Notes under the pieces: model-generated
What the model saw: only the letters and a program-made list of their open reading frames with translations
The model's database searches: none
Told to the model about the DNA's origin: nothing
IMG/VR virus record: IMGVR_UViG_3300021963_000332
Span: 1 to 37,102 of that record
Length of the DNA stretch: 37,102 bases
Reading direction: 5' to 3' (one strand)
Source of the DNA: a virus
Shown here: positions 1-37,102 of the stretch, in pieces
Layout: every line of letters begins with the position of its first letter
How positions within the stretch are numbered: position 1 is the stretch's first letter
Translations under genes and position numbers: made by a program

Positions 1-107
1 TCCACCAAGTCCCAATCGGTGTCGGGGTCGTCGCTGCCAAACGGCTGCATCAACCTCTCAAAGAAATCTCTCCCTATTGGGGCTGTTGGTTCATACTTCA
101 TCGTCAT
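1..107 (-). CDS. Sigma-region-4-like protein, N-terminal part (truncated by window edge)
   Basis: This is the first 35 codons of the gene that is complete at 36746-37075. It is seen twice because of the terminal repeat. The ATG (complement of 105-107) overlaps the last codons of the nuclease gene ending at 91. It is not a separate gene. Confidence 0.85.
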   Translation of the reverse strand, partial: MTMKYEPTAPIGRDFFERLMQPFGSDDPDTDWDLV

Positions 108-134
108 AGTCTGGGCTTGTCATCAAATCCACCA
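1..134. repeat. Left copy of terminal direct repeat
   Basis: These 134 bases recur at 36969-37102. The first 126 bases are identical, base 127 is A here and G in the right copy, and the last seven bases agree again. Either the molecule is circular and the contig ends overlap, or it is a linear genome with short terminal redundancy. An exact match of about 126 bases is also what overlap of an assembler k-mer would give, so circularity is the simpler reading. The A/G difference is synonymous (GAT/GAC, Asp) in the nuclease gene at 91-537. Confidence 0.95.
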
Positions 135-537
135 CATCGGATGCTTCCAGCAGGAATCCTCGTGACGGGTTTTGTGAGCCTCGTGCGAACTCTTTATAAT
201 CGTCGCCCCGTAATTGCCGCTGCGCAATGTAGCGTTTGATGCGGTCCACGGACACGATGATGAACGCCCCATCTAGGGTGAACACATAAACCCACCAAGT
301 GGCTTTTGTGACCGCTAGACCGCTGGGAATCCATTCGCCTTTACGGCGTGGATTCTGCTCCATTTCTATGACCATACGCCCGTTGCGATACCTGTCAGTT
401 TTCACCTCAAATGAACCTGTTTCCATAGCGTCCAGAAAACTGGTGACCAAGTCCTCACCTTTGTGTCCGAACGCTAGGTCTTTGCGGAAATCAAACTTTC
501 GTGCAGGTAGGTCAAAGTCAGAAAATTTCTTACTCAT
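91..537 (-). CDS. PD-(D/E)XK-type nuclease-like protein
   Basis: The product is 148 residues. After a helix containing GHKGEDLV comes a strand with E-x-K (SFEVKTDR), then a G-x-M-V-I-E-M-E strand. The later segment SGLAVTKATWWVYVF resembles small phage restriction-fold nucleases in which this Thr/Lys-Ala-x-Trp-Trp stretch follows the active site. It probably nicks or trims DNA during recombination or replication, but the substrate is unknown. ATG 537 is preferred because AAGG lies seven bases upstream; a GTG codon directly precedes it. The ATG overlaps the RusA stop (TGATG), so the two are translationally coupled. Fold assignment is from motifs only. Confidence 0.7.
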   Translation of the reverse strand: MSKKFSDFDLPARKFDFRKDLAFGHKGEDLVTSFLDAMETGSFEVKTDRYRNGRMVIEMEQNPRRKGEWIPSGLAVTKATWWVYVFTLDGAFIIVSVDRIKRYIAQRQLRGDDYKEFARGSQNPSRGFLLEASDVVDLMTSPDYDDEV

Positions 538-908
538 CACATACCTTTTTCCGCCACCAGATAGGTGACTTGTTTATCGTCGTCCCACGCTTTGCCGTTC
601 AACCCGTCCATAATTGTTTTCACATAGTTGTCTATGTCGCCACGCAACTTTTGGGGTTCGGCTTCGTGTGGGAATACGCAGATGGTTGTCCCGTCTACAC
701 CTAGGTGCATTACGACACCGACGCTGCCCACAAACTTGGGGTTGTCGCCCCACGCTTCGGCTACGAGTGTCTCCGCATCTAGGGTGCGTTTGGGGGTGAA
801 TACACGCCCTCGGCGTGTCATCCTCGGGCGACCTTTAGGGACAGGTTTATGCGGTACGAATACCGTTATCCCATCAATGAAGGATTGCTGGTTTTTCTTT
901 TTTCGCAT
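537..908 (-). CDS. rusA: RusA-family Holliday junction resolvase
   Basis: The product is 123 residues, the usual size for RusA. The N-terminal KGRPRM (25-30) matches the family's basic nucleic-acid-contacting strand. The segment GDIDNYVKTIMDGLNG (90-105) followed by three Asp at 109-111 supplies the conserved acidic residues (Asp91, Asp93, the 109-111 cluster) and Lys97. RusA dimers cleave four-way DNA junctions, so this enzyme would resolve replication or recombination intermediates before packaging. The start is ATG 908, with GGAAGC upstream. The gene overlaps the membrane-protein gene upstream by 35 bases and the nuclease gene downstream by one base. Confidence 0.92.
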   Translation of the reverse strand: MRKKKNQQSFIDGITVFVPHKPVPKGRPRMTRRGRVFTPKRTLDAETLVAEAWGDNPKFVGSVGVVMHLGVDGTTICVFPHEAEPQKLRGDIDNYVKTIMDGLNGKAWDDDKQVTYLVAEKGM

Positions 909-1110
909 CACGCTTCCAAACTATGGCGTTAGCCATATTGATTGTTCCATACACGGCTGCGCCGAGTATGAATCCGTATTGTTGCGTAGTTACTGCGAAC
1001 GCCACCCACAGGCACTCGTTACCCCAAGCGATAACCCATCCCCACCAGCGTTTACGCCCAATGAAAAACAGGGCTGTCACGCCAATCAGGCTGAGAATAT
1101 AGGGCATCAT
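874..1110 (-). CDS. Small membrane protein of unknown function
   Basis: This is a 78-residue protein with two or three hydrophobic stretches: residues 4-17 (YILSLIGVTALFFIG), 23-42 (tryptophan-rich), and 46-64. Basic clusters (RKRWW, KRDAKKEK) suggest a cytoplasmic C-terminus. Two adjacent ATG codons (1110, 1107) are possible starts and no strong ribosome-binding site is visible. It overlaps both the primase stop and the RusA start, so it belongs to the replication operon. I do not recognise a family. Confidence 0.75.
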   Translation of the reverse strand: MMPYILSLIGVTALFFIGRKRWWGWVIAWGNECLWVAFAVTTQQYGFILGAAVYGTINMANAIVWKRDAKKEKPAILH

Positions 1111-2021
1111 TTGGTGAACACTCTGACCACAAGTTTATCAATCTCTAGGTCACCGTTAGTCCTGAGATGGTATTTGCCCCACCGTCTGTCTGCGTCCGTG
1201 ATTATGACCTTGGATGCGGATGGTGATAGACCTGACTTGGCACACTCGTACGCAAGTTTGGTGAGTGTGCTGGAACGGTCACGCTGAGGCAGCGGACCGT
1301 CACGCCATATAACTTTCCCGAGCGGAGACAAACCAGTGAGCGCATCAATCAGGTTCTCGTTGGCGGACAAGTCCAGTCGTGGCGGTGCGACAACCGTTGG
1401 TGGTCGCCATAGTGCAGCCAGTTCCATAATCAGATGTGATGGTGTACGGGTTGCTACGGCACGACCAACGAATTCCTCCAAGGGCATCGGTTCTAGGTCG
1501 TCGCCGAGTATGCGTCGTTTGTCGGTGGAAATATCTGATGCATCCCAATATGGTAGGCGAACATAGTTGCCGAACTGGTTCGGTTGCAAAGTTTCTTGCT
1601 TAGGGTTCACTTCTCGGGCAGGGTATTCTGCAACCTGATGAGCGCAAAGTAGCATCCGTCGCATAGCCCACGCTGGAACTGGTTCCACTGCGAACACCCA
1701 AATGTGGTAGCCCTTGGAGCGTGACCGCTCCAAATATGAGACAACGCCTGCTGCTCGTAGCGATTCTTTGATACTGAGCGCAGCGTGGATGTCGTCTACA
1801 TCTATGTCCGAGCATCCCCATACGGTCATCCATTCGCCTTCGTGTTGAAACATCGGATATATGCCGATGGGTGTAACGCCCCTCAGGTGTTGTGAATATG
1901 TTTCGTTGGTGACGGGTTCTTTTACGCACCCACCTTCCTCCGAGCCGTATGCGTCAGTTCTGCCCCTGAATAGGGCTGCGAACCGCAAATCAACTAACGG
2001 ATATGTTGCTGTGTTTGTCAT
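1107..2021 (-). CDS. Archaeo-eukaryotic-type primase (AEP, TOTE/PrimPol-like)
   Basis: The product is 304 residues. The three AEP signatures are in order: hhhDxD as CSDIDVDD (Asp72, Asp74), the SxxxH motif as SKGYHIWVF (Ser102-His106), and a third block GNYVRLPYW (151-159) after EVNPKQ. These bind the metals and nucleotide for primer synthesis. The fold is that of a stand-alone AEP primase; C-terminal residues after about 220 may help bind template or helicase. ATG 2021 is chosen because GGAGG lies seven bases upstream; the ATG six bases earlier is too close to it. It overlaps the helicase stop (TAATG). No DNA polymerase is encoded, so this enzyme might also extend primers, which is inference. 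Confidence 0.85.
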   Translation of the reverse strand: MTNTATYPLVDLRFAALFRGRTDAYGSEEGGCVKEPVTNETYSQHLRGVTPIGIYPMFQHEGEWMTVWGCSDIDVDDIHAALSIKESLRAAGVVSYLERSRSKGYHIWVFAVEPVPAWAMRRMLLCAHQVAEYPAREVNPKQETLQPNQFGNYVRLPYWDASDISTDKRRILGDDLEPMPLEEFVGRAVATRTPSHLIMELAALWRPPTVVAPPRLDLSANENLIDALTGLSPLGKVIWRDGPLPQRDRSSTLTKLAYECAKSGLSPSASKVIITDADRRWGKYHLRTNGDLEIDKLVVRVFTK

Positions 2022-3100
2022 TACCATTCCTCCATATTTGCCATTTCTAGTTTTGGTTGGTCAATTACAACTGGTGCAGTGTCGTCGCCACCGAACTGTG
2101 AGGGCGAATGCCCATCCTGTAAACGCATCAGACGACCTGTGCCGAACTCAATTTCATAATCCATATCATCAAGCAGCACACTCGCTGGACGCTTACATTT
2201 CACAAGGTTCACGGTCAGCGTATGCTGGTGCATACGCAACGACCACTTGAGCGTATCCAGACGCTCCAGTAGACGCTCCGTGTTCGTAGCCCTGTCCAGT
2301 TTTTCCTCAATCTCACGGATTTGTGCTTCTATCTCAAACCGTTTACGACGCACACCGATTATGTGGGTAGCCTGCTGTTCACCGCCGTACGCACCTGAGG
2401 ATATCGTTTGGCGTTTACCGTCCGCACCTGAGGTGCGTGACGACTGGTGCAACACTAGCATCGGGATGTTGTGGCGTTTGCCGAACGCTTTCAGCGTGTT
2501 GGCTTTGGATGGGACATCCTCGCCACCGCCTGTGAGCAGTTCCAGATAGTCAAACACCAGCAGGGATGGTTGCCCCCACATTTCTCGCACCTCACCCAAC
2601 GCTCGTTCCATATCAGCCAAACTGAGAGTTTGGTCAAATACGGCAAGGTTCGGATAGTCGGTTGTCGCCGTGCGACGCAACAGTTCTATGGCGTGAGGCT
2701 TGTTGTTTATGACTTCTTGTTCCAACATATGCGCATCCACACCGTGGGTCACGCTCACCAGTTTGATGAGTGTGAGTTGGCGTGGTTCATCGGGACAGAA
2801 ATATATGACTGGTTTCTCTTTGTTGGCGTTCAGAATCTGCATCAGAAACAAAGTTTTGCCTGAGTGGCTGTACCCGTTTATGAGACATAGTTCGGATGGT
2901 GCGATGCCACGCATCTGAGCGTCAATCTCGGGGAACCCGAGGTATACACGCTCGTCTGGTGTCTGCGCCCAATGAACGAACTCATCGGCTGCTTTGACAA
3001 GAGGTTGGAAGTATTGATGGGTGGGCATAGACGAATCTGGGACGGGGAGGTTCTCTCCCCGTCCCAAAGCCGACCAGCGTCCCGAATAGTCGGGAGCCAT
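2021..3100 (-). CDS. DnaB/RecA-fold replicative helicase
   Basis: The product is 359 residues. It has a Walker A motif GYSHSGKT (76-83), a Walker B LLVFDYLELL (about 180-189) and a sensor segment PMLVLHQSSR, as in DnaB and gp4-type helicase domains. The usual N-terminal primase-binding domain is absent, so this is a helicase core only. A charged helical segment around residues 245-275 follows the ATPase core. It should unwind the phage fork alongside the primase encoded directly downstream. The start is ATG 3100; the reading frame is open to a TTG two codons upstream. It lies one base after the preceding gene's last codon. Confidence 0.9.
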   Translation of the reverse strand: MAPDYSGRWSALGRGENLPVPDSSMPTHQYFQPLVKAADEFVHWAQTPDERVYLGFPEIDAQMRGIAPSELCLINGYSHSGKTLFLMQILNANKEKPVIYFCPDEPRQLTLIKLVSVTHGVDAHMLEQEVINNKPHAIELLRRTATTDYPNLAVFDQTLSLADMERALGEVREMWGQPSLLVFDYLELLTGGGEDVPSKANTLKAFGKRHNIPMLVLHQSSRTSGADGKRQTISSGAYGGEQQATHIIGVRRKRFEIEAQIREIEEKLDRATNTERLLERLDTLKWSLRMHQHTLTVNLVKCKRPASVLLDDMDYEIEFGTGRLMRLQDGHSPSQFGGDDTAPVVIDQPKLEMANMEEW

Positions 3101-3102
3101 AA

Positions 3103-3573
3103 TCAACGCTTCTTAGGTGCCCAGAAGGCATCCTCGGATGATGTGGACTTGAACCACGGACGCTTGGGGTTGTCTGCCAAACGGTCACGGTTGTCCCACA
3201 CTTCGGTCACGCCCTTTGCCATACACGCTGCAGGCAACCACTCGGGGATTGGTCCGTGTTGGGTGCCTTTGATGCGCACCGAGAAACCTGCAGACGATTG
3301 CGCCTGTGGTCGTGCCGTGTGCATCTGTGCTGGTGTCGGGTCGGTCATCACCGTCGCTGTCGGGAACGCTTCCTGAACGACTGCCACGAACTGCTGTTCG
3401 TCGGTGATGGCGTTCATACCGTGTGCCTTGAGCAGTGCGTCGGTGGTGACATCAAACGCAACCAAGAAATCTGCCAGATTCTTGTTTACATCGTCCGTCT
3501 TTGGTGTCAAATCGGCAGCAATTTTTGCTGCGACCTGCGTGATGATGGATTGGTCCTTGCTGATGGTATTCAT
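3103..3573 (-). CDS. Conserved hypothetical replication-operon protein
   Basis: This is a 156-residue protein. The N-terminal half is helical and acidic. The C-terminal segment (about 108-155) has a compact aromatic pattern: PIPEWLPAACM, TEVWDNRDR, KRPWFKST and AFWAPKK. I do not recognise a catalytic motif. Its position immediately upstream of the helicase and primase suggests a replication accessory role such as single-strand binding or loading. It is first in its transcript: promoter at about 3705-3710, structured leader, then a strong AGGAGG in a hairpin loop six bases before the ATG. Confidence 0.8.
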   Translation of the reverse strand: MNTISKDQSIITQVAAKIAADLTPKTDDVNKNLADFLVAFDVTTDALLKAHGMNAITDEQQFVAVVQEAFPTATVMTDPTPAQMHTARPQAQSSAGFSVRIKGTQHGPIPEWLPAACMAKGVTEVWDNRDRLADNPKRPWFKSTSSEDAFWAPKKR

Positions 3574-3576
3574 TTC

Positions 3577-3591
3577 ACACCTCCTAGGTGT
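3577..3591 (-). promoter_or_regulatory. Shine-Dalgarno in palindromic hairpin (gene at 3573)
   Basis: The minus strand reads ACACC-UAGGA-GGUGU, a five-bp hairpin with the ribosome-binding core in its loop and 3' arm. It lies just before the ATG of 3103-3573. It is one of nine start sites in the window with this design. Confidence 0.8.
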
Positions 3592-3605
3592 TGTTTGTTG
3601 TTGTT

Positions 3606-3628
3606 GGTATTGCGGTATTCGGTATTAC
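3606..3628. repeat. GGTATT triplicate repeat in leader
   Basis: The plus strand carries GGTATT three times in 23 bases (GGTATT-GC-GGTATT-C-GGTATT-AC). A near-identical 19-base version is at 8717-8735 in the leader of the CobT-like gene. As RNA it reads AAUACCGAAUACCG(C/U)AAUACC. It could be an operator, an RNA-binding site or part of a structured leader. Confidence 0.7.
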
Positions 3629-3633
3629 AAGTC

Positions 3634-3694
3634 GGTTCGCCGTGGGAGGTCACCCACAAAGCCACACAACTAACCTCGTGAGGCACGACGAACC
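3634..3694 (-). promoter_or_regulatory. Structured 5' leader element (11-bp closing stem)
   Basis: On the minus strand 3694-3684 pairs with 3644-3634: GGUUCGUCGUG with CACGGCGAACC, 11 pairs including one G-U. Inside are a small hairpin (CCU-CACG-AGG) and GUGGG-UGACCU-CCCAC, so the element is a multi-helix RNA. It starts within a few bases of the predicted transcription start and is followed by an A/C-rich linker and the hairpin ribosome-binding site. It is not a tRNA: the loop lacks the T-loop sequence and there is no 3' CCA. Confidence 0.65.
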
Positions 3695-3704
3695 TTGACA
3701 TCTG

Positions 3705-3710
3705 AGTATA
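3705..3710 (-). promoter_or_regulatory. Probable minus-strand promoter -10 (TATACT)
   Basis: The minus strand reads TATACT in the gap between the Cas4-like gene (stop at 3731) and the leader of the 3573 gene. The expected start, about 3698, falls at the 5' edge of the structured leader. The hexamer 17 bases upstream (TAGTTG) is a poor -35. Confidence 0.5.
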
Positions 3711-3730
3711 TCCTAGCAGACGATGCACAA

Positions 3731-4564
3731 CTATTGTCCACCTTCATCTGAGTGGTCATCGGTGACGAACGCACCTTTGCACGATGCCCAATGGTTACAC
3801 CATTTGGCGGAACATAGGGCACCTTGGTCGTTCTTGAGCCACGGCACCGCCGTGTCTAAACGGTGAGCCATAATCACCGCAGAGCGGACTTGGTCCCGCA
3901 GCCAAGCATTATGTTCGTGGGTACGAATCACCTGAACAACTTGTGCTTTCGGGGTTTGCTGACGCATCACAACACCGAACCTGAAATCAACTCGGCTCGG
4001 GTCAGTAACCAAACCTAGCAAACCGCAAGCATACGCATACACGGATGCTTGCACCGAGTGAGCCTGCTTGTCTTTCGCATTATAGGCTCGTTTCGCTGTT
4101 TTCCAGTCCCAGATAACACCAGATGGGGTCACATAATCCATTGTGCCCTCCAACCAGATGTCCCAACCGTCATACACCATCCCCATCGGGACAGCGAACT
4201 TGTGTTCGGTTACGCCACCAATCTCAACTTGTGGGGCGATAGTTTCCATAAACCCCAGAAGCATTGACTCAATCAACGAAGGCGCAGCATCAGGTGGGAT
4301 ACCGCTGGATTTGGCGTGAGGTTGGGCTGCCAGTTCGTTCCAATGTCGCACCGAGGTGGCAACCACATCAGAGAAATCAGGGTTCGGTGTATTGAGGAAT
4401 TTCTCAATACCCGTATGAACCGCTGTCCCCATAATCGTCGCATCAGAAGCCTCACGGCGTTCAGGATGCAACAACCCAAGTCGTGCCCGTTCAGGACAAA
4501 TCAGGATGTCACCCAACCAAGATTGACGAACATAAATCCGTCGGGCTGTTGTGTCGTATCGCAT
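3731..4564 (-). CDS. Cas4/RecB-like PD-(D/E)XK exonuclease with Fe-S cysteines
   Basis: The product is 277 residues. RecB-type nuclease motifs are in order: GTAVHTG (His50), LEGTMDYV (Asp143), VIWDWKTAK (Asp153, Lys155) and QASVYAY (motif QxxxY). Four cysteines, Cys23 near the N-terminus and Cys251, Cys256, Cys262 at the C-terminus, match the Fe-S cluster layout of Cas4/AddB-type nucleases. Phage Cas4-like enzymes process DNA ends in recombination or replication. No cas1/cas2 or CRISPR array is nearby, so an adaptation role is not supported. The start is ATG 4564 with AGGAGG six bases upstream, its own promoter-like -10 box and a short leader. Confidence 0.87.
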   Translation of the reverse strand: MRYDTTARRIYVRQSWLGDILICPERARLGLLHPERREASDATIMGTAVHTGIEKFLNTPNPDFSDVVATSVRHWNELAAQPHAKSSGIPPDAAPSLIESMLLGFMETIAPQVEIGGVTEHKFAVPMGMVYDGWDIWLEGTMDYVTPSGVIWDWKTAKRAYNAKDKQAHSVQASVYAYACGLLGLVTDPSRVDFRFGVVMRQQTPKAQVVQVIRTHEHNAWLRDQVRSAVIMAHRLDTAVPWLKNDQGALCSAKWCNHWASCKGAFVTDDHSDEGGQ

Positions 4565-4568
4565 AGCG

Positions 4569-4581
4569 CACCTCCTAGGTG
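4569..4581 (-). promoter_or_regulatory. Shine-Dalgarno in palindromic hairpin (Cas4-like gene)
   Basis: The minus strand reads CACC-UAGGA-GGUG, four pairs with the same UAGGA loop as other genes. The arms differ from those at 8662 and 10486 yet remain complementary. Confidence 0.7.
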
Positions 4582-4598
4582 ATAATGGTAATGGTAAT

Positions 4599-4607
4599 AG
4601 TATAGCA
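4599..4607 (-). promoter_or_regulatory. Probable extended -10 promoter (TGCTATACT)
   Basis: The minus strand reads TGCTATACT, an extended -10 box, 35-40 bases before the Cas4-like start. A hairpin with eight-bp arms (CACCATTG/CAATGGTG) lies immediately upstream and partly overlaps the TG element. No good -35 is seen. The leader after the predicted start, about 4592, is A/C/U-rich and unstructured (ATTACC repeats). Confidence 0.55.
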
Positions 4608-4638
4608 CCATTGGCGTAGACAATGGTGGACGGTACTG

Positions 4639-5382
4639 TTATTTCTTTTTCTTATTACGAACCCGTATTTTGGATGCGTACGATTTGGAGAATTTGACTC
4701 CTGTTGCTTTGTGTACCATCGCCAAAATTTCTGGTGTGGTATAATCCCCCTTTAGGACTAAATGTTTTAGCATCTCGGGGGCACGGTCTACCTTCGCAGC
4801 CTCCTCACCGTGTATAATCATCCGCCGCTGGGAGAACATAAGCCGATTCAGGATTTCCAGTATGGAACGGGACATACCCGTAACCTTCATCAACTCATTG
4901 AACTCACACGGAGGATGAACCGAAGTGAAGTATGATTCCGCTAAAATGACAGATTTCATCGTAGCCCAATCGGGGTTGATGTCTTTGCCACCAGCAACGG
5001 AACGCAACCAATCTATTGGTTGCAACTGGAGATGGTTCAACAAATCCTCAATCGGAATCGGAGCATAATGTTTATAACATTTCTGCACAAAATCACGCAA
5101 CTCGTTCCAAGTACCGCAACCCGAATTACGGATATCGTCAGGCAGTTTCAGGTTATGGAAATCTGCAGGCAGAACCCACGGCACCTTGGAATCAGCCCAA
5201 GCATCATAGGTACGGCACAAGTCGGTGAAATAATCCAACATCTGTTCCGTAGTCCAACCGTCAGCACCGTAGCCCTGAATATCGCAGATACGGCGACCCA
5301 TCCACATTTCGTTTACACCATCACTGATGCCGATGGTTACCCCTAATGGGTAAACATCGCTCAGGTCATCAAACGGTTCCAT
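4639..5382 (-). CDS. Hypothetical protein with C-terminal helix-turn-helix-like segment
   Basis: This is a 247-residue protein, unrecognised. The C-terminus (about 205-247) has the pattern TTPEILAMVHKATGVKF followed by SKSYASKIRVRNKKKK. This resembles a winged-helix or HTH unit with a basic tail and suggests DNA binding. The middle is helical. With the replication genes as neighbours it could be a loader, initiator or regulator, but no motif decides. AAGGAG lies about ten bases before ATG 5382. Its first 14 bases overlap the small zinc protein upstream. Confidence 0.75.
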   Translation of the reverse strand: MEPFDDLSDVYPLGVTIGISDGVNEMWMGRRICDIQGYGADGWTTEQMLDYFTDLCRTYDAWADSKVPWVLPADFHNLKLPDDIRNSGCGTWNELRDFVQKCYKHYAPIPIEDLLNHLQLQPIDWLRSVAGGKDINPDWATMKSVILAESYFTSVHPPCEFNELMKVTGMSRSILEILNRLMFSQRRMIIHGEEAAKVDRAPEMLKHLVLKGDYTTPEILAMVHKATGVKFSKSYASKIRVRNKKKK

Positions 5383-5536
5383 AATTTTGTTGCTCCTTCG
5401 GGATACGGCACATCACCAAATTCTTGCGGTGTTGCGCACATTTGTTGCATAATAGCCACGGAAATTGTGCAACGATTACTTGCGCATTTTTCGGGCAGCC
5501 TTCAGCCAGACATCTGGCAGGAATGTGCGTTTTCAT
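5369..5536 (-). CDS. Small zinc-binding protein (55 residues)
   Basis: This 55-codon gene has an ideal ribosome-binding site (GAGGAGG, about seven bases before ATG 5536). The start overlaps the upstream stop (ATGA) and the 3' end overlaps the next gene by 14 bases. Cysteines occur as C-x4-C (CLAEGC) and C-x2-C-x2-H (CNKCAQH), a probable treble-clef or zinc-ribbon knuckle. Small proteins of this kind are common in phage early operons; the role is unknown. Confidence 0.75.
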   Translation of the reverse strand: MKTHIPARCLAEGCPKNAQVIVAQFPWLLCNKCAQHRKNLVMCRIPKEQQNYGTV

Positions 5537-5859
5537 TGAGTTTCCTCCTCATCATCGTGATTATAATACTTGTGGGAACAATCAACACACATCCCGAGTT
5601 CCTCTTCGTGAATGTCTGCTTTGACTGGTGAACCGCACTCGTCACACGGAACTATTTCCTCATCGGTAGTGAACCATTGCATCACCGTCCACAACAAATT
5701 GTTGTAATCAGACTTCGTCGCCTCCGAGTGGAACGCCTCCCACTCGCTATCGGGCAAGTCGTTACGGCGCATAATCCGCTTCACCCTAGCCAAGATGGAG
5801 AACGCATTACCGTCCTCACCGACCAACGGTATGTTGATTTCTGGATACTTCGTATTCAT
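5533..5859 (-). CDS. Small protein with C-terminal zinc ribbon
   Basis: This is a 108-residue protein. Residues 1-65 are a helical domain with GNAFSILARVKR and NLLWTVMQWF, a pattern I associate with widespread uncharacterised phage proteins. Residues 70-100 hold CDECGS and CVDCSH, two C-x2-C pairs forming a zinc ribbon. The tail is acidic. GGAGGAGG precedes the ATG. It overlaps the genes on both sides by four bases, consistent with one translationally coupled set. Confidence 0.82.
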   Translation of the reverse strand: MNTKYPEINIPLVGEDGNAFSILARVKRIMRRNDLPDSEWEAFHSEATKSDYNNLLWTVMQWFTTDEEIVPCDECGSPVKADIHEEELGMCVDCSHKYYNHDDEEETQ

Positions 5860-6053
5860 TTTGGAGCCTCCTCCATTTGTGTTACACCGCCAGTATGCCT
5901 AGTGCAAACTGGTCGGAATTCTAGTGGAATATGAACCTGAACCCAAGCAGAACACTTGGGACAAGTGAACCGTGTACCTGCAGTAAACAGTTTGCTCGGG
6001 GACTTACGCCCCCGAGCAGACCCTGCAACCTGATTATGAGATGTCGTCATCAT
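5856..6053 (-). CDS. Small zinc-ribbon-like protein
   Basis: This is a 65-residue basic protein with CPKC at 31-34 and VCTRH about 20 residues later, suggesting one zinc site. The start is one of two adjacent ATG codons (6053/6050) inside the end of the DUF3846 gene. No strong ribosome-binding site is seen, so expression probably depends on coupling. Function unknown. Confidence 0.65.
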   Translation of the reverse strand: MMTTSHNQVAGSARGRKSPSKLFTAGTRFTCPKCSAWVQVHIPLEFRPVCTRHTGGVTQMEEAPK

Positions 6054-6645
6054 CCGACAATCCCATTGAGTGCTTCAAGCAACGCTTGAGGATGTCACTC
6101 AACTCCTTGGGCATATCGCTCAGTGAACCGCCGATGGAACTCTCGGCTTCGTTCAGCATCCACTTGGATACACGCTCCAACTCGTCGGGGGTTACCACAC
6201 CAGCGGACAACGCCACCATTGAGGACTTCGCCAGAAGTTTCGTGAACATCACGGACTCCTGAACCTCCTCAAACATTGACTCCCTGAGATAATCGGCGAA
6301 CTGAACAGGGATGTCATAATCCTCCCCGTCATCCTCCTGAGTCTCAGGGTTCGTGGCATTGACAAGGACGCAGTCACCGAAAATGTGCTGGTCAAACAGC
6401 ATACTTGCCATTGGATTGATTGGCAGATTCAGTATCATCCCCTCATCGTGGACATAGCCAACGAGAGTGAATTTGTTTACCTTACCTGCAGTATCTGCAG
6501 CGACTCGGCGAACGGCATCAAAATTACCGCCCACCATTTTCTGGATTTCTGCCACCGTGTCAGTAGTGGTACCACCCAACAGAACCGTTGCAGGTTCCGT
6601 TGCCGTATCTGCTTTCAGCAGAACCGCACTTTTCATTCCAAACAT
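6034..6645 (-). CDS. DUF3846-type protein
   Basis: This is a 203-residue protein. The N-terminal part (about 18-100) has the DUF3846 pattern: IQKMVGGNFDAVR, then LVGYVHDEGMILNLPINPMAS and FGDCVLVNA. The family is common in phages and plasmids and has no settled function. The C-terminal half is acidic and helical. ATG 6645 is chosen because GGAGG lies six bases upstream in a hairpin loop. It is the first gene after hammerhead copy A and an extended -10 promoter. Confidence 0.8.
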   Translation of the reverse strand: MFGMKSAVLLKADTATEPATVLLGGTTTDTVAEIQKMVGGNFDAVRRVAADTAGKVNKFTLVGYVHDEGMILNLPINPMASMLFDQHIFGDCVLVNATNPETQEDDGEDYDIPVQFADYLRESMFEEVQESVMFTKLLAKSSMVALSAGVVTPDELERVSKWMLNEAESSIGGSLSDMPKELSDILKRCLKHSMGLSDDDDIS

Positions 6646-6646
6646 A

Positions 6647-6663
6647 AAACACCTCCAGTGTTT
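6647..6663 (-). promoter_or_regulatory. Shine-Dalgarno in palindromic hairpin (DUF3846 gene)
   Basis: The minus strand reads AAACAC-UGGAG-GUGUUU, six pairs with the loop holding GGAG. The UGGAG loop is shared with the starts at 7412 and 7691. Confidence 0.8.
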
Positions 6664-6675
6664 CATAGTCAAACT

Positions 6676-6742
6676 GGACTCATCAGCACCAGCATTTACT
6701 GGTGGACACCGCAGGGCAAGGAGTCCCCACGGTGTTTCGTCC
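6676..6742 (-). ncRNA. Hammerhead ribozyme, type II (copy A)
   Basis: Minus-strand order: GGAC (stem II 5'), GAAA, stem III CACCG/CGGUG with a further GGG/CCC inside, UC cleavage site, stem I CACCAG/CUGGUG (loop UAAAUG), CUGAUGA, GUCC (stem II 3'). All invariant core bases are present. Cleavage is predicted between 6705 and 6704. Stem II is the open stem, which makes it type II. The ribozyme starts about one base after the predicted transcription start and ends 30 bases before ATG 6645. Confidence 0.95.
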
Positions 6743-6749
6743 TAGGTAC

Positions 6750-6758
6750 ACTATAGCA
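6750..6758 (-). promoter_or_regulatory. Probable extended -10 promoter (TGCTATAGT)
   Basis: The minus strand reads TGCTATAGT just after the stop codon of 6761-7015. The expected start at about 6743 is directly next to the first base of hammerhead copy A, so a primary transcript would begin with the ribozyme. There is no clear -35 (ACTAAA at 17 bases). Confidence 0.6.
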
Positions 6759-6760
6759 GA

Positions 6761-7015
6761 CTAGTGTGACGCTTTAGTGTACCGCTTCGCCCTAGCCAAC
6801 CTCCGAGCCTGAATCCGTTTATAGGACGCAACCTCATCGGCAACCTGATTGATGCCAACCGCAAACGGTGCCCAAGCCAGCACAACCAACGCCAACCCAA
6901 GCATCGCCACGCCGTACGACAGGTCGTTGATGTTCGTGATGACAAGGATTGTCACCGCCAAACCGCAAAGCCCCGAAATTGTCGCCAAAGCGACACTCGT
7001 GATGATGTATTTCAT
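6761..7015 (-). CDS. Small two-helix membrane protein
   Basis: This is an 84-residue protein with a hydrophobic helix at about 4-26 and another at about 35-55 joined by NINDLSYG. The C-terminal tail is strongly basic (RIQARRLARAKRYTK) and probably cytoplasmic. Start ATG 7015 follows AGGAGG by ten bases. The first bases overlap the stop of the gene upstream. Function unknown; a holin role is possible on topology but its place in the early operon argues against it. Confidence 0.72.
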   Translation of the reverse strand: MKYIITSVALATISGLCGLAVTILVITNINDLSYGVAMLGLALVVLAWAPFAVGINQVADEVASYKRIQARRLARAKRYTKASH

Positions 7016-7017
7016 AA

Positions 7018-7272
7018 TTATTTCACCTCCTTCAACAATTCCCAAAAGTAATCCTGCAAACCCCAACGAATGTCGTCGTGAACCTGCTCCACCACATAGT
7101 CACGAGTTTCGTGAGTAGCAGCGTATGCGTTCCAAACTTCTCGGGGCACAAGCGGTACATCGCAACCGTTCTCGTCCACCAACTCAAAGTTTTCTGCATC
7201 CCACCACTCAATGATGATTTCATCATCGGGATTATAGTGCTTCAGTAACTCACGCACTTTGCTGACTTTCAT
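7018..7272 (-). CDS. Hypothetical small phage protein
   Basis: This is an 84-residue acidic protein. It opens KVSKVRELLKHYNPDDEIIIEWW, a pattern common in uncharacterised phage proteins. No catalytic motif is seen. GAGGAG precedes ATG 7272, which overlaps the preceding stop (TAATG). Confidence 0.75.
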   Translation of the reverse strand: MKVSKVRELLKHYNPDDEIIIEWWDAENFELVDENGCDVPLVPREVWNAYAATHETRDYVVEQVHDDIRWGLQDYFWELLKEVK

Positions 7273-7412
7273 TATTCCATCTCCTCATAGTTGTCGTCCT
7301 CAATTTCATTGAGGTTTGTGTAAATGATAACCTGCCCATCGTTGTCAGTATCCAACGAATAGTTGGGCAAAAGTTTTGCCAATTCTGTTCTCAACCAATA
7401 ACCGTTTATCAT
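7272..7412 (-). CDS. Tiny acidic protein (46 residues) behind hammerhead B
   Basis: This 46-codon ORF starts at ATG 7412, with GGAGG in a hairpin loop immediately upstream and hammerhead copy B 29 bases further up. It is acidic, with a C-terminal EIEDDNYEEME. Its stop overlaps the next ATG. The strong ribosome-binding site and matching leader design support it as a real gene. No family is recognised. Confidence 0.7.
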   Translation of the reverse strand: MINGYWLRTELAKLLPNYSLDTDNDGQVIIYTNLNEIEDDNYEEME

Positions 7413-7431
7413 AAACACCTCCAGTGTTTAT
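7411..7431 (-). promoter_or_regulatory. Shine-Dalgarno in palindromic hairpin (46-residue gene)
   Basis: The minus strand reads AUAAACAC-UGGAG-GUGUUUAU, eight pairs. The 3' arm runs into the start codon, so the folded form would hold both the ribosome-binding site and the first two bases of AUG. Confidence 0.8.
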
Positions 7432-7441
7432 AAGTCGGGCT

Positions 7442-7508
7442 GGACTCATCAGGTACCACACATATGGTACTACACGAAGCGCACACAACTACACTCCGTG
7501 TTTCGTCC
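7442..7508 (-). ncRNA. Hammerhead ribozyme, type II (copy B)
   Basis: Minus-strand order: GGAC, GAAA, stem III of nine pairs (7500-7492 with 7481-7473, two G-U), UA cleavage site, stem I GUACC/GGUAC with an eight-base loop, CUGAUGA, GUCC. The cleavage base is A rather than C, which hammerheads allow. Cleavage is predicted between 7471 and 7470. It lies between the 56-residue gene (stop 12 bases upstream) and the 46-residue gene. Confidence 0.94.
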
Positions 7509-7520
7509 TAAAACTGGGGA

Positions 7521-7691
7521 CTAAACAGTAGCCTCCACGAATTGTGGATGCTCAATCTTGTAAGCATCGCCACGCAGTGACTCCGCCAAAATGAGTTGCC
7601 CACTCCACGGCAAAATGCCGACCACGAAATAGCACTCACCCTCCAAGTGAAGCCCCTTGCGGTAACGCACCACATCACCAATCGCAAACAT
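7521..7691 (-). CDS. Small hypothetical protein (56 residues) between hammerheads B and C
   Basis: This 56-codon ORF starts at ATG 7691 behind a GGAGG hairpin and hammerhead copy C. The sequence (FAIGDVVRYRKGLHLEGECYF) looks like a small beta-barrel, possibly SH3- or KOW-like, but this is only an impression. It is flanked by self-cleaving elements on both sides, so after processing it would be a monocistronic message. A longer ORF to 8026 in the same frame would start inside the upstream gene and run through the ribozyme, and is rejected. Confidence 0.72.
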   Translation of the reverse strand: MFAIGDVVRYRKGLHLEGECYFVVGILPWSGQLILAESLRGDAYKIEHPQFVEATV

Positions 7692-7709
7692 AAACACCTC
7701 CAGTGTTTA
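7691..7709 (-). promoter_or_regulatory. Shine-Dalgarno in palindromic hairpin (56-residue gene)
   Basis: The minus strand reads UAAACAC-UGGAG-GUGUUUA, seven pairs, nearly the same as the element at 7411-7431. Together with the ribozyme it forms a duplicated leader cassette. Confidence 0.8.
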
Positions 7710-7720
7710 CAAGCCGTTCT

Positions 7721-7784
7721 GGACTCATCAGATACCGTAACACGGTATGACATCGGGAGCAACGACACTCCCGATGTTTCGTCC
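7721..7784 (-). ncRNA. Hammerhead ribozyme, type II (copy C)
   Basis: Minus-strand order: GGAC, GAAA, stem III CAUCGGGAG/CUCCCGAUG (nine pairs), UC cleavage site, stem I AUACCGU/ACGGUAU (seven pairs, loop GUU), CUGAUGA, GUCC. Every pair is Watson-Crick. Cleavage is predicted between 7749 and 7748. It begins ten bases after the stop of the CobT-like gene and ends 29 bases before ATG 7691. Confidence 0.97.
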
Positions 7785-7787
7785 TGA

Positions 7788-7806
7788 GGTGTTCTTACAG
7801 AACACC
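7788..7806 (-). other. Hairpin enclosing stop codon of CobT-like gene
   Basis: The minus strand reads GGUGUUCU-GUA-AGAACACC, an eight-bp hairpin with the UAA stop at its tip. It sits directly 5' of hammerhead C and has no U-tract, so it is not a standard terminator. Confidence 0.7.
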
Positions 7807-8658
7807 CAACCCTGACAGTGTGGACATCACATACTCCACTGGGTTCTTGATTATGTCGCCCTTGCCAGATTGCAACAGTTCGCACTGCACATCGGCACCG
7901 ACACGCTCCGCACACTCCAACGCCGAAGGATACCCATAGCCACCCTGAATCAGGCGCTTGGCAGGCTCCCACTCCGTCAATTCTAGGCAGGAAAACTGGA
8001 TGCGACGCAACATTGATGGGTGGCATAATGCGAACATCAGGTTATTGATGTCCAACATCTGTTGGGAGTCGTGCAATTTCACAAGTGAAGTGTGAACCTT
8101 GCCCCTGCGTTCGTTTACGCCAGTGTCGTTCGTCGGGAATTCGGCATAAACCTCAACACCCATCCCCAATTTGTGGACTGCATCCACCAAAGCACACACC
8201 GTGACACCACGACGAATTATGTCGTCGGGACGAACTGATGCCGATGCCGAACCGTTCACGATGATACGCACCACACGACCCATCCGCTCGGCGGGTTCGG
8301 GGACGAAGTCAATCATACACTCAGGCTCACCAGTGAGGAATTTGCCGATGTCTACGACACTGCCAGTGAAGTCGTAGCGAGTCTGAAACGCAGACTCAAT
8401 ACGGCTCGCCAATTGCGACTCCAATTCCGTGAACAATTTCTCCACTTGGGGACGAATCTCATCGTACCCTTGGTGCCCCAAAGACACTGCCTCACGAAGT
8501 GAATCAGTCTTGCCTGCCCAATCCTCGCCACGGAATTTGTCCGATGACTTGGGTGTTGGGTTGGCACCTGCATAATCCAAGCACTCCGCCAGTGAATCGT
8601 ATTCCTCCAGCCAAAGGCTGGTACCGCATAACGCCTTGAGTTTCTTACTGACTCGCAT
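7795..8658 (-). CDS. CobT-like/DUF7192-type partner of AAA+ ATPase
   Basis: This is a 287-residue protein. The segment VVRIIVNGSASASVRPDDI followed by GVTVCALVDAVHKLGMGVEVYAEF resembles a von Willebrand A-like core with the metal-site loop altered (S-A-S-A-S). Such proteins accompany MoxR/CobS-type AAA+ ATPases in bacteria (CobS-CobT) and in many phages. The gene directly follows the AAA+ gene, which supports a two-part chaperone or remodelling complex of unknown target. Start ATG 8658 has AGGAGG in a seven-bp hairpin. The family name is from pattern memory and needs a profile search. Confidence 0.65.
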   Translation of the reverse strand: MRVSKKLKALCGTSLWLEEYDSLAECLDYAGANPTPKSSDKFRGEDWAGKTDSLREAVSLGHQGYDEIRPQVEKLFTELESQLASRIESAFQTRYDFTGSVVDIGKFLTGEPECMIDFVPEPAERMGRVVRIIVNGSASASVRPDDIIRRGVTVCALVDAVHKLGMGVEVYAEFPTNDTGVNERRGKVHTSLVKLHDSQQMLDINNLMFALCHPSMLRRIQFSCLELTEWEPAKRLIQGGYGYPSALECAERVGADVQCELLQSGKGDIIKNPVEYVMSTLSGLGVL

Positions 8659-8661
8659 AAT

Positions 8662-8680
8662 CAAAACCTCCTAGGTTTTG
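8662..8680 (-). promoter_or_regulatory. Shine-Dalgarno in palindromic hairpin (CobT-like gene)
   Basis: The minus strand reads CAAAACC-UAGGA-GGUUUUG, seven pairs with the UAGGA loop. Confidence 0.8.
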
Positions 8681-8690
8681 GGTTGTGTGT

Positions 8691-8718
8691 CCCATCGGGG
8701 CAGAATTGCCCCGATGGG
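8691..8718 (-). promoter_or_regulatory. Strong leader hairpin upstream of CobT-like gene
   Basis: The minus strand reads CCCAUCGGGGC-(AAUUCU)-GCCCCGAUGGG, 11 perfect pairs. It takes the place a hammerhead occupies in the neighbouring leaders, but the CUGAUGA and GAAA core elements are absent. It is followed by an A/C-rich linker and the hairpin ribosome-binding site. Confidence 0.75.
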
Positions 8719-8735
8719 TATTACGGTATTCGGTG
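8717..8735. repeat. GGTATT repeat shared with leader at 3606
   Basis: The plus strand reads GGTATTACGGTATTCGGTG. It matches 3606-3624 at 17 of 19 positions. Both copies lie between a stable hairpin and other leader parts of minus-strand genes that lack a hammerhead. Confidence 0.7.
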
Positions 8736-8736
8736 A

Positions 8737-8750
8737 AACCCTAAAGGGTT
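8737..8750 (-). other. Hairpin enclosing stop codon of AAA+ ATPase gene
   Basis: The minus strand reads AACCC-UUUA-GGGUU, five pairs. The UAG stop spans the loop and the first base of the 3' arm. It has the same arrangement as 7788-7806, 10130-10143 and 35653-35675. Confidence 0.55.
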
Positions 8751-10033
8751 ACACCTTGGGCAATTTTCGCCACTTGGTCGGGCTTGGCACCCTTGGTGAC
8801 AGTAGCAGTGAACACCTCCTGCATACTGAACGCTCCACTCCGTAGGAGTTTCGCACCGTTCAGTGTAGCACGAGGTGACACAATCACCTTGAGTCCTGAC
8901 TCCGAGACATTCTGTCTCGCTTTACGGACAGCGGTGACCCACTTCGTGGCGATTATGGCATCCAAGCCAACCGATGCAAGCATTGCATCCTCCACCTTCT
9001 CATCAATTGGTACTTCCAATTGAGCGAAACGGTCAATCGTTGCACCGTCAATCGGGTTGCGTCCCACATACTCCATCGTGGCACCGCTACCGAAAGTGTT
9101 GCCAGTGGCGATACCGACGAAGTCGGGATGCTTCGGGACTCGTTTATCGGCAAATGCCATAAACCCATTGGCGAGGGCACTATTCAGTGCCCCAAGCACA
9201 TTGGGGTTGGCATTGTCAATTTCGTCAAAGACGAAAACACCGCCACCCTCAAAGATACGACGGAATTCCGTGGCAACATAGTTGCCATTCGCATCGTTGT
9301 AACCCTTCAGGGCAGTCTCCGTCATCGTTGAGGTGCAGTTTACTGCACTGAACGGCAACGACAAGGCTTCGGCGACTTGCTCCCCAATCGTGGACTTGCC
9401 AGTACCCGCTGGACCGACTAGCCACAAGTGGACACCTTGCGAGATAGCCCCAAGAACCTTGGGGAACACGAAGTGTTGGATGCCAGTCATCGGCTTGGCA
9501 GGCTTGTCTTTGACAACGATTGTGTTCACAATCGGCTTCACTGACTTCACCAATTCAGTCACTTCGTGACGGAATCCATCCATAATCGGATTGACGATTG
9601 TTCGGACTTCGTCCGAATTCACGCCACCCTCGTATCCATCCAGTGCAGTGTTCACGACATCGCTAGCGATGACACGAACCATCTCCTCAAGCCCCATAGG
9701 GCTTGCTGGCTTCGGTTTCGGTTGGGGCATTGGTGTCTCCTCCTTAGGAGTTGGTGTTGGCATCGGCGACGGAGTCGGCGACGGTGTTGGCTTCTCCACG
9801 AAGTGGACAACACGGATGTTATTCACGATGGCATCGTGAATCTGACCTAATGGCATAGCCATCGGGTTTTTTCCGACGAACCGAATACCAAGGTATTTGG
9901 CAACGGCAATCACTTCGGACTTCGGCAACGAACCCAACGCTAGTTGGGTCGTACCACCGTGGTAACCCTGCAAGGTTACCATTTGGGTACTCGGGTCGTA
10001 TCCTAAGATACGACGGGCTTTTACTGCTGGCAT
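8741..10033 (-). CDS. MoxR/CobS-like AAA+ ATPase
   Basis: The product is 430 residues. The ATPase module has Walker A GPAGTGKS (207-214), Walker B VFVFDEID (266-273), sensor 1 GIATGNT (about 308-314) and an arginine in IDRF (about 333-336), as in the AAA_5/MoxR group. The N-terminus (1-80) may be a substrate-binding unit. A Pro/Thr/Lys-rich linker (82-111) joins it to the core. Such ATPases act with VWA-like partners as metal chelatase subunits or protein remodellers, and the probable partner is encoded next door. Start ATG 10033 has AGGAGG in a hairpin. A longer in-frame start at 10099 would lie inside hammerhead D and is rejected. Confidence 0.88.
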   Translation of the reverse strand: MPAVKARRILGYDPSTQMVTLQGYHGGTTQLALGSLPKSEVIAVAKYLGIRFVGKNPMAMPLGQIHDAIVNNIRVVHFVEKPTPSPTPSPMPTPTPKEETPMPQPKPKPASPMGLEEMVRVIASDVVNTALDGYEGGVNSDEVRTIVNPIMDGFRHEVTELVKSVKPIVNTIVVKDKPAKPMTGIQHFVFPKVLGAISQGVHLWLVGPAGTGKSTIGEQVAEALSLPFSAVNCTSTMTETALKGYNDANGNYVATEFRRIFEGGGVFVFDEIDNANPNVLGALNSALANGFMAFADKRVPKHPDFVGIATGNTFGSGATMEYVGRNPIDGATIDRFAQLEVPIDEKVEDAMLASVGLDAIIATKWVTAVRKARQNVSESGLKVIVSPRATLNGAKLLRSGAFSMQEVFTATVTKGAKPDQVAKIAQGVTL

Positions 10034-10036
10034 AAT

Positions 10037-10052
10037 CAACCTCCTGAGGTTG
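10037..10052 (-). promoter_or_regulatory. Shine-Dalgarno in palindromic hairpin (AAA+ gene)
   Basis: The minus strand reads CAACCU-CAGG-AGGUUG, six pairs. It differs from the others in its loop but keeps the self-complementary ribosome-binding site. Confidence 0.75.
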
Positions 10053-10066
10053 TGTGTAGTCGGACT

Positions 10067-10126
10067 GGACTCATCAGACACCGTGAAACGGTGTGACATT
10101 GGGGCAATAGCCCCAATGTTTCGTCC
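10067..10126 (-). ncRNA. Hammerhead ribozyme, type II (copy D)
   Basis: Minus-strand order: GGAC, GAAA, stem III CAUUGGGGC/GCCCCAAUG (nine pairs, loop UAUU), UC cleavage site, stem I ACACCGU/ACGGUGU (seven pairs, loop UUC), CUGAUGA, GUCC. All pairs are Watson-Crick and the core is complete. Cleavage is predicted between 10095 and 10094. It ends 33 bases before the AAA+ ATPase start and begins nine bases after the stop of 10136-10480. Confidence 0.97.
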
Positions 10127-10129
10127 TAA

Positions 10130-10143
10130 ACCGCTTTAGCGGT
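10130..10143 (-). other. Hairpin enclosing stop codon of gene 10136-10480
   Basis: The minus strand reads ACCGC-UAAA-GCGGU with the UAA stop in the loop. Hammerhead D begins four bases downstream. Confidence 0.6.
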
Positions 10144-10480
10144 CAAAGCGACTATCAACATCGCTAAAGCGAAGTGTAACCTTGTCGCCGATTACTTCGT
10201 ATCGGGCATCGCCATTATTCCGACGATACCGCCAACCATAGTTGGCGAGAATCTTGTTCATCCCCTGCTGGTCGGATGCGCTACCCCAACCCACTGAGAT
10301 TGGTGTGAATTCCCAAGTCTGCAAGTCATTCTCATTGAGAATGAAAGCACCCATCAAGGTACCGTAATGGTACACCGTACGGCAATCTGTGGAATCCACA
10401 AACGACCAATTCCCGACATTCCTACGCTTACCTGACTTGTGTGGTGCGGCGACAAAGTCGCCAATAAGTGCCAATCGCAT
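10136..10480 (-). CDS. Conserved hypothetical phage protein
   Basis: This is a 114-residue protein. Recognisable stretches are RLALIGDF at the start, VGNWSFVDS, TVYHYGTLMGAF, TPISVGWGSASDQQGMNKIL and NYGWRYRR. This is a compact beta-rich pattern I associate with uncharacterised phage proteins. No active site is evident. It has AGGAGG in a hairpin before ATG 10480 and is the first gene after the 1-kb structured non-coding region. Confidence 0.8.
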   Translation of the reverse strand: MRLALIGDFVAAPHKSGKRRNVGNWSFVDSTDCRTVYHYGTLMGAFILNENDLQTWEFTPISVGWGSASDQQGMNKILANYGWRYRRNNGDARYEVIGDKVTLRFSDVDSRFDR

Positions 10481-10485
10481 AATCC

Positions 10486-10500
10486 CAACCTCCTAGGTTG
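10486..10500 (-). promoter_or_regulatory. Shine-Dalgarno in palindromic hairpin (gene at 10480)
   Basis: The minus strand reads CAACC-UAGGA-GGUUG, five pairs, preceded by an A/C-rich linker (ACAACACAACA). Confidence 0.78.
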
Positions 10501-10512
10501 TGTTGTGTTGTC

Positions 10513-10535
10513 TCCGCCACCAAATTGGTGACGAA
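10513..10535 (-). promoter_or_regulatory. Leader hairpin before gene 10480
   Basis: The minus strand reads UUCGUCACC-(AAUUU)-GGUGGCGGA, nine pairs with two G-U. An A/C-rich linker and the hairpin ribosome-binding site follow, the same layout as at 3634 and 8691. Confidence 0.65.
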
Positions 10536-10760
10536 GTCTGCTACGATAGTAGCATAGTGGATGGCAACGGAATTGCACCGTCAAACCGCAACGACCAAGG
10601 TCGTGTAGGAGCATACCTACCCTCAGCGGTTCACGCACTGCCCATCGTAATTACGATGGGACGCATACCAACCCTGCACCTAGGCTATGACACCTAGGAC
10701 GCTCGGACTCACCGATACCGCAAGTATCGGGGAGATTCCACGACACAACCTATCAGGTTG

Positions 10761-10824
10761 TGCATAATCGTTGTCACACTCAGACCGCCCCGAAGGGCTA
10801 GTAGACCATACTCCCGATTATGCA
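10761..10824 (-). other. Inverted repeat with UUCG inner hairpin
   Basis: TGCATAATCG (10761-10770) is the exact reverse complement of 10815-10824. Between the arms the minus strand has GCCC-UUCG-GGGC (10787-10798), a classic stable tetraloop. The whole is a long branched stem-loop in RNA, or a cruciform-type site in DNA. Confidence 0.7.
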
Positions 10825-11343
10825 GAATTCTGACAGAATTCGTGCCGTAATCCTATGTACGAGGTGCGTTTCCGAGACGCTACGACTCGCTCGGTACCAC
10901 GGAATGTCCGTATCGTGACCTAAGCCACTTGGTACCGCTAGCACTTCACAGGGCATCGTGTCCCCTGATTGCTTCGTGCCACCGACGAATCGGAGCGTAG
11001 TCGCTACCGTTCGTTCGGCACCACCGCTATTTGGGTGATTTGTCTGGTCAGGGTGTCAGTGACTCCCCGACGAGGTTGCCAAACACTGTATACCGATGCC
11101 GAAACAAATTGCAAATCCAAAATCACGCAGGACTTTTCCTGCGCATAATGCACAAGAAAGCAGTTCTGCATACGAGAAACCACACACGCATAATGCGCCC
11201 ACAGTTTCGCACACGCCCACATTTTGCAAAATCCACTTTCACAAGCACACAAGGGGATTGGTTTCGGAGTCCTCGCCTCGCACGGTGCGCCGTCCGCACA
11301 CGGGATACAGCATCTGTCAAGCGAACAAGTGTTTGGGGGACGG

Positions 11344-11352
11344 ATTATAACA
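11344..11352 (-). promoter_or_regulatory. Probable extended -10 promoter (TGTTATAAT)
   Basis: The minus strand reads TGTTATAAT, a perfect extended -10. The hexamer 17 bases upstream is GCCAAT, not a good -35, like the other minus-strand candidates here. It would drive the structured region and the genes from 10480 leftward. Confidence 0.6.
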
Positions 11353-11403
11353 GTTTTATAGGCATAATTGGCACCATAATCAGCCACCTGCCACCTGACA
11401 CGA

Positions 11404-11426
11404 GGGGGGGCATAGGGGGGCACGGG
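11404..11426 (+). other. G-tract cluster
   Basis: The plus strand has runs of seven, six and three G (11404-11410, 11415-11420, 11424-11426). It is preceded by a CCACCTG direct repeat (11384-11397). The long runs could form a two- or four-strand G-structure. Confidence 0.5.
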
Positions 11427-11483
11427 CGTGCGTGTATATTTCTATATGAGGCTCCATAGCCAGATTGTGAAATTTATAAAGTC

Positions 11484-11503
11484 AATGTGACCGCAGTCAC
11501 ATT
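11484..11503. terminator. Hairpin 3' of gene 11506-11814
   Basis: AATGTGAC-(CGCA)-GTCACATT, eight pairs, begins two bases after the stop of 11506-11814. On the plus strand four T follow the arm; on the minus strand there is no clean U-run. It may end the minus transcript or shield its 3' end. Assigned on position and symmetry only. Confidence 0.5.
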
Positions 11504-11505
11504 TT

Positions 11506-11814
11506 CTATGAGCCTTTGACCCATTTCTTGGATGGTGAAGAAGTTTTTGATGGTGACCATTTTACTTTGTCTGCCCAATACGCTGCACTTAGTGGTCCTC
11601 GGGAAATGTTCTTTGCGTGACGACTCTTAAACGCTTGTCTTTGCCCAACAGTTTGGTTGGTTCGGACACCCTGCTGTCCGAACCGAATCGTTTTAACAGT
11701 ACCGCCACTACGGGCGACGACAATATGCGATTTAGTTGGATGTGACGGTGTACGCTTTGGCTTATTATAGCCTGATACTCCTGCTCGTGCTAGTCGTGGG
11801 TCTTGTTTTGGCAT
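11506..11814 (-). CDS. Basic DUF6321-like phage protein
   Basis: This is a 102-residue very basic protein. Distinct stretches are RLARAGVSGYNKPKRTP, KSHIVVARSGG, TIRFGQQGVRTNQT and FKSRHAKNISRG followed by SAAYWADKVKW. I recall this pattern as a conserved protein of aquatic phages and other viruses (DUF6321-like). It is likely nucleic-acid binding; function unknown. AAGGGG precedes ATG 11814, which overlaps the stop of the gene upstream (TAATG). Confidence 0.8.
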   Translation of the reverse strand: MPKQDPRLARAGVSGYNKPKRTPSHPTKSHIVVARSGGTVKTIRFGQQGVRTNQTVGQRQAFKSRHAKNISRGPLSAAYWADKVKWSPSKTSSPSKKWVKGS

Positions 11815-12218
11815 TATTTTCCCCTTCGGGCTTGTCGCCCAGCCCTTTTGGCTGCTGGCGTATTCTTAACGAACTGTTTACCTGCTTTGGTTCCAGCCCG
11901 TTTCTTTGCTGATGTGGCAGCATATTCTGCTGCCGACAACTTCTTAATTGCTTTCTCAGGCAAATAGCGTTCACCCGTCGCTTTTGGTCCTTGAGTGGAC
12001 GGTTTACCTGATTTGGTACGCCACTTCTCTTTAGTCCATTTGCTTAAATTGGATTGGGCTTTTGTTTTGCTGCCCGTGTATCCGCCTCCTGCGGCTTTAT
12101 ATTTTTGTGCTACCAGTTGTGCTTTGCGTGCGGACCACTGTCCTGCTTTTCCTCCGTCTGTGCCAGCCATTACACGGTTTTTTATTGTTTCTCGGAGTTT
12201 CGGTTTAGTGTAAGTCAT
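11814..12218 (-). CDS. DUF5872-like basic protein
   Basis: This is a 134-residue Lys/Arg/Gly/Ala-rich protein. It matches the DUF5872 layout: LRETIKNRVMAG, GGKAGQWSARKAQLVAQKY, GGGYTGSKTKAQSNLSKW, WRTKSGKPS, ERYLPEKAIKKLS and a Lys/Arg/Ala-rich end. The family occurs in aquatic phages and large viruses and has no known activity; DNA or chromatin binding is a guess from composition. The ATG overlaps the upstream stop by four bases. Paired with the DUF6321-like gene it forms a separate short operon from the replication genes. Confidence 0.82.
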   Translation of the reverse strand: MTYTKPKLRETIKNRVMAGTDGGKAGQWSARKAQLVAQKYKAAGGGYTGSKTKAQSNLSKWTKEKWRTKSGKPSTQGPKATGERYLPEKAIKKLSAAEYAATSAKKRAGTKAGKQFVKNTPAAKRAGRQARRGK

Positions 12219-12493
12219 TTTGGTTTTGCTGCTTTCGGCACAAGTTTAGTAACACTTTTAATCATAGCCTCAGGAATGTGCGTAACCTGAGAAACCTGAC
12301 CCACCCCACGACACGCAACCAACACCACATACTCAGGCAAATTAGCATTAGCCCAATAATATCCTACAGACTTAACCAAAGCCTGCGTTTCCTTATAACC
12401 ATCAACATCGTGCCACCCTGCTTGCGCATCAAACGCATCCTGCCACTCCACCAGCAACAAATCCCAAGCCCGCAACCCAGCAGTTTTACTCAT
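12215..12493 (-). CDS. Hypothetical protein
   Basis: This is a 92-residue protein from ATG 12493 (GAGGA eight bases upstream). It opens SKTAGLRAWDLLLVEWQDAFD and contains GYKETQALVKSVGYYW and LPEYVVLVACRG, ending in a Lys/Ala-rich tail (KLVPKAAKPK). No family is recognised. The start overlaps the end of the membrane microprotein gene upstream (ATGAGTAA), so translation is probably coupled. Confidence 0.72.
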   Translation of the reverse strand: MSKTAGLRAWDLLLVEWQDAFDAQAGWHDVDGYKETQALVKSVGYYWANANLPEYVVLVACRGVGQVSQVTHIPEAMIKSVTKLVPKAAKPK

Positions 12494-12617
12494 CGTCCGC
12501 TTCCTCAACCCGACGCATCTCCCTAAGCATTGTCCCCACAAACAATACTAGCAGAAGCACCGCACCGATAGTCCCCAACAGCAACCCCAACAACAGTTTC
12601 AACAACCCAATAATCAT
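12486..12617 (-). CDS. Single-pass membrane microprotein (43 residues)
   Basis: This 43-codon ORF has one long hydrophobic stretch (IIGLLKLLLGLLLGTIGA then VLLLVLFVGTML) followed by a charged tail (REMRRVEEADDE). The start context GGTGGGG-TTCAAG-ATG gives a weak ribosome-binding site. It overlaps the next gene by eight bases and is the first gene of the leftward arm after the divergent gap. A membrane role is clear from sequence; function is not. Confidence 0.62.
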   Translation of the reverse strand: MIIGLLKLLLGLLLGTIGAVLLLVLFVGTMLREMRRVEEADDE

Positions 12618-12687
12618 CTTGAACCCCACCCTATCGTCTTGTCTCCGCCTACGGCTAAAGCCTCGGCGGAAAACCCACTAACTCTTA

Positions 12688-12715
12688 CCCCCTCCCCCTA
12701 TTATCCCCCTCCCCC
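12688..12715 (-). repeat. Perfect C5T C5 mirror repeat / G-quadruplex candidate
   Basis: The plus strand has two CCCCCTCCCCC blocks around TATTAT. The 28 bases are a perfect mirror repeat and a perfect direct repeat of the 11-base block. The minus strand therefore has four runs of five G with loops A, ATAATA and A, an excellent intramolecular G-quadruplex pattern. The pyrimidine strand could instead form triplex. Confidence 0.85.
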
Positions 12716-12730
12716 GTTCCCTAACGGACT

Positions 12731-12746
12731 GTGGTCGTATGACCAC
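12731..12746. promoter_or_regulatory. Inverted repeat, possible operator
   Basis: GTGGTC-GTAT-GACCAC has six-base perfect arms and a four-base spacer. It lies 35 bases before the terminase small-subunit start in the divergent gap. It could be a regulator-binding site. Confidence 0.45.
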
Positions 12747-12780
12747 TATCGGTGACAATAGAACCACTACACTATAGGCA

Positions 12781-13209
12781 ATGACAAACGAACCCACATT
12801 AGACACACGGCAAGAAAAATATTTGCAATGGCTAATGATGCCACCATCCCACCGCATCCCCAAAACAAAACAAGAATTCGCCGACGAAAACGGCTTAGAT
12901 TCGTCTACGCTCCGCAGATGGGATAAGAAACCTGCTTTTCGGGCGGAGTGGGAGAAACGGGTTGCCGAACTGCAAGATAGCCCTGAACGCACCCAGCGTC
13001 TGCTGGATGCGTTATACGAGGCTGGGTTGAGCGGAGACAACAAAGCAGCCCAACTGTATTTGCAGGCAACCAACAGGTTGGCTCCAACCCAAATCAAGGT
13101 AGAACACTCTCAGTCTATTGCCGAATTGACGGATGCGGAGTTGGATGCTTTGATTGCTCAAGAGGCTAAAGTGTTGCGTGCGGAACGCTCCAAGGAACTA
13201 GAATCATAA
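12781..13209 (+). CDS. terS: Terminase small subunit (HTH DNA-binding)
   Basis: This is a 142-residue protein. Residues about 28-50 form a helix-turn-helix (KQEFADENGLDSSTLRRWDK), followed by a helical oligomerisation part (NKAAQLYLQATNRL) and an acidic helical tail. This is the layout of phBC6A51-type small terminases that bind the packaging site. It opens the rightward virion arm, although the large subunit lies 2.8 kb further on, separated by tail-tip and lysis genes. The ribosome-binding site is weak (TAGG). Confidence 0.75.
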   Translation: MTNEPTLDTRQEKYLQWLMMPPSHRIPKTKQEFADENGLDSSTLRRWDKKPAFRAEWEKRVAELQDSPERTQRLLDALYEAGLSGDNKAAQLYLQATNRLAPTQIKVEHSQSIAELTDAELDALIAQEAKVLRAERSKELES

Positions 13210-13219
13210 TAGTAGGTAT

Positions 13220-13501
13220 ATGACGACTATTAACGATGCGATGTTCACCGCCCTGCAGGCGTTGCACCCGACGGTTGCCCCAACTTTGGGTGACCTGTTG
13301 CACGCAGAGAACTTGTCGCCCCGTTTGGGTTCGTATGAGTATTATGCTGCTGTTGTCCCTGCTGCTACGACTTGGTCGGATGCTGCTTTGGCGTATTGGT
13401 CGGACCCTGATTATGTGGTTTCCAACCTTGAGTTGGAAGATGGGAACGACCTGCTATTAGAGGACGGGGCTTTTATGCTTTTGGAGGCTGGCAATGTCTG
13501 A
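13220..13501 (+). CDS. Hypothetical virion-arm protein
   Basis: This is a 93-residue acidic protein. The C-terminus has an alternating Leu-Glu pattern (LELEDGNDLLLEDGAFMLLE) that I associate with small structural proteins in phage tail-tip regions. No family is fixed. It overlaps the next gene by eight bases. Confidence 0.72.
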   Translation: MTTINDAMFTALQALHPTVAPTLGDLLHAENLSPRLGSYEYYAAVVPAATTWSDAALAYWSDPDYVVSNLELEDGNDLLLEDGAFMLLEAGNV

Positions 13502-13727
13502 CCTAAAAATTTCTCAACTAACTGCTTTGTTGGGGTCGGCTGCTGCCGACACCGATGTTATGCCAGTTGTGGACATTAGTACTACTTCAACAAAGAAGAT
13601 TACTTTGTCTGAGTTGGTGGAGTATATTGTGAATACGGGTGTGTTTGATGGGGCTGTTTCGGCTTTGGCTCCTTCGGTGTCGTTTGATGATGCCGAAAAT
13701 GTTATTGTTAATGCAGTGTTTTCATAA
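13494..13727 (+). CDS. Tail-fibre-associated small protein
   Basis: This is a 77-residue protein. Its start SDLKISQLTAL followed by DVMPVVDISTTSTKKITLSEL is a pattern repeatedly seen at the N-termini of phage tail fibres and appendage proteins. Here it stands alone, without a following fibre domain. GGAGG lies six bases before ATG 13494. Confidence 0.7.
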   Translation: MSDLKISQLTALLGSAAADTDVMPVVDISTTSTKKITLSELVEYIVNTGVFDGAVSALAPSVSFDDAENVIVNAVFS

Positions 13728-13754
13728 AAGGAACAATTCCCCTAAGGAGTAGAT

Positions 13755-14126
13755 ATGGCAACTTTCAGCAAATTGGCTCTACAGCCAGCAGGCACCACAG
13801 GCGATGGTTTGGGTATCCTTGTGGCTGCTACAGCAACAGCAGGTACAGCAATTCATACGGCTTCCTCAACGGCAACCACCATTGACGAAGTTTGGTTGTA
13901 CGCCTACAATAATCATTCGGCGGATATTCTTTTGACAATTGAGTTCGGTGGCGTTACCGCCCCGAAAGATGTCATCAAGCAGACGGTGACTACGCGAAGT
14001 GGTTTGGTTCTTGTTTGTGCTGGTTTGGTTATCCAAGGTAACGCTAGTGCGAAAGTTGTTCGTGCGTTCGCTGCAACTGCGAGCCAGATTTCAATTTTCG
14101 GCTATGTGAACCGCATCACCGCATAA
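13755..14126 (+). CDS. Putative virion decoration/appendage protein
   Basis: This is a 123-residue Ala/Thr-rich, beta-strand-rich protein: GLGILVAATATAGTAIHTAS, then a strand-loop pattern and ASQISIFGYVNRI. It resembles small appendage or capsid decoration proteins of aquatic phages. AAGGAG lies five bases before ATG 13755. Confidence 0.68.
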   Translation: MATFSKLALQPAGTTGDGLGILVAATATAGTAIHTASSTATTIDEVWLYAYNNHSADILLTIEFGGVTAPKDVIKQTVTTRSGLVLVCAGLVIQGNASAKVVRAFAATASQISIFGYVNRITA

Positions 14127-14138
14127 GGAAGGAACGAT

Positions 14139-14672
14139 GTGTCTAGATACTCTCAGCGTTTATTCGTCGGTCAATCAGTCAGTCAGTTCGGGAAGGCAGG
14201 CGCACCAGAAATGATTACGAAAGTAGATGCGTTCACGGCAACTAATGCTTCGTATGTTGTGCCAGAAGGCGTGACTTACATGGTGGCGTACATTCGTGGT
14301 GGTGGCGGCGGCGTAGGTTCATCTGGCGCAGGCGCAGGTGGCACTTCGTCGGTAGCGTTCGCAAGCGGCACGATTTCGGCAACGGGTGGACCAGCGTGGA
14401 ACGATGGCAACTTGAACCAGAACTTCAGCAAAACTGCTGGCACAACGAATAGCGGCAACGGCGCAACCATGTGTGGCGATTACTCAGGAGTGACTGGCTA
14501 CACGCAATCAAACGCCGCTCAAGATGGCGCACTTATCACCGCTGGTGGCGCAGTCACGGCAGGCGCAACACTCGCAGTCACCGTAGGCGCAGGTGGCACG
14601 GCAGCCGCAGGCGCAAGCGGTGCGGCAGGCGGTTCAGGTTATGTGTATTTGGAATACCAAGTGAAGGCGTAG
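14139..14672 (+). CDS. Glycine-rich tail-tip adhesin-like protein
   Basis: This is a 177-residue protein from GTG 14139 (AAGGAAGGA just upstream; the overlapping ATG 14137 is out of frame). After a short N-terminal anchor and a beta segment (YVVPEGVTYMVAYIRGGGGG) the protein is built of Gly/Ala/Thr-rich repeats such as GAGGTAAAGASGAAGG. Such glycine-rich domains occur in phage receptor-binding tips. The aligned GGC/GCA codons could recombine to change specificity, which is inference. Confidence 0.72.
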   Translation: MSRYSQRLFVGQSVSQFGKAGAPEMITKVDAFTATNASYVVPEGVTYMVAYIRGGGGGVGSSGAGAGGTSSVAFASGTISATGGPAWNDGNLNQNFSKTAGTTNSGNGATMCGDYSGVTGYTQSNAAQDGALITAGGAVTAGATLAVTVGAGGTAAAGASGAAGGSGYVYLEYQVKA

Positions 14673-14680
14673 GTCTGATG

Positions 14681-14887
14681 ATGAGCGAAAGAACAGTTGC
14701 TATCTGTGAACCGAACACAACGAACGGTGTCGTCGTCAATGTCATCGTTGTCTCACCTGAGTGGGTCAATGATGACCCGACGCATCTCATTGAGTACGAC
14801 GAACAGAATCCTGCTGGTATCGGTTGGGAAGTAAAGAACGGCAAAGTGATTCTGCCACCGCCACCACCTGAGCCTGATGATGCGTGA
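14681..14887 (+). CDS. Small hypothetical protein with polyproline end
   Basis: This is a 68-residue protein that opens SERTVAICEPNTTNGVVVNV and contains HLIEYDEQNPAGIGWEV, then ends in PPPPPPEPDDA. The E-Y-D-x-x-N-P-A-x-I-G segment is familiar from small proteins encoded beside phage tail fibres. Two adjacent ATG codons (14678, 14681) are possible starts. A tail-tip assembly role is inferred from position. Confidence 0.68.
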   Translation: MSERTVAICEPNTTNGVVVNVIVVSPEWVNDDPTHLIEYDEQNPAGIGWEVKNGKVILPPPPPEPDDA

Positions 14888-14948
14888 TGCTGACTTAGAT
14901 GAGTTCGTGACACCAGAAAGCGTGACACCTGATGAAACTGAACTGTAA
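14880..14948 (+). CDS. Possible 22-residue peptide
   Basis: A 22-codon acidic ORF begins inside the last codons of the preceding gene and overlaps the holin-like start. It would be translated only by coupling. It has no ribosome-binding site of its own. It may be chance. Confidence 0.25.
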   Translation: MRDADLDEFVTPESVTPDETEL

Positions 14949-15126
14949 ACATCAAGCCGCCCTAGCGTCGTACGCTCGTAGCGTTGTCGGTGCCGTTGTG
15001 GCTGTTGCTGCCACAGGCAATTATGCGCCTGATGATTTGGCGAAGGCTGCTGTTGCTGCGTTGCTTCCACCTATTTTGCGTTGGGTTAATTCAAGTGACC
15101 CAGCGTTTGGTCGGGGTTCCCACTAA
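14932..15126 (+). CDS. Putative holin
   Basis: This is a 64-residue protein with two weakly hydrophobic helices, YARSVVGAVVAVAA (about 14-27) and LAKAAVAALLPPILRWV (about 36-52), then a short polar tail. Two-helix proteins of this size next to a muralytic gene are usually holins, which permeabilise the inner membrane. The muralytic gene follows after a hairpin. Function is inferred from topology and neighbour. Confidence 0.6.
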   Translation: MKLNCKHQAALASYARSVVGAVVAVAATGNYAPDDLAKAAVAALLPPILRWVNSSDPAFGRGSH

Positions 15127-15135
15127 CTCAAAGTG

Positions 15136-15157
15136 ACACAACCCTAGCGGGTTGTGT
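15136..15157 (+). other. Hairpin between holin-like and lysozyme-like genes
   Basis: ACACAACCC-UAGC-GGGUUGUGU, nine perfect pairs, followed by UAUACU and the next gene's GGAGG. There is no U-run, so it is more likely an RNA-processing or attenuation structure than a full terminator. TATACT just after it could also be a -10 box, though too close to the start codon to serve this gene well. Confidence 0.6.
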
Positions 15158-15172
15158 TATACTGGAGGAATG

Positions 15173-15574
15173 ATGAAACTTATTCTTGCTGCCATTTTGG
15201 CGGTGACACCGATGGGCAATCCTGAAACTAGGCGACCCCAACATTGTCCCGAGTATTCGTCACTGGTTGCGTATGTGAACTTCCCGAAAATGGAACGCAA
15301 CAAACTCCACAGTGTTATGCACCGTGAATCTAGGTGTATTTATACGGCTTTTAACTCTAAGGACCCCAACGGTGGCAGTATTGGCTTAATGCAGATTAAC
15401 AAGTTTTGGTGTAAGCCTTCCCGATATTTTCCTGAGGGTTGGTTGCAGCATCAGGGCGTTGTTGATGATTGTGATGATTTGTTTAATCCGTTGTTGAATG
15501 TTGCGGCTGCTAAGGCTATTTTTGATTACAGTTTGGAGCATAATGGTGACGGTTGGCACCCGTGGAGGGTTTGA
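15173..15574 (+). CDS. Exported lytic transglycosylase / lysozyme-like enzyme
   Basis: This is a 133-residue protein. The first 15 residues (MKLILAAILAVTPMG) look like a signal sequence. The lysozyme-fold motifs are Glu52 in MHRESRC and GSIGLMQIN (68-76), as in SLT-type transglycosylases that cut the glycan of peptidoglycan. Four cysteines (25, 55, 80, 100) suggest disulphides and extracytoplasmic location. It could act in lysis or as a virion enzyme. GGAGG precedes the ATG by four bases. Its stop overlaps the terminase start (TGATG). Confidence 0.82.
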   Translation: MKLILAAILAVTPMGNPETRRPQHCPEYSSLVAYVNFPKMERNKLHSVMHRESRCIYTAFNSKDPNGGSIGLMQINKFWCKPSRYFPEGWLQHQGVVDDCDDLFNPLLNVAAAKAIFDYSLEHNGDGWHPWRV

Positions 15575-17172
15575 TGGCTATTGGTGAACTGTTAAACGAA
15601 AAGGAGTGGCGTTTATGCCGTGGCAGCGAAACGGATGATATTGAGCAGCAGTTGGCTGCGTTTACATATTTTTGTGAAAATTATTGGTACATCAAGCATC
15701 CGTCTAAAGGGCGTATAAAGTTTGTGTTGCGTCCCGCACAGGTTGAGACTGTGCGTACTTGGATGAGTGAACGATACACGGTGGTCCTGAAGGCTCGCCA
15801 GATTGGTTTTTCTACTTTGGCTGCAGCGTATGCTTTTTGGATGGCATACTTTTTTGCTGACAGGTTTGTGATTATGTTGTCCCGTACGGAGCGTGAGGCA
15901 ATGAAGTTGTTGTCTAAGTCTAAGTACGGTTACAAGTTTTTGCCGTTCTGGATGCGTTCCAAAGGTCCGACTCAGACTACGGACCATCAGTTGAAGATGG
16001 TGTTTGACAACGAGTCGGCTATTGAGTCGCTGCCATCGGGCAGCGACCCTGCTCGTGGTGAATCAGTGTATGCGGTGTTCGTGGACGAGTGGGCGTTCTT
16101 GCCGAACCCTGAGGAAGCGTGGGCTTCCATTGAGCCTATTGCGGACATTGGTGGTCGTGTGATGGGGTTGTCTACCGCCAACGGGTCAGGCAACTTCTTT
16201 CACCAGTTGTGGGTCGGTTCGCAAACTGGTGCCAACAAGTTTGTTGGCATCTTCTATCCGTGGGATGCGGACGGTGAACGCAACGAGGACTGGTACACCG
16301 ATAAGTCACGCAATATGGCGCAATGGCAACTGCACCAAGAATACCCACGCAGCCCAGATGAAGCGTTCATAAAATCAGGTAACCCTGTGTTTGATATTGA
16401 TTTGTTGAACTCTATTGTGCCCGTTGAGGCTGATGTAGGCTATTTCTATGAGGCTTCCGATGGGTCAGCCTCGTTTATACCCAGCGATGAGGGAGAGTTG
16501 TCTGTTTGGGAGTTTCCGCAACCTGATGGCGTTTATGTGATTGGCGGCGATGTCGCCGAAGGATTACAGCACGGCGATTATAGTTCTGCCCATATTATAA
16601 ACGCCAAAGACGGTAATGTGGTTGCCCATTGGCACGGACATATTGAACCCGATTTGTTTGGTGAAGCGTTAGCGGAGTTGGGTTGGTGGTATAATGGGGC
16701 TTTGTTGGGTGTGGAAAACAACAACCACGGTCTAACCACTGTCAAGGCTGCTCAGCGTGTTGGTTACCGAAATCTTTACAGGACTCGCAAGTTGGGTAAT
16801 ATTCGTTCGGAAGCCACAGAGCAGTTGGGTTGGCGTACGACGACAACTTCTAAGCCGTTGATGGTTGATGAACTTGTCGCCGCTATCCGCAATGAGGACA
16901 TTGTGCTTGTGTGCAGTAAAACGATTGCGGAGTTGCGAACATTTGTTCGCAAATCCAATGGTCGTATGACTGGCAGCCCATACGATGACCGCACTATCAG
17001 TTTGGCTATCGCTAATCAGATGTTGAAGTATGTTTGGTTGCCTGAGTATCAGAATCCGAACATTGTTCCCCGTAACAGTTTGGCTTGGTGGGAAGGTCAC
17101 ATTATGGGGGTGCAAACGGTGCAAAAAGTCCCGTTATGTGCGCATAATGTGAGAACTGCTTCCCGTTTCTAG
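15574..17172 (+). CDS. terL: Terminase large subunit
   Basis: The product is 532 residues. The ATPase part has a Walker A-like loop KARQIGFST (73-81) and Walker B VFVDEWAF (168-175), then a coupling motif around GLSTANGSG. The RNase H-fold nuclease part starts near IGGDVAEGLQHGDYS (about 321-335) with a second acidic site at GVENNNHG (about 380). It translocates and cuts phage DNA at the portal. GGAGG sits six bases before ATG 15574. Confidence 0.93.
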   Translation: MAIGELLNEKEWRLCRGSETDDIEQQLAAFTYFCENYWYIKHPSKGRIKFVLRPAQVETVRTWMSERYTVVLKARQIGFSTLAAAYAFWMAYFFADRFVIMLSRTEREAMKLLSKSKYGYKFLPFWMRSKGPTQTTDHQLKMVFDNESAIESLPSGSDPARGESVYAVFVDEWAFLPNPEEAWASIEPIADIGGRVMGLSTANGSGNFFHQLWVGSQTGANKFVGIFYPWDADGERNEDWYTDKSRNMAQWQLHQEYPRSPDEAFIKSGNPVFDIDLLNSIVPVEADVGYFYEASDGSASFIPSDEGELSVWEFPQPDGVYVIGGDVAEGLQHGDYSSAHIINAKDGNVVAHWHGHIEPDLFGEALAELGWWYNGALLGVENNNHGLTTVKAAQRVGYRNLYRTRKLGNIRSEATEQLGWRTTTTSKPLMVDELVAAIRNEDIVLVCSKTIAELRTFVRKSNGRMTGSPYDDRTISLAIANQMLKYVWLPEYQNPNIVPRNSLAWWEGHIMGVQTVQKVPLCAHNVRTASRF

Positions 17173-17201
17173 TTTTTGGGGAACAACAGCCTCATATTTG
17201 T

Positions 17202-17426
17202 ATGAATCTTGTCTGTAACCAATGCAAAAAAGACTTTGAGGTGGAAGAACTGCCTCGGCGTGGGTCTGTTTGCTTTGGTTGCCACATCAAAACGGTTCGT
17301 TTGGGTTTTACTTATGGTCAGGAGGACTTTCACGGTCCTACGATTCGTGAGCGTCAGCAGCAAATTGTTCAGGATGCCAAAATCAATGGCTATAATCCTG
17401 AACCCGTTGGGACTCGCTGGGTTTAA
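17202..17426 (+). CDS. Small zinc-ribbon protein
   Basis: This is a 74-residue protein. CNQCKKDF and CFGCHIK form two C-x2-C pairs about 18 residues apart. The second half FHGPTIRERQQQIV ... GYNPEPVGTRWV is a distinctive tail. It lies between the terminase and portal. The function is unknown; a packaging accessory role is only positional. Confidence 0.75.
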   Translation: MNLVCNQCKKDFEVEELPRRGSVCFGCHIKTVRLGFTYGQEDFHGPTIRERQQQIVQDAKINGYNPEPVGTRWV

Positions 17427-17429
17427 TGT

Positions 17430-17627
17430 ATGGAACCTATTTGGATTCCTGTTGTCGTTGCCATCATTTCGGGTCCTGCTGTTGTGGTTCTTCAGAAGTT
17501 ACGCAAGGAAAACAGTGACCAGCACGCCGAAGGGCGTGCCCTATTGGAAAGAGTCGCAGACAAGGTGGATGGGGTGGCAACAAAATTGGATGAACATATC
17601 GGATGGCATAAGGGCAGGGGCAAATAA
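17430..17627 (+). CDS. Membrane-anchored coiled-coil small protein
   Basis: This is a 65-residue protein with an N-terminal membrane helix (IWIPVVVAIISGPAVVVL) and a charged helix that can form a coiled coil (ERVADKVDGVATKLDEHI). Phage holin- or spanin-like small proteins have this look. Its stop overlaps the portal start (TAATG). Confidence 0.68.
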   Translation: MEPIWIPVVVAIISGPAVVVLQKLRKENSDQHAEGRALLERVADKVDGVATKLDEHIGWHKGRGK

Positions 17628-19366
17628 TGGCTAAAAAGTCCAACAGCGAGCGTTTGACGCATTACCGTAAAAGTTTGGAAACCTCCAAACGGTGGCGCAA
17701 AGAAGAAGGCTTTGACCAGATTTGGAAGCGTATGTCCGACCTGTATCGTGGTCGCCACTACGAGTATTACAGTGACGCTGACCGCCTACTGGTAAACATC
17801 TGCTTTTCAACGGTCAATGTTATTGTCCCCAGCGTTTCGGTGAACTATCCGAAGATTACTGTTAATGCGACTAAACCTGAGCAGGCTGCCGAAGCAGTTA
17901 TTGCTGAGGCGGTAGTGAACTATTGGTGGCGTAAACACAACATTAAAGAAGAATTCAAGTCCGCTGTTCGGGATATGATTATATTCGGTCACGGTTGGAT
18001 GAAAGTCGGCTACAGGTATGTGGAGCAGGAAGTTTACCTTGATGGCGAGGACGACTCAGAGGATGTTGAAAACAATGAGGTAACACCTCAGACGGTGGTT
18101 TTGGAGGATTCTCCGTTTGCTGAGCGTGTGTCTTGTTACGATGTGTTTGTGGACCCTGATTCTACTTCTATGAAGGATATTCGTTGGATTGCTCAACGAA
18201 TTCGTCGCCCCATTGCTGAGGTGAAGTCCGATAAGCGTTATAATCGTTCCGCTAGGGAGAATGTTGGGACGATGGCGGTTAGCCGTTATGCGGATGACCC
18301 GAGCCAGCGTAAGATTCGTGACAAGGATGTTGGATACGCTGAGATTTGGGAGTATTACGACATTAAGGGTCGTACGATGTGTGTGTTCGCTGAGGGTGGT
18401 GACCAGTTCTTGGTGAAGCCGATGCCGATGCCATATTCGTTTGGTCATCCGTTTGTGATGCTGCGGGATTATGATGTGCCCGACCAGTTTTATCCGATTG
18501 GTGAACTGGAGGCTATTGAGCCGCTGCAGAAGGAGTTGAATGAGACTCGTACGCAGATGATGAATCATCGTAAGCGTTTTGCACGCAAATGGCTATACAA
18601 GGAGTCGGCGTTTGACCAGTTGGGTCGTACGGCTTTGGAGTCGGATGATGACAATGTGATGGTTCCTGTGGTTGGAGATGAGGCTATTGGTAATGTGATT
18701 TCGCCGATGCCTGCCATAATTAGCCCGCCTGAGTTTTATAATCAGTCGGATTTGATTTTGGGTGATATTGACCGTGTTTCTGGTGTGTCGGAGTTTATGC
18801 GTGGTGGCGTATCGGAGATACGCCGTACTGCTACGGAGTCGGCTTTGATGCAGGATGCGGCTAATGCCCGTACTTCCGATAAGTTGGCTACGGTTGAGCG
18901 TGCTATGGCGGAGACAGGTGGGCGTTTGTTGAAGTTGGCTCAACAGTTTATGACTGGTGAGCAGGTTGCCCGTATTATTTCCAAGAATGGTGACCCTGTT
19001 TGGATTAAGTATGACCGTGACTATTTGGCTGGCGATTTTGACTTTGAGGTTGTGGGCGGTTCTACGCAGCCTGTGAATGAGTCGTTCCGTCGCCAGCAAG
19101 CCCTCCAGATTGTAGATGCTATGGCTCCGTTTGCTGCTGCTGGGGTTGTGGATATGGGCAAGATGGCTAGTTATGTGTTGCAGTATGGTTTCGGGGTTAA
19201 GAACCCTGAGCAGTTTATGCAGGCTGCTCCTCCCCCACCTTCACCCGAGGGGCAGTCTGCTGGTTTGTCTATGCCTGAGGGGGTGCCGATTCCGCCTGAG
19301 AATCCGACAGTGCCTCAGCAGGCTGAGGCGGGTATGGCTGGTTTTGAGCAGGGGATGCAAATATAG
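17627..19366 (+). CDS. Portal protein
   Basis: The product is 579 residues. Features typical of portals: an N-terminal helical region with DLYRGRHYEYY, MIIFGHGWMKVGY, the wing strands SCYDVFVDPDSTSMKDIRW, a long stem and clip region (IEPLQKELNETRTQMMNHRK) and SEIRRTATESALMQDAAN before a C-terminal helical barrel. The C-terminus is Pro/Gln-rich. Twelve copies would form the DNA channel to which terminase docks. It directly precedes the scaffold and capsid genes. Confidence 0.9.
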   Translation: MAKKSNSERLTHYRKSLETSKRWRKEEGFDQIWKRMSDLYRGRHYEYYSDADRLLVNICFSTVNVIVPSVSVNYPKITVNATKPEQAAEAVIAEAVVNYWWRKHNIKEEFKSAVRDMIIFGHGWMKVGYRYVEQEVYLDGEDDSEDVENNEVTPQTVVLEDSPFAERVSCYDVFVDPDSTSMKDIRWIAQRIRRPIAEVKSDKRYNRSARENVGTMAVSRYADDPSQRKIRDKDVGYAEIWEYYDIKGRTMCVFAEGGDQFLVKPMPMPYSFGHPFVMLRDYDVPDQFYPIGELEAIEPLQKELNETRTQMMNHRKRFARKWLYKESAFDQLGRTALESDDDNVMVPVVGDEAIGNVISPMPAIISPPEFYNQSDLILGDIDRVSGVSEFMRGGVSEIRRTATESALMQDAANARTSDKLATVERAMAETGGRLLKLAQQFMTGEQVARIISKNGDPVWIKYDRDYLAGDFDFEVVGGSTQPVNESFRRQQALQIVDAMAPFAAAGVVDMGKMASYVLQYGFGVKNPEQFMQAAPPPPSPEGQSAGLSMPEGVPIPPENPTVPQQAEAGMAGFEQGMQI

Positions 19367-19431
19367 TTTTCCCCTAGGGAACAGCCTACTTAATGGGTAG
19401 AGCAACCATCTAGGACTCTGGGAGAAATAAA

Positions 19432-20220
19432 ATGAGCGAAGAATTCGCAGTATCGTCAGCAGCGGACACCGAAGTTGGTGCAACCACAGATGCGGGGGCG
19501 GTAGCAGCAACAGAATCACAGGTTCTGCCAATTGACCAGTACGCCGATTATGTCGTACCAGTTAAGGTGGGCGGTGAGGAACTACAAGTTCCACTTTCTG
19601 AAGCGTTAAGCGGATATCAACGGCAAGCAGACTACACTCGTAAAACGCAAGAGTTAAGCGAACAAAGACAAGAGATTGAATTTGCTTCTGCTTTACAGTC
19701 GGCGTTGGAGCGTAACCCTGAGGCTACTATTGACCTACTTTCTAGGCATTATGGTATCAGTCGTCAGCAGGCTGTTGATATGGTTAATGAATCTGAAGGC
19801 GATGAGCCTTTGGACCCAGTGGACCAAAAGTTCCGTGAGATGGAAAAGAGAGTTTCCTCTTTTGAGGAGTATCAGTCTCAACAGCAGATTGAACGGGAAC
19901 TTGCATCGTTGCAAAGCAAGTATGCGGATTTTAATGTAGCCGAAGTGGTTAATACTGCACTTCGTCTCGGCTCAACCGACCTTGAGGGAACCTACAAGCA
20001 GATTATGTTTGACAAAATGTTTGACCGTCAGCGTTTGGAATCGGAAGCACAGAAGAAGAAACAGGAAGCAGAGTCCCAGATTGTTGCTGCAAAGCGGCAG
20101 GCTGGTGTTGTTTCTGGTGGTTCTAACCCTAGTGCGTCCGCTACCAGCGAAGTGGCGACATCTATTGGCAGCGTGGCTGATGCGTGGGCTGCCGCCAAGC
20201 GTCAATTAGGCGCAAATTAA
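19432..20220 (+). CDS. Capsid scaffolding protein
   Basis: This is a 262-residue acidic, helical protein. The block LSGYQRQADYTRKTQELSEQ is characteristic of scaffolds in short-tailed phages. Coiled-coil segments (KFREMEKRVSSFEEYQSQQQ and RLESEAQKKKQEAESQ) follow, and a small C-terminal motif (VADAWAAAKRQLG) probably binds the coat. It lies between portal and major capsid genes as expected. GGGAGA lies six bases before ATG 19432. Confidence 0.88.
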   Translation: MSEEFAVSSAADTEVGATTDAGAVAATESQVLPIDQYADYVVPVKVGGEELQVPLSEALSGYQRQADYTRKTQELSEQRQEIEFASALQSALERNPEATIDLLSRHYGISRQQAVDMVNESEGDEPLDPVDQKFREMEKRVSSFEEYQSQQQIERELASLQSKYADFNVAEVVNTALRLGSTDLEGTYKQIMFDKMFDRQRLESEAQKKKQEAESQIVAAKRQAGVVSGGSNPSASATSEVATSIGSVADAWAAAKRQLGAN

Positions 20221-20240
20221 TTCTATCAACTACTAACTTC

Positions 20241-20253
20241 ATCCTAGGAGGAT
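20241..20253 (+). promoter_or_regulatory. Shine-Dalgarno in palindromic hairpin (major capsid gene)
   Basis: The plus strand reads AUCC-UAGGA-GGAU, four pairs with the same UAGGA loop used by early genes, but arms that fit only each other. It is five bases before GTG 20257. Confidence 0.7.
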
Positions 20254-20256
20254 AAA

Positions 20257-21195
20257 GTGTCCAACCCAAATTTTGATGCGTTGCTTTCAACAACGCTCGC
20301 TAACTACCGTGACCAACTCACGGACAATGTGTTCACGGCTCGCCCGCTGACATATTTCCTGCAAGACAAAGGTCGCATCCGTATGCTTAACGGCGGAACC
20401 AAGATTGTTGAGCCGTTGATTTACGGTCAGAACAGCACGGTTGCCTCGTACAGTGGCTACGATTCGCTGTCACTGGCACCGCAGTCAGGCATCACTGCCG
20501 CAGAGTACGACTGGAAGCAGTACGCTGCATCCATCTCAATCTCGGGCATTGAAGAAGCCAAGAACAACGGTGAACAGGAAATCATTAACCTGTTGGAAGC
20601 CAAAATTATGCAGGCTGAGGAATCGCTGCGTGAAGGTTTCAACCAAATGTTCTTCGCTGATGGCACTGGCAACAGTGGCAAAGACTGGAACGGTCTGGGC
20701 AACATCGTTGAAGCATCGGGCACCGTTGGTGGTATCAACCGTGCAACCTCTGGCAACGAATATTGGCGTTCGTACGAGGAGAACACGGCAACCGCTTTGA
20801 CTCTCGCACAAATGGCAACCGCCTACAACACCGTATCGGTTGGCAACGACCACCCAGATATGATTCTCACGACTCAAACCCTGTTTGAGAAGTACGAAGC
20901 ACTGTTGGTTCCAAACCTTCGTTACACCGACACCAAGACTGCAGATGCTGGTTTCCAGAACCTGCTTTACAAGGCTGCTCCAGTTGTTTACGATGTTCAC
21001 TGCACCGCTGGTGTCGTGTATTTCTTGAACAGCAAGTACCTCACTTTGGTGGGTCACTCAGGTAAGTGGTTTGCACAAACAGCGTTCGTATCCCCTGAGG
21101 ATGTGGATGCCCGTTATGCGCTCATTATGTGCTACGGCAACCTAACTTGCCGTAACGCAAAGAAGCAAGGCAAACTGACCGCTAAGACCGCCTAG
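20257..21195 (+). CDS. Major capsid protein
   Basis: The product is 312 residues, begins at GTG 20257 behind AGGAGG, and has the size and position of an HK97-fold coat protein. Supporting stretches: FTARPLTYFLQDKGRIRML near the N-arm, a long spine helix (EAKIMQAEESLREGFNQMFF), MILTTQTLFEKYEALLVPN, and VVYDVHCTAGVVYFLNSKYL typical of coat proteins of this group. It is preceded by the scaffold and followed by a stable hairpin. Confidence 0.9.
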   Translation: MSNPNFDALLSTTLANYRDQLTDNVFTARPLTYFLQDKGRIRMLNGGTKIVEPLIYGQNSTVASYSGYDSLSLAPQSGITAAEYDWKQYAASISISGIEEAKNNGEQEIINLLEAKIMQAEESLREGFNQMFFADGTGNSGKDWNGLGNIVEASGTVGGINRATSGNEYWRSYEENTATALTLAQMATAYNTVSVGNDHPDMILTTQTLFEKYEALLVPNLRYTDTKTADAGFQNLLYKAAPVVYDVHCTAGVVYFLNSKYLTLVGHSGKWFAQTAFVSPEDVDARYALIMCYGNLTCRNAKKQGKLTAKTA

Positions 21196-21215
21196 GTTTT
21201 AGAACAATAACCATA

Positions 21216-21249
21216 TTGCAGTGGGGGGACGAAAGTCCCCTCACCGCAA
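21216..21249 (+). other. Long GAAA-tetraloop hairpin after major capsid gene
   Basis: The stem has about 14 pairs with one mismatch and one G-U, closed by GGGGAC-GAAA-GUCCCC. There is no U-run. A stable 3' hairpin here would protect the capsid message or partly stop readthrough. Confidence 0.75.
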
Positions 21250-21276
21250 GTTCAACAACAAAGAAAAGAGATTACA

Positions 21277-21699
21277 ATGCCATTAGTATCAAATGACACA
21301 GACGGAGCCGTAACACGCAAGCGTCTGGAGACTTGGGCGGCAAAAGAGGAAAAGGTAACTGTTGTTGCCGCTTCTGATGCTGCTACCGTACAAGCAGCAG
21401 CAACTCTTGCTGGTGCAGCACGGACACTATACACAATGACCCCAACGGCAAGCCGTACCTTGACCACACCAACTGGTGCGGAACTTGGCGCAGCGTTCAC
21501 AGACGAAGGTGTTGGTTCAAGTTACCAATTCACCGTTGTCAATGTTGCCGCAGCAACGCACCCAGTCGTGGTGACTGCTGGTGCTTCGGGTGTGACCCTT
21601 GTTGGTGCAGCAGCAACCTTTTCGGTTGCAGCAGCGTCATCGGCGTCGTATGTTGCGGTGTTCACTGCAGCAAACACGGTGAGCATTTACCGCTCATAA
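21277..21699 (+). CDS. Putative head decoration protein
   Basis: This is a 140-residue Ala/Thr/Val-rich beta-strand protein (ATLAGAARTLYTMTPTASRT; FTVVNVAAATHPVVVTAG; VTLVGAAATFSVAA). Location directly after the capsid gene, between two strong hairpins, suggests an abundant decoration or head-fibre protein. No family is fixed. Confidence 0.65.
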   Translation: MPLVSNDTDGAVTRKRLETWAAKEEKVTVVAASDAATVQAAATLAGAARTLYTMTPTASRTLTTPTGAELGAAFTDEGVGSSYQFTVVNVAAATHPVVVTAGASGVTLVGAAATFSVAAASSASYVAVFTAANTVSIYRS

Positions 21700-21717
21700 G
21701 CAATTAGGGATGTGAGT

Positions 21718-21743
21718 CGGGTGGGGGCGTAAGCCCCCACCCG
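21718..21743 (+). other. GUAA-tetraloop hairpin
   Basis: CGGGUGGGGGC-GUAA-GCCCCCACCCG, 11 perfect pairs with a GNRA loop, and no U-run. It is a partner of the hairpin at 21216, so gene 21277-21699 is bracketed by stable stems. Confidence 0.75.
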
Positions 21744-21763
21744 TATAAACAGAAGGAAGCATT

Positions 21764-22087
21764 ATGCCCAAAGTAAACGGAAAAGAATTCTCATATTCTC
21801 CCGCTGGTATTGCTGCTGCTAATGCTTACCGCAAAGTCGTAAACAAAGACAAAGACGGTAACCAGAAAACGATTACCCCAAAAGAAGTGTTGAGGGATAT
21901 TCCGCAGCCTCAAATGGGTGAAACGCAAGGCGAGTTCGTCAAGGGTCAGTTGGGTGCTTTGGATGAAGGTGACCGTGGGGTGTTGAATCCGACGAACACG
22001 AAAATTGCTCGCCAAATTTTGGTTGAATTTTACCGTAAGTGGCGGGCGCAACAGATTTCCCAAAATCGTGGGAAGAAAGTAAGGTAA
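21764..22087 (+). CDS. Hypothetical virion-arm protein
   Basis: This is a 107-residue basic protein opening PKVNGKEFSYSPAGIAAANAY, with IARQILVEFYRKWRAQQ near the end. It may be a small internal or head-associated protein. GAAGGA precedes the ATG. It starts the run of basic small genes up to about 25.3 kb. Confidence 0.7.
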   Translation: MPKVNGKEFSYSPAGIAAANAYRKVVNKDKDGNQKTITPKEVLRDIPQPQMGETQGEFVKGQLGALDEGDRGVLNPTNTKIARQILVEFYRKWRAQQISQNRGKKVR

Positions 22088-22091
22088 TTAT

Positions 22092-22493
22092 ATGCCTCAG
22101 TATTATGCTGTTTTGGATAACGGGTTTATGGGCGATAAGCCAAAGCGTGGCGGCAAGAAGCGTGCTGCTGTCGCCGCCTATCTGGCTAAGAAGGGCGTAA
22201 CTCCTAGTGCTGCTGGTTCACGCAGTAAGCGTGAAATGAAGTTGCGTGCTGAGGGTCGTGAGAAGTTTGAGCAGCGCAAATCGGTCCGCAAATATGTGAC
22301 CGCCAAAGGCGGCAAGTTGTCGGCTGCTGGCGAGCGTGGTAAGCGTGAACAGCGTTTGCGTGCCGAGGGGCGTGCAGCGTATGCTGCTTCCAAGAAGCCG
22401 AAATCCACAACTGCAACCACTACGGGGTCGCCAAAGAAAAAGACTGGCGGATTTCCGCAGGGCAAACCAAAAGGTATTGGGAAAGGCTACTAA
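22092..22493 (+). CDS. Lys/Arg-rich protein with internal repeat
   Basis: This is a 133-residue highly basic protein. Two related blocks, TPSAAGSRSKREMKLRAEGR and KLSAAGERGKREQRLRAEGR, show an internal duplication of about 39 residues. The C-terminus (KKKTGGFPQGKPKGIGKGY) is basic and flexible. It probably binds nucleic acid or packs inside the head; function not known. Confidence 0.7.
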   Translation: MPQYYAVLDNGFMGDKPKRGGKKRAAVAAYLAKKGVTPSAAGSRSKREMKLRAEGREKFEQRKSVRKYVTAKGGKLSAAGERGKREQRLRAEGRAAYAASKKPKSTTATTTGSPKKKTGGFPQGKPKGIGKGY

Positions 22494-22495
22494 TA

Positions 22496-22963
22496 ATGGC
22501 TAAAGGTCGTAAACCAGCAATAGGCGGGCTTGCCCGTCCAGAGGGTTTTTTGGATGACATTGTTCGTCCTGTTGTCCAAAAGGCTGCAAAGGCTGTTGCC
22601 AAGAAAACCTTGTCGCCAACAAGAATGAAAACATACACTAGGTTTTCAGCGGACACGCCTACGGGTCGTGCTATTCGCAGAAGCAAACAACCGAAAAAGG
22701 AAATAGTTGGTCGTAAGGCTTTGGACCTCAGCAACGCAACTGCTGCCAAGCGTAGCGAATCTTATCGGGATGCTGCTGAAAGGGCATACAGAAAAGGCGA
22801 CGATAAAAAAATGAATGTTGGAATGGCAAAGGCTAGGGCGGCAAGAAATCAAGCGGCTGGATATCAGGGTAATGTCCGTAAGGCTGCTAAAGGTGCCCGT
22901 CGCCGCTCAAAAGTGCGTGCGAGCGGCTATAAGGATTACTCACCGAAAGGGTTTCTTCGTTAA
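22496..22963 (+). CDS. Basic protein with shared N-terminal peptide (1)
   Basis: This is a 155-residue basic protein. It begins MAKGRKPAIGGLARPEGFLDD, closely similar to the starts at 22966 and 23916. The rest is Lys/Arg/Ala-rich and helical. The shared leader suggests common targeting, for example into the head, or a common ancestor. Confidence 0.68.
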   Translation: MAKGRKPAIGGLARPEGFLDDIVRPVVQKAAKAVAKKTLSPTRMKTYTRFSADTPTGRAIRRSKQPKKEIVGRKALDLSNATAAKRSESYRDAAERAYRKGDDKKMNVGMAKARAARNQAAGYQGNVRKAAKGARRRSKVRASGYKDYSPKGFLR

Positions 22964-22965
22964 TT

Positions 22966-23532
22966 ATGGCTAAGGGTCGTAAACCAGCAATTGAGATTTC
23001 TGGTCGTCCTTCGGTTTCTGGTGGGCGTAACCCGAAGTCTCCCTTGGATGATTTGGGTAAATGGGTGGCAAAACAGGGTGCAAAGAAAATTAAAAAGGCT
23101 GAAATTCAACATATTAAGCGTTATGCTCGTGGTATTGGTTGGGCTAATTCTTACGAAAAAACTGGTTTGGAAAAAATTATTGATAAAAGAGTTGGTGTTC
23201 CTCCACTGAAGGGCACAAAACGAACCAATAAGGTTGTGGCGGCGACTGTTGGAAAAACACCGAAAGCCAAACTTGCTGGTGCCAAATTGAATATGTATTA
23301 TAAAAAGCAAGATAAGTATGCCCGAACTTACGGGGATTCTTTTGGACCTCACGATAGATTTTTCAAGAATATGGAAACTGGTCGTGCGCCAAGAAAAGAG
23401 TTCAACAAGCGTGCTAACGCTGCTTGGAACGCTGAGGTTGAAATTGGTCGCAAACAGGGTCAGGCTGGAAATAAGGCTGCGGTTAAGGTTTTGCGCCCCA
23501 AGTCCAAGCGGCGAGTTCCGAAAAAGAAATAG
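22966..23532 (+). CDS. Basic protein with shared N-terminal peptide (2)
   Basis: This is a 188-residue basic protein beginning MAKGRKPAIEISGRPS. It contains ARGIGWANSYEKTGLEKIID and ends SKRRVPKKK. It starts two bases after the preceding stop in the context TTAATTATGG. No enzymatic motif is seen. Confidence 0.68.
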   Translation: MAKGRKPAIEISGRPSVSGGRNPKSPLDDLGKWVAKQGAKKIKKAEIQHIKRYARGIGWANSYEKTGLEKIIDKRVGVPPLKGTKRTNKVVAATVGKTPKAKLAGAKLNMYYKKQDKYARTYGDSFGPHDRFFKNMETGRAPRKEFNKRANAAWNAEVEIGRKQGQAGNKAAVKVLRPKSKRRVPKKK

Positions 23533-23541
23533 CAGAATACA

Positions 23542-23913
23542 ATGGCTAAGAAACAAGATTTGTCCGACATCATTAATGCCGTTATGGGTAGGAAAAAGAT
23601 GGGACCTCGCAAGAAATACAAGATGATGAGTAAGTTTGATGATGAGCAGAATCGTCCTCGTCGTCGCCCTACACCAATGCCTGCGAAGCCGAAGCCAAAG
23701 CCTAAGCCCCGTCTAACGCCAACACCAATGCCCAACCGCCCGAAGCCGAAGCCTGCGGGTCCTCGTCGTCCTAGGGAAAATGCGCCTTATGACCGTGATG
23801 AAGCAATTTTGCCTCGCCGTCCAAAACCAAAGAACCCAACGCCACCCAGTCGCAGGAAGATGCCGAAACGCAAGCCAACGGCTGGTCCGAGTAAACGAAC
23901 AAGAAACTATTAA
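23542..23913 (+). CDS. Pro/Lys/Arg-rich repeat protein
   Basis: This is a 123-residue protein of extreme composition: repeats such as RPTPMPAKPKPKPKP, TPTPMPNRPKPKPAG and RRPKPKNPTPPSRRK. The N-terminal 35 residues (LSDIINAVMGRKK) may be a small helical unit. Such tails are probably disordered and bind DNA or bridge partners. Confidence 0.68.
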   Translation: MAKKQDLSDIINAVMGRKKMGPRKKYKMMSKFDDEQNRPRRRPTPMPAKPKPKPKPRLTPTPMPNRPKPKPAGPRRPRENAPYDRDEAILPRRPKPKNPTPPSRRKMPKRKPTAGPSKRTRNY

Positions 23914-23915
23914 TT

Positions 23916-24125
23916 ATGGGTAAGAAGCCTGCTATTACTGGTTTGGCTCGCCCCAAAGGGTTTGCTGATGATGCCGCTAAATTTGGTGCGCAGGCAGCCA
24001 AGAAACTTGGCAGCCAACTAGCCCGTTCGTCCACGAAGCGTCGTGAGATGGCAAAGACAAAACGGATGGCTGATAAGCATATGGAAATTATGCGTAAGTC
24101 TGGGAAGCGTTGGGACGGAAAATAG
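23916..24125 (+). CDS. Basic protein with shared N-terminal peptide (3)
   Basis: This is a 69-residue protein beginning MGKKPAITGLARPKGFADD, matching the start of 22496-22963. It is then helical and basic (RREMAKTKRMADKHMEIMRK). It appears to be a shortened relative. Its stop overlaps the next GTG (TAGTG). Confidence 0.66.
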   Translation: MGKKPAITGLARPKGFADDAAKFGAQAAKKLGSQLARSSTKRREMAKTKRMADKHMEIMRKSGKRWDGK

Positions 24126-24604
24126 TGGCTCGGAGTCCCAAGAAGCCTGAAGGTTTGTCGTTGGATGACCTGTTGGCGTATGCGTCAGCAATGCTTGGTT
24201 CCGCCACCCGCCCAACCAACAACCCTCAGGAAGCGATGGGTCAGGCTATAAATAGTTCTAGTCTGAAGTATTTTGATGTTCGGGATTTTGGTAAGCCAAA
24301 CAATTTGGGGACTGATTTGTATGATTGGGGTAATCCTTTGCCTGTTTTGACTGCTGAGGAAACTCGCCGTTTGTGGGAGAAGGGTCCTGACCGTGGACAT
24401 TTGGGTAGTTTGGCTTTGGCTGGTGCCTTGTTGAAGGGTCCAAAGTTAGCCAAGACTGCTTTGCGTGTTGGTCAAAAGGTAATGACGGAAAAAGGTGTTC
24501 AACCTCCCAAGGTTGGCAGAAAACAAACCGCCTCTGTTGGCGGTTTGACGAATGACCCATTAGCGCAATATGCAGCCATATTGGCTGCAACCTCTAGGAG
24601 ATAA
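24125..24604 (+). CDS. Hypothetical protein in basic cluster
   Basis: This is a 159-residue protein from GTG 24125, which overlaps the upstream stop; a TTG five codons earlier is an alternative. It begins ARSPKKPEGLSLDDLLAYA, a weak echo of the shared N-terminal peptide. No family is recognised. Confidence 0.6.
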   Translation: MARSPKKPEGLSLDDLLAYASAMLGSATRPTNNPQEAMGQAINSSSLKYFDVRDFGKPNNLGTDLYDWGNPLPVLTAEETRRLWEKGPDRGHLGSLALAGALLKGPKLAKTALRVGQKVMTEKGVQPPKVGRKQTASVGGLTNDPLAQYAAILAATSRR

Positions 24605-24606
24605 TT

Positions 24607-25056
24607 ATGGCACCCCGTCCAAAGAATCTGAAGCGTCCTCGCAGCATCTCAAAGGATGATTGGGACCGTATGGGTATGAGGCAAAAGATTCGTTTTTTGG
24701 AATCTGAGGGCGATAAAGTGTCTGGCAAAAAAATGGGTAGTATTGCTGGTCGTTCTATGTATGCGGAGAAGTCGGCTCGTCGTGCCCCCGAGTTTCGTGG
24801 TGTGATGAGTGGCGGTAAGAGTACCGCCCAAAAACTTCAGGACCCGATGGTGCGTGCCGAATTGGGTGGTCGTTCAATTGTAAAGTATAACAAAAAGTTG
24901 GAGTCCGCTGGTCGTATGGTCGGCGGTAAGCGTGTTCTTAAAGAGGGTGGGGAAGCACGGTTGTCTGCTTTGCAGAAGTCCATTAATGAGGCTTTGGCTT
25001 TCTTAAAGAGCGATAAAGCCAAGAATATTGCCCGCAAAGCCAAGCGTCTAAAATAG
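24607..25056 (+). CDS. Basic hypothetical protein
   Basis: This is a 149-residue Lys/Arg-rich protein (KNLKRPRSISKDDWDRMG; SDKAKNIARKAKRLK at the end). CTAGGAGATAATT precedes the ATG. It continues the basic cluster before the adaptor gene. Confidence 0.66.
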   Translation: MAPRPKNLKRPRSISKDDWDRMGMRQKIRFLESEGDKVSGKKMGSIAGRSMYAEKSARRAPEFRGVMSGGKSTAQKLQDPMVRAELGGRSIVKYNKKLESAGRMVGGKRVLKEGGEARLSALQKSINEALAFLKSDKAKNIARKAKRLK

Positions 25057-25066
25057 CGTATATTGG

Positions 25067-25086
25067 GCGTTTCGGGAACGAAACGC
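25067..25086 (+). other. GGAA-tetraloop hairpin
   Basis: GCGUUUCG-GGAA-CGAAACGC, eight perfect pairs with a GNRA loop. It lies in the short gap before gene 25096. It is the third GNRA-capped hairpin between virion genes. Confidence 0.65.
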
Positions 25087-25095
25087 ACAATTGTG

Positions 25096-25272
25096 ATGAA
25101 ACAGCGCACCTTTGTCCACGCCCAAGCCTATTATGGAACACCTGTGGGGGGCTACCGAGCCACTCTAGTTGAGGATGTCCACCTGCAGGCAGGTGGTGTC
25201 CCGTTTGAGGGGGATGTTGTCATTGCTCCTGTGGCACCCAAGCAGGCAAAGACAAAGGCTAAGAAGGCGTAG
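25096..25272 (+). CDS. Small virion-arm protein
   Basis: This is a 58-residue protein from ATG 25096 (the frame is open to a TTG at 25063, upstream of the hairpin). It opens KQRTFVHAQAYYGTPVGGYR, has EDVHLQAGGVPFEGDVVIAP, and a Lys-rich tail. Function unknown. Confidence 0.6.
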   Translation: MKQRTFVHAQAYYGTPVGGYRATLVEDVHLQAGGVPFEGDVVIAPVAPKQAKTKAKKA

Positions 25273-25274
25273 CC

Positions 25275-25985
25275 GTGGCTTACCAGACGATGACCGCTAC
25301 TGCGTTGCGGTCTACGGTGCGTGACATCGTGGACTTGGATGCTGAGGACCTGTCGGATGGGTTGCTGAATCTGTATATTCGGGACGGATATTACCGTATT
25401 TTGGATTTGGAGAAGCGTTGGTCTTGGTTGGAGACTTCGTTTACTTTTACTACGGTTGCGGACCAGCGGGCTTATTCGGTGGCTGCTTTTACGGCTGACC
25501 CGATTAGTCAAATTGTTTCGGTTATTGACAATGTGGGTGTGGGGTCCCGTTTGGATATGGTGGGCTATGATATGGCTGAGCAAACCTATATCGGGTCGTA
25601 TGACACGAGTGGTGACCCGTTGTTTTATGCGGTTTGGAACGGGCAGATTCATTTGTTTCCAAAGCCGAATAATGCTCGGGTGTTGTCTGTGCGTGGGTAT
25701 CGTGAGCCGATTGATTGGCAGACTACGGGCGGTGCCGTGGATGCGGCACCGAGTTTGCATTTCCCGTTGGCTTATTATGCGTGTAGCCGTATTTATCAGA
25801 AACTTGAGGATGCGCAGATGTCTGCTGTTTATAAGCAGGCGTTTGATGAGGGTGTGGCTTTGGCTCGGCAGAATATTACGAAACCGTTTAGTCACGGTCA
25901 GTTGATTATGGCGCACGGTCAAACCAAGGGTCGTCCTACTTTTAATGGTTGGGTTAATCGTTTGGGTCGGCAACTCGGGGAATAA
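25275..25985 (+). CDS. Head-tail adaptor (neck) protein
   Basis: This is a 236-residue protein from GTG 25275. It opens TMTATALRSTVRDIVDLDAEDLSDGLLNLYIRDGYYRI, then LEKRWSWLET and a beta part, then a helical segment (HFPLAYYACSRIYQKLED). This is the arrangement of adaptor proteins that dock under the portal in short-tailed phages. The nozzle-like gene follows directly (GAATAATG overlap). Confidence 0.75.
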   Translation: MAYQTMTATALRSTVRDIVDLDAEDLSDGLLNLYIRDGYYRILDLEKRWSWLETSFTFTTVADQRAYSVAAFTADPISQIVSVIDNVGVGSRLDMVGYDMAEQTYIGSYDTSGDPLFYAVWNGQIHLFPKPNNARVLSVRGYREPIDWQTTGGAVDAAPSLHFPLAYYACSRIYQKLEDAQMSAVYKQAFDEGVALARQNITKPFSHGQLIMAHGQTKGRPTFNGWVNRLGRQLGE

Positions 25986-27595
25986 TGTCGCAACTTCAGA
26001 TTTATGAGCAGAAGGATTTTACTGGCGGGTTGAACTTTCGTGCCGACCAGTTTCAGTTGTCTGATAATGAGTCGCCTCAAATGTTAAATGTGGAAATTGA
26101 CCCTAGGGGTGGCGTATTCAGTCGTGGCGGTTATGAGCGTATTAATGATACGGCTGTGGCTGGTACTTGGTCGCCGAAACGGTTACACAAGTTCACTGGT
26201 GCAACGAACCGTATTATGCTGACAACTGGCGCAAAAGTGTATCATTCTACGGGTGGAAACTTTACGCCTTTGGCGTATTCGGTGGGCAACGACATTGCGG
26301 TGTCGTACACTCACGGTGCGTCGTTCGCCAACTGGGGTACCGATTTGTATATTGCAACTGGTGGTGCTGGTGCAGGCTCCTACAGTTGGGTTACGACCAG
26401 CACCTATGCGACTGCTATTTCTGTTTTGACGACAGCGCATTTTAACAACAATTATAATTCGCCTACTGCAACATATTTTCCGAAAACGAATTTGTTGATG
26501 GTTCACGCAAACAAAATGTTTGCGGCGGGCGTGAATATTAGCGGTGTGGATTATCCGAACCGTTTGCATTGGTCGCACGAGGACTCACCCAAGGATTGGG
26601 CTGAGGCGGATTATATTGATATTGTTGGTGGCGGTAACGGTATTACTGGTTTGGCTGTGGTGAACGGTTCGCTAATGATTTTTAAGCCGAACGCAATCTA
26701 TTTGCTGCTCGGATATGATTCTGACGATTTTCGTTTGGTGCAGTTGTCAGGACATTTGGGTGCCCTCAATCCGTTGTCGGTAACTCTTAGCGGTTCGTCC
26801 GTATATTTCTTTAGCAACCCTGAGGGGTTGTATTCGTTTGATGGTTCTCGTTTGGTGGATTTGTTTGCGAATATCCGTCCTGCGACGGATGCGAACGAGT
26901 TCAATTTGTCTGCGCCCAATGCGGTTACTTTGTCGTGGGTCGGACATCGCTTGTGGATGTCCGCACCTTACAGCAAAGACACAACGGTTACGGACCCGAA
27001 GGTGAACTTTGTGTTTGACCCATCTATCGGTCAAGGTGGTTCGTTTACAATGTTTCAGTCGTCAGATAATTATGGTTTGGTTGGCGGCTGCGATTATGAG
27101 GACTCCAGCAACAACAACATCTATTTGATGATTCATCCAACTCAACCTAGAGTTTTGCAGGTGGATAAATATAGTTCGGATTCGGACAACATTACTGGTA
27201 CGGCTGCTTCGTTTGTTTCGTATTATCGGACAAAATGGTTTGATGGCGGTTCGTATATGCAGAAGAAGATGTTTCGCCGACCCGACATTGTCACCAAAGA
27301 ACCTTCCACCAGCACTGTTATTAATGTGAAGGTGTACCACAATTTTGAGGAGGGTGCGGGTAATGAGCGTAAGAATTTTGATTTAACTTTGACTCCGACT
27401 AGCACGGGAATTATTTGGGGTACTGGTTTGTGGGGCGGGTTGTGGGGTTCTGGTGCTGCTAGTTCTGTTGTTTTAACTGGACGGAATCTTGGTTTGGCTC
27501 GGTGTGTTCAGTTGGAGTTCACTGGTCCTTCTGGACAGTTTTGGGGTATAAACAGTATCGGTTACAAGTATCAAGGTAGGAGAGTTAAAGGTTAA
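25985..27595 (+). CDS. Tail nozzle / tubular tail protein
   Basis: This is a 536-residue beta-rich protein. It starts FTGGLNFRADQFQLSDNESPQMLNVEIDP, a hallmark of nozzle or stabilisation proteins. Repeating blades such as DLYIATGGAGAG, GITGLAVVNGSLMIFKPNAI and SVYFFSNPEGLYSFDG suit a beta-propeller. It forms the tail tube end in short-tailed phages, below the adaptor. Confidence 0.82.
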   Translation: MSQLQIYEQKDFTGGLNFRADQFQLSDNESPQMLNVEIDPRGGVFSRGGYERINDTAVAGTWSPKRLHKFTGATNRIMLTTGAKVYHSTGGNFTPLAYSVGNDIAVSYTHGASFANWGTDLYIATGGAGAGSYSWVTTSTYATAISVLTTAHFNNNYNSPTATYFPKTNLLMVHANKMFAAGVNISGVDYPNRLHWSHEDSPKDWAEADYIDIVGGGNGITGLAVVNGSLMIFKPNAIYLLLGYDSDDFRLVQLSGHLGALNPLSVTLSGSSVYFFSNPEGLYSFDGSRLVDLFANIRPATDANEFNLSAPNAVTLSWVGHRLWMSAPYSKDTTVTDPKVNFVFDPSIGQGGSFTMFQSSDNYGLVGGCDYEDSSNNNIYLMIHPTQPRVLQVDKYSSDSDNITGTAASFVSYYRTKWFDGGSYMQKKMFRRPDIVTKEPSTSTVINVKVYHNFEEGAGNERKNFDLTLTPTSTGIIWGTGLWGGLWGSGAASSVVLTGRNLGLARCVQLEFTGPSGQFWGINSIGYKYQGRRVKG

Positions 27596-27597
27596 TT

Positions 27598-27831
27598 ATG
27601 GCTACATTATCTATTCCTAATTCGTTTATAAATGGAACTACTGCTATTGCGACGGAAGTGAACGCCAACTTTACGGCTGTTAAAACTTTTGCTGAAGGTA
27701 TTTCTGCGGGCACGAACATTGATGATGGTGCGATTGTTTATAGCAAGTTGGCTGCTGGGGTTACGGACTCTTTGTTGGCTACGGCTGGGGATTCGGCGCA
27801 AATCATTTTGGGTTCACAGGTGTTTGCATAA
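27598..27831 (+). CDS. Tail-fibre-like small protein
   Basis: This is a 77-residue protein. The N-terminus LSIPNSFINGTTAIATEVNANFTAVKTF is common at the beginning of phage tail fibres and spikes. Here there is no following fibre. The start is in the TTAATTATGG context, and its stop overlaps the next ATG (TAATG). Confidence 0.72.
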   Translation: MATLSIPNSFINGTTAIATEVNANFTAVKTFAEGISAGTNIDDGAIVYSKLAAGVTDSLLATAGDSAQIILGSQVFA

Positions 27832-27989
27832 TGCGTCAGCCTTTTCAGTTGCCTTCCATTAACGCGCTTATCAGCGACGATAAGGATGTGTTGCGTCAAA
27901 TTTTTACGCAACTTGTTGCCGAGGTGAACGAGTTGCGTCGTGAAGTGGCTTTCCTGTCTACGCAATCCAACAAAGGTAAGGGATATTAA
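27831..27989 (+). CDS. Small helical protein (52 residues)
   Basis: This 52-codon ORF fits exactly between its neighbours with one-base overlaps at both ends (TAATG). The sequence VLRQIFTQLVAEVNELRREVAFL is an amphipathic, coiled-coil-like helix. It may form a virion trimer or anchor with 27598-27831. Coupled start and stop make it a credible gene. Confidence 0.65.
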   Translation: MRQPFQLPSINALISDDKDVLRQIFTQLVAEVNELRREVAFLSTQSNKGKGY

Positions 27990-28402
27990 TGGCTGTTGGT
28001 TTCGCTGGTGCCAAGGCTAGGCGGCAACGACTCACGGAGTCGCTTGCCAATCAGCAGGCTTCGTTTATGGGGCAGTTGCGTGGTAGACGCAATGTTCAGG
28101 ATATTACCCGTAATTATAAGGAGCAGTTTCGTCCTATGCAGGCTGCCTTTGGGCAGCGTGGTTTGGGTGGTCCGAATGTGAAGTCTGGTATTCGTCGTCA
28201 GGGTTTGGCGAAGTTTGCGGAGACAATGCAGCGGGAGTTGGGGCGTGAGACGGAGAATATTCAGACGGAGTTGAACGGTATTGCGGCTCAGGAGGCTGCT
28301 CAGCAGTCTAATTTGGATGCGTATATGAACGAGTTGCAGTTGTCTAAGGCTCAGCAGATTATGGCTGATGCGGCTGCTTTGCGTGAGTTTCAGGGCTTCT
28401 AG
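27989..28402 (+). CDS. Probable internal virion (ejection) protein
   Basis: This is a 137-residue Gln/Ala-rich helical protein (GAKARRQRLTESLANQQASF; GIAAQEAAQQSNLDAYMNEL). Its position between nozzle and large ejection-type proteins fits small internal proteins of short-tailed phages. No specific family. Confidence 0.62.
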   Translation: MAVGFAGAKARRQRLTESLANQQASFMGQLRGRRNVQDITRNYKEQFRPMQAAFGQRGLGGPNVKSGIRRQGLAKFAETMQRELGRETENIQTELNGIAAQEAAQQSNLDAYMNELQLSKAQQIMADAAALREFQGF

Positions 28403-28422
28403 GAACGGGTCGGGTATATGTG

Positions 28423-29451
28423 ATGGCTAAGAAGCGTAAGAAGGCTGATGTCGGTCAATTAACGCCTGAGCAGGTTAAGGTGTTTGAGGCTCAGTTGGCA
28501 CTTCAGCAGCGTGCGCAGGAGATGGCTGAGGCGCAGGTTAAGCGTGAGCAGGAGACTGCTGCCCGTCAGGCTCAGTTTGAGGCTATGGGTAAGTTGGCTG
28601 GGATGTATCGTAATCGTGCTAGCGAGGTGGGGTCGCAGTATGATACTTATGCTGGTCAGGTGGGGTCGCAGCGTGAGGCTGCGTTGCGTCAGTTGTCTGA
28701 GGCTGCTGAGGGTGGTCGTGGGCGTATTGGTTCTGCTCAGGAGCAGTTCTTGAAGGATTTGGTGGCTACTCGGGCGTATCAGGATGTGCCGTTGTTGGAG
28801 TTGGGTCAGGTGGAGAATCCGTTGTTGGCTGGTCTTAGGGCTGAGGGTGCGAGTACGGCTGGTGTTGAGGCGCAGTCTGCTCAGGATGCGCAGATTGCTG
28901 CGCAGTTGGCTGCTTTGACTCGTGGAAGTATGGGGCAGTTGAATGTGGGTGAGCAGAATTATCTGAACGCTTTGCGCAACGAGGCTGCCCAGTCTGCTGC
29001 TGGTGCTAGGACTTCTTTGGCTGGGACGGAGTTTCAGGGTCGTCAGGGTATTCAGTCTGAGTATGATAAGTTGGCGCAGCAGATTGCTGCGCAGCGTTTG
29101 GGTGAGGTTTCTGATTATGAGAGTCGTGCGTTGGAGGCGGCGGGTCAGCAGCAGGAGTTTGCGCCTGTGGAGCAGGGTGATTATGCTGCCCAGTTGGAGG
29201 CTGCTCGTCAGGCTGCGTTGGCTTCTATTCGTCGTTTGTTGCCAGCGGCTGGCACTGGTGGTGGCGGTAAGGGTTCTACGGGCAGCACAGGCAGCACGGG
29301 TACGGGTGCGACTGGAAAGATTTCGGGTTTGTTTGGCAATGTGTCGGTGCCGTATCAGAATTTGCCGAAGGGTGCTACTTTGACTTATCCGCAAATTAAG
29401 CGTAAGCGTGAAGCGGAAGAAATTAAAGCACTTCAACAACGAGGTTTGTAA
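28423..29451 (+). CDS. Gln/Ala-rich helical internal virion protein
   Basis: This is a 342-residue protein. Long Gln/Ala/Glu-rich helices (LALQQRAQEMAEAQVKREQE; SAQDAQIAAQLAALTRG) fill residues 15-275. A Gly/Ser/Thr-rich hinge (GTGGGGKGSTGSTG) and a short basic end follow. It resembles ejection proteins that line the channel. ATG 28423 is preferred over the adjacent GTG 28420. An antisense ORF of 347 codons exists only because of its skewed codons. Confidence 0.65.
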   Translation: MAKKRKKADVGQLTPEQVKVFEAQLALQQRAQEMAEAQVKREQETAARQAQFEAMGKLAGMYRNRASEVGSQYDTYAGQVGSQREAALRQLSEAAEGGRGRIGSAQEQFLKDLVATRAYQDVPLLELGQVENPLLAGLRAEGASTAGVEAQSAQDAQIAAQLAALTRGSMGQLNVGEQNYLNALRNEAAQSAAGARTSLAGTEFQGRQGIQSEYDKLAQQIAAQRLGEVSDYESRALEAAGQQQEFAPVEQGDYAAQLEAARQAALASIRRLLPAAGTGGGGKGSTGSTGSTGTGATGKISGLFGNVSVPYQNLPKGATLTYPQIKRKREAEEIKALQQRGL

Positions 29452-29454
29452 TAT

Positions 29455-32400
29455 ATGGCTGTTGTAGCCAGCCCGTTTGGGCGTAAACCTTCTGGCAACC
29501 AACCTATTCCGCCACGCCCCGAACCAGAAGAAAACAATGCCCGTCGCAAAGCAGAGAATTTTCTTAAGTTAGAAAAGACTGTTGATACGGCTATTCAGCG
29601 TGTCCGTGAAACACCGAACGAGCGTTTGTCTGCGAAGGAGAAGCAGGCGATTATAGCGGAGATTGAGAAGTTGGCTAAGCAAGGTGGCACAGGAAGCGTG
29701 CCGAGTGACAATGTTGCTAAGCGGGTGTTGGGTTTTGCTGGAGATATTGCGTCCAAGGTTGTTGCCCCGTTTGCTCCGAGAAACAATCAGGTTAGCGATG
29801 TCATCCTGCAGGGGTGGCGTGCTGCTCAGCGTCCGCTTCAGTCGGTGGCTAAAGAGTATACAGATTTGCGCATTTCGCAAGGCGAGAAACCCTTTCAGTT
29901 TAAGGATATAGGTATTCTTACTGGAACTCCTGCGGGTGTTCCTGTTTTTAGTGCGCTTCAGGCTTTGGGTGTTGGCGACAAAAAACTTGACCCCAAATAC
30001 AAGCAGGCGTTGGCGAAGCAGACGAAACTCACTGGTGACACATACAAGCCTTCTCTGAAAGATTTGGTTTCTCAAATTGCGGATTCTGAGTGGAAATACA
30101 AAAAGACTGCTACCGCTGCTGCTGTTCGTGAGGTCAGTCCTGTGGTTGGTGTTTTGTCGGAGTTGGGTGTTGAGATGGTTGCGGACCCAGTTAATTATGT
30201 GACTGGTGTGGGCAATGTGAAGTATGTTGGGCGTTTGGGCAAGTTGTCACTTGCCCAACGATTGACCACTACCAAGATGATTGAAACATATCCTCAGTTA
30301 GCAAACGCTTTTAACGACATTGTCCGCTACGGTCAAAACGCACCGATAGCGGGCTTCAAGGACATCCTCAAGGCTGAGGGTATTGAAACGGGTGTCCGTG
30401 TTCTGGGCAAGATGGTTAAGGGCACTGAGCGCATTTCACAGCCTGTGGGTCTTGCGGTGTCATCGGTTTGGGAAAAAGCGATGGACCTTGCTACTGCGCT
30501 GCGAAACAGCAAACTTGTTTTTAGTCCGTCCAGTCGTGCGTTTATGATGGATGTTGGTCGTCGCACAGGCGGCGCATACCGTTTGACGGAACCCACCGCC
30601 TTGAGCAATGTTGCGCAATGGTCCGCACGACAGTTTGCCAAAGGTGTAGTGCCAGCGCAGTTGAATCGTTTTGAGAGCAAAATTAGGGAAACCATTAAGT
30701 CCGCCAGACAGCAGGGTTTGGTGGATGAGTTGCCTGATTTGGTGGAGCGTGCCAACCCATACACCTACAGGGGCGCGGCTGTCTTTGCCGCATTGCCCGA
30801 GAACCAACAGAAGTTGGTTCGTGAATATGTTGATTGGCAGAACGAAGTTTATGCGGAGACAGAGGCGGTCTACAAACAATTTGGGGTGGACTTCGGTACA
30901 GATGTGCCAGATTTTTCTTGGATTGACGATTATGTTTTCCACAAGGTCAGCAAGGAAGCCGCACAGTGGATTGCGGAAAATGGGACTAAGGGCAAAAAGT
31001 TTGAGCGATTTTTTATGGGCGGTCAGTTGGATGCTGCGGATATTACGGATTTGGCTGCTCCGTTGCGTTACCGCAAGTATCGTGCCCAGCAGGTTTTACC
31101 TGATGGGACTCTCAAGACGGAAACTTTTATGGATGAGCCTGTTATTGAGGGCACGATTAAAGAGTTGAACGATATTTTTAAGCGCAAAACTGGCACGGAC
31201 ATAAAGTTTTTTGAGACTGATGCTGGAGTTATTGCTCAGTCGTATGCGTATTCTATGGCGAAGATGCGTGGGCGTGAGGCGTATATTCGCCGTTTGATGG
31301 ATTATGGCGATACGGCTGCCGCAAAGTTGTTGCACAAAACTATTCCCGACCCTGTTTTGCGTGCTGCTGCAAAAACCGAGTTGGATGAAATTTTGGCTGT
31401 GCGGAACGGGTTGCGCACCTCTTTGGGGCGCAATATGAATAATTTGGTTTCCGTAATCAAACAGGGTGTCAAAGACGCTGAAGCGTTGGTAAACGGGAAC
31501 CTGAAACAGCGCAAATTAAACAAGGCTACAACTGATGCGGCTATTAAGCGTATTGAAACTTTGCAGGACAATATCGTTAAGTTGCGTGGGCGTGCTGATG
31601 AGTTGGCTATTGAAAAGCGTGGCGAGTTTGATTCCGTTTATAGTGCGATGCTGACAAATTTGCAGAATCTTAAGGTGTCTTTGTTGAGTGGCACCTCTGA
31701 GTTGGATGAGATTCGTTTGGGTTTGCAAACCACTTACGCCAGTATGTATCCGACTGCCACTAAGATTTCGGATGATATTGAGGAGTTGGCGGACAAGATT
31801 TCGGCTGCGAAGGGTATCCCTGCGACCCGTGAGGGTCGTGCCATAAACAAGCAGATTACGGAGTTGCGTGCGCAGTTGGATGCGTTGTCCCCGACCAGCG
31901 AGGAATATGCCCAGTTGTCTGCTGAAGTTGCCCGTCTGAGGGATATTGATAATGGTTACCGTGTTATGGCTGAGTATCGTATGGCGCAAGATTATGCGCC
32001 AAACAACGGCTTCTTGTATATAACTGGTCGTGAGATGGCGGAGACAGATGAGATGCAGATTGGGATGAAGTTGCTGCGCACCAGCGCACGAGGATTCCCC
32101 GACCAAGGTGATGTGATGGCTGTGCGTGTGTTCGGCAACGAGGAAGTTATTGATTCTCGTAGCACGGGTGGTGTGGCTCGCATATTTGGTGTGAACGATT
32201 TTGGTGACGGTTTGGTTGAGCAGTTGGGTGTGATGGGGATTGATGCGACTCCGTTGCGAGATGCTTTGGATGCGGTGCGTGTCGGGTTGCCGATGGACCC
32301 CGAGTTGGAGCGGGCTTTCCCTGAGATTGCTGATTTGATTAAGTTGATGGAAGGAAACCAGTCTCGTGAGATTATGCCTTACGGTGACCCTCAACTAATT

Positions 32401-35103
32401 AAGGCTATTTATGAGGAGTTTGTTGATACTGCTACTGGTTTGTTGTTGAAGGTTGGTGTTGATAATGCTGATTTTGTGGCTAGGAATATGGTTGATTCGG
32501 CTTTGGGTTATGTTGCCGATGTGGGTATTGAAACCAATTCTGCTCGTGGTTTGATGTTGCCTGCGATGCTGTTTGATGATGCTGCGGAGATGGACGATAT
32601 TGTGGTCTTGTTGGCTCCTAGGGTGGCTTTGCAAGCCACTGATTCGGTGACTGGTCCCGTTCAGGATGCTTCTAGTCCGCTAATTCAGGCGATTATGCGT
32701 ACCGATGAGGAGTCGGCTGCCAACGCTTCTCGGGCAAGGTTAAATGAGTTGGCTTCCCGCAAAGCAGAAATTGACGACACCAGCACCGCCGTTAAGCAAG
32801 AGTTGGTGAAACTTAATAGGCGTAAGGCTGGTCTGAAGGGTGCTGCAACCAAACGCAAGAACGCTGCAGCGGTGGCAAAGGAGCGTGCGGGTGCCGCACG
32901 CAACTTGCCACGAGAAATCATAATTGATGGTAAGCCTGTAAAGATGACTTTGGCGCAGATTGATAAGCGTCTGGAGGCATTAACGGCGACGGAGCAGCGG
33001 CTGCGTGCGAATATGGAGCGAACTTTGGCACGGGAGCAGGCTGCTATCCGTGAAGGCGGTTTAACTCTTAGGGGTGCCGAGGCGCAGGTGGCTCGTAATA
33101 CAGACCGTTTGCGTGTGTTGTTTGATGAGGCGTTGGCGTTGTCTACTTGGGATATGGGTGCTGGGATGATGGTTCGGGACGACATCGCTGCTGGTATTGA
33201 TTTGATTGCGTCTATGCCACCTACTGGTGTCGCAGGTGATGCGACACGCAACTGGTTGGCTTCTGTGCAGCGTGGGGTAGAATCTGGTTCACTAATCAAG
33301 GACCCTAGTGTTCGCACCGCTTATGAGCGTTTGCATCAGTTGGTGGCGTATGATGAGTGGAATTTGTCTTTGGCTGATGAGGCTTTGGCGGATGCGACTA
33401 GGGCTTTGGAGGATTTGGATACTGGTCGTTTTGGTGCAGTTTTGGACACTGTCGCAAAACGCACTTTGGAGGGTTGGGAGGCTATTGACGGTTTGGGTGT
33501 TCAGGTTCCTGATGAGTTGATGAAAATTTGGAAACCTAATCTTGAAAAGATTTTGGCTAAACAAAACCGAGGTTTCGCTTTGCAGAGTTTAGATTATCTG
33601 AACAAATTGTTTAAGACTTACGCTATTGGTACTGTCGGTTTCGTTGTACGAAACCTGTATAGCGCATTGTTTATGAACGCTGTTGCTGGTGTGGACCCGC
33701 AAACTATGGCTAAGGGATATAGGGCGGCGTTGTATTATAATCGTTATGGTGCTGCGAAGTGGCTGGATGAGTTGGGTGTTGTCGGTGCCGAGCGTGAAAT
33801 GTATGAGCAGGCTATGTTGGCTGTTGAGTCTACTGGTCGCCGAGGTTTCTTTTCTGAACTCACCGAGCCTGTTGTGGCGGGGACAAAGCGGGCGAAGGTC
33901 GCTAACGCTTTCTTGAACAACCCATACACGAAGGCTGTTCGTGCTGCCAATACCCGTGTTGAGGATGCGGTGCGTTTCCCGTTGGCTCTGAAGGCAATTC
34001 AGGATGGGGATGATTATGTGGGGGCGGCTTCTCAGGTTGCTCGCTACCATTTTGATTATACCGATTTGTCTCAGGTTGATGAGTTTGCGTTGAAGTTTAT
34101 TCCGTTTTGGATTTGGACGACACGCAATTTGCCGAACCAGTTGGCTAATCAGTGGATGCGTCCGCAGGTGTATTCGTTGTGGGAAGATTTGCAGCAGTCG
34201 TTGCCTGCTGACGATAATGTTTTGATGCCGAAATGGATGCAGGATTATGAGCCGATGAGTTTGGCTCGGTTCGGTATGCCCAATGTTCTTTTGCGTCCCG
34301 ATTTGCCCCACCAACGGTTGGATAAAACCATTCGTGAATTGACAAGTTTGCGTGGTTTGGCTGGTCAATCTTACCCGATATTGAAGTTGCCTTTGGAGTC
34401 TTGGAGCGGCAAAAATGCTGCGTTGGATATTCCGTTCAGCAACGAGCCACGAGAGGCAAAAGGCTTTGACGCTGTCACCGCAGCAATATTAAACGCTTTG
34501 GGTAAGGAAGGTGCTGCCCCCAAGCAGCGTGACGCTAGTGGTAAGGAACAGCAGATGATTACGGATTTCCCCAGTTATGCGGTGGGAAATATGTTGCCGA
34601 TAATTGCAACCTTGCAACGGCTAACTGGCGGATATTTGGGTGGCAAAGAATCCTACGCTGACCGTATGCCTTCTGCGTGGGCAACATTTTTGGGTGCGCC
34701 CGTAGACATAATCACGGACCGTATGCAAGGTTCTGAGGCTTACGGTAGAACAAGAAACATTGGGGATTTGACTGGAGAATTATCCAAGTTAGGTTTGATA
34801 GAAAAGGCTGATGAAGTTAAAGCCCGAAAGAAAGAAGCCAAGGAAGCGAACGAAGCAGCCCAAAAGGCTTCCAGAAACGATTTGATTAACGAAGCGTCGG
34901 CAGAGTTGTTGCGTATAAAAGAATTATACGGAACTAAATCCGATGAATATAAGGCTGCCAAGCAGCGGTTGGCTGACTTGAAATCGCCAAACAAAGCCCA
35001 GAAACGCATTGATGAGGAGAACATAATTTTGCGTTTCGGAGAAGGTTCGCTGGAACATCAGCGTTGGATAGAAGAAAATGTGTTACTGGAAAAGGGAGAT
35101 TAA
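29455..35103 (+). CDS. Giant ejection-type internal virion protein (1,882 residues)
   Basis: This is by far the largest gene. The N-terminus (1-110) is flexible and polar. Helical domains follow, with coiled-coil parts around 690-790 and 1090-1250. Amphipathic or hydrophobic stretches occur at about 1385-1415 (YAIGTVGFVVRNLYSALF) and 1550-1560 (FIPFWIWTTRNLPNQ), and a charged helix near the end (KARKKEAKEANEAAQKASR). Size, place and lack of tail-length genes fit a T7 gp16-like ejected protein. No lysozyme motif was found in it. A membrane-inserting role for the hydrophobic parts is inferred. A tape-measure role is the alternative. Confidence 0.72.
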   Translation: MAVVASPFGRKPSGNQPIPPRPEPEENNARRKAENFLKLEKTVDTAIQRVRETPNERLSAKEKQAIIAEIEKLAKQGGTGSVPSDNVAKRVLGFAGDIASKVVAPFAPRNNQVSDVILQGWRAAQRPLQSVAKEYTDLRISQGEKPFQFKDIGILTGTPAGVPVFSALQALGVGDKKLDPKYKQALAKQTKLTGDTYKPSLKDLVSQIADSEWKYKKTATAAAVREVSPVVGVLSELGVEMVADPVNYVTGVGNVKYVGRLGKLSLAQRLTTTKMIETYPQLANAFNDIVRYGQNAPIAGFKDILKAEGIETGVRVLGKMVKGTERISQPVGLAVSSVWEKAMDLATALRNSKLVFSPSSRAFMMDVGRRTGGAYRLTEPTALSNVAQWSARQFAKGVVPAQLNRFESKIRETIKSARQQGLVDELPDLVERANPYTYRGAAVFAALPENQQKLVREYVDWQNEVYAETEAVYKQFGVDFGTDVPDFSWIDDYVFHKVSKEAAQWIAENGTKGKKFERFFMGGQLDAADITDLAAPLRYRKYRAQQVLPDGTLKTETFMDEPVIEGTIKELNDIFKRKTGTDIKFFETDAGVIAQSYAYSMAKMRGREAYIRRLMDYGDTAAAKLLHKTIPDPVLRAAAKTELDEILAVRNGLRTSLGRNMNNLVSVIKQGVKDAEALVNGNLKQRKLNKATTDAAIKRIETLQDNIVKLRGRADELAIEKRGEFDSVYSAMLTNLQNLKVSLLSGTSELDEIRLGLQTTYASMYPTATKISDDIEELADKISAAKGIPATREGRAINKQITELRAQLDALSPTSEEYAQLSAEVARLRDIDNGYRVMAEYRMAQDYAPNNGFLYITGREMAETDEMQIGMKLLRTSARGFPDQGDVMAVRVFGNEEVIDSRSTGGVARIFGVNDFGDGLVEQLGVMGIDATPLRDALDAVRVGLPMDPELERAFPEIADLIKLMEGNQSREIMPYGDPQLIKAIYEEFVDTATGLLLKVGVDNADFVARNMVDSALGYVADVGIETNSARGLMLPAMLFDDAAEMDDIVVLLAPRVALQATDSVTGPVQDASSPLIQAIMRTDEESAANASRARLNELASRKAEIDDTSTAVKQELVKLNRRKAGLKGAATKRKNAAAVAKERAGAARNLPREIIIDGKPVKMTLAQIDKRLEALTATEQRLRANMERTLAREQAAIREGGLTLRGAEAQVARNTDRLRVLFDEALALSTWDMGAGMMVRDDIAAGIDLIASMPPTGVAGDATRNWLASVQRGVESGSLIKDPSVRTAYERLHQLVAYDEWNLSLADEALADATRALEDLDTGRFGAVLDTVAKRTLEGWEAIDGLGVQVPDELMKIWKPNLEKILAKQNRGFALQSLDYLNKLFKTYAIGTVGFVVRNLYSALFMNAVAGVDPQTMAKGYRAALYYNRYGAAKWLDELGVVGAEREMYEQAMLAVESTGRRGFFSELTEPVVAGTKRAKVANAFLNNPYTKAVRAANTRVEDAVRFPLALKAIQDGDDYVGAASQVARYHFDYTDLSQVDEFALKFIPFWIWTTRNLPNQLANQWMRPQVYSLWEDLQQSLPADDNVLMPKWMQDYEPMSLARFGMPNVLLRPDLPHQRLDKTIRELTSLRGLAGQSYPILKLPLESWSGKNAALDIPFSNEPREAKGFDAVTAAILNALGKEGAAPKQRDASGKEQQMITDFPSYAVGNMLPIIATLQRLTGGYLGGKESYADRMPSAWATFLGAPVDIITDRMQGSEAYGRTRNIGDLTGELSKLGLIEKADEVKARKKEAKEANEAAQKASRNDLINEASAELLRIKELYGTKSDEYKAAKQRLADLKSPNKAQKRIDEENIILRFGEGSLEHQRWIEENVLLEKGD

Positions 35104-35105
35104 TT

Positions 35106-35606
35106 ATGGCTGAAAACAAGACACGGTTCTACAACTGGCAGAAAGCCGTTGCGACGGATTATGTGCAGTTCCGCAAGGAGTCCCCGAATCTGGTGGCTAT
35201 TAAGGACTATTTGTGCAAGCGTTGGGGTGGGTCCAATGTGGGGATTGTGAATAAGCGTCCTATTCGTGGTGGTTCCACTCCGTCATCGCACACCTTCGGT
35301 GCTGCGCTGGATTGGCGTTACGGCGATACCGTTGGGCATAGACACAAGGTTGAGGCAGAAGTGTTGCCTTGGTTGATTGACAACTCGGAGGAGTTGGGTA
35401 TCCAAGCGATACACGACTATTATGGCAGTCGGGTGTGGCGTTCTGTGCGTGAGGGCGGTAAGCGTGGCTGGAAGGCTCAGGCTGCAGGCTCCGAGGGTGG
35501 GGCTATGGGTGCAGCGTGGGCGAAGTGGCTGCATATTGAAACCACCAAAAAGGATTGGAGAAACAGGGTTCGTGTTGATGAACGATTGTCTGTGCCTAAA
35601 GAGTAG
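35106..35606 (+). CDS. Endolysin, M15-like peptidase
   Basis: This is a 166-residue protein. Zinc-peptidase residues fit the M15 (VanY-like) family: SSHTFGAALDW gives His62 and Asp69, and WLHIETT gives His143 with Glu145. The segment GIQAIHDYYGSRVWRS and the end GAAWAKWLHIE match L-alanyl-D-glutamate-type endopeptidase endolysins known in actinophages. It would cleave peptide cross-links at lysis. No signal peptide, so it needs a holin. ATG 35106 follows GGAGA. Confidence 0.82.
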   Translation: MAENKTRFYNWQKAVATDYVQFRKESPNLVAIKDYLCKRWGGSNVGIVNKRPIRGGSTPSSHTFGAALDWRYGDTVGHRHKVEAEVLPWLIDNSEELGIQAIHDYYGSRVWRSVREGGKRGWKAQAAGSEGGAMGAAWAKWLHIETTKKDWRNRVRVDERLSVPKE

Positions 35607-35607
35607 T

Positions 35608-35625
35608 ATCCCGAAGTCTCGGGAT
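35608..35625 (+). terminator. Hairpin after endolysin gene
   Basis: ATCCCGA-AGTC-TCGGGAT, seven pairs, two bases after the endolysin stop. No T-run. It probably protects or ends the rightward transcript together with the hairpin at 35653. Confidence 0.5.
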
Positions 35626-35652
35626 GTGCGGTGCGATAAACTGGAGGATGAG

Positions 35653-35675
35653 GACGACGACGATTAGTCGTCGTC
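35653..35675. terminator. Symmetric hairpin between convergent arms
   Basis: GACGACGAC-GATTA-GTCGTCGTC, nine perfect pairs, lies where the two arms meet. The UAA stop of the leftward gene 35664-35918 is in the loop. It is usable by both strands as a terminator or 3' stabiliser. Confidence 0.65.
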
Positions 35676-35918
35676 TCGTTTCACTGCTCGTTCTAGTTCG
35701 GTAACGATTTTGCCGAACTCGTGCAAACATAATGCGAGCGATAGTTGGTCACCCTTTCGGGCTGCGTTCCATACGGCAATGATTTCTTTTGCGTCTGCTC
35801 GGCTGATTAAGAATTCCATAACATAGCCTTGGTCTGCGTCTCGGATTATGCCCGAGAACACGGCTGACAGTTCTGCTAGGTCGTCGGGGTCAAAGTCGCC
35901 GTTGTCTGATGTGGACAT
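35664..35918 (-). CDS. Small acidic hypothetical protein (last gene of early arm)
   Basis: This is an 84-residue acidic protein from ATG 35918: DFDPDDLAELSAVFSGIIRD, then helices, ending AVKRDDD. No family. The start overlaps the preceding stop (TGATG). Last in the leftward unit. Confidence 0.68.
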   Translation of the reverse strand: MSTSDNGDFDPDDLAELSAVFSGIIRDADQGYVMEFLISRADAKEIIAVWNAARKGDQLSLALCLHEFGKIVTELERAVKRDDD

Positions 35919-36106
35919 CACGGGTTTTTCTTTCTGTGTTTTTGCAATGCAATGATACCTAACTTTGCTTGTTCTAAGTCGGCGACCCTTGCCAAGGGCA
36001 ATACGGGCTTTGCTTCGGCTATGATAGCGTCCAAAATTTCGGAAAATATGTCCAAATCCGCCTTGAAACATTTAGGTATTGATATTATTTTTTTTGATTT
36101 CGTCAT
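35918..36106 (-). CDS. Small hypothetical protein
   Basis: This is a 62-residue Lys-rich helical protein (ADLDIFSEILDAIIAEA; DLEQAKLGIIALQKHRKK). It overlaps the genes on both sides. Function unknown. Confidence 0.62.
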   Translation of the reverse strand: MTKSKKIISIPKCFKADLDIFSEILDAIIAEAKPVLPLARVADLEQAKLGIIALQKHRKKNP

Positions 36107-36263
36107 AAATCCTGCTTGCTACTGCTGATGCTGTTTCATCAAAGTCGGGTATCACATCTTTCATCAAAGCAACTATCGCAAGGATAGTTGCCAATATGAA
36201 TTCGTCGTCTACCTTTAGGACGGTTCCTCCGATGTCGTATTCGGTTCCGTTTTCACCGTACAC
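36072..36263 (-). CDS. Small hypothetical protein
   Basis: This is a 63-residue protein from GTG 36263, with GGAGG six bases upstream. YDIGGTVLKVDDEFILATIL then a helical end (ASAVASRIYDEIKK). It overlaps the next gene by 35 bases. Function unknown. Confidence 0.65.
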   Translation of the reverse strand: MYGENGTEYDIGGTVLKVDDEFILATILAIVALMKDVIPDFDETASAVASRIYDEIKKNNINT

Positions 36264-36264
36264 G

Positions 36265-36768
36265 CTACACCTCCAAAGGCAACATAAAGGTGTCTGAGTC
36301 CAGCATTAACGCAATCACGGCATACCCGACAATATCCTCATAGGTATCTATAACGGTTTCGTTCTTGACTGCGTTCGTGTCTCGTGTCCTAAGGTTTTCG
36401 GCTCGGGCTATCTTGTCGCATACCCTGACCGCAACCCCCACCAAACCGAAGTTGGAGATGTTTTGATGACCATAGTCGTGCTGTTTTCGGCACAACATAT
36501 TGTATAGGTCCTCCCAGTTGGTTGGGTGTCCTTTGGATTCCAGAACGCATAATGCCAACACTGCTGCGTTGGACATAGCGGCAACTGCCAGCGTCGTGTT
36601 GTCGCTGCGTGAACGCACGAACGAACCCAACGATTCGGAGATTATGCCGAACGCCAAACTGGTTTGTTCCTCATCCATAGATGCAGCCCCGATGGGGTTG
36701 AACTGTCTCGTGGTGCGCAGTTCGCCCAAGGCTGCTGCACACGCATCATTCCAAGTATTTGGTGCCAT
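36265..36768 (-). CDS. DUF1599/Nmad1-like protein
   Basis: This is a 167-residue protein. The C-terminal half has KQHDYGHQNISNFGLVGVAV, then RVCDKIARAENLR and ETVIDTYEDIVGYAVIALML. This is the signature of the DUF1599 family, named nucleotide modification associated domain 1 because of its linkage to DNA-base modification genes. No partner glycosyltransferase or thymidylate-synthase-like gene is seen here. ATG 36768 has AGGAGG four bases upstream and overlaps the sigma-like gene. Confidence 0.75.
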   Translation of the reverse strand: MAPNTWNDACAAALGELRTTRQFNPIGAASMDEEQTSLAFGIISESLGSFVRSRSDNTTLAVAAMSNAAVLALCVLESKGHPTNWEDLYNMLCRKQHDYGHQNISNFGLVGVAVRVCDKIARAENLRTRDTNAVKNETVIDTYEDIVGYAVIALMLDSDTFMLPLEV

Positions 36769-37075
36769 AATTCCTCCTGAAGTTTTCATCCGCAACGAGA
36801 TTGTTGCGGAGGTTTTCTAACGCTCGTTGCGTTTTACGCCAAGCGTGAGACTTTGCTTTGATGCCAATATTTTCTGCGGTTTCCTCATATGTAGACCTGA
36901 TGTAGAACACTTCATATAACACTTCCTTGTCGCTGTCATCCAGTTTATCATACGCTGCGGAGACAATGTCCACCAAGTCCCAATCGGTGTCGGGGTCGTC
37001 GCTGCCAAACGGCTGCATCAACCTCTCAAAGAAATCTCTCCCTATTGGGGCTGTTGGTTCATACTTCATCGTCAT
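36746..37075 (-). CDS. Sigma-70 region 4-like DNA-binding protein
   Basis: This is a 109-residue protein. Residues about 35-95 resemble sigma region 4: LDDSDKEVLYEVFYIRSTYEETAENIGIKAKSHAWRKTQRALENLR. That is a helix, then an HTH with YEETAENIG, then a recognition helix region with RKTQRALENLR. The first 35 residues are unique, and no region 2 is present. It could redirect host polymerase, for example to the extended -10 promoters found here, or serve as an anti-host factor. It crosses the contig junction and overlaps both neighbours. Confidence 0.72.
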   Translation of the reverse strand: MTMKYEPTAPIGRDFFERLMQPFGSDDPDTDWDLVDIVSAAYDKLDDSDKEVLYEVFYIRSTYEETAENIGIKAKSHAWRKTQRALENLRNNLVADENFRRNYGTKYLE

Positions 37076-37102
37076 AGTCTGGGCTTGTCATCAAGTCCAC
37101 CA
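36969..37102. repeat. Right copy of terminal direct repeat
   Basis: Same 134 bases as 1-134, with G at 37095 instead of A at 127. See the left copy. Confidence 0.95.

Follow-up and report, generated by a model that had tools for sequence, protein, structure and literature searches.

Serial type II hammerheads at the gene junctions of a phage operon as candidate processing sites of an early polycistronic transcript

Four complete type II hammerheads lie on the minus strand of the window, the whole 37,102-nucleotide stretch of DNA from an uncultured tailed phage analyzed here (IMG/VR record IMGVR_UViG_3300021963_000332), each placed downstream of one gene's stop codon and upstream of the next gene's ribosome-binding site (Table 1). 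All share the layout GGAC-GAA-[A15.1...U16.1 stem III]-H17-[stem I]-CUGAUGA-GUCC, with GUCCAG following at each of the four sites. Taking HHR4, HHR3, HHR2, and HHR1 in that order, the stop codon precedes stem II by 9, 10, 12, and 18 nt, and the AUG follows stem II by 33, 29, 29, and 30 nt, confirming at all four sites the spacing originally described (9–18 nt past a stop and 29–33 nt before an AUG). No relative of the first gene after HHR2 was present among the other genes retrieved next to ribozymes. Some junctions within the operon, such as that between the ATPase and DUF7192 genes, have no ribozyme, so that any processing is not universal.

Table 1. Genes, hammerheads, and ribosome-binding-site hairpins at the locus, in the order in which the minus strand is read. 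Cleavage is predicted between the two window positions given, after the H17 nucleotide.
Feature	Position (strand)	Details
114-aa gene	10136..10480 (-)	No family; upstream of HHR4
HHR4, type II hammerhead	10067..10126 (-)	Predicted cut 10095/10094; H17 = C; stems II/III/I 4/10/7 bp; precedes AAA ATPase gene
Shine-Dalgarno in hairpin, CAACCTCAGGAGGTTG	10037..10052 (-)	Ahead of ATPase start
AAA_5 (MoxR/CbbQ-like) ATPase gene	8741..10033 (-)	First after HHR4; PF07728 2.6e-18; phrog_249
DUF7192 gene	7795..8658 (-)	Stop ahead of HHR3
HHR3, type II hammerhead	7721..7784 (-)	Predicted cut 7749/7748; H17 = C; stems II/III/I 4/12/7 bp
Shine-Dalgarno in hairpin, AAACACTGGAGGTGTTT	7692..7708 (-)	After HHR3
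56-aa gene	7521..7691 (-)	Sole gene between HHR3 and HHR2; conserved in relative L124
HHR2, type II hammerhead	7442..7508 (-)	Predicted cut 7471/7470; H17 = A; stems II/III/I 4/12/7 bp
Shine-Dalgarno in hairpin, AAACACTGGAGGTGTTT	7413..7429 (-)	After HHR2
46-aa ORF	7272..7412 (-)	First after HHR2
84-aa gene	7018..7272 (-)	Start overlaps preceding stop (TAATG)
84-aa gene	6761..7015 (-)	Stop ahead of HHR1
HHR1, type II hammerhead	6676..6742 (-)	Predicted cut 6705/6704; H17 = C; stems II/III/I 4/11/7 bp
Shine-Dalgarno in hairpin, AAACACTGGAGGTGTTT	6647..6663 (-)	After HHR1
DUF3846 gene	6034..6645 (-)	First after HHR1; PF12957

At each site the core CUGANGA ... GAA, the A15.1–U16.1 pair, and an H17 other than G are all present, and stems I and III are closed while stem II is open, as is characteristic of type II. 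A relaxed scan covering hammerhead types I, II, and III recovers these four sites in the window, no others there, and none in shuffled versions of it (0/20); the minus-strand motif CTGATGA occurs in the 37 kb only at the same four places. When tertiary contacts are left out of the calculation, the hammerhead-constrained fold at these sites is 1.0–2.7 kcal/mol less stable than the unconstrained minimum-energy fold, a point against the processing reading given below. The complete cores and stems, together with the shuffles, bear out the original assignment: as judged from sequence and structure, the four elements are hammerheads of the active type.

Because an Rfam scan of the whole window returned no hammerhead match at E ≤ 5, identity was judged instead by a structural descriptor, by the shuffles, and by a survey of other phages. 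For a single window site compared with Rfam, the sole hammerhead entry was RF00008 (type III), at 12.9 bits against a threshold of 48.5, and the window sites fall below the gathering threshold of RF02276 (Hammerhead_II). The latter family matches the window's four in catalytic core and in the type II arrangement of elements, but it detects the GCC/GGC pseudoknotted class of Streptomyces phages rather than these. For a loop I–3' tail pseudoknot, the GCC class gives an observed value of 4.38 against a permutation maximum of 3.86, whereas the GUC class to which the window belongs gives 3.22 observed and 3.19 permuted, so that the pseudoknot was rejected for the window class. The window's hammerheads apparently represent a new, pseudoknot-less type II subclass that is missed by Rfam, and such arrays are therefore under-annotated.

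Comparison across phages shows that the three stems around the core are kept by covariation. Stems can be parsed in 129 of 133 distinct hammerheads, as against 7 of 133 when shuffled, and all pair types occur. Related phages retain hammerheads at equivalent junctions, with replaced stems, at 34–50% protein identity. HHR4 is kept ahead of the ATPase gene in L124/L108/L128, L125 (with an AGAC/GUCU stem II), L050, L283, and L026; HHR3 is kept in L124 with its stems replaced; and HHR1 is kept ahead of the DUF3846 gene in L008, L127, L020, and L283, where protein identity is 34–50% and the stems again differ. No named phage was found whose DNA is closely related to the window region. Beside 289 intact cores, 70 of the 73 structural look-alikes with a single mismatch have that mismatch at N7, the free position. 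H17 is C, A, or U and never G, even though H17 was not imposed in the core scan, and the length of stem-loop I is fixed at 17–18 nt. This near confinement of core variation to N7 indicates, at the level of sequence, that cleavage is under selection.

Placement is constrained as well. In a survey of about 350 distinct phage hammerheads, the stop of an open reading frame of at least 80 codons ends between -2 and +4 nt from stem II in 151 of 322 cases, compared with about 6 expected, and the next start follows the hammerhead at a median of 26 nt. These counts rest on a same-strand gene caller and on annotated phages, a two-strand caller having been set aside for its spurious antisense genes; outside the annotated phages the ORF calls are crude. 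As the downstream genes fall into 258 clusters among 342, it is the position that is kept, not the gene. Among the gaps of 75–160 nt in five annotated Streptomyces phages, 27 of 32 contain a hammerhead, compared with 1 of 74 gaps shorter than 60 nt. All hammerhead matches within each surveyed record lie on one strand, and a backwards-pattern control gave 0 in 50 records and 0 in 30 records. The original prediction had staked its reading beforehand on ribozymes not lying at random positions; in related and unrelated phages alike, their location at gene junctions is strongly non-random. Both this grammar of stop, ribozyme, and ribosome-binding site and the arrays of up to 11 hammerheads found in the surveyed phages are apparently new. 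These comparisons directly support the assignments of sequence and structure, along with covariation, conserved placement, and selection at catalytic positions. A selfish ribozyme that the phage tolerates would, however, persist at just such intergenic sites.

The hairpin ribosome-binding site said to follow each hammerhead is indeed present at 4/4 sites, but it was rejected as a component of a ribozyme cassette, since Shine-Dalgarno hairpins occur genome-wide in this phage, including ahead of the ribozyme-less genes at 10480, 8658, 4564, 3573, and 20257. A switch based on pairing of GUCCAG with the Shine-Dalgarno sequence CUGGAGG was likewise dropped, because Shine-Dalgarno accessibility is about equal in the cleaved product and the hammerhead-folded precursor (0.38 vs 0.40; 0.61–0.64 vs 0.61–0.64).

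From these features we infer that the hammerheads probably process an early polycistronic transcript into hairpin-capped messages of one to three genes. An early minus-strand phage RNA would be cut co-transcriptionally by the four ribozymes, each time after one gene's stop codon and ahead of the next gene's ribosome-binding site, with the resulting units expected to be [AAA ATPase + DUF7192], [56-aa gene], [three small genes], and [DUF3846 gene onward]. The upstream unit would retain its stop codon and finish on stem III, as a hairpin carrying a 2',3'-cyclic phosphate, and the downstream unit would begin with a 5'-OH and a blunt stem I hairpin followed by its own ribosome-binding site; the predicted architecture thus supports the product ends first proposed, stem III upstream and stem I downstream. 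Cleavage in infected cells would bring stabilization of the pieces, and the likely benefit would be insulation, that is, defined hairpin-capped ends and unit-specific stability and translation, comparable to the synthetic insulator RiboJ. By analogy with RiboJ, the stability and expression of the downstream gene may be raised.

A different possibility, which we consider rather doubtful, is that processing is regulated and that intercistronic phage hammerheads are translation-read switches rather than constitutive cutters. Under such a scheme, fusion of the upstream stop to the ribozyme lets a terminating ribosome keep stem II open, while in many phages the catalytic strand is captured by a 3' tail that covaries with N7 (CUGAYG/CRUCAG) and is folded into an inactive hairpin; whether a junction is cut or left uncut would then follow upstream translation or timing. 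Roughly half the hammerheads surveyed have a stop adjoining stem II, and N7 and the tail covary (U7 with AUCAG in 42 cases vs GUCAG in 7; C7 with GUCAG in 8 vs AUCAG in 1; Fisher p 2.6e-5), a pattern that repeats inside the single genomes L118, L106, L068, L269, and L309. The alternative tail hairpin is also more stable than the active secondary fold by a median of 2.4 kcal/mol, and such an N7-covarying tail, forming in relatives a hairpin that excludes the active fold, is apparently new. Yet it is just as conceivable that this hairpin arises only once the RNA has been cut, serving as a product lock or 5' cap, and a RUCAG tail is absent from all four window sites. Their own weaker class of tail, AGUC...GACU, is enriched (20/127 vs about 4) without covariation, and it is not claimed as an alternative hairpin because it does not follow changes of stem II to GCC. 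The leading edge of a terminating ribosome lies about 9–10 nt past the stop, as seen in toeprints. With stops 9–18 nt away, a ribosome would barely reach stem II or would miss it, so that the proposal that it would cover stem II is not supported for the window, where translation gating is possible but borderline. Elsewhere, ribosome cover suits the half or so of hammerheads whose stop adjoins stem II.

The placement data could also be read as the signature of selfish or neutral hitch-hikers that spread or arise often and survive only in gaps, cleavage within a gene being harmful. Gaps would be the sole tolerated location, the downstream genes have no common function, and some elements are alike within an array (e.g. 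G001, G041). This is unlikely, as cores stay intact while stems are replaced, junctions are retained at 34–50% protein identity, the large gaps in the compact Streptomyces phages are mostly hammerheads, and the surroundings of the four window copies showed no mobile element, integrase, or repeat unit. That the cut ends are rejoined as circular or spliced RNAs, in the manner of retrozymes and viroid-like agents, is very improbable: tandem hammerheads do flank short segments, and 2',3'-cyclic phosphate and 5'-OH ends suit RtcB, but RtcB is found in 0 of 25 records (the window and 24 array or related phages) and an RNA_ligase family in 2 of 25, the segments carry ordinary genes with their own ribosome-binding sites, and Perreault et al. 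sought spliced or circular products and found none (PMC3088659); a retrozyme-like element was accordingly rejected. Scarcely credible, finally, is the suggestion that in practice these are mere stem-loops serving attenuation, termination, or cleavage by RNase III. The hairpins of stems III and I at the junctions are indeed strong, but stem III is not followed by a U-tract, the terminator-like matches include none of the four sites, and plain stem-loops would have no reason to keep invariant single-stranded core residues, the H17 rule, or a stem-loop I of 17–18 nt.

The original prediction knew of no serial phage cassette of this kind, a novelty that does not survive the literature: Perreault et al. 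in 2011 described clustered phage hammerheads and proposed such processing, and cleavage of tandem arrays was shown both in vitro and in E. coli (PMC3088659). That discovery left the purpose of bacterial and phage hammerheads open. With a stop-ribozyme-RBS-start rule across unrelated genes, core variation at N7 only, and arrays of 7–10 in cultured phages that grow on laboratory Streptomyces strains, the question is now open to simple experiment. If processing occurs as proposed, RNA catalysis, and not extra promoters or host nucleases, would set the dosage of neighboring early genes, and array phages would offer a natural supply of insulator parts. Were the covarying tail hairpin to gate cleavage, it would represent an RNA switch of a new kind.

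Among known systems, the clustered prophage hammerheads (Clostridium scindens, Azorhizobium, and the Agrobacterium ardA triple; PMC3088659) are close counterparts, as several flank single phage-origin genes or short blocks and processing into operon- or gene-length mRNAs was proposed for them. The window likewise has several hammerheads on one strand with flanking phage genes, but its array is of a single architecture, type II without a loop I–tail pseudoknot, and a quantitative rule of stop and ribosome-binding-site placement was not found reported in that work. The cultured Streptomyces phages Diane, Daudau, Caelum, Hank144, and Paolo carry 7–10 hammerheads each in the right arm, also serial type II elements between stop and ribosome-binding site, occupying the gaps that separate small genes; they differ in their GCC/GGC stem II and loop I–tail pseudoknot, and DNA similarity to the window region was not found. 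In the haloviruses HF1/HF2, the hammerhead variant HHphage lies 13 nt ahead of a phage gene start, with a mapped transcript 5' end at most 3 nt from the predicted cleavage site (PMC3088659), but it is a lone element with a variant core in an archaeal virus. RiboJ and related insulators, although engineered from a plant-virus satellite RNA and sited after promoters rather than between genes, share with the window the layout of a hammerhead followed by a hairpin and ribosome-binding site; in them self-cleavage sets a defined 5' end and increases expression, as it may in the window (PMC6206723, PMC7536230). RiboJ raises transcript about 2-fold and protein 2–10-fold (PMC6206723), and in E. coli ribozymes of this type cleave with an efficiency of 0.84–0.94, with one exception (PMC7536230).

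The minus strand of the window carries early or replication genes (AEP primase, DnaB-like helicase, PD-(D/E)XK nuclease, AAA_5 ATPase, DUF7192 and DUF3846), and the plus strand carries structural genes (terminase, portal, adaptor). The closest named terminase is that of MW202803.1 (48% identical). RNA ligase genes were found in this nearest named relative (20387-21487) and in one array phage, G001 (103086-103577), and in none of the remaining 23 records tested, the window among them. Four type II hammerheads, HHR4 to HHR1 in order of transcription, divide only part of the minus-strand block, separating a 114-aa gene, the ATPase with DUF7192, a 56-aa gene, three small genes, and DUF3846 onward. 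At every site, stem II has 4 bp, stem I 7 bp and stem III 10-12 bp. When both window strands were searched under relaxed criteria for hammerheads of types I, II and III, these four and no others emerged; the same scan found hammerheads in 0 of 20 shuffled windows. Read in reverse, the pattern occurred 0 times in two control sets (50 and 30 whole records); the true matches, 1-10 per record, were confined to one strand in each.

Hammerheads and ribosome-binding hairpins in the window
Feature	Position	Strand	Predicted cut	Stop to stem II (nt)	Stem II to AUG (nt)
HHR4, type II hammerhead	10126-10067	minus	after 10095	9	33
HHR3, type II hammerhead	7784-7721	minus	after 7749	10	29
HHR2, type II hammerhead	7508-7442	minus	after 7471	12	29
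HHR1, type II hammerhead	6742-6676	minus	after 6705	18	30
Shine-Dalgarno hairpin genes	3573, 4564, 8658, 10033, 10480, 20257 and other HHR-linked starts				

The hairpin ribosome-binding site that the original prediction attached to the ribozymes is real, but many window genes, with or without a ribozyme, are preceded by a short hairpin whose loop holds a Shine-Dalgarno sequence (e.g. CAACCTAGGAGGTTG); the arrangement is therefore a habit of this phage rather than part of the ribozyme. About 1 kb without clear genes (10490-11500), possibly an early promoter, leader or origin, lies directly upstream of the ribozyme-bearing block and has inverted repeats (10486-10515/10731-10760 and 10758-10770/10815-10827).

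For comparison, IMG/VR was scanned for GGACGAAAC-N30..60-CTGATGAGTCC (at least 119 stretches) and for a GGC/GCC variant (at least 120 stretches), and relatives, a tail-specific scan and 17 stretches from prokaryote genomes (three each in Streptomyces iakyrus and Phycicoccus jejuensis, for example) were added. The resulting set has 348 distinct hammerheads among the matches listed, the scans imposing core sequences and dereplication being approximate. Upstream DNA was long enough for analysis in 322 elements; in 151 of them, an ORF of 80 codons or more has its stop ending -2 to +4 nt of stem II, where random same-strand positions would give about 6, with ORF calls approximate and the surveyed phages sharing ancestry. 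The expectation that other phages would conserve the ribozyme-stop-start placement is thus borne out. Almost no ORF stops inside a ribozyme, and the next start lies a median of 26 nt downstream (interquartile 21-31). As the 342 downstream proteins form 258 clusters, it is the position that is maintained and not a particular gene. The highest counts in single records are 9 and 10, and one stretch has 11 when variants at N7, the sole free position of the core, are included.

Of 42 hammerheads in five Streptomyces phages that have been cultured and annotated (Diane, Daudau, Caelum, Hank144 and Paolo), 37 fall in the spaces between annotated genes, and each phage has 7-10 in its right arm. Among gaps measuring 75-160 nt, 27 of 32 are occupied by a hammerhead, against 1 of 74 gaps shorter than 60 nt. 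In the stretches examined, no RNA annotation marks any of them. In a few cases, an annotated gene start extends into a ribozyme and was probably placed too far upstream.

Particular junctions are also conserved. HHR4 precedes the ATPase gene in the phage records L108, L124 and L128 (ATPase protein identity about 87-92%), in L125 (78%), where stem II is AGAC/GUCU, altered on both sides, and in the diverged L050 (44%), L283 (41%) and L026 (34%). HHR1 precedes the DUF3846 gene in L127, L008, L020 and L283 (34-50% protein identity), and HHR3 is present in L124; no HHR2 counterpart with the same downstream gene occurs in the set fetched. Across related phages, stem III and parts of stem I have been exchanged for other paired sequences. 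Hammerheads stand repeatedly before AAA_5 ATPase and DUF3846 genes (window 6034-10136, L026, L050, L283), and recur before a 12-member protein cluster (L279, L197, L280 etc.) that probably resembles DUF932.

In a first set of 133 distinct elements, both stems parse in 129, against 7 of 133 when shuffled, and several pair types occur at every variable stem position. Stem I has 7 bp in 104 of the 129 parsed elements and an A directly precedes GGAC in 130 of 133; together with the constant length of stem-loop I, this A suggests the classical loop I-stem II contact. Primary sites were retrieved with exact core patterns, and one-base core variants were sought as secondary sites on the same contigs, where the change falls at N7 in 70 of 73. 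H17, the residue before the cut, is G in 0 of 289 intact elements, although the scan placed no constraint on this position. Neither pattern is expected of plain hairpins, and on this comparative evidence selection maintains catalysis.

An unexpected further feature is the 3' tail. It starts AUCAG immediately after GUCC in 25 of the 133, and in 38 cases the tail can form 5 or more pairs with the CUGAUGAGUC strand, against 4.9 for shuffled tails. U7 cores have AUCAG in 42 cases and GUCAG in 7, and C7 cores GUCAG in 8 and AUCAG in 1. Because the Fisher test of this association (p 2.6e-5) counts sequences rather than independent events, the stronger evidence is the switch within single genomes, as in phage record L118 (four U7/AUCAG and three C7/GUCAG hammerheads), L106, L068, L269, L309 and others. 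This covariation indicates selection on the six-pair CUGAYG/CRUCAG hairpins despite their excluding the active fold; nearest-neighbour energies favour them over that fold by a median 2.4 kcal/mol. The hairpins may form only after cleavage, as a product lock or second 5' hairpin, or may hold uncut RNA. The window tails (CAGNNNGACU) could pair with AGUC; for this tail class, the covariation test was negative.

Transcription of GUCC would complete each ribozyme, which, if folded, would cut at H17. The upstream message would retain its stop codon and end in stem III, and the downstream message would begin with a 5'-OH and a blunt stem I helix and keep its own ribosome-binding site. Decay that depends on the 5' end is impeded by a 5'-OH and by base pairing there, and 3' exonucleases are impeded by a 3' hairpin. 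In E. coli, engineered hammerhead insulators reach cleavage efficiencies of 0.84-0.94, with one exception (PMC7536230), and raise transcript about 2-fold and protein 2- to 10-fold (PMC6206723). Processing or insulation is the probable role of the window hammerheads; that they form a regulated switch instead seems rather unlikely.

Serial hammerheads of this kind had been thought undescribed, wrongly, because Perreault et al. 2011 (PMC3088659) had already reported type II hammerheads and hammerhead clusters around phage genes, proposed the processing hypothesis, and found three arrays to cleave in vitro and the Agrobacterium array to cleave in E. coli. Neither the stop-abutting rule nor the covarying tail turned up in a search of open-access literature, so the novelty of both is provisional. 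The elements compared fall into two classes by stem II. In the GCC class, loop I-3' tail pairing is 4.38 against a maximum of 3.86 with tails permuted, and Rfam Hammerhead_II matches this class. The GUC class, that of the window, has no such excess (3.22 against 3.19 permuted), and nearly all of it is missed by the Rfam model. The window elements are type II hammerheads that, unlike the described type II family, have neither the loop I-tail pairing nor the Hammerhead_II match.

Follow-up and report, generated by a model that had tools for sequence, protein, structure and literature searches.

We consider it likely that the element called copy B here (Table 1) is an intact and probably active type II hammerhead ribozyme that acts as a co-transcriptional separator of the leftward polycistronic early mRNA of a tailed phage. 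That copy B is a complete type II hammerhead, and one of exactly four in this phage, is confirmed; it is a genuine and intact member of this type, probably active, with a rare but known base at the cleavage site. Its structure and covariation, its orientation, its position between a stop codon and a Shine-Dalgarno sequence, and the conservation of junction ribozymes in the genus are shown by the analysis; we infer cleavage in the cell, protection of the new RNA ends, and a benefit to the phage.

The window, that is, the whole stretch of DNA that was analyzed, is an entire IMG/VR virus record, linear and 37,102 bases long. Its plus strand encodes terminase, portal, scaffold, and major capsid protein, and its minus strand encodes a primase, a DnaB-like helicase, a PD-(D/E)XK nuclease, RusA, an AAA ATPase, and proteins of unknown function. 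The primase (1107-2027, minus strand) is of the archaeo-eukaryotic kind and matches the primase domain of the TOTE conflict system. Searches for DNA relatives of the window among phages gave just short, weak matches, and its capsid protein is at most 42.5% identical to those of named phages; four related phages (L124, L131, L132, and L133) have capsid proteins 94-97% identical to it. The 39 distinct window proteins that were compared with Pfam, PHROGs, or both (a subset of the open frames) yielded no RNA ligase. The deposited phage genome MW202803.1 (L156), which has a related capsid gene, encodes an annotated RNA ligase and contains one type II hammerhead, at 1947-2006, overlapping an annotated gene start at 1985.

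Table 1. Coordinates of the hammerhead copies, the parts of copy B, and the neighboring genes in the window
Feature	Position	Strand	Remarks
Type II hammerhead ribozyme copy B, whole	7442..7508	-	GGAC GAAA, stem III, UA cut, stem I, CUGAUGA GUCC
Stem II 5' strand GGAC of B	7505..7508	-	pairs with GUCC 7442-7445; conserved A flank at 7509
Stem III hairpin of B	7472..7501	-	12 bp including A15.1-U16.1; predicted new 3' end of upstream product
Predicted cleavage site of B	7470..7471	-	after A17 (plus-strand 7471); 3' product from 7470; established hammerhead mechanism
Stem I hairpin of B	7453..7470	-	6 bp + closing U-G; loop opens with conserved U; predicted downstream-product 5' end
Core CUGAUGA of B	7446..7452	-	
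Hairpin with Shine-Dalgarno and start codon of 46-aa gene	7411..7431	-	
Hammerhead copy A	6676..6742	-	H17 = C; before DUF3846 gene
Hammerhead copy C	7721..7784	-	H17 = C; between DUF7192 gene and 56-aa gene
Hammerhead copy D	10067..10126	-	H17 = C; before AAA ATPase gene
56-aa gene	7521..7691	-	upstream of copy B; stop 12 nt before B
46-aa gene	7272..7412	-	first cistron after copy B
84-aa gene	7018..7272	-	second cistron after copy B
84-aa hydrophobic protein	6761..7015	-	third cistron after B; start chosen by inspection

Hammerheads are recognized by the core letters CUGANGA and GAAA together with UH at the cleavage site, and copy B, which lies in the sense orientation with the early genes, has all of them. 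It also shows the type II permutation (an open stem II, with hairpins on stems I and III), and the three helices around the core are kept by compensatory change. The earlier note had described a complete hammerhead core here, and the core letters, the fold, and a covariance model all agree with it, on the minus strand, which the note had not named. Its pair counts were too low: stem I, given as only five pairs, is GUACCA/UGGUAC with six (seven with the closing U-G), equal to that of copies A, C, and D, and stem III, given as nine pairs with two G-U, has 12 consecutive pairs counting A15.1-U16.1, three of them G-U. The MFE fold is the hammerhead, taking up 53% of the ensemble, and both the loop-I U and the stem-II A, which are conserved, are retained. 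Pairing of loop I with the 3' tail in a pseudoknot of 4 bp or more is not enriched over swapped tails in the class (copy B being judged by eye); this does not exclude type II membership because the pseudoknot is printed for the majority of members, not all.

The same note counted four hammerheads in the window, and four there are, all on the minus strand. The core word CTGATGA occurs 14 times against 3.8 expected, and just four occurrences complete the structure; 200 dinucleotide shuffles of the window yielded no such structure under a strict rule and three under a looser one. The covariance model R1, which comprises 70 of 103 eligible copies, all from other phages and with this genus excluded, finds copies A-D at 48.8-62.2 bits (E <= 1.4e-12) and nothing else up to E 10. 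Copy B is the weakest match (48.8 bits, E 1.4e-12, the others scoring 52.5-62.2 bits), and for all four copies the MFE fold is the hammerhead. The Rfam family RF02276 (Hammerhead_II) gave no window match at its gathering score or up to E 5; we reject the verdict of no hammerhead that Rfam alone would give, as a limit of the family model and not of the sequence. The junction between the AAA ATPase and DUF7192 genes (about 8690-8720, minus strand) is without a hammerhead, and by eye it holds a strong hairpin like the stem III of its neighbors, possibly another mRNA end or a relic.

Copies of this kind are found well beyond the window. Scanning viral contigs for GGACGAAAC-N28-58-CTGATGAGTCC gave at least 119 stretches, and, applied to 84,980 prokaryote species with one genome per species, the scan yielded 18. 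Among the distinct matches listed, 128 of 134 have at least four perfect pairs in each of stems I and III, compared with 4 of 2,680 shuffled inserts. The 119 listed loci contain at least 220 copies, at least 204 of them distinct, and reversed sequences contain none. Since the loci were chosen for one match to a GGAC/GTCC pattern, stem II usage and the number of copies per locus are biased; other paired stem II sequences nevertheless account for 54 of the 204 copies among the matches listed. In those matches the first loop base is U in 98% of the 132 copies with a 17-nt stem I hairpin, and A precedes stem II in 96% of copies. The loop I/3'-tail pseudoknot stands at background there (17/204, 8.3%, vs 8.1% with swapped tails) and was rejected as the tertiary contact, being enriched neither overall nor in the GGAC class (10/150 vs 8.4%); the other stem II classes show a mild excess (7/54 vs 6.7%). 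By analogy with types I and III, in which a reverse-Hoogsteen pair forms the contact between stems I and II (PMC6155905), we infer that the conserved U and A may form this contact. Several contigs are rich in type II copies within arrays of small genes: L111 (G007) with 12, L094 (G009) with 10, L005 (G012) with 9, and L107 (G008) with 8. The assemblies labeled Phycicoccus jejuensis (L138) and Streptomyces iakyrus (L140) have three hammerheads with matching spacing and equal model scores, reflecting either a shared phage or contamination of one assembly.

Counts of the position of copies relative to genes use those with enough flanking sequence among the matches listed (193 of 204, with 190 and 186 in a further count). 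A Shine-Dalgarno sequence plus start codon, under a rule that favors hosts with Shine-Dalgarno sites, follows within 50 nt in 157 of 193 copies, as against 11 of 191 antisense and 323 of 2,010 random placements (sense vs antisense, Fisher p about 5e-57). An upstream stop codon, counted for any long open frame and not for annotated genes, lies within 20 nt in 126 of 193 copies compared with 199 of 2,010 random placements. When open frames of at least 70 codons are considered, 110 of 190 copies (58% vs 3.2% at random) have a stop whose end lies no more than 3 nt inside or 5 nt upstream of stem II; in 35% it lies at -1 to +1, and it often supplies the conserved A beside stem II; these figures, too, refer to the matches listed.

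Of four multi-copy contigs compared with cultured phages by DNA search, three were without a match and one led to Streptomyces phages. Three cultured Streptomyces phages have 8, 8, and 7 copies, 21 of the 23 lying outside annotated genes (1,273 of 11,500 random placements do so) and the remaining two overlapping them. An annotated start follows the 3' end of each of the 21 intergenic copies after 11-16 nt; on the upstream side, the annotated stop is no more than 14 nt away for 9 of them and at a greater distance for 12. We found no earlier report of these Streptomyces-phage ribozymes in the open-access literature on phage and type II hammerheads.

The window follows the same layout, with ribozymes at 4 of roughly 16 same-strand early junctions (counted by inspection). 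Upstream stops precede the ribozyme by 18 (A), 12 (B), 10 (C), and 9 (D) nt, and downstream starts follow it by 30, 29, 29, and 33 nt, respectively, leaving room for little besides a hairpin presenting the Shine-Dalgarno sequence. Such short perfect hairpins are found on the minus strand at 6647-6663, 7411-7431, 7691-7709, 8662-8680, 10037-10052, and 10486-10500 and on the plus strand at 20241-20253, the major capsid gene being among the genes so preceded; under a loose rule the window has 26 candidates vs 1-13 in 20 shuffles. We considered this ribosome-binding hairpin as a ribozyme-specific part and rejected it because similar ones precede genes without a ribozyme (starts 10480 and 8664). 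The hairpins could be a binding site for a regulator.

Within the genus, the B locus was aligned for five phages, namely the window and its four relatives. The covariation test is not circular because the loci were chosen by protein similarity and not by ribozyme, though the structure tested was that of the window copy. In this alignment 96.5% of cells are paired, and both partners have changed in 8 of 23 pairs, six of these 8 being among the seven pairs of stem I; none of 500 shuffles reached the covariation score. The unpaired cells (4 of 115) belong to three stem III pairs close to the loop. Stem II is invariant within the genus and covaries only in the wider set; compensatory change was also seen in a set whose sequences had been chosen for pairing. 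For copy A, 100% of aligned cells are paired.

A ribozyme follows DUF7192 in 5/5 genus genomes and precedes the DUF3846 gene in 5/5; in the stretches examined of L129, L134, and L135, which are more distantly related, there was no match. What comes after the DUF7192 ribozyme is variable. In L132 and L133 this ribozyme has a B-like stem III and is followed by a gene resembling the window's 84-aa gene, in L131 it precedes a 58-aa gene, and the window and L124 have an extra ribozyme and a 55-56-aa gene. By eye, the 84-aa gene at 7018..7272 has a start resembling that of the gene which immediately follows the B relative in L124, L132, and L133. Such exchange of neighbors is what one would expect if the ribozymes were hitch-hiking junction modules (ribozyme, ribosome-binding hairpin, and small gene) that are exchanged between phages by recombination and need not cleave. 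We find this very unlikely, as core and pairing are preserved despite sequence divergence, which counts against drift without a use for the fold.

The earlier note was also correct that copy B has A before the cut (plus-strand 7471) where the other three copies have C. Among the matches listed, 195 of 204 distinct type II copies carry C17 and 9 carry A17. In all four related phages the best match to B's stem III carries C17; the B relative in L124 is matched by stem III and by neighboring genes, whereas for L131-L133 the copies were equated with B by the likeness of stem III. With C in four relatives, the simplest reading is that A17 arose on the window's lineage; judged from these sequences, it looks derived.

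From its pair counts for stems III and I, the note had argued that B may cut more slowly and set a different level of processing for a tiny 46-residue gene. That argument finds no support: stem I matches that of the other copies in length, stem III is long and stable, and a review names GUA, along with GUC, as the two natural triplets of highest intrinsic rate (PMC3138052). Slow cleavage through a short stem I is thus rejected, and the segment after B holds three cistrons (46, 84, and 84 aa) before ribozyme A. Copy B might still be a tuned slow copy in which A17 lowers the rate, so that less message is separated at this junction; no other copy in the window has A17, the four relatives of B carry C, and its model score is the lowest of the four copies. 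We regard this as improbable, given that the triplet is described as a high-rate one (PMC3138052), that B's stems are as long as those of the other copies, that the conserved loop-I U and stem-II A are kept, and that the rare A may itself account for part of the lower score. Much the same differences, position 17 and three G-U pairs in stem III, would be all that speaks for a decayed, inactive copy. Against this, the core letters are all intact, stem III is paired over all its 12 bp in the window's own row, and stem I shows covariation across the relatives; nothing supports decay, and we hold it to be highly improbable.

For an intact copy B acting as a separator, the sequence of events would be as follows. 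The RNA would fold as RNA polymerase passes and then cut itself after A17, splitting the message of the 56-aa gene from the segment with the 46-, 84-, and 84-aa genes. Together, copies A, B, C, and D would divide the early transcript into shorter pieces. The cuts are predicted after plus-strand positions 10095 (D), 7749 (C), 7471 (B), and 6705 (A), so that the segment from D to C would hold the AAA ATPase gene and the DUF7192 gene, that from C to B just the 56-aa gene, that from B to A the 46-, 84-, and 84-aa genes, and that beyond A everything from the DUF3846 gene on. The open helix being stem II, the cut has a closed hairpin on either side. On its upstream side the product would end in hairpin III with a 2',3'-cyclic phosphate, and on its downstream side the product would begin with a 5'-OH followed by hairpin I; both the site of the cut and the end groups follow established hammerhead chemistry. 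With a hairpin at each new end, both should be somewhat protected from nucleases, an argument from geometry and chemistry, and each segment could decay and be translated on its own terms. The copies could also cut too slowly to matter, or without consequence. Against the separator reading stand the ribozyme-free majority of early junctions, the lack of matches in L129, L134, and L135, and the few unpaired stem III cells in the B alignment.

The closeness of stops and starts suggests that ribosomes may compete with folding. On this reading, which we think rather doubtful, these type II hammerheads would be ribosome-gated separators: a ribosome terminating at the upstream stop, or one initiating at a downstream start so near that it reaches over the 3' core, would mask the ribozyme, and only ribosome-free junctions would be cut. 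Gating would be looser in the window because the stops there are 9-18 nt away. If it held, separation of the mRNA would be tied to translation of both neighbors, and the loop-I U and stem-II A, replacing the pseudoknot, would be a form built in for gated use.

A role of hammerheads in separating phage cistrons was proposed in 2011 by Perreault et al. (PMC3088659), according to whom tandem bacterial and prophage hammerheads cut long transcripts in vitro and one array did so also in E. coli. The type II hammerheads described there share with the window copies the open stem II, the hairpins I and III, and the core, as well as the clustering of copies flanking single genes or short blocks. Their printed consensus, from which our subclass is set apart, has a loop I/3'-tail pseudoknot of potentially at least 4 bp in the majority, whereas in the subclass it stands at background. 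RF02276 has the same permutation and core, but its model has a 2-bp stem II and the subclass a 4-bp one; its gathering score is reached by 2 of 48 copies from our finder in ten loci, 0 of 4 in the window, and 0 of 23 in the Streptomyces phages.

Type I and III hammerheads in viral contigs have the same core and also occur in phage-like contigs. Among the matches listed, a start lies within 50 nt in 24 of 65 type I and 5 of 18 type III copies (25/129 unclassified), and at least two exact-pattern copies are present in 6 of 120 type I/III loci vs 18 of 119 type II loci. Types I and III are thus less tied to starts than type II, to which differences in host ribosome-binding sites may contribute. 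The HHphage of Halovirus HF1/HF2 is, likewise, a hammerhead variant just upstream of an early viral gene, with a mapped transcript 5' end within three nucleotides of the cleavage site; it differs in being a core variant with one reported site and an archaeal host (PMC3088659). The role of prokaryotic hammerheads has been termed an open question (PMC6155905, PMC10085705).

What is added here is a type II subclass with a 4-bp stem II, a 6-bp stem I, a near-invariant loop-I U and stem-II A, and no enriched pseudoknot, packed between stop codon and Shine-Dalgarno sequence at many phage gene junctions, including those of cultured Streptomyces phages. The standard RNA library (Rfam) misses most of these elements. 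Copy B offers a useful natural C17-to-A17 variant in a defined place. As the subclass occurs up to 12 times per contig, between stop and Shine-Dalgarno sequence, and in cultured Streptomyces phages, the idea that these ribozymes separate phage mRNAs becomes directly testable.

Follow-up and report, generated by a model that had tools for sequence, protein, structure and literature searches.

The element at positions 7784 to 7721 on the minus strand of the window, by which we mean the whole analysed stretch of a virus record (37,102 bases), is a type II hammerhead ribozyme whose sequence predicts self-cleavage between 7749 and 7748. We think it likely that, without help from an enzyme, it cuts the polycistronic mRNA of the minus-strand gene module at an intergenic site during transcription, with protection of the new ends and separate expression of the genes on either side. 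Its parts are the following:

7781-7784 with 7721-7724, minus strand: stem II, 4 bp
7777-7780, minus strand: core segment GAAA
7768-7776 with 7751-7759, minus strand: stem III, 9 perfect bp, with 2 extra wobble pairs possible
7749-7750, minus strand: UC, predicted cleavage between 7749 and 7748
7742-7748 with 7732-7738, minus strand: stem I, 7 Watson-Crick bp
7725-7731, minus strand: core segment CUGAUGA

Read as minus-strand RNA, the first half is GGAC-GAAA-CATCGGGAG[UGUCGUUG]CUCCCGAUG-UC^ and the second half AUACCGU[GUU]ACGGUAU-CUGAUGA-GUCC, where ^ is the predicted cleavage site after UC; the DNA of the same strand reads GGAC-GAAA-CATCGGGAG-TGTCGTTG-CTCCCGATG-TC-ATACCGT-GTT-ACGGTAT-CTGATGA-GTCC. 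The complete set of core bases (C3 U4 G5 A6 N7 G8 A9, G12 A13 A14 A15.1, U16.1 H17) is present here and in each of the other three copies in the window, the core segments being CUGAUGA, GAAA and UC, with UA instead of UC in one of them (copy D). Stems I and III are closed by loops and stem II is open, in the minus-strand order GGAC-GAAA-III-UC-I-CUGAUGA-GUCC, as in type II. An earlier note on this DNA had described a complete type II core with a nine-bp stem III and a seven-bp stem I, cleaved at 7749/7748, and had left out the strand. The core pattern, a covariance model and orthologues all bear out the class, both stem lengths are found on the minus strand, and the cleavage position agrees with the one predicted here.

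A structure finder covering all three permutations returned four elements in the window, all of type II. Every one is on the minus strand, and the plus strand has none:

10067-10126, minus strand: hammerhead before the CobS-like AAA+ gene 10033-8741, 53.1 bits
7721-7784, minus strand: the hammerhead described here, before the 56-aa gene 7691-7521, 51.8 bits, E 5.8e-14
7442-7508, minus strand: hammerhead copy D with UA at the cleavage site, before the 46-aa gene 7412-7272, 48.4 bits
6676-6742, minus strand: hammerhead before the 203-aa DUF3846 gene 6645-6034, 59.6 bits

The scores are those of a covariance model (R1) made from 33 ribozymes of other phages, with the window's own phage group left out, and they supply the covariance-model search that the earlier note had proposed as a check. 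The 33 training sequences were chosen by a finder that demands pairing, and their own perfect pairing is thus no evidence. The model matches precisely the four copies (E 6e-13 to 2e-16), with no further match in the window up to E = 10, and a copy whose stems all reach at least 4 bp was absent from 30 Markov-shuffled windows. A chance origin is ruled out by these shuffles and E-values. Rfam scans of the window, run at the gathering threshold and with E relaxed to 5, reported none of the four copies, and a search of 391 bases with a limit of E = 10 also missed the two copies at 7442-7784; copy 7784-7721 lies below the 37-bit gathering cut-off of Hammerhead_II (RF02276), a model that matches 2 of the many copies in another viral locus (L113). 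The identification therefore rests on the core pattern, our covariance model and the orthologues, and the miss is a limit of the Rfam model and no defining feature of hammerheads. The R1 model has a limit of its own, since it gave no match in Pseudomonas phage PaP3, for which a core-variant hammerhead has been reported, and so does not cover core variants. A tRNA search of the window found none.

The ribozyme starts 10 nt past the stop of one gene and ends 29 nt ahead of the ATG of the next, and two further hairpins lie at its downstream side:

7795-8658, minus strand: upstream gene, 287 aa, DUF7192 / phrog_1909, ATG start at 8658
7711-7726, minus strand: tail hairpin, GAGUC (7726-7722) with GGCUU (7715-7711), predicted in the downstream cleavage product
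7691-7709, minus strand: Shine-Dalgarno hairpin UAAACAC/GUGUUUA, presenting GGAGG (7701-7697) directly before the AUG at 7691
7521-7691, minus strand: downstream gene, 56 aa, without a family match, ATG at 7691

The earlier note had placed the element between a "CobT-like" gene and a 56-residue gene. The position is right. CobT models gave no match to the 287-aa gene, which matches Pfam DUF7192 / phrog_1909 instead; the label is unproven and is suggested just by the preceding gene, an AAA+ ATPase (phrog_249) with a weak CobS match. A Shine-Dalgarno sequence within a small hairpin (e.g. CAACCTAGGAGGTTG) is found ahead of many genes in the window, with or without a ribozyme (minus-strand starts 10480, 10033, 8658, 7691, 7412, 6645, 4564, 3573 and 36263, plus-strand start 20257), and by eye the flanking stem changes in relatives with complementarity kept. 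Another hairpin, CCCATCGGGGCAATTCTGCCCCGATGGG, lies at about 8690-8720 on the minus strand between the ATPase and DUF7192 genes; in its counterpart in L293-L296 the stem varies, the pairing is kept and the loop is CAATCCTG. By its capsid gene the phage, which comes from environmental DNA, belongs to an abundant group of uncultured phages with at least 600 contigs; among named records MW202803 has the closest capsid (42.5% protein identity). The window DNA itself showed no similarity to named phages.

By tracing the DUF7192 gene into related contigs we located the equivalent slot in other phages. In six of them (proteins 42-89% identical) a type II hammerhead begins within about 20 bases of the DUF7192 stop. 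When the window copy and these six are aligned (alignment A1), 13 of the 19 pairs have changed at both partners, standard pairs make up 98.5% of the cells in the 19 pairs, against 28-45% when the partner is slid, and the covariation score is 0.727 against 0.207 for shuffles. The double changes fall on 13 of the 15 pairs of stems I and III; stem II is invariant in the seven orthologues and shows double changes at 2 of its 4 pairs across the subclass, in a set selected for pairing. All three helices thus covary, and the covariation with copy D inside one genome, which had been claimed earlier, checks out and is strongly added to by the orthologous slots of six other phages.

The same layout is common in viral genomes. 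Viral contigs were scanned with core patterns in sets of at least 119 and at least 120 stretches, and 366 distinct ribozymes with enough flank, among the matches listed, were used to study placement; as the patterns match the window ribozyme, this set describes the subclass and not all hammerheads. Among these 366 listed matches, the stop of an open frame of at least 50 codons lies within -15 to +30 bases upstream in 86%, a Shine-Dalgarno and start follow within 60 bases downstream in 88%, and the full order of stop, ribozyme, Shine-Dalgarno and start is found in 74%, compared with 4.6% of random positions. Loci may hold up to 11 copies, and in 78 of the 79 multi-copy loci among the matches listed all copies are on one strand. 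The same core pattern gave 45 matches in 84,980 cellular genomes, about 18 loci scoring well; the rest score far lower and mostly failed the stem filter, which is therefore needed. Together, the viral layout and the few cellular loci indicate that the element belongs mostly to viral operons. Two of the cellular contigs, from Phycicoccus jejuensis and Streptomyces iakyrus (L409 and L414), carry three hammerheads each with the same scores and spacing, which could be a shared prophage or contamination.

From fold, conservation and placement we infer the following course of events. The ribozyme would cut the mRNA during transcription between the DUF7192 and 56-aa genes, leaving the upstream mRNA with a stem III hairpin and a 2',3'-cyclic phosphate at its new end, and the downstream mRNA with a 5'-OH on a blunt stem I hairpin, after which come the tail hairpin and the Shine-Dalgarno hairpin. 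In type II both stems beside the scissile bond are closed, so that neither hairpin is split by the cut: stem III stays whole at the 3' end of one product, and stem I lies flush with the 5' end of the other. Common bacterial decay enzymes are generally hindered by hairpins, a 5'-OH and a 2',3'-cyclic phosphate at RNA ends, and closed hairpins at all the new ends should shield these from exonucleases and from decay that depends on the 5' end. The four copies together would split the module into messages of one or a few genes, and such separate messages would let neighbouring genes be expressed at different levels. Computed minimum-energy folds are consistent with this order of events: each of the four precursors folds as the hammerhead, and each of the four downstream products as three hairpins in succession, namely stem I, a tail hairpin in which AGUC of stem II takes part, and the Shine-Dalgarno hairpin. 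Fast hammerheads usually need a loop-loop or pseudoknot contact. In the four window copies no clear contact of either kind was identified, which counts against the proposed cutting.

The 3' tail could add a further step: once the core has done its work, the tail would refold onto it, and the cut could not be undone. The tail hairpin 7711-7726 and the hammerhead exclude one another, because they share stem II and the core bases G8 and A9. Across the subclass, 63 of 317 ribozymes among the matches listed have NUCAG in the tail close to stem II, where about 6 are expected from shuffled tails, and the base before UCAG pairs with core position 7, the sole free core position (U-A in 34, C-G in 25 and four others, i.e. 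Watson-Crick in 59 of 63 among the matches listed). Pairing of CUGAN with N'UCAG destroys the core and must consequently be an alternative fold. The association between tail base and position 7 has a Fisher p of 1.6e-15 in a larger set, although the sequences are related and the value overstates their independence; paired changes of the two are also seen within single genomes (L121, L108 and L069). Over all ribozymes N7 and the first tail base are weakly associated, and the strong association is specific to tails with UCAG. In the form that the window's family has, GAGUC with GACUY, the count is 45 of 254 among the matches listed, compared with 11 for shuffled tails and with 32.5 for permuted tails (sd 2.6, maximum 40). 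The hairpin is always paired in the seven orthologues and varies just by single, pairing-neutral changes, so that for the window copy a switch is suggested at most. These observations suggest that the tail, which is often core-complementary in the subclass, refolds after cleavage, and hint weakly at the same in the window's family.

A pseudoknot between loop I and the tail was also considered, and the subclass gives it no clear support. Among the matches listed, pairing of at least 4 bp is found in 19.9% against 18.7% with permuted tails, which in this unbiased set is no excess, and in an earlier, smaller set the average pairing score was slightly above permuted. For the window copy, inspection by eye allows just UGUU/AACG, one of its pairs being a wobble. 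About 40% of hammerheads likely use such a pseudoknot of at least 4 bp, which is common in the type II consensus and not required for membership (Perreault et al. 2011, PMC3088659). We give roughly even chances to the full proposal of a built-in refolding switch, in which the tail pairing (CUGAN/N'UCAG, or GAGUC/GACUY in the window) would form after the cut or would end the period in which cutting can occur; cleavage would then run in one direction, a row of hairpins would cap the downstream mRNA, and the switch would mark a distinct type II subclass that lacks the loop I pseudoknot.

Since the tail can pair with core or stem II and, across the subclass, changes in step with position 7, there are two exclusive folds. 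They could also mean that an active hammerhead is itself regulated, either in its cleavage or in downstream translation, by ion level, a protein or an antisense RNA, the tail hairpin then being its off state. The Shine-Dalgarno inside a hairpin would fit such control, and salt-tuned control has been proposed for a halovirus hammerhead (PMC3088659). We find this unlikely, however, as the hammerhead is wholly transcribed ahead of the tail, the precursors fold as hammerheads at minimum energy with the tail included, no ligand-binding or other conserved extra domain was seen, and the genes downstream differ between relatives.

Ribozymes are present in some of the related phages and absent from others. 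At least one copy is found in 15 of 27 related records, which gives no rate since several were chosen for having one, and L304 has the same genes without any ribozyme between them. The ribozyme is therefore not essential, a point against the proposed role, and with slots that are ribozyme-free or hold other hairpins it is a replaceable intergenic cassette, kept by paired changes where present. That non-ribozyme hairpins occupy the same slot in other relatives would also fit a cleavage-dead relic, or a structural hairpin pair kept at transcript ends or for stability. This is very improbable, because a relic should lose core bases, and in the four window copies and the six orthologues the core is intact, even though the stem bases have been exchanged in pairs.

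Several other structures were seen in the slot after DUF7192. In L298, L299, L302, L303, L452-L458 and L266, which have no hammerhead there, it is occupied by a pair of hairpins without a match in Rfam, whose loops are constant (GTGCCTACGC in the first and CGGGGGYTGGACAATAAAACTCCAGCC in the second); a pseudoknot could form between the first loop, CCUAC, and a GUAGG or GUGGG further downstream. L300, L301, L306, L307 and L311 have a long hairpin of the type GGTGTAACA...TGTTACACC. Past its DUF7192 gene, L311 also has an element resembling a hammerhead in which GAAU replaces GAAA, AA replaces UH (so that A15.1-U16.1 has become U-A) and stem II has U-U at its base; it could be a variant or a relic.

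Least probable of all is that pairs of ribozymes jointly excise the RNA between them and circularise or religate it, as in viroids or retrozymes: single genes do lie between copies (the 56-aa gene between 7784-7721 and 7508-7442) and hammerheads elsewhere make RNA circles (PMC7761336), but the copies differ in sequence and flank different genes, and spliced or circular products of such hammerheads have been sought and none found (PMC3088659).

Cutting of a polycistronic message agrees with what is known of related elements. Perreault et al. (2011, PMC3088659) described type II hammerheads in bacteria, in clusters flanking prophage genes, of which three tandem sets were cleaved in vitro and that of A. 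tumefaciens also in E. coli, and proposed that they process long phage transcripts; the window ribozyme thus belongs to that kind. The subclass shares with those hammerheads and RF02276 the core, the open stem II, the tandem copies flanking phage genes and the proposed role, and differs in its 4-bp stem II, its short loop I of 3-6 nt, a loop I to tail pseudoknot no more frequent than by chance, and its core-complementary tail. The halovirus HF1/HF2 hammerhead (HHphage) likewise lies a few bases upstream of the start codon of an early gene in a lytic virus, and an in vivo 5' end has been reported near its cleavage site; it differs in a core variant discussed as salt-responsive and in its archaeal host, whereas the window has four copies per genome with a canonical core (PMC3088659). 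MW202803 (Caudoviricetes sp., Manatee Spring podophage) has the same subclass in a region with DUF7192-like and ATPase genes, but upstream of both and not directly after the DUF7192-like gene. This type II hammerhead, at 1949-2004 of MW202803.1 (48 bits), is unannotated and overlapped by an annotated hypothetical gene. In the open-access literature, with most subscription papers outside the search, we found no report of ribozymes of this phage group or of a core-complementary tail. Clustered phage type II hammerheads have thus been known since 2011, and the core-complementary tail looks undescribed.

Standard RNA annotation misses this hammerhead subclass, and its common layout in hundreds of viral copies makes the mRNA-processing hypothesis directly testable. 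The core-complementary tail, if true, would be a simple natural means for a reversible ribozyme to act once.
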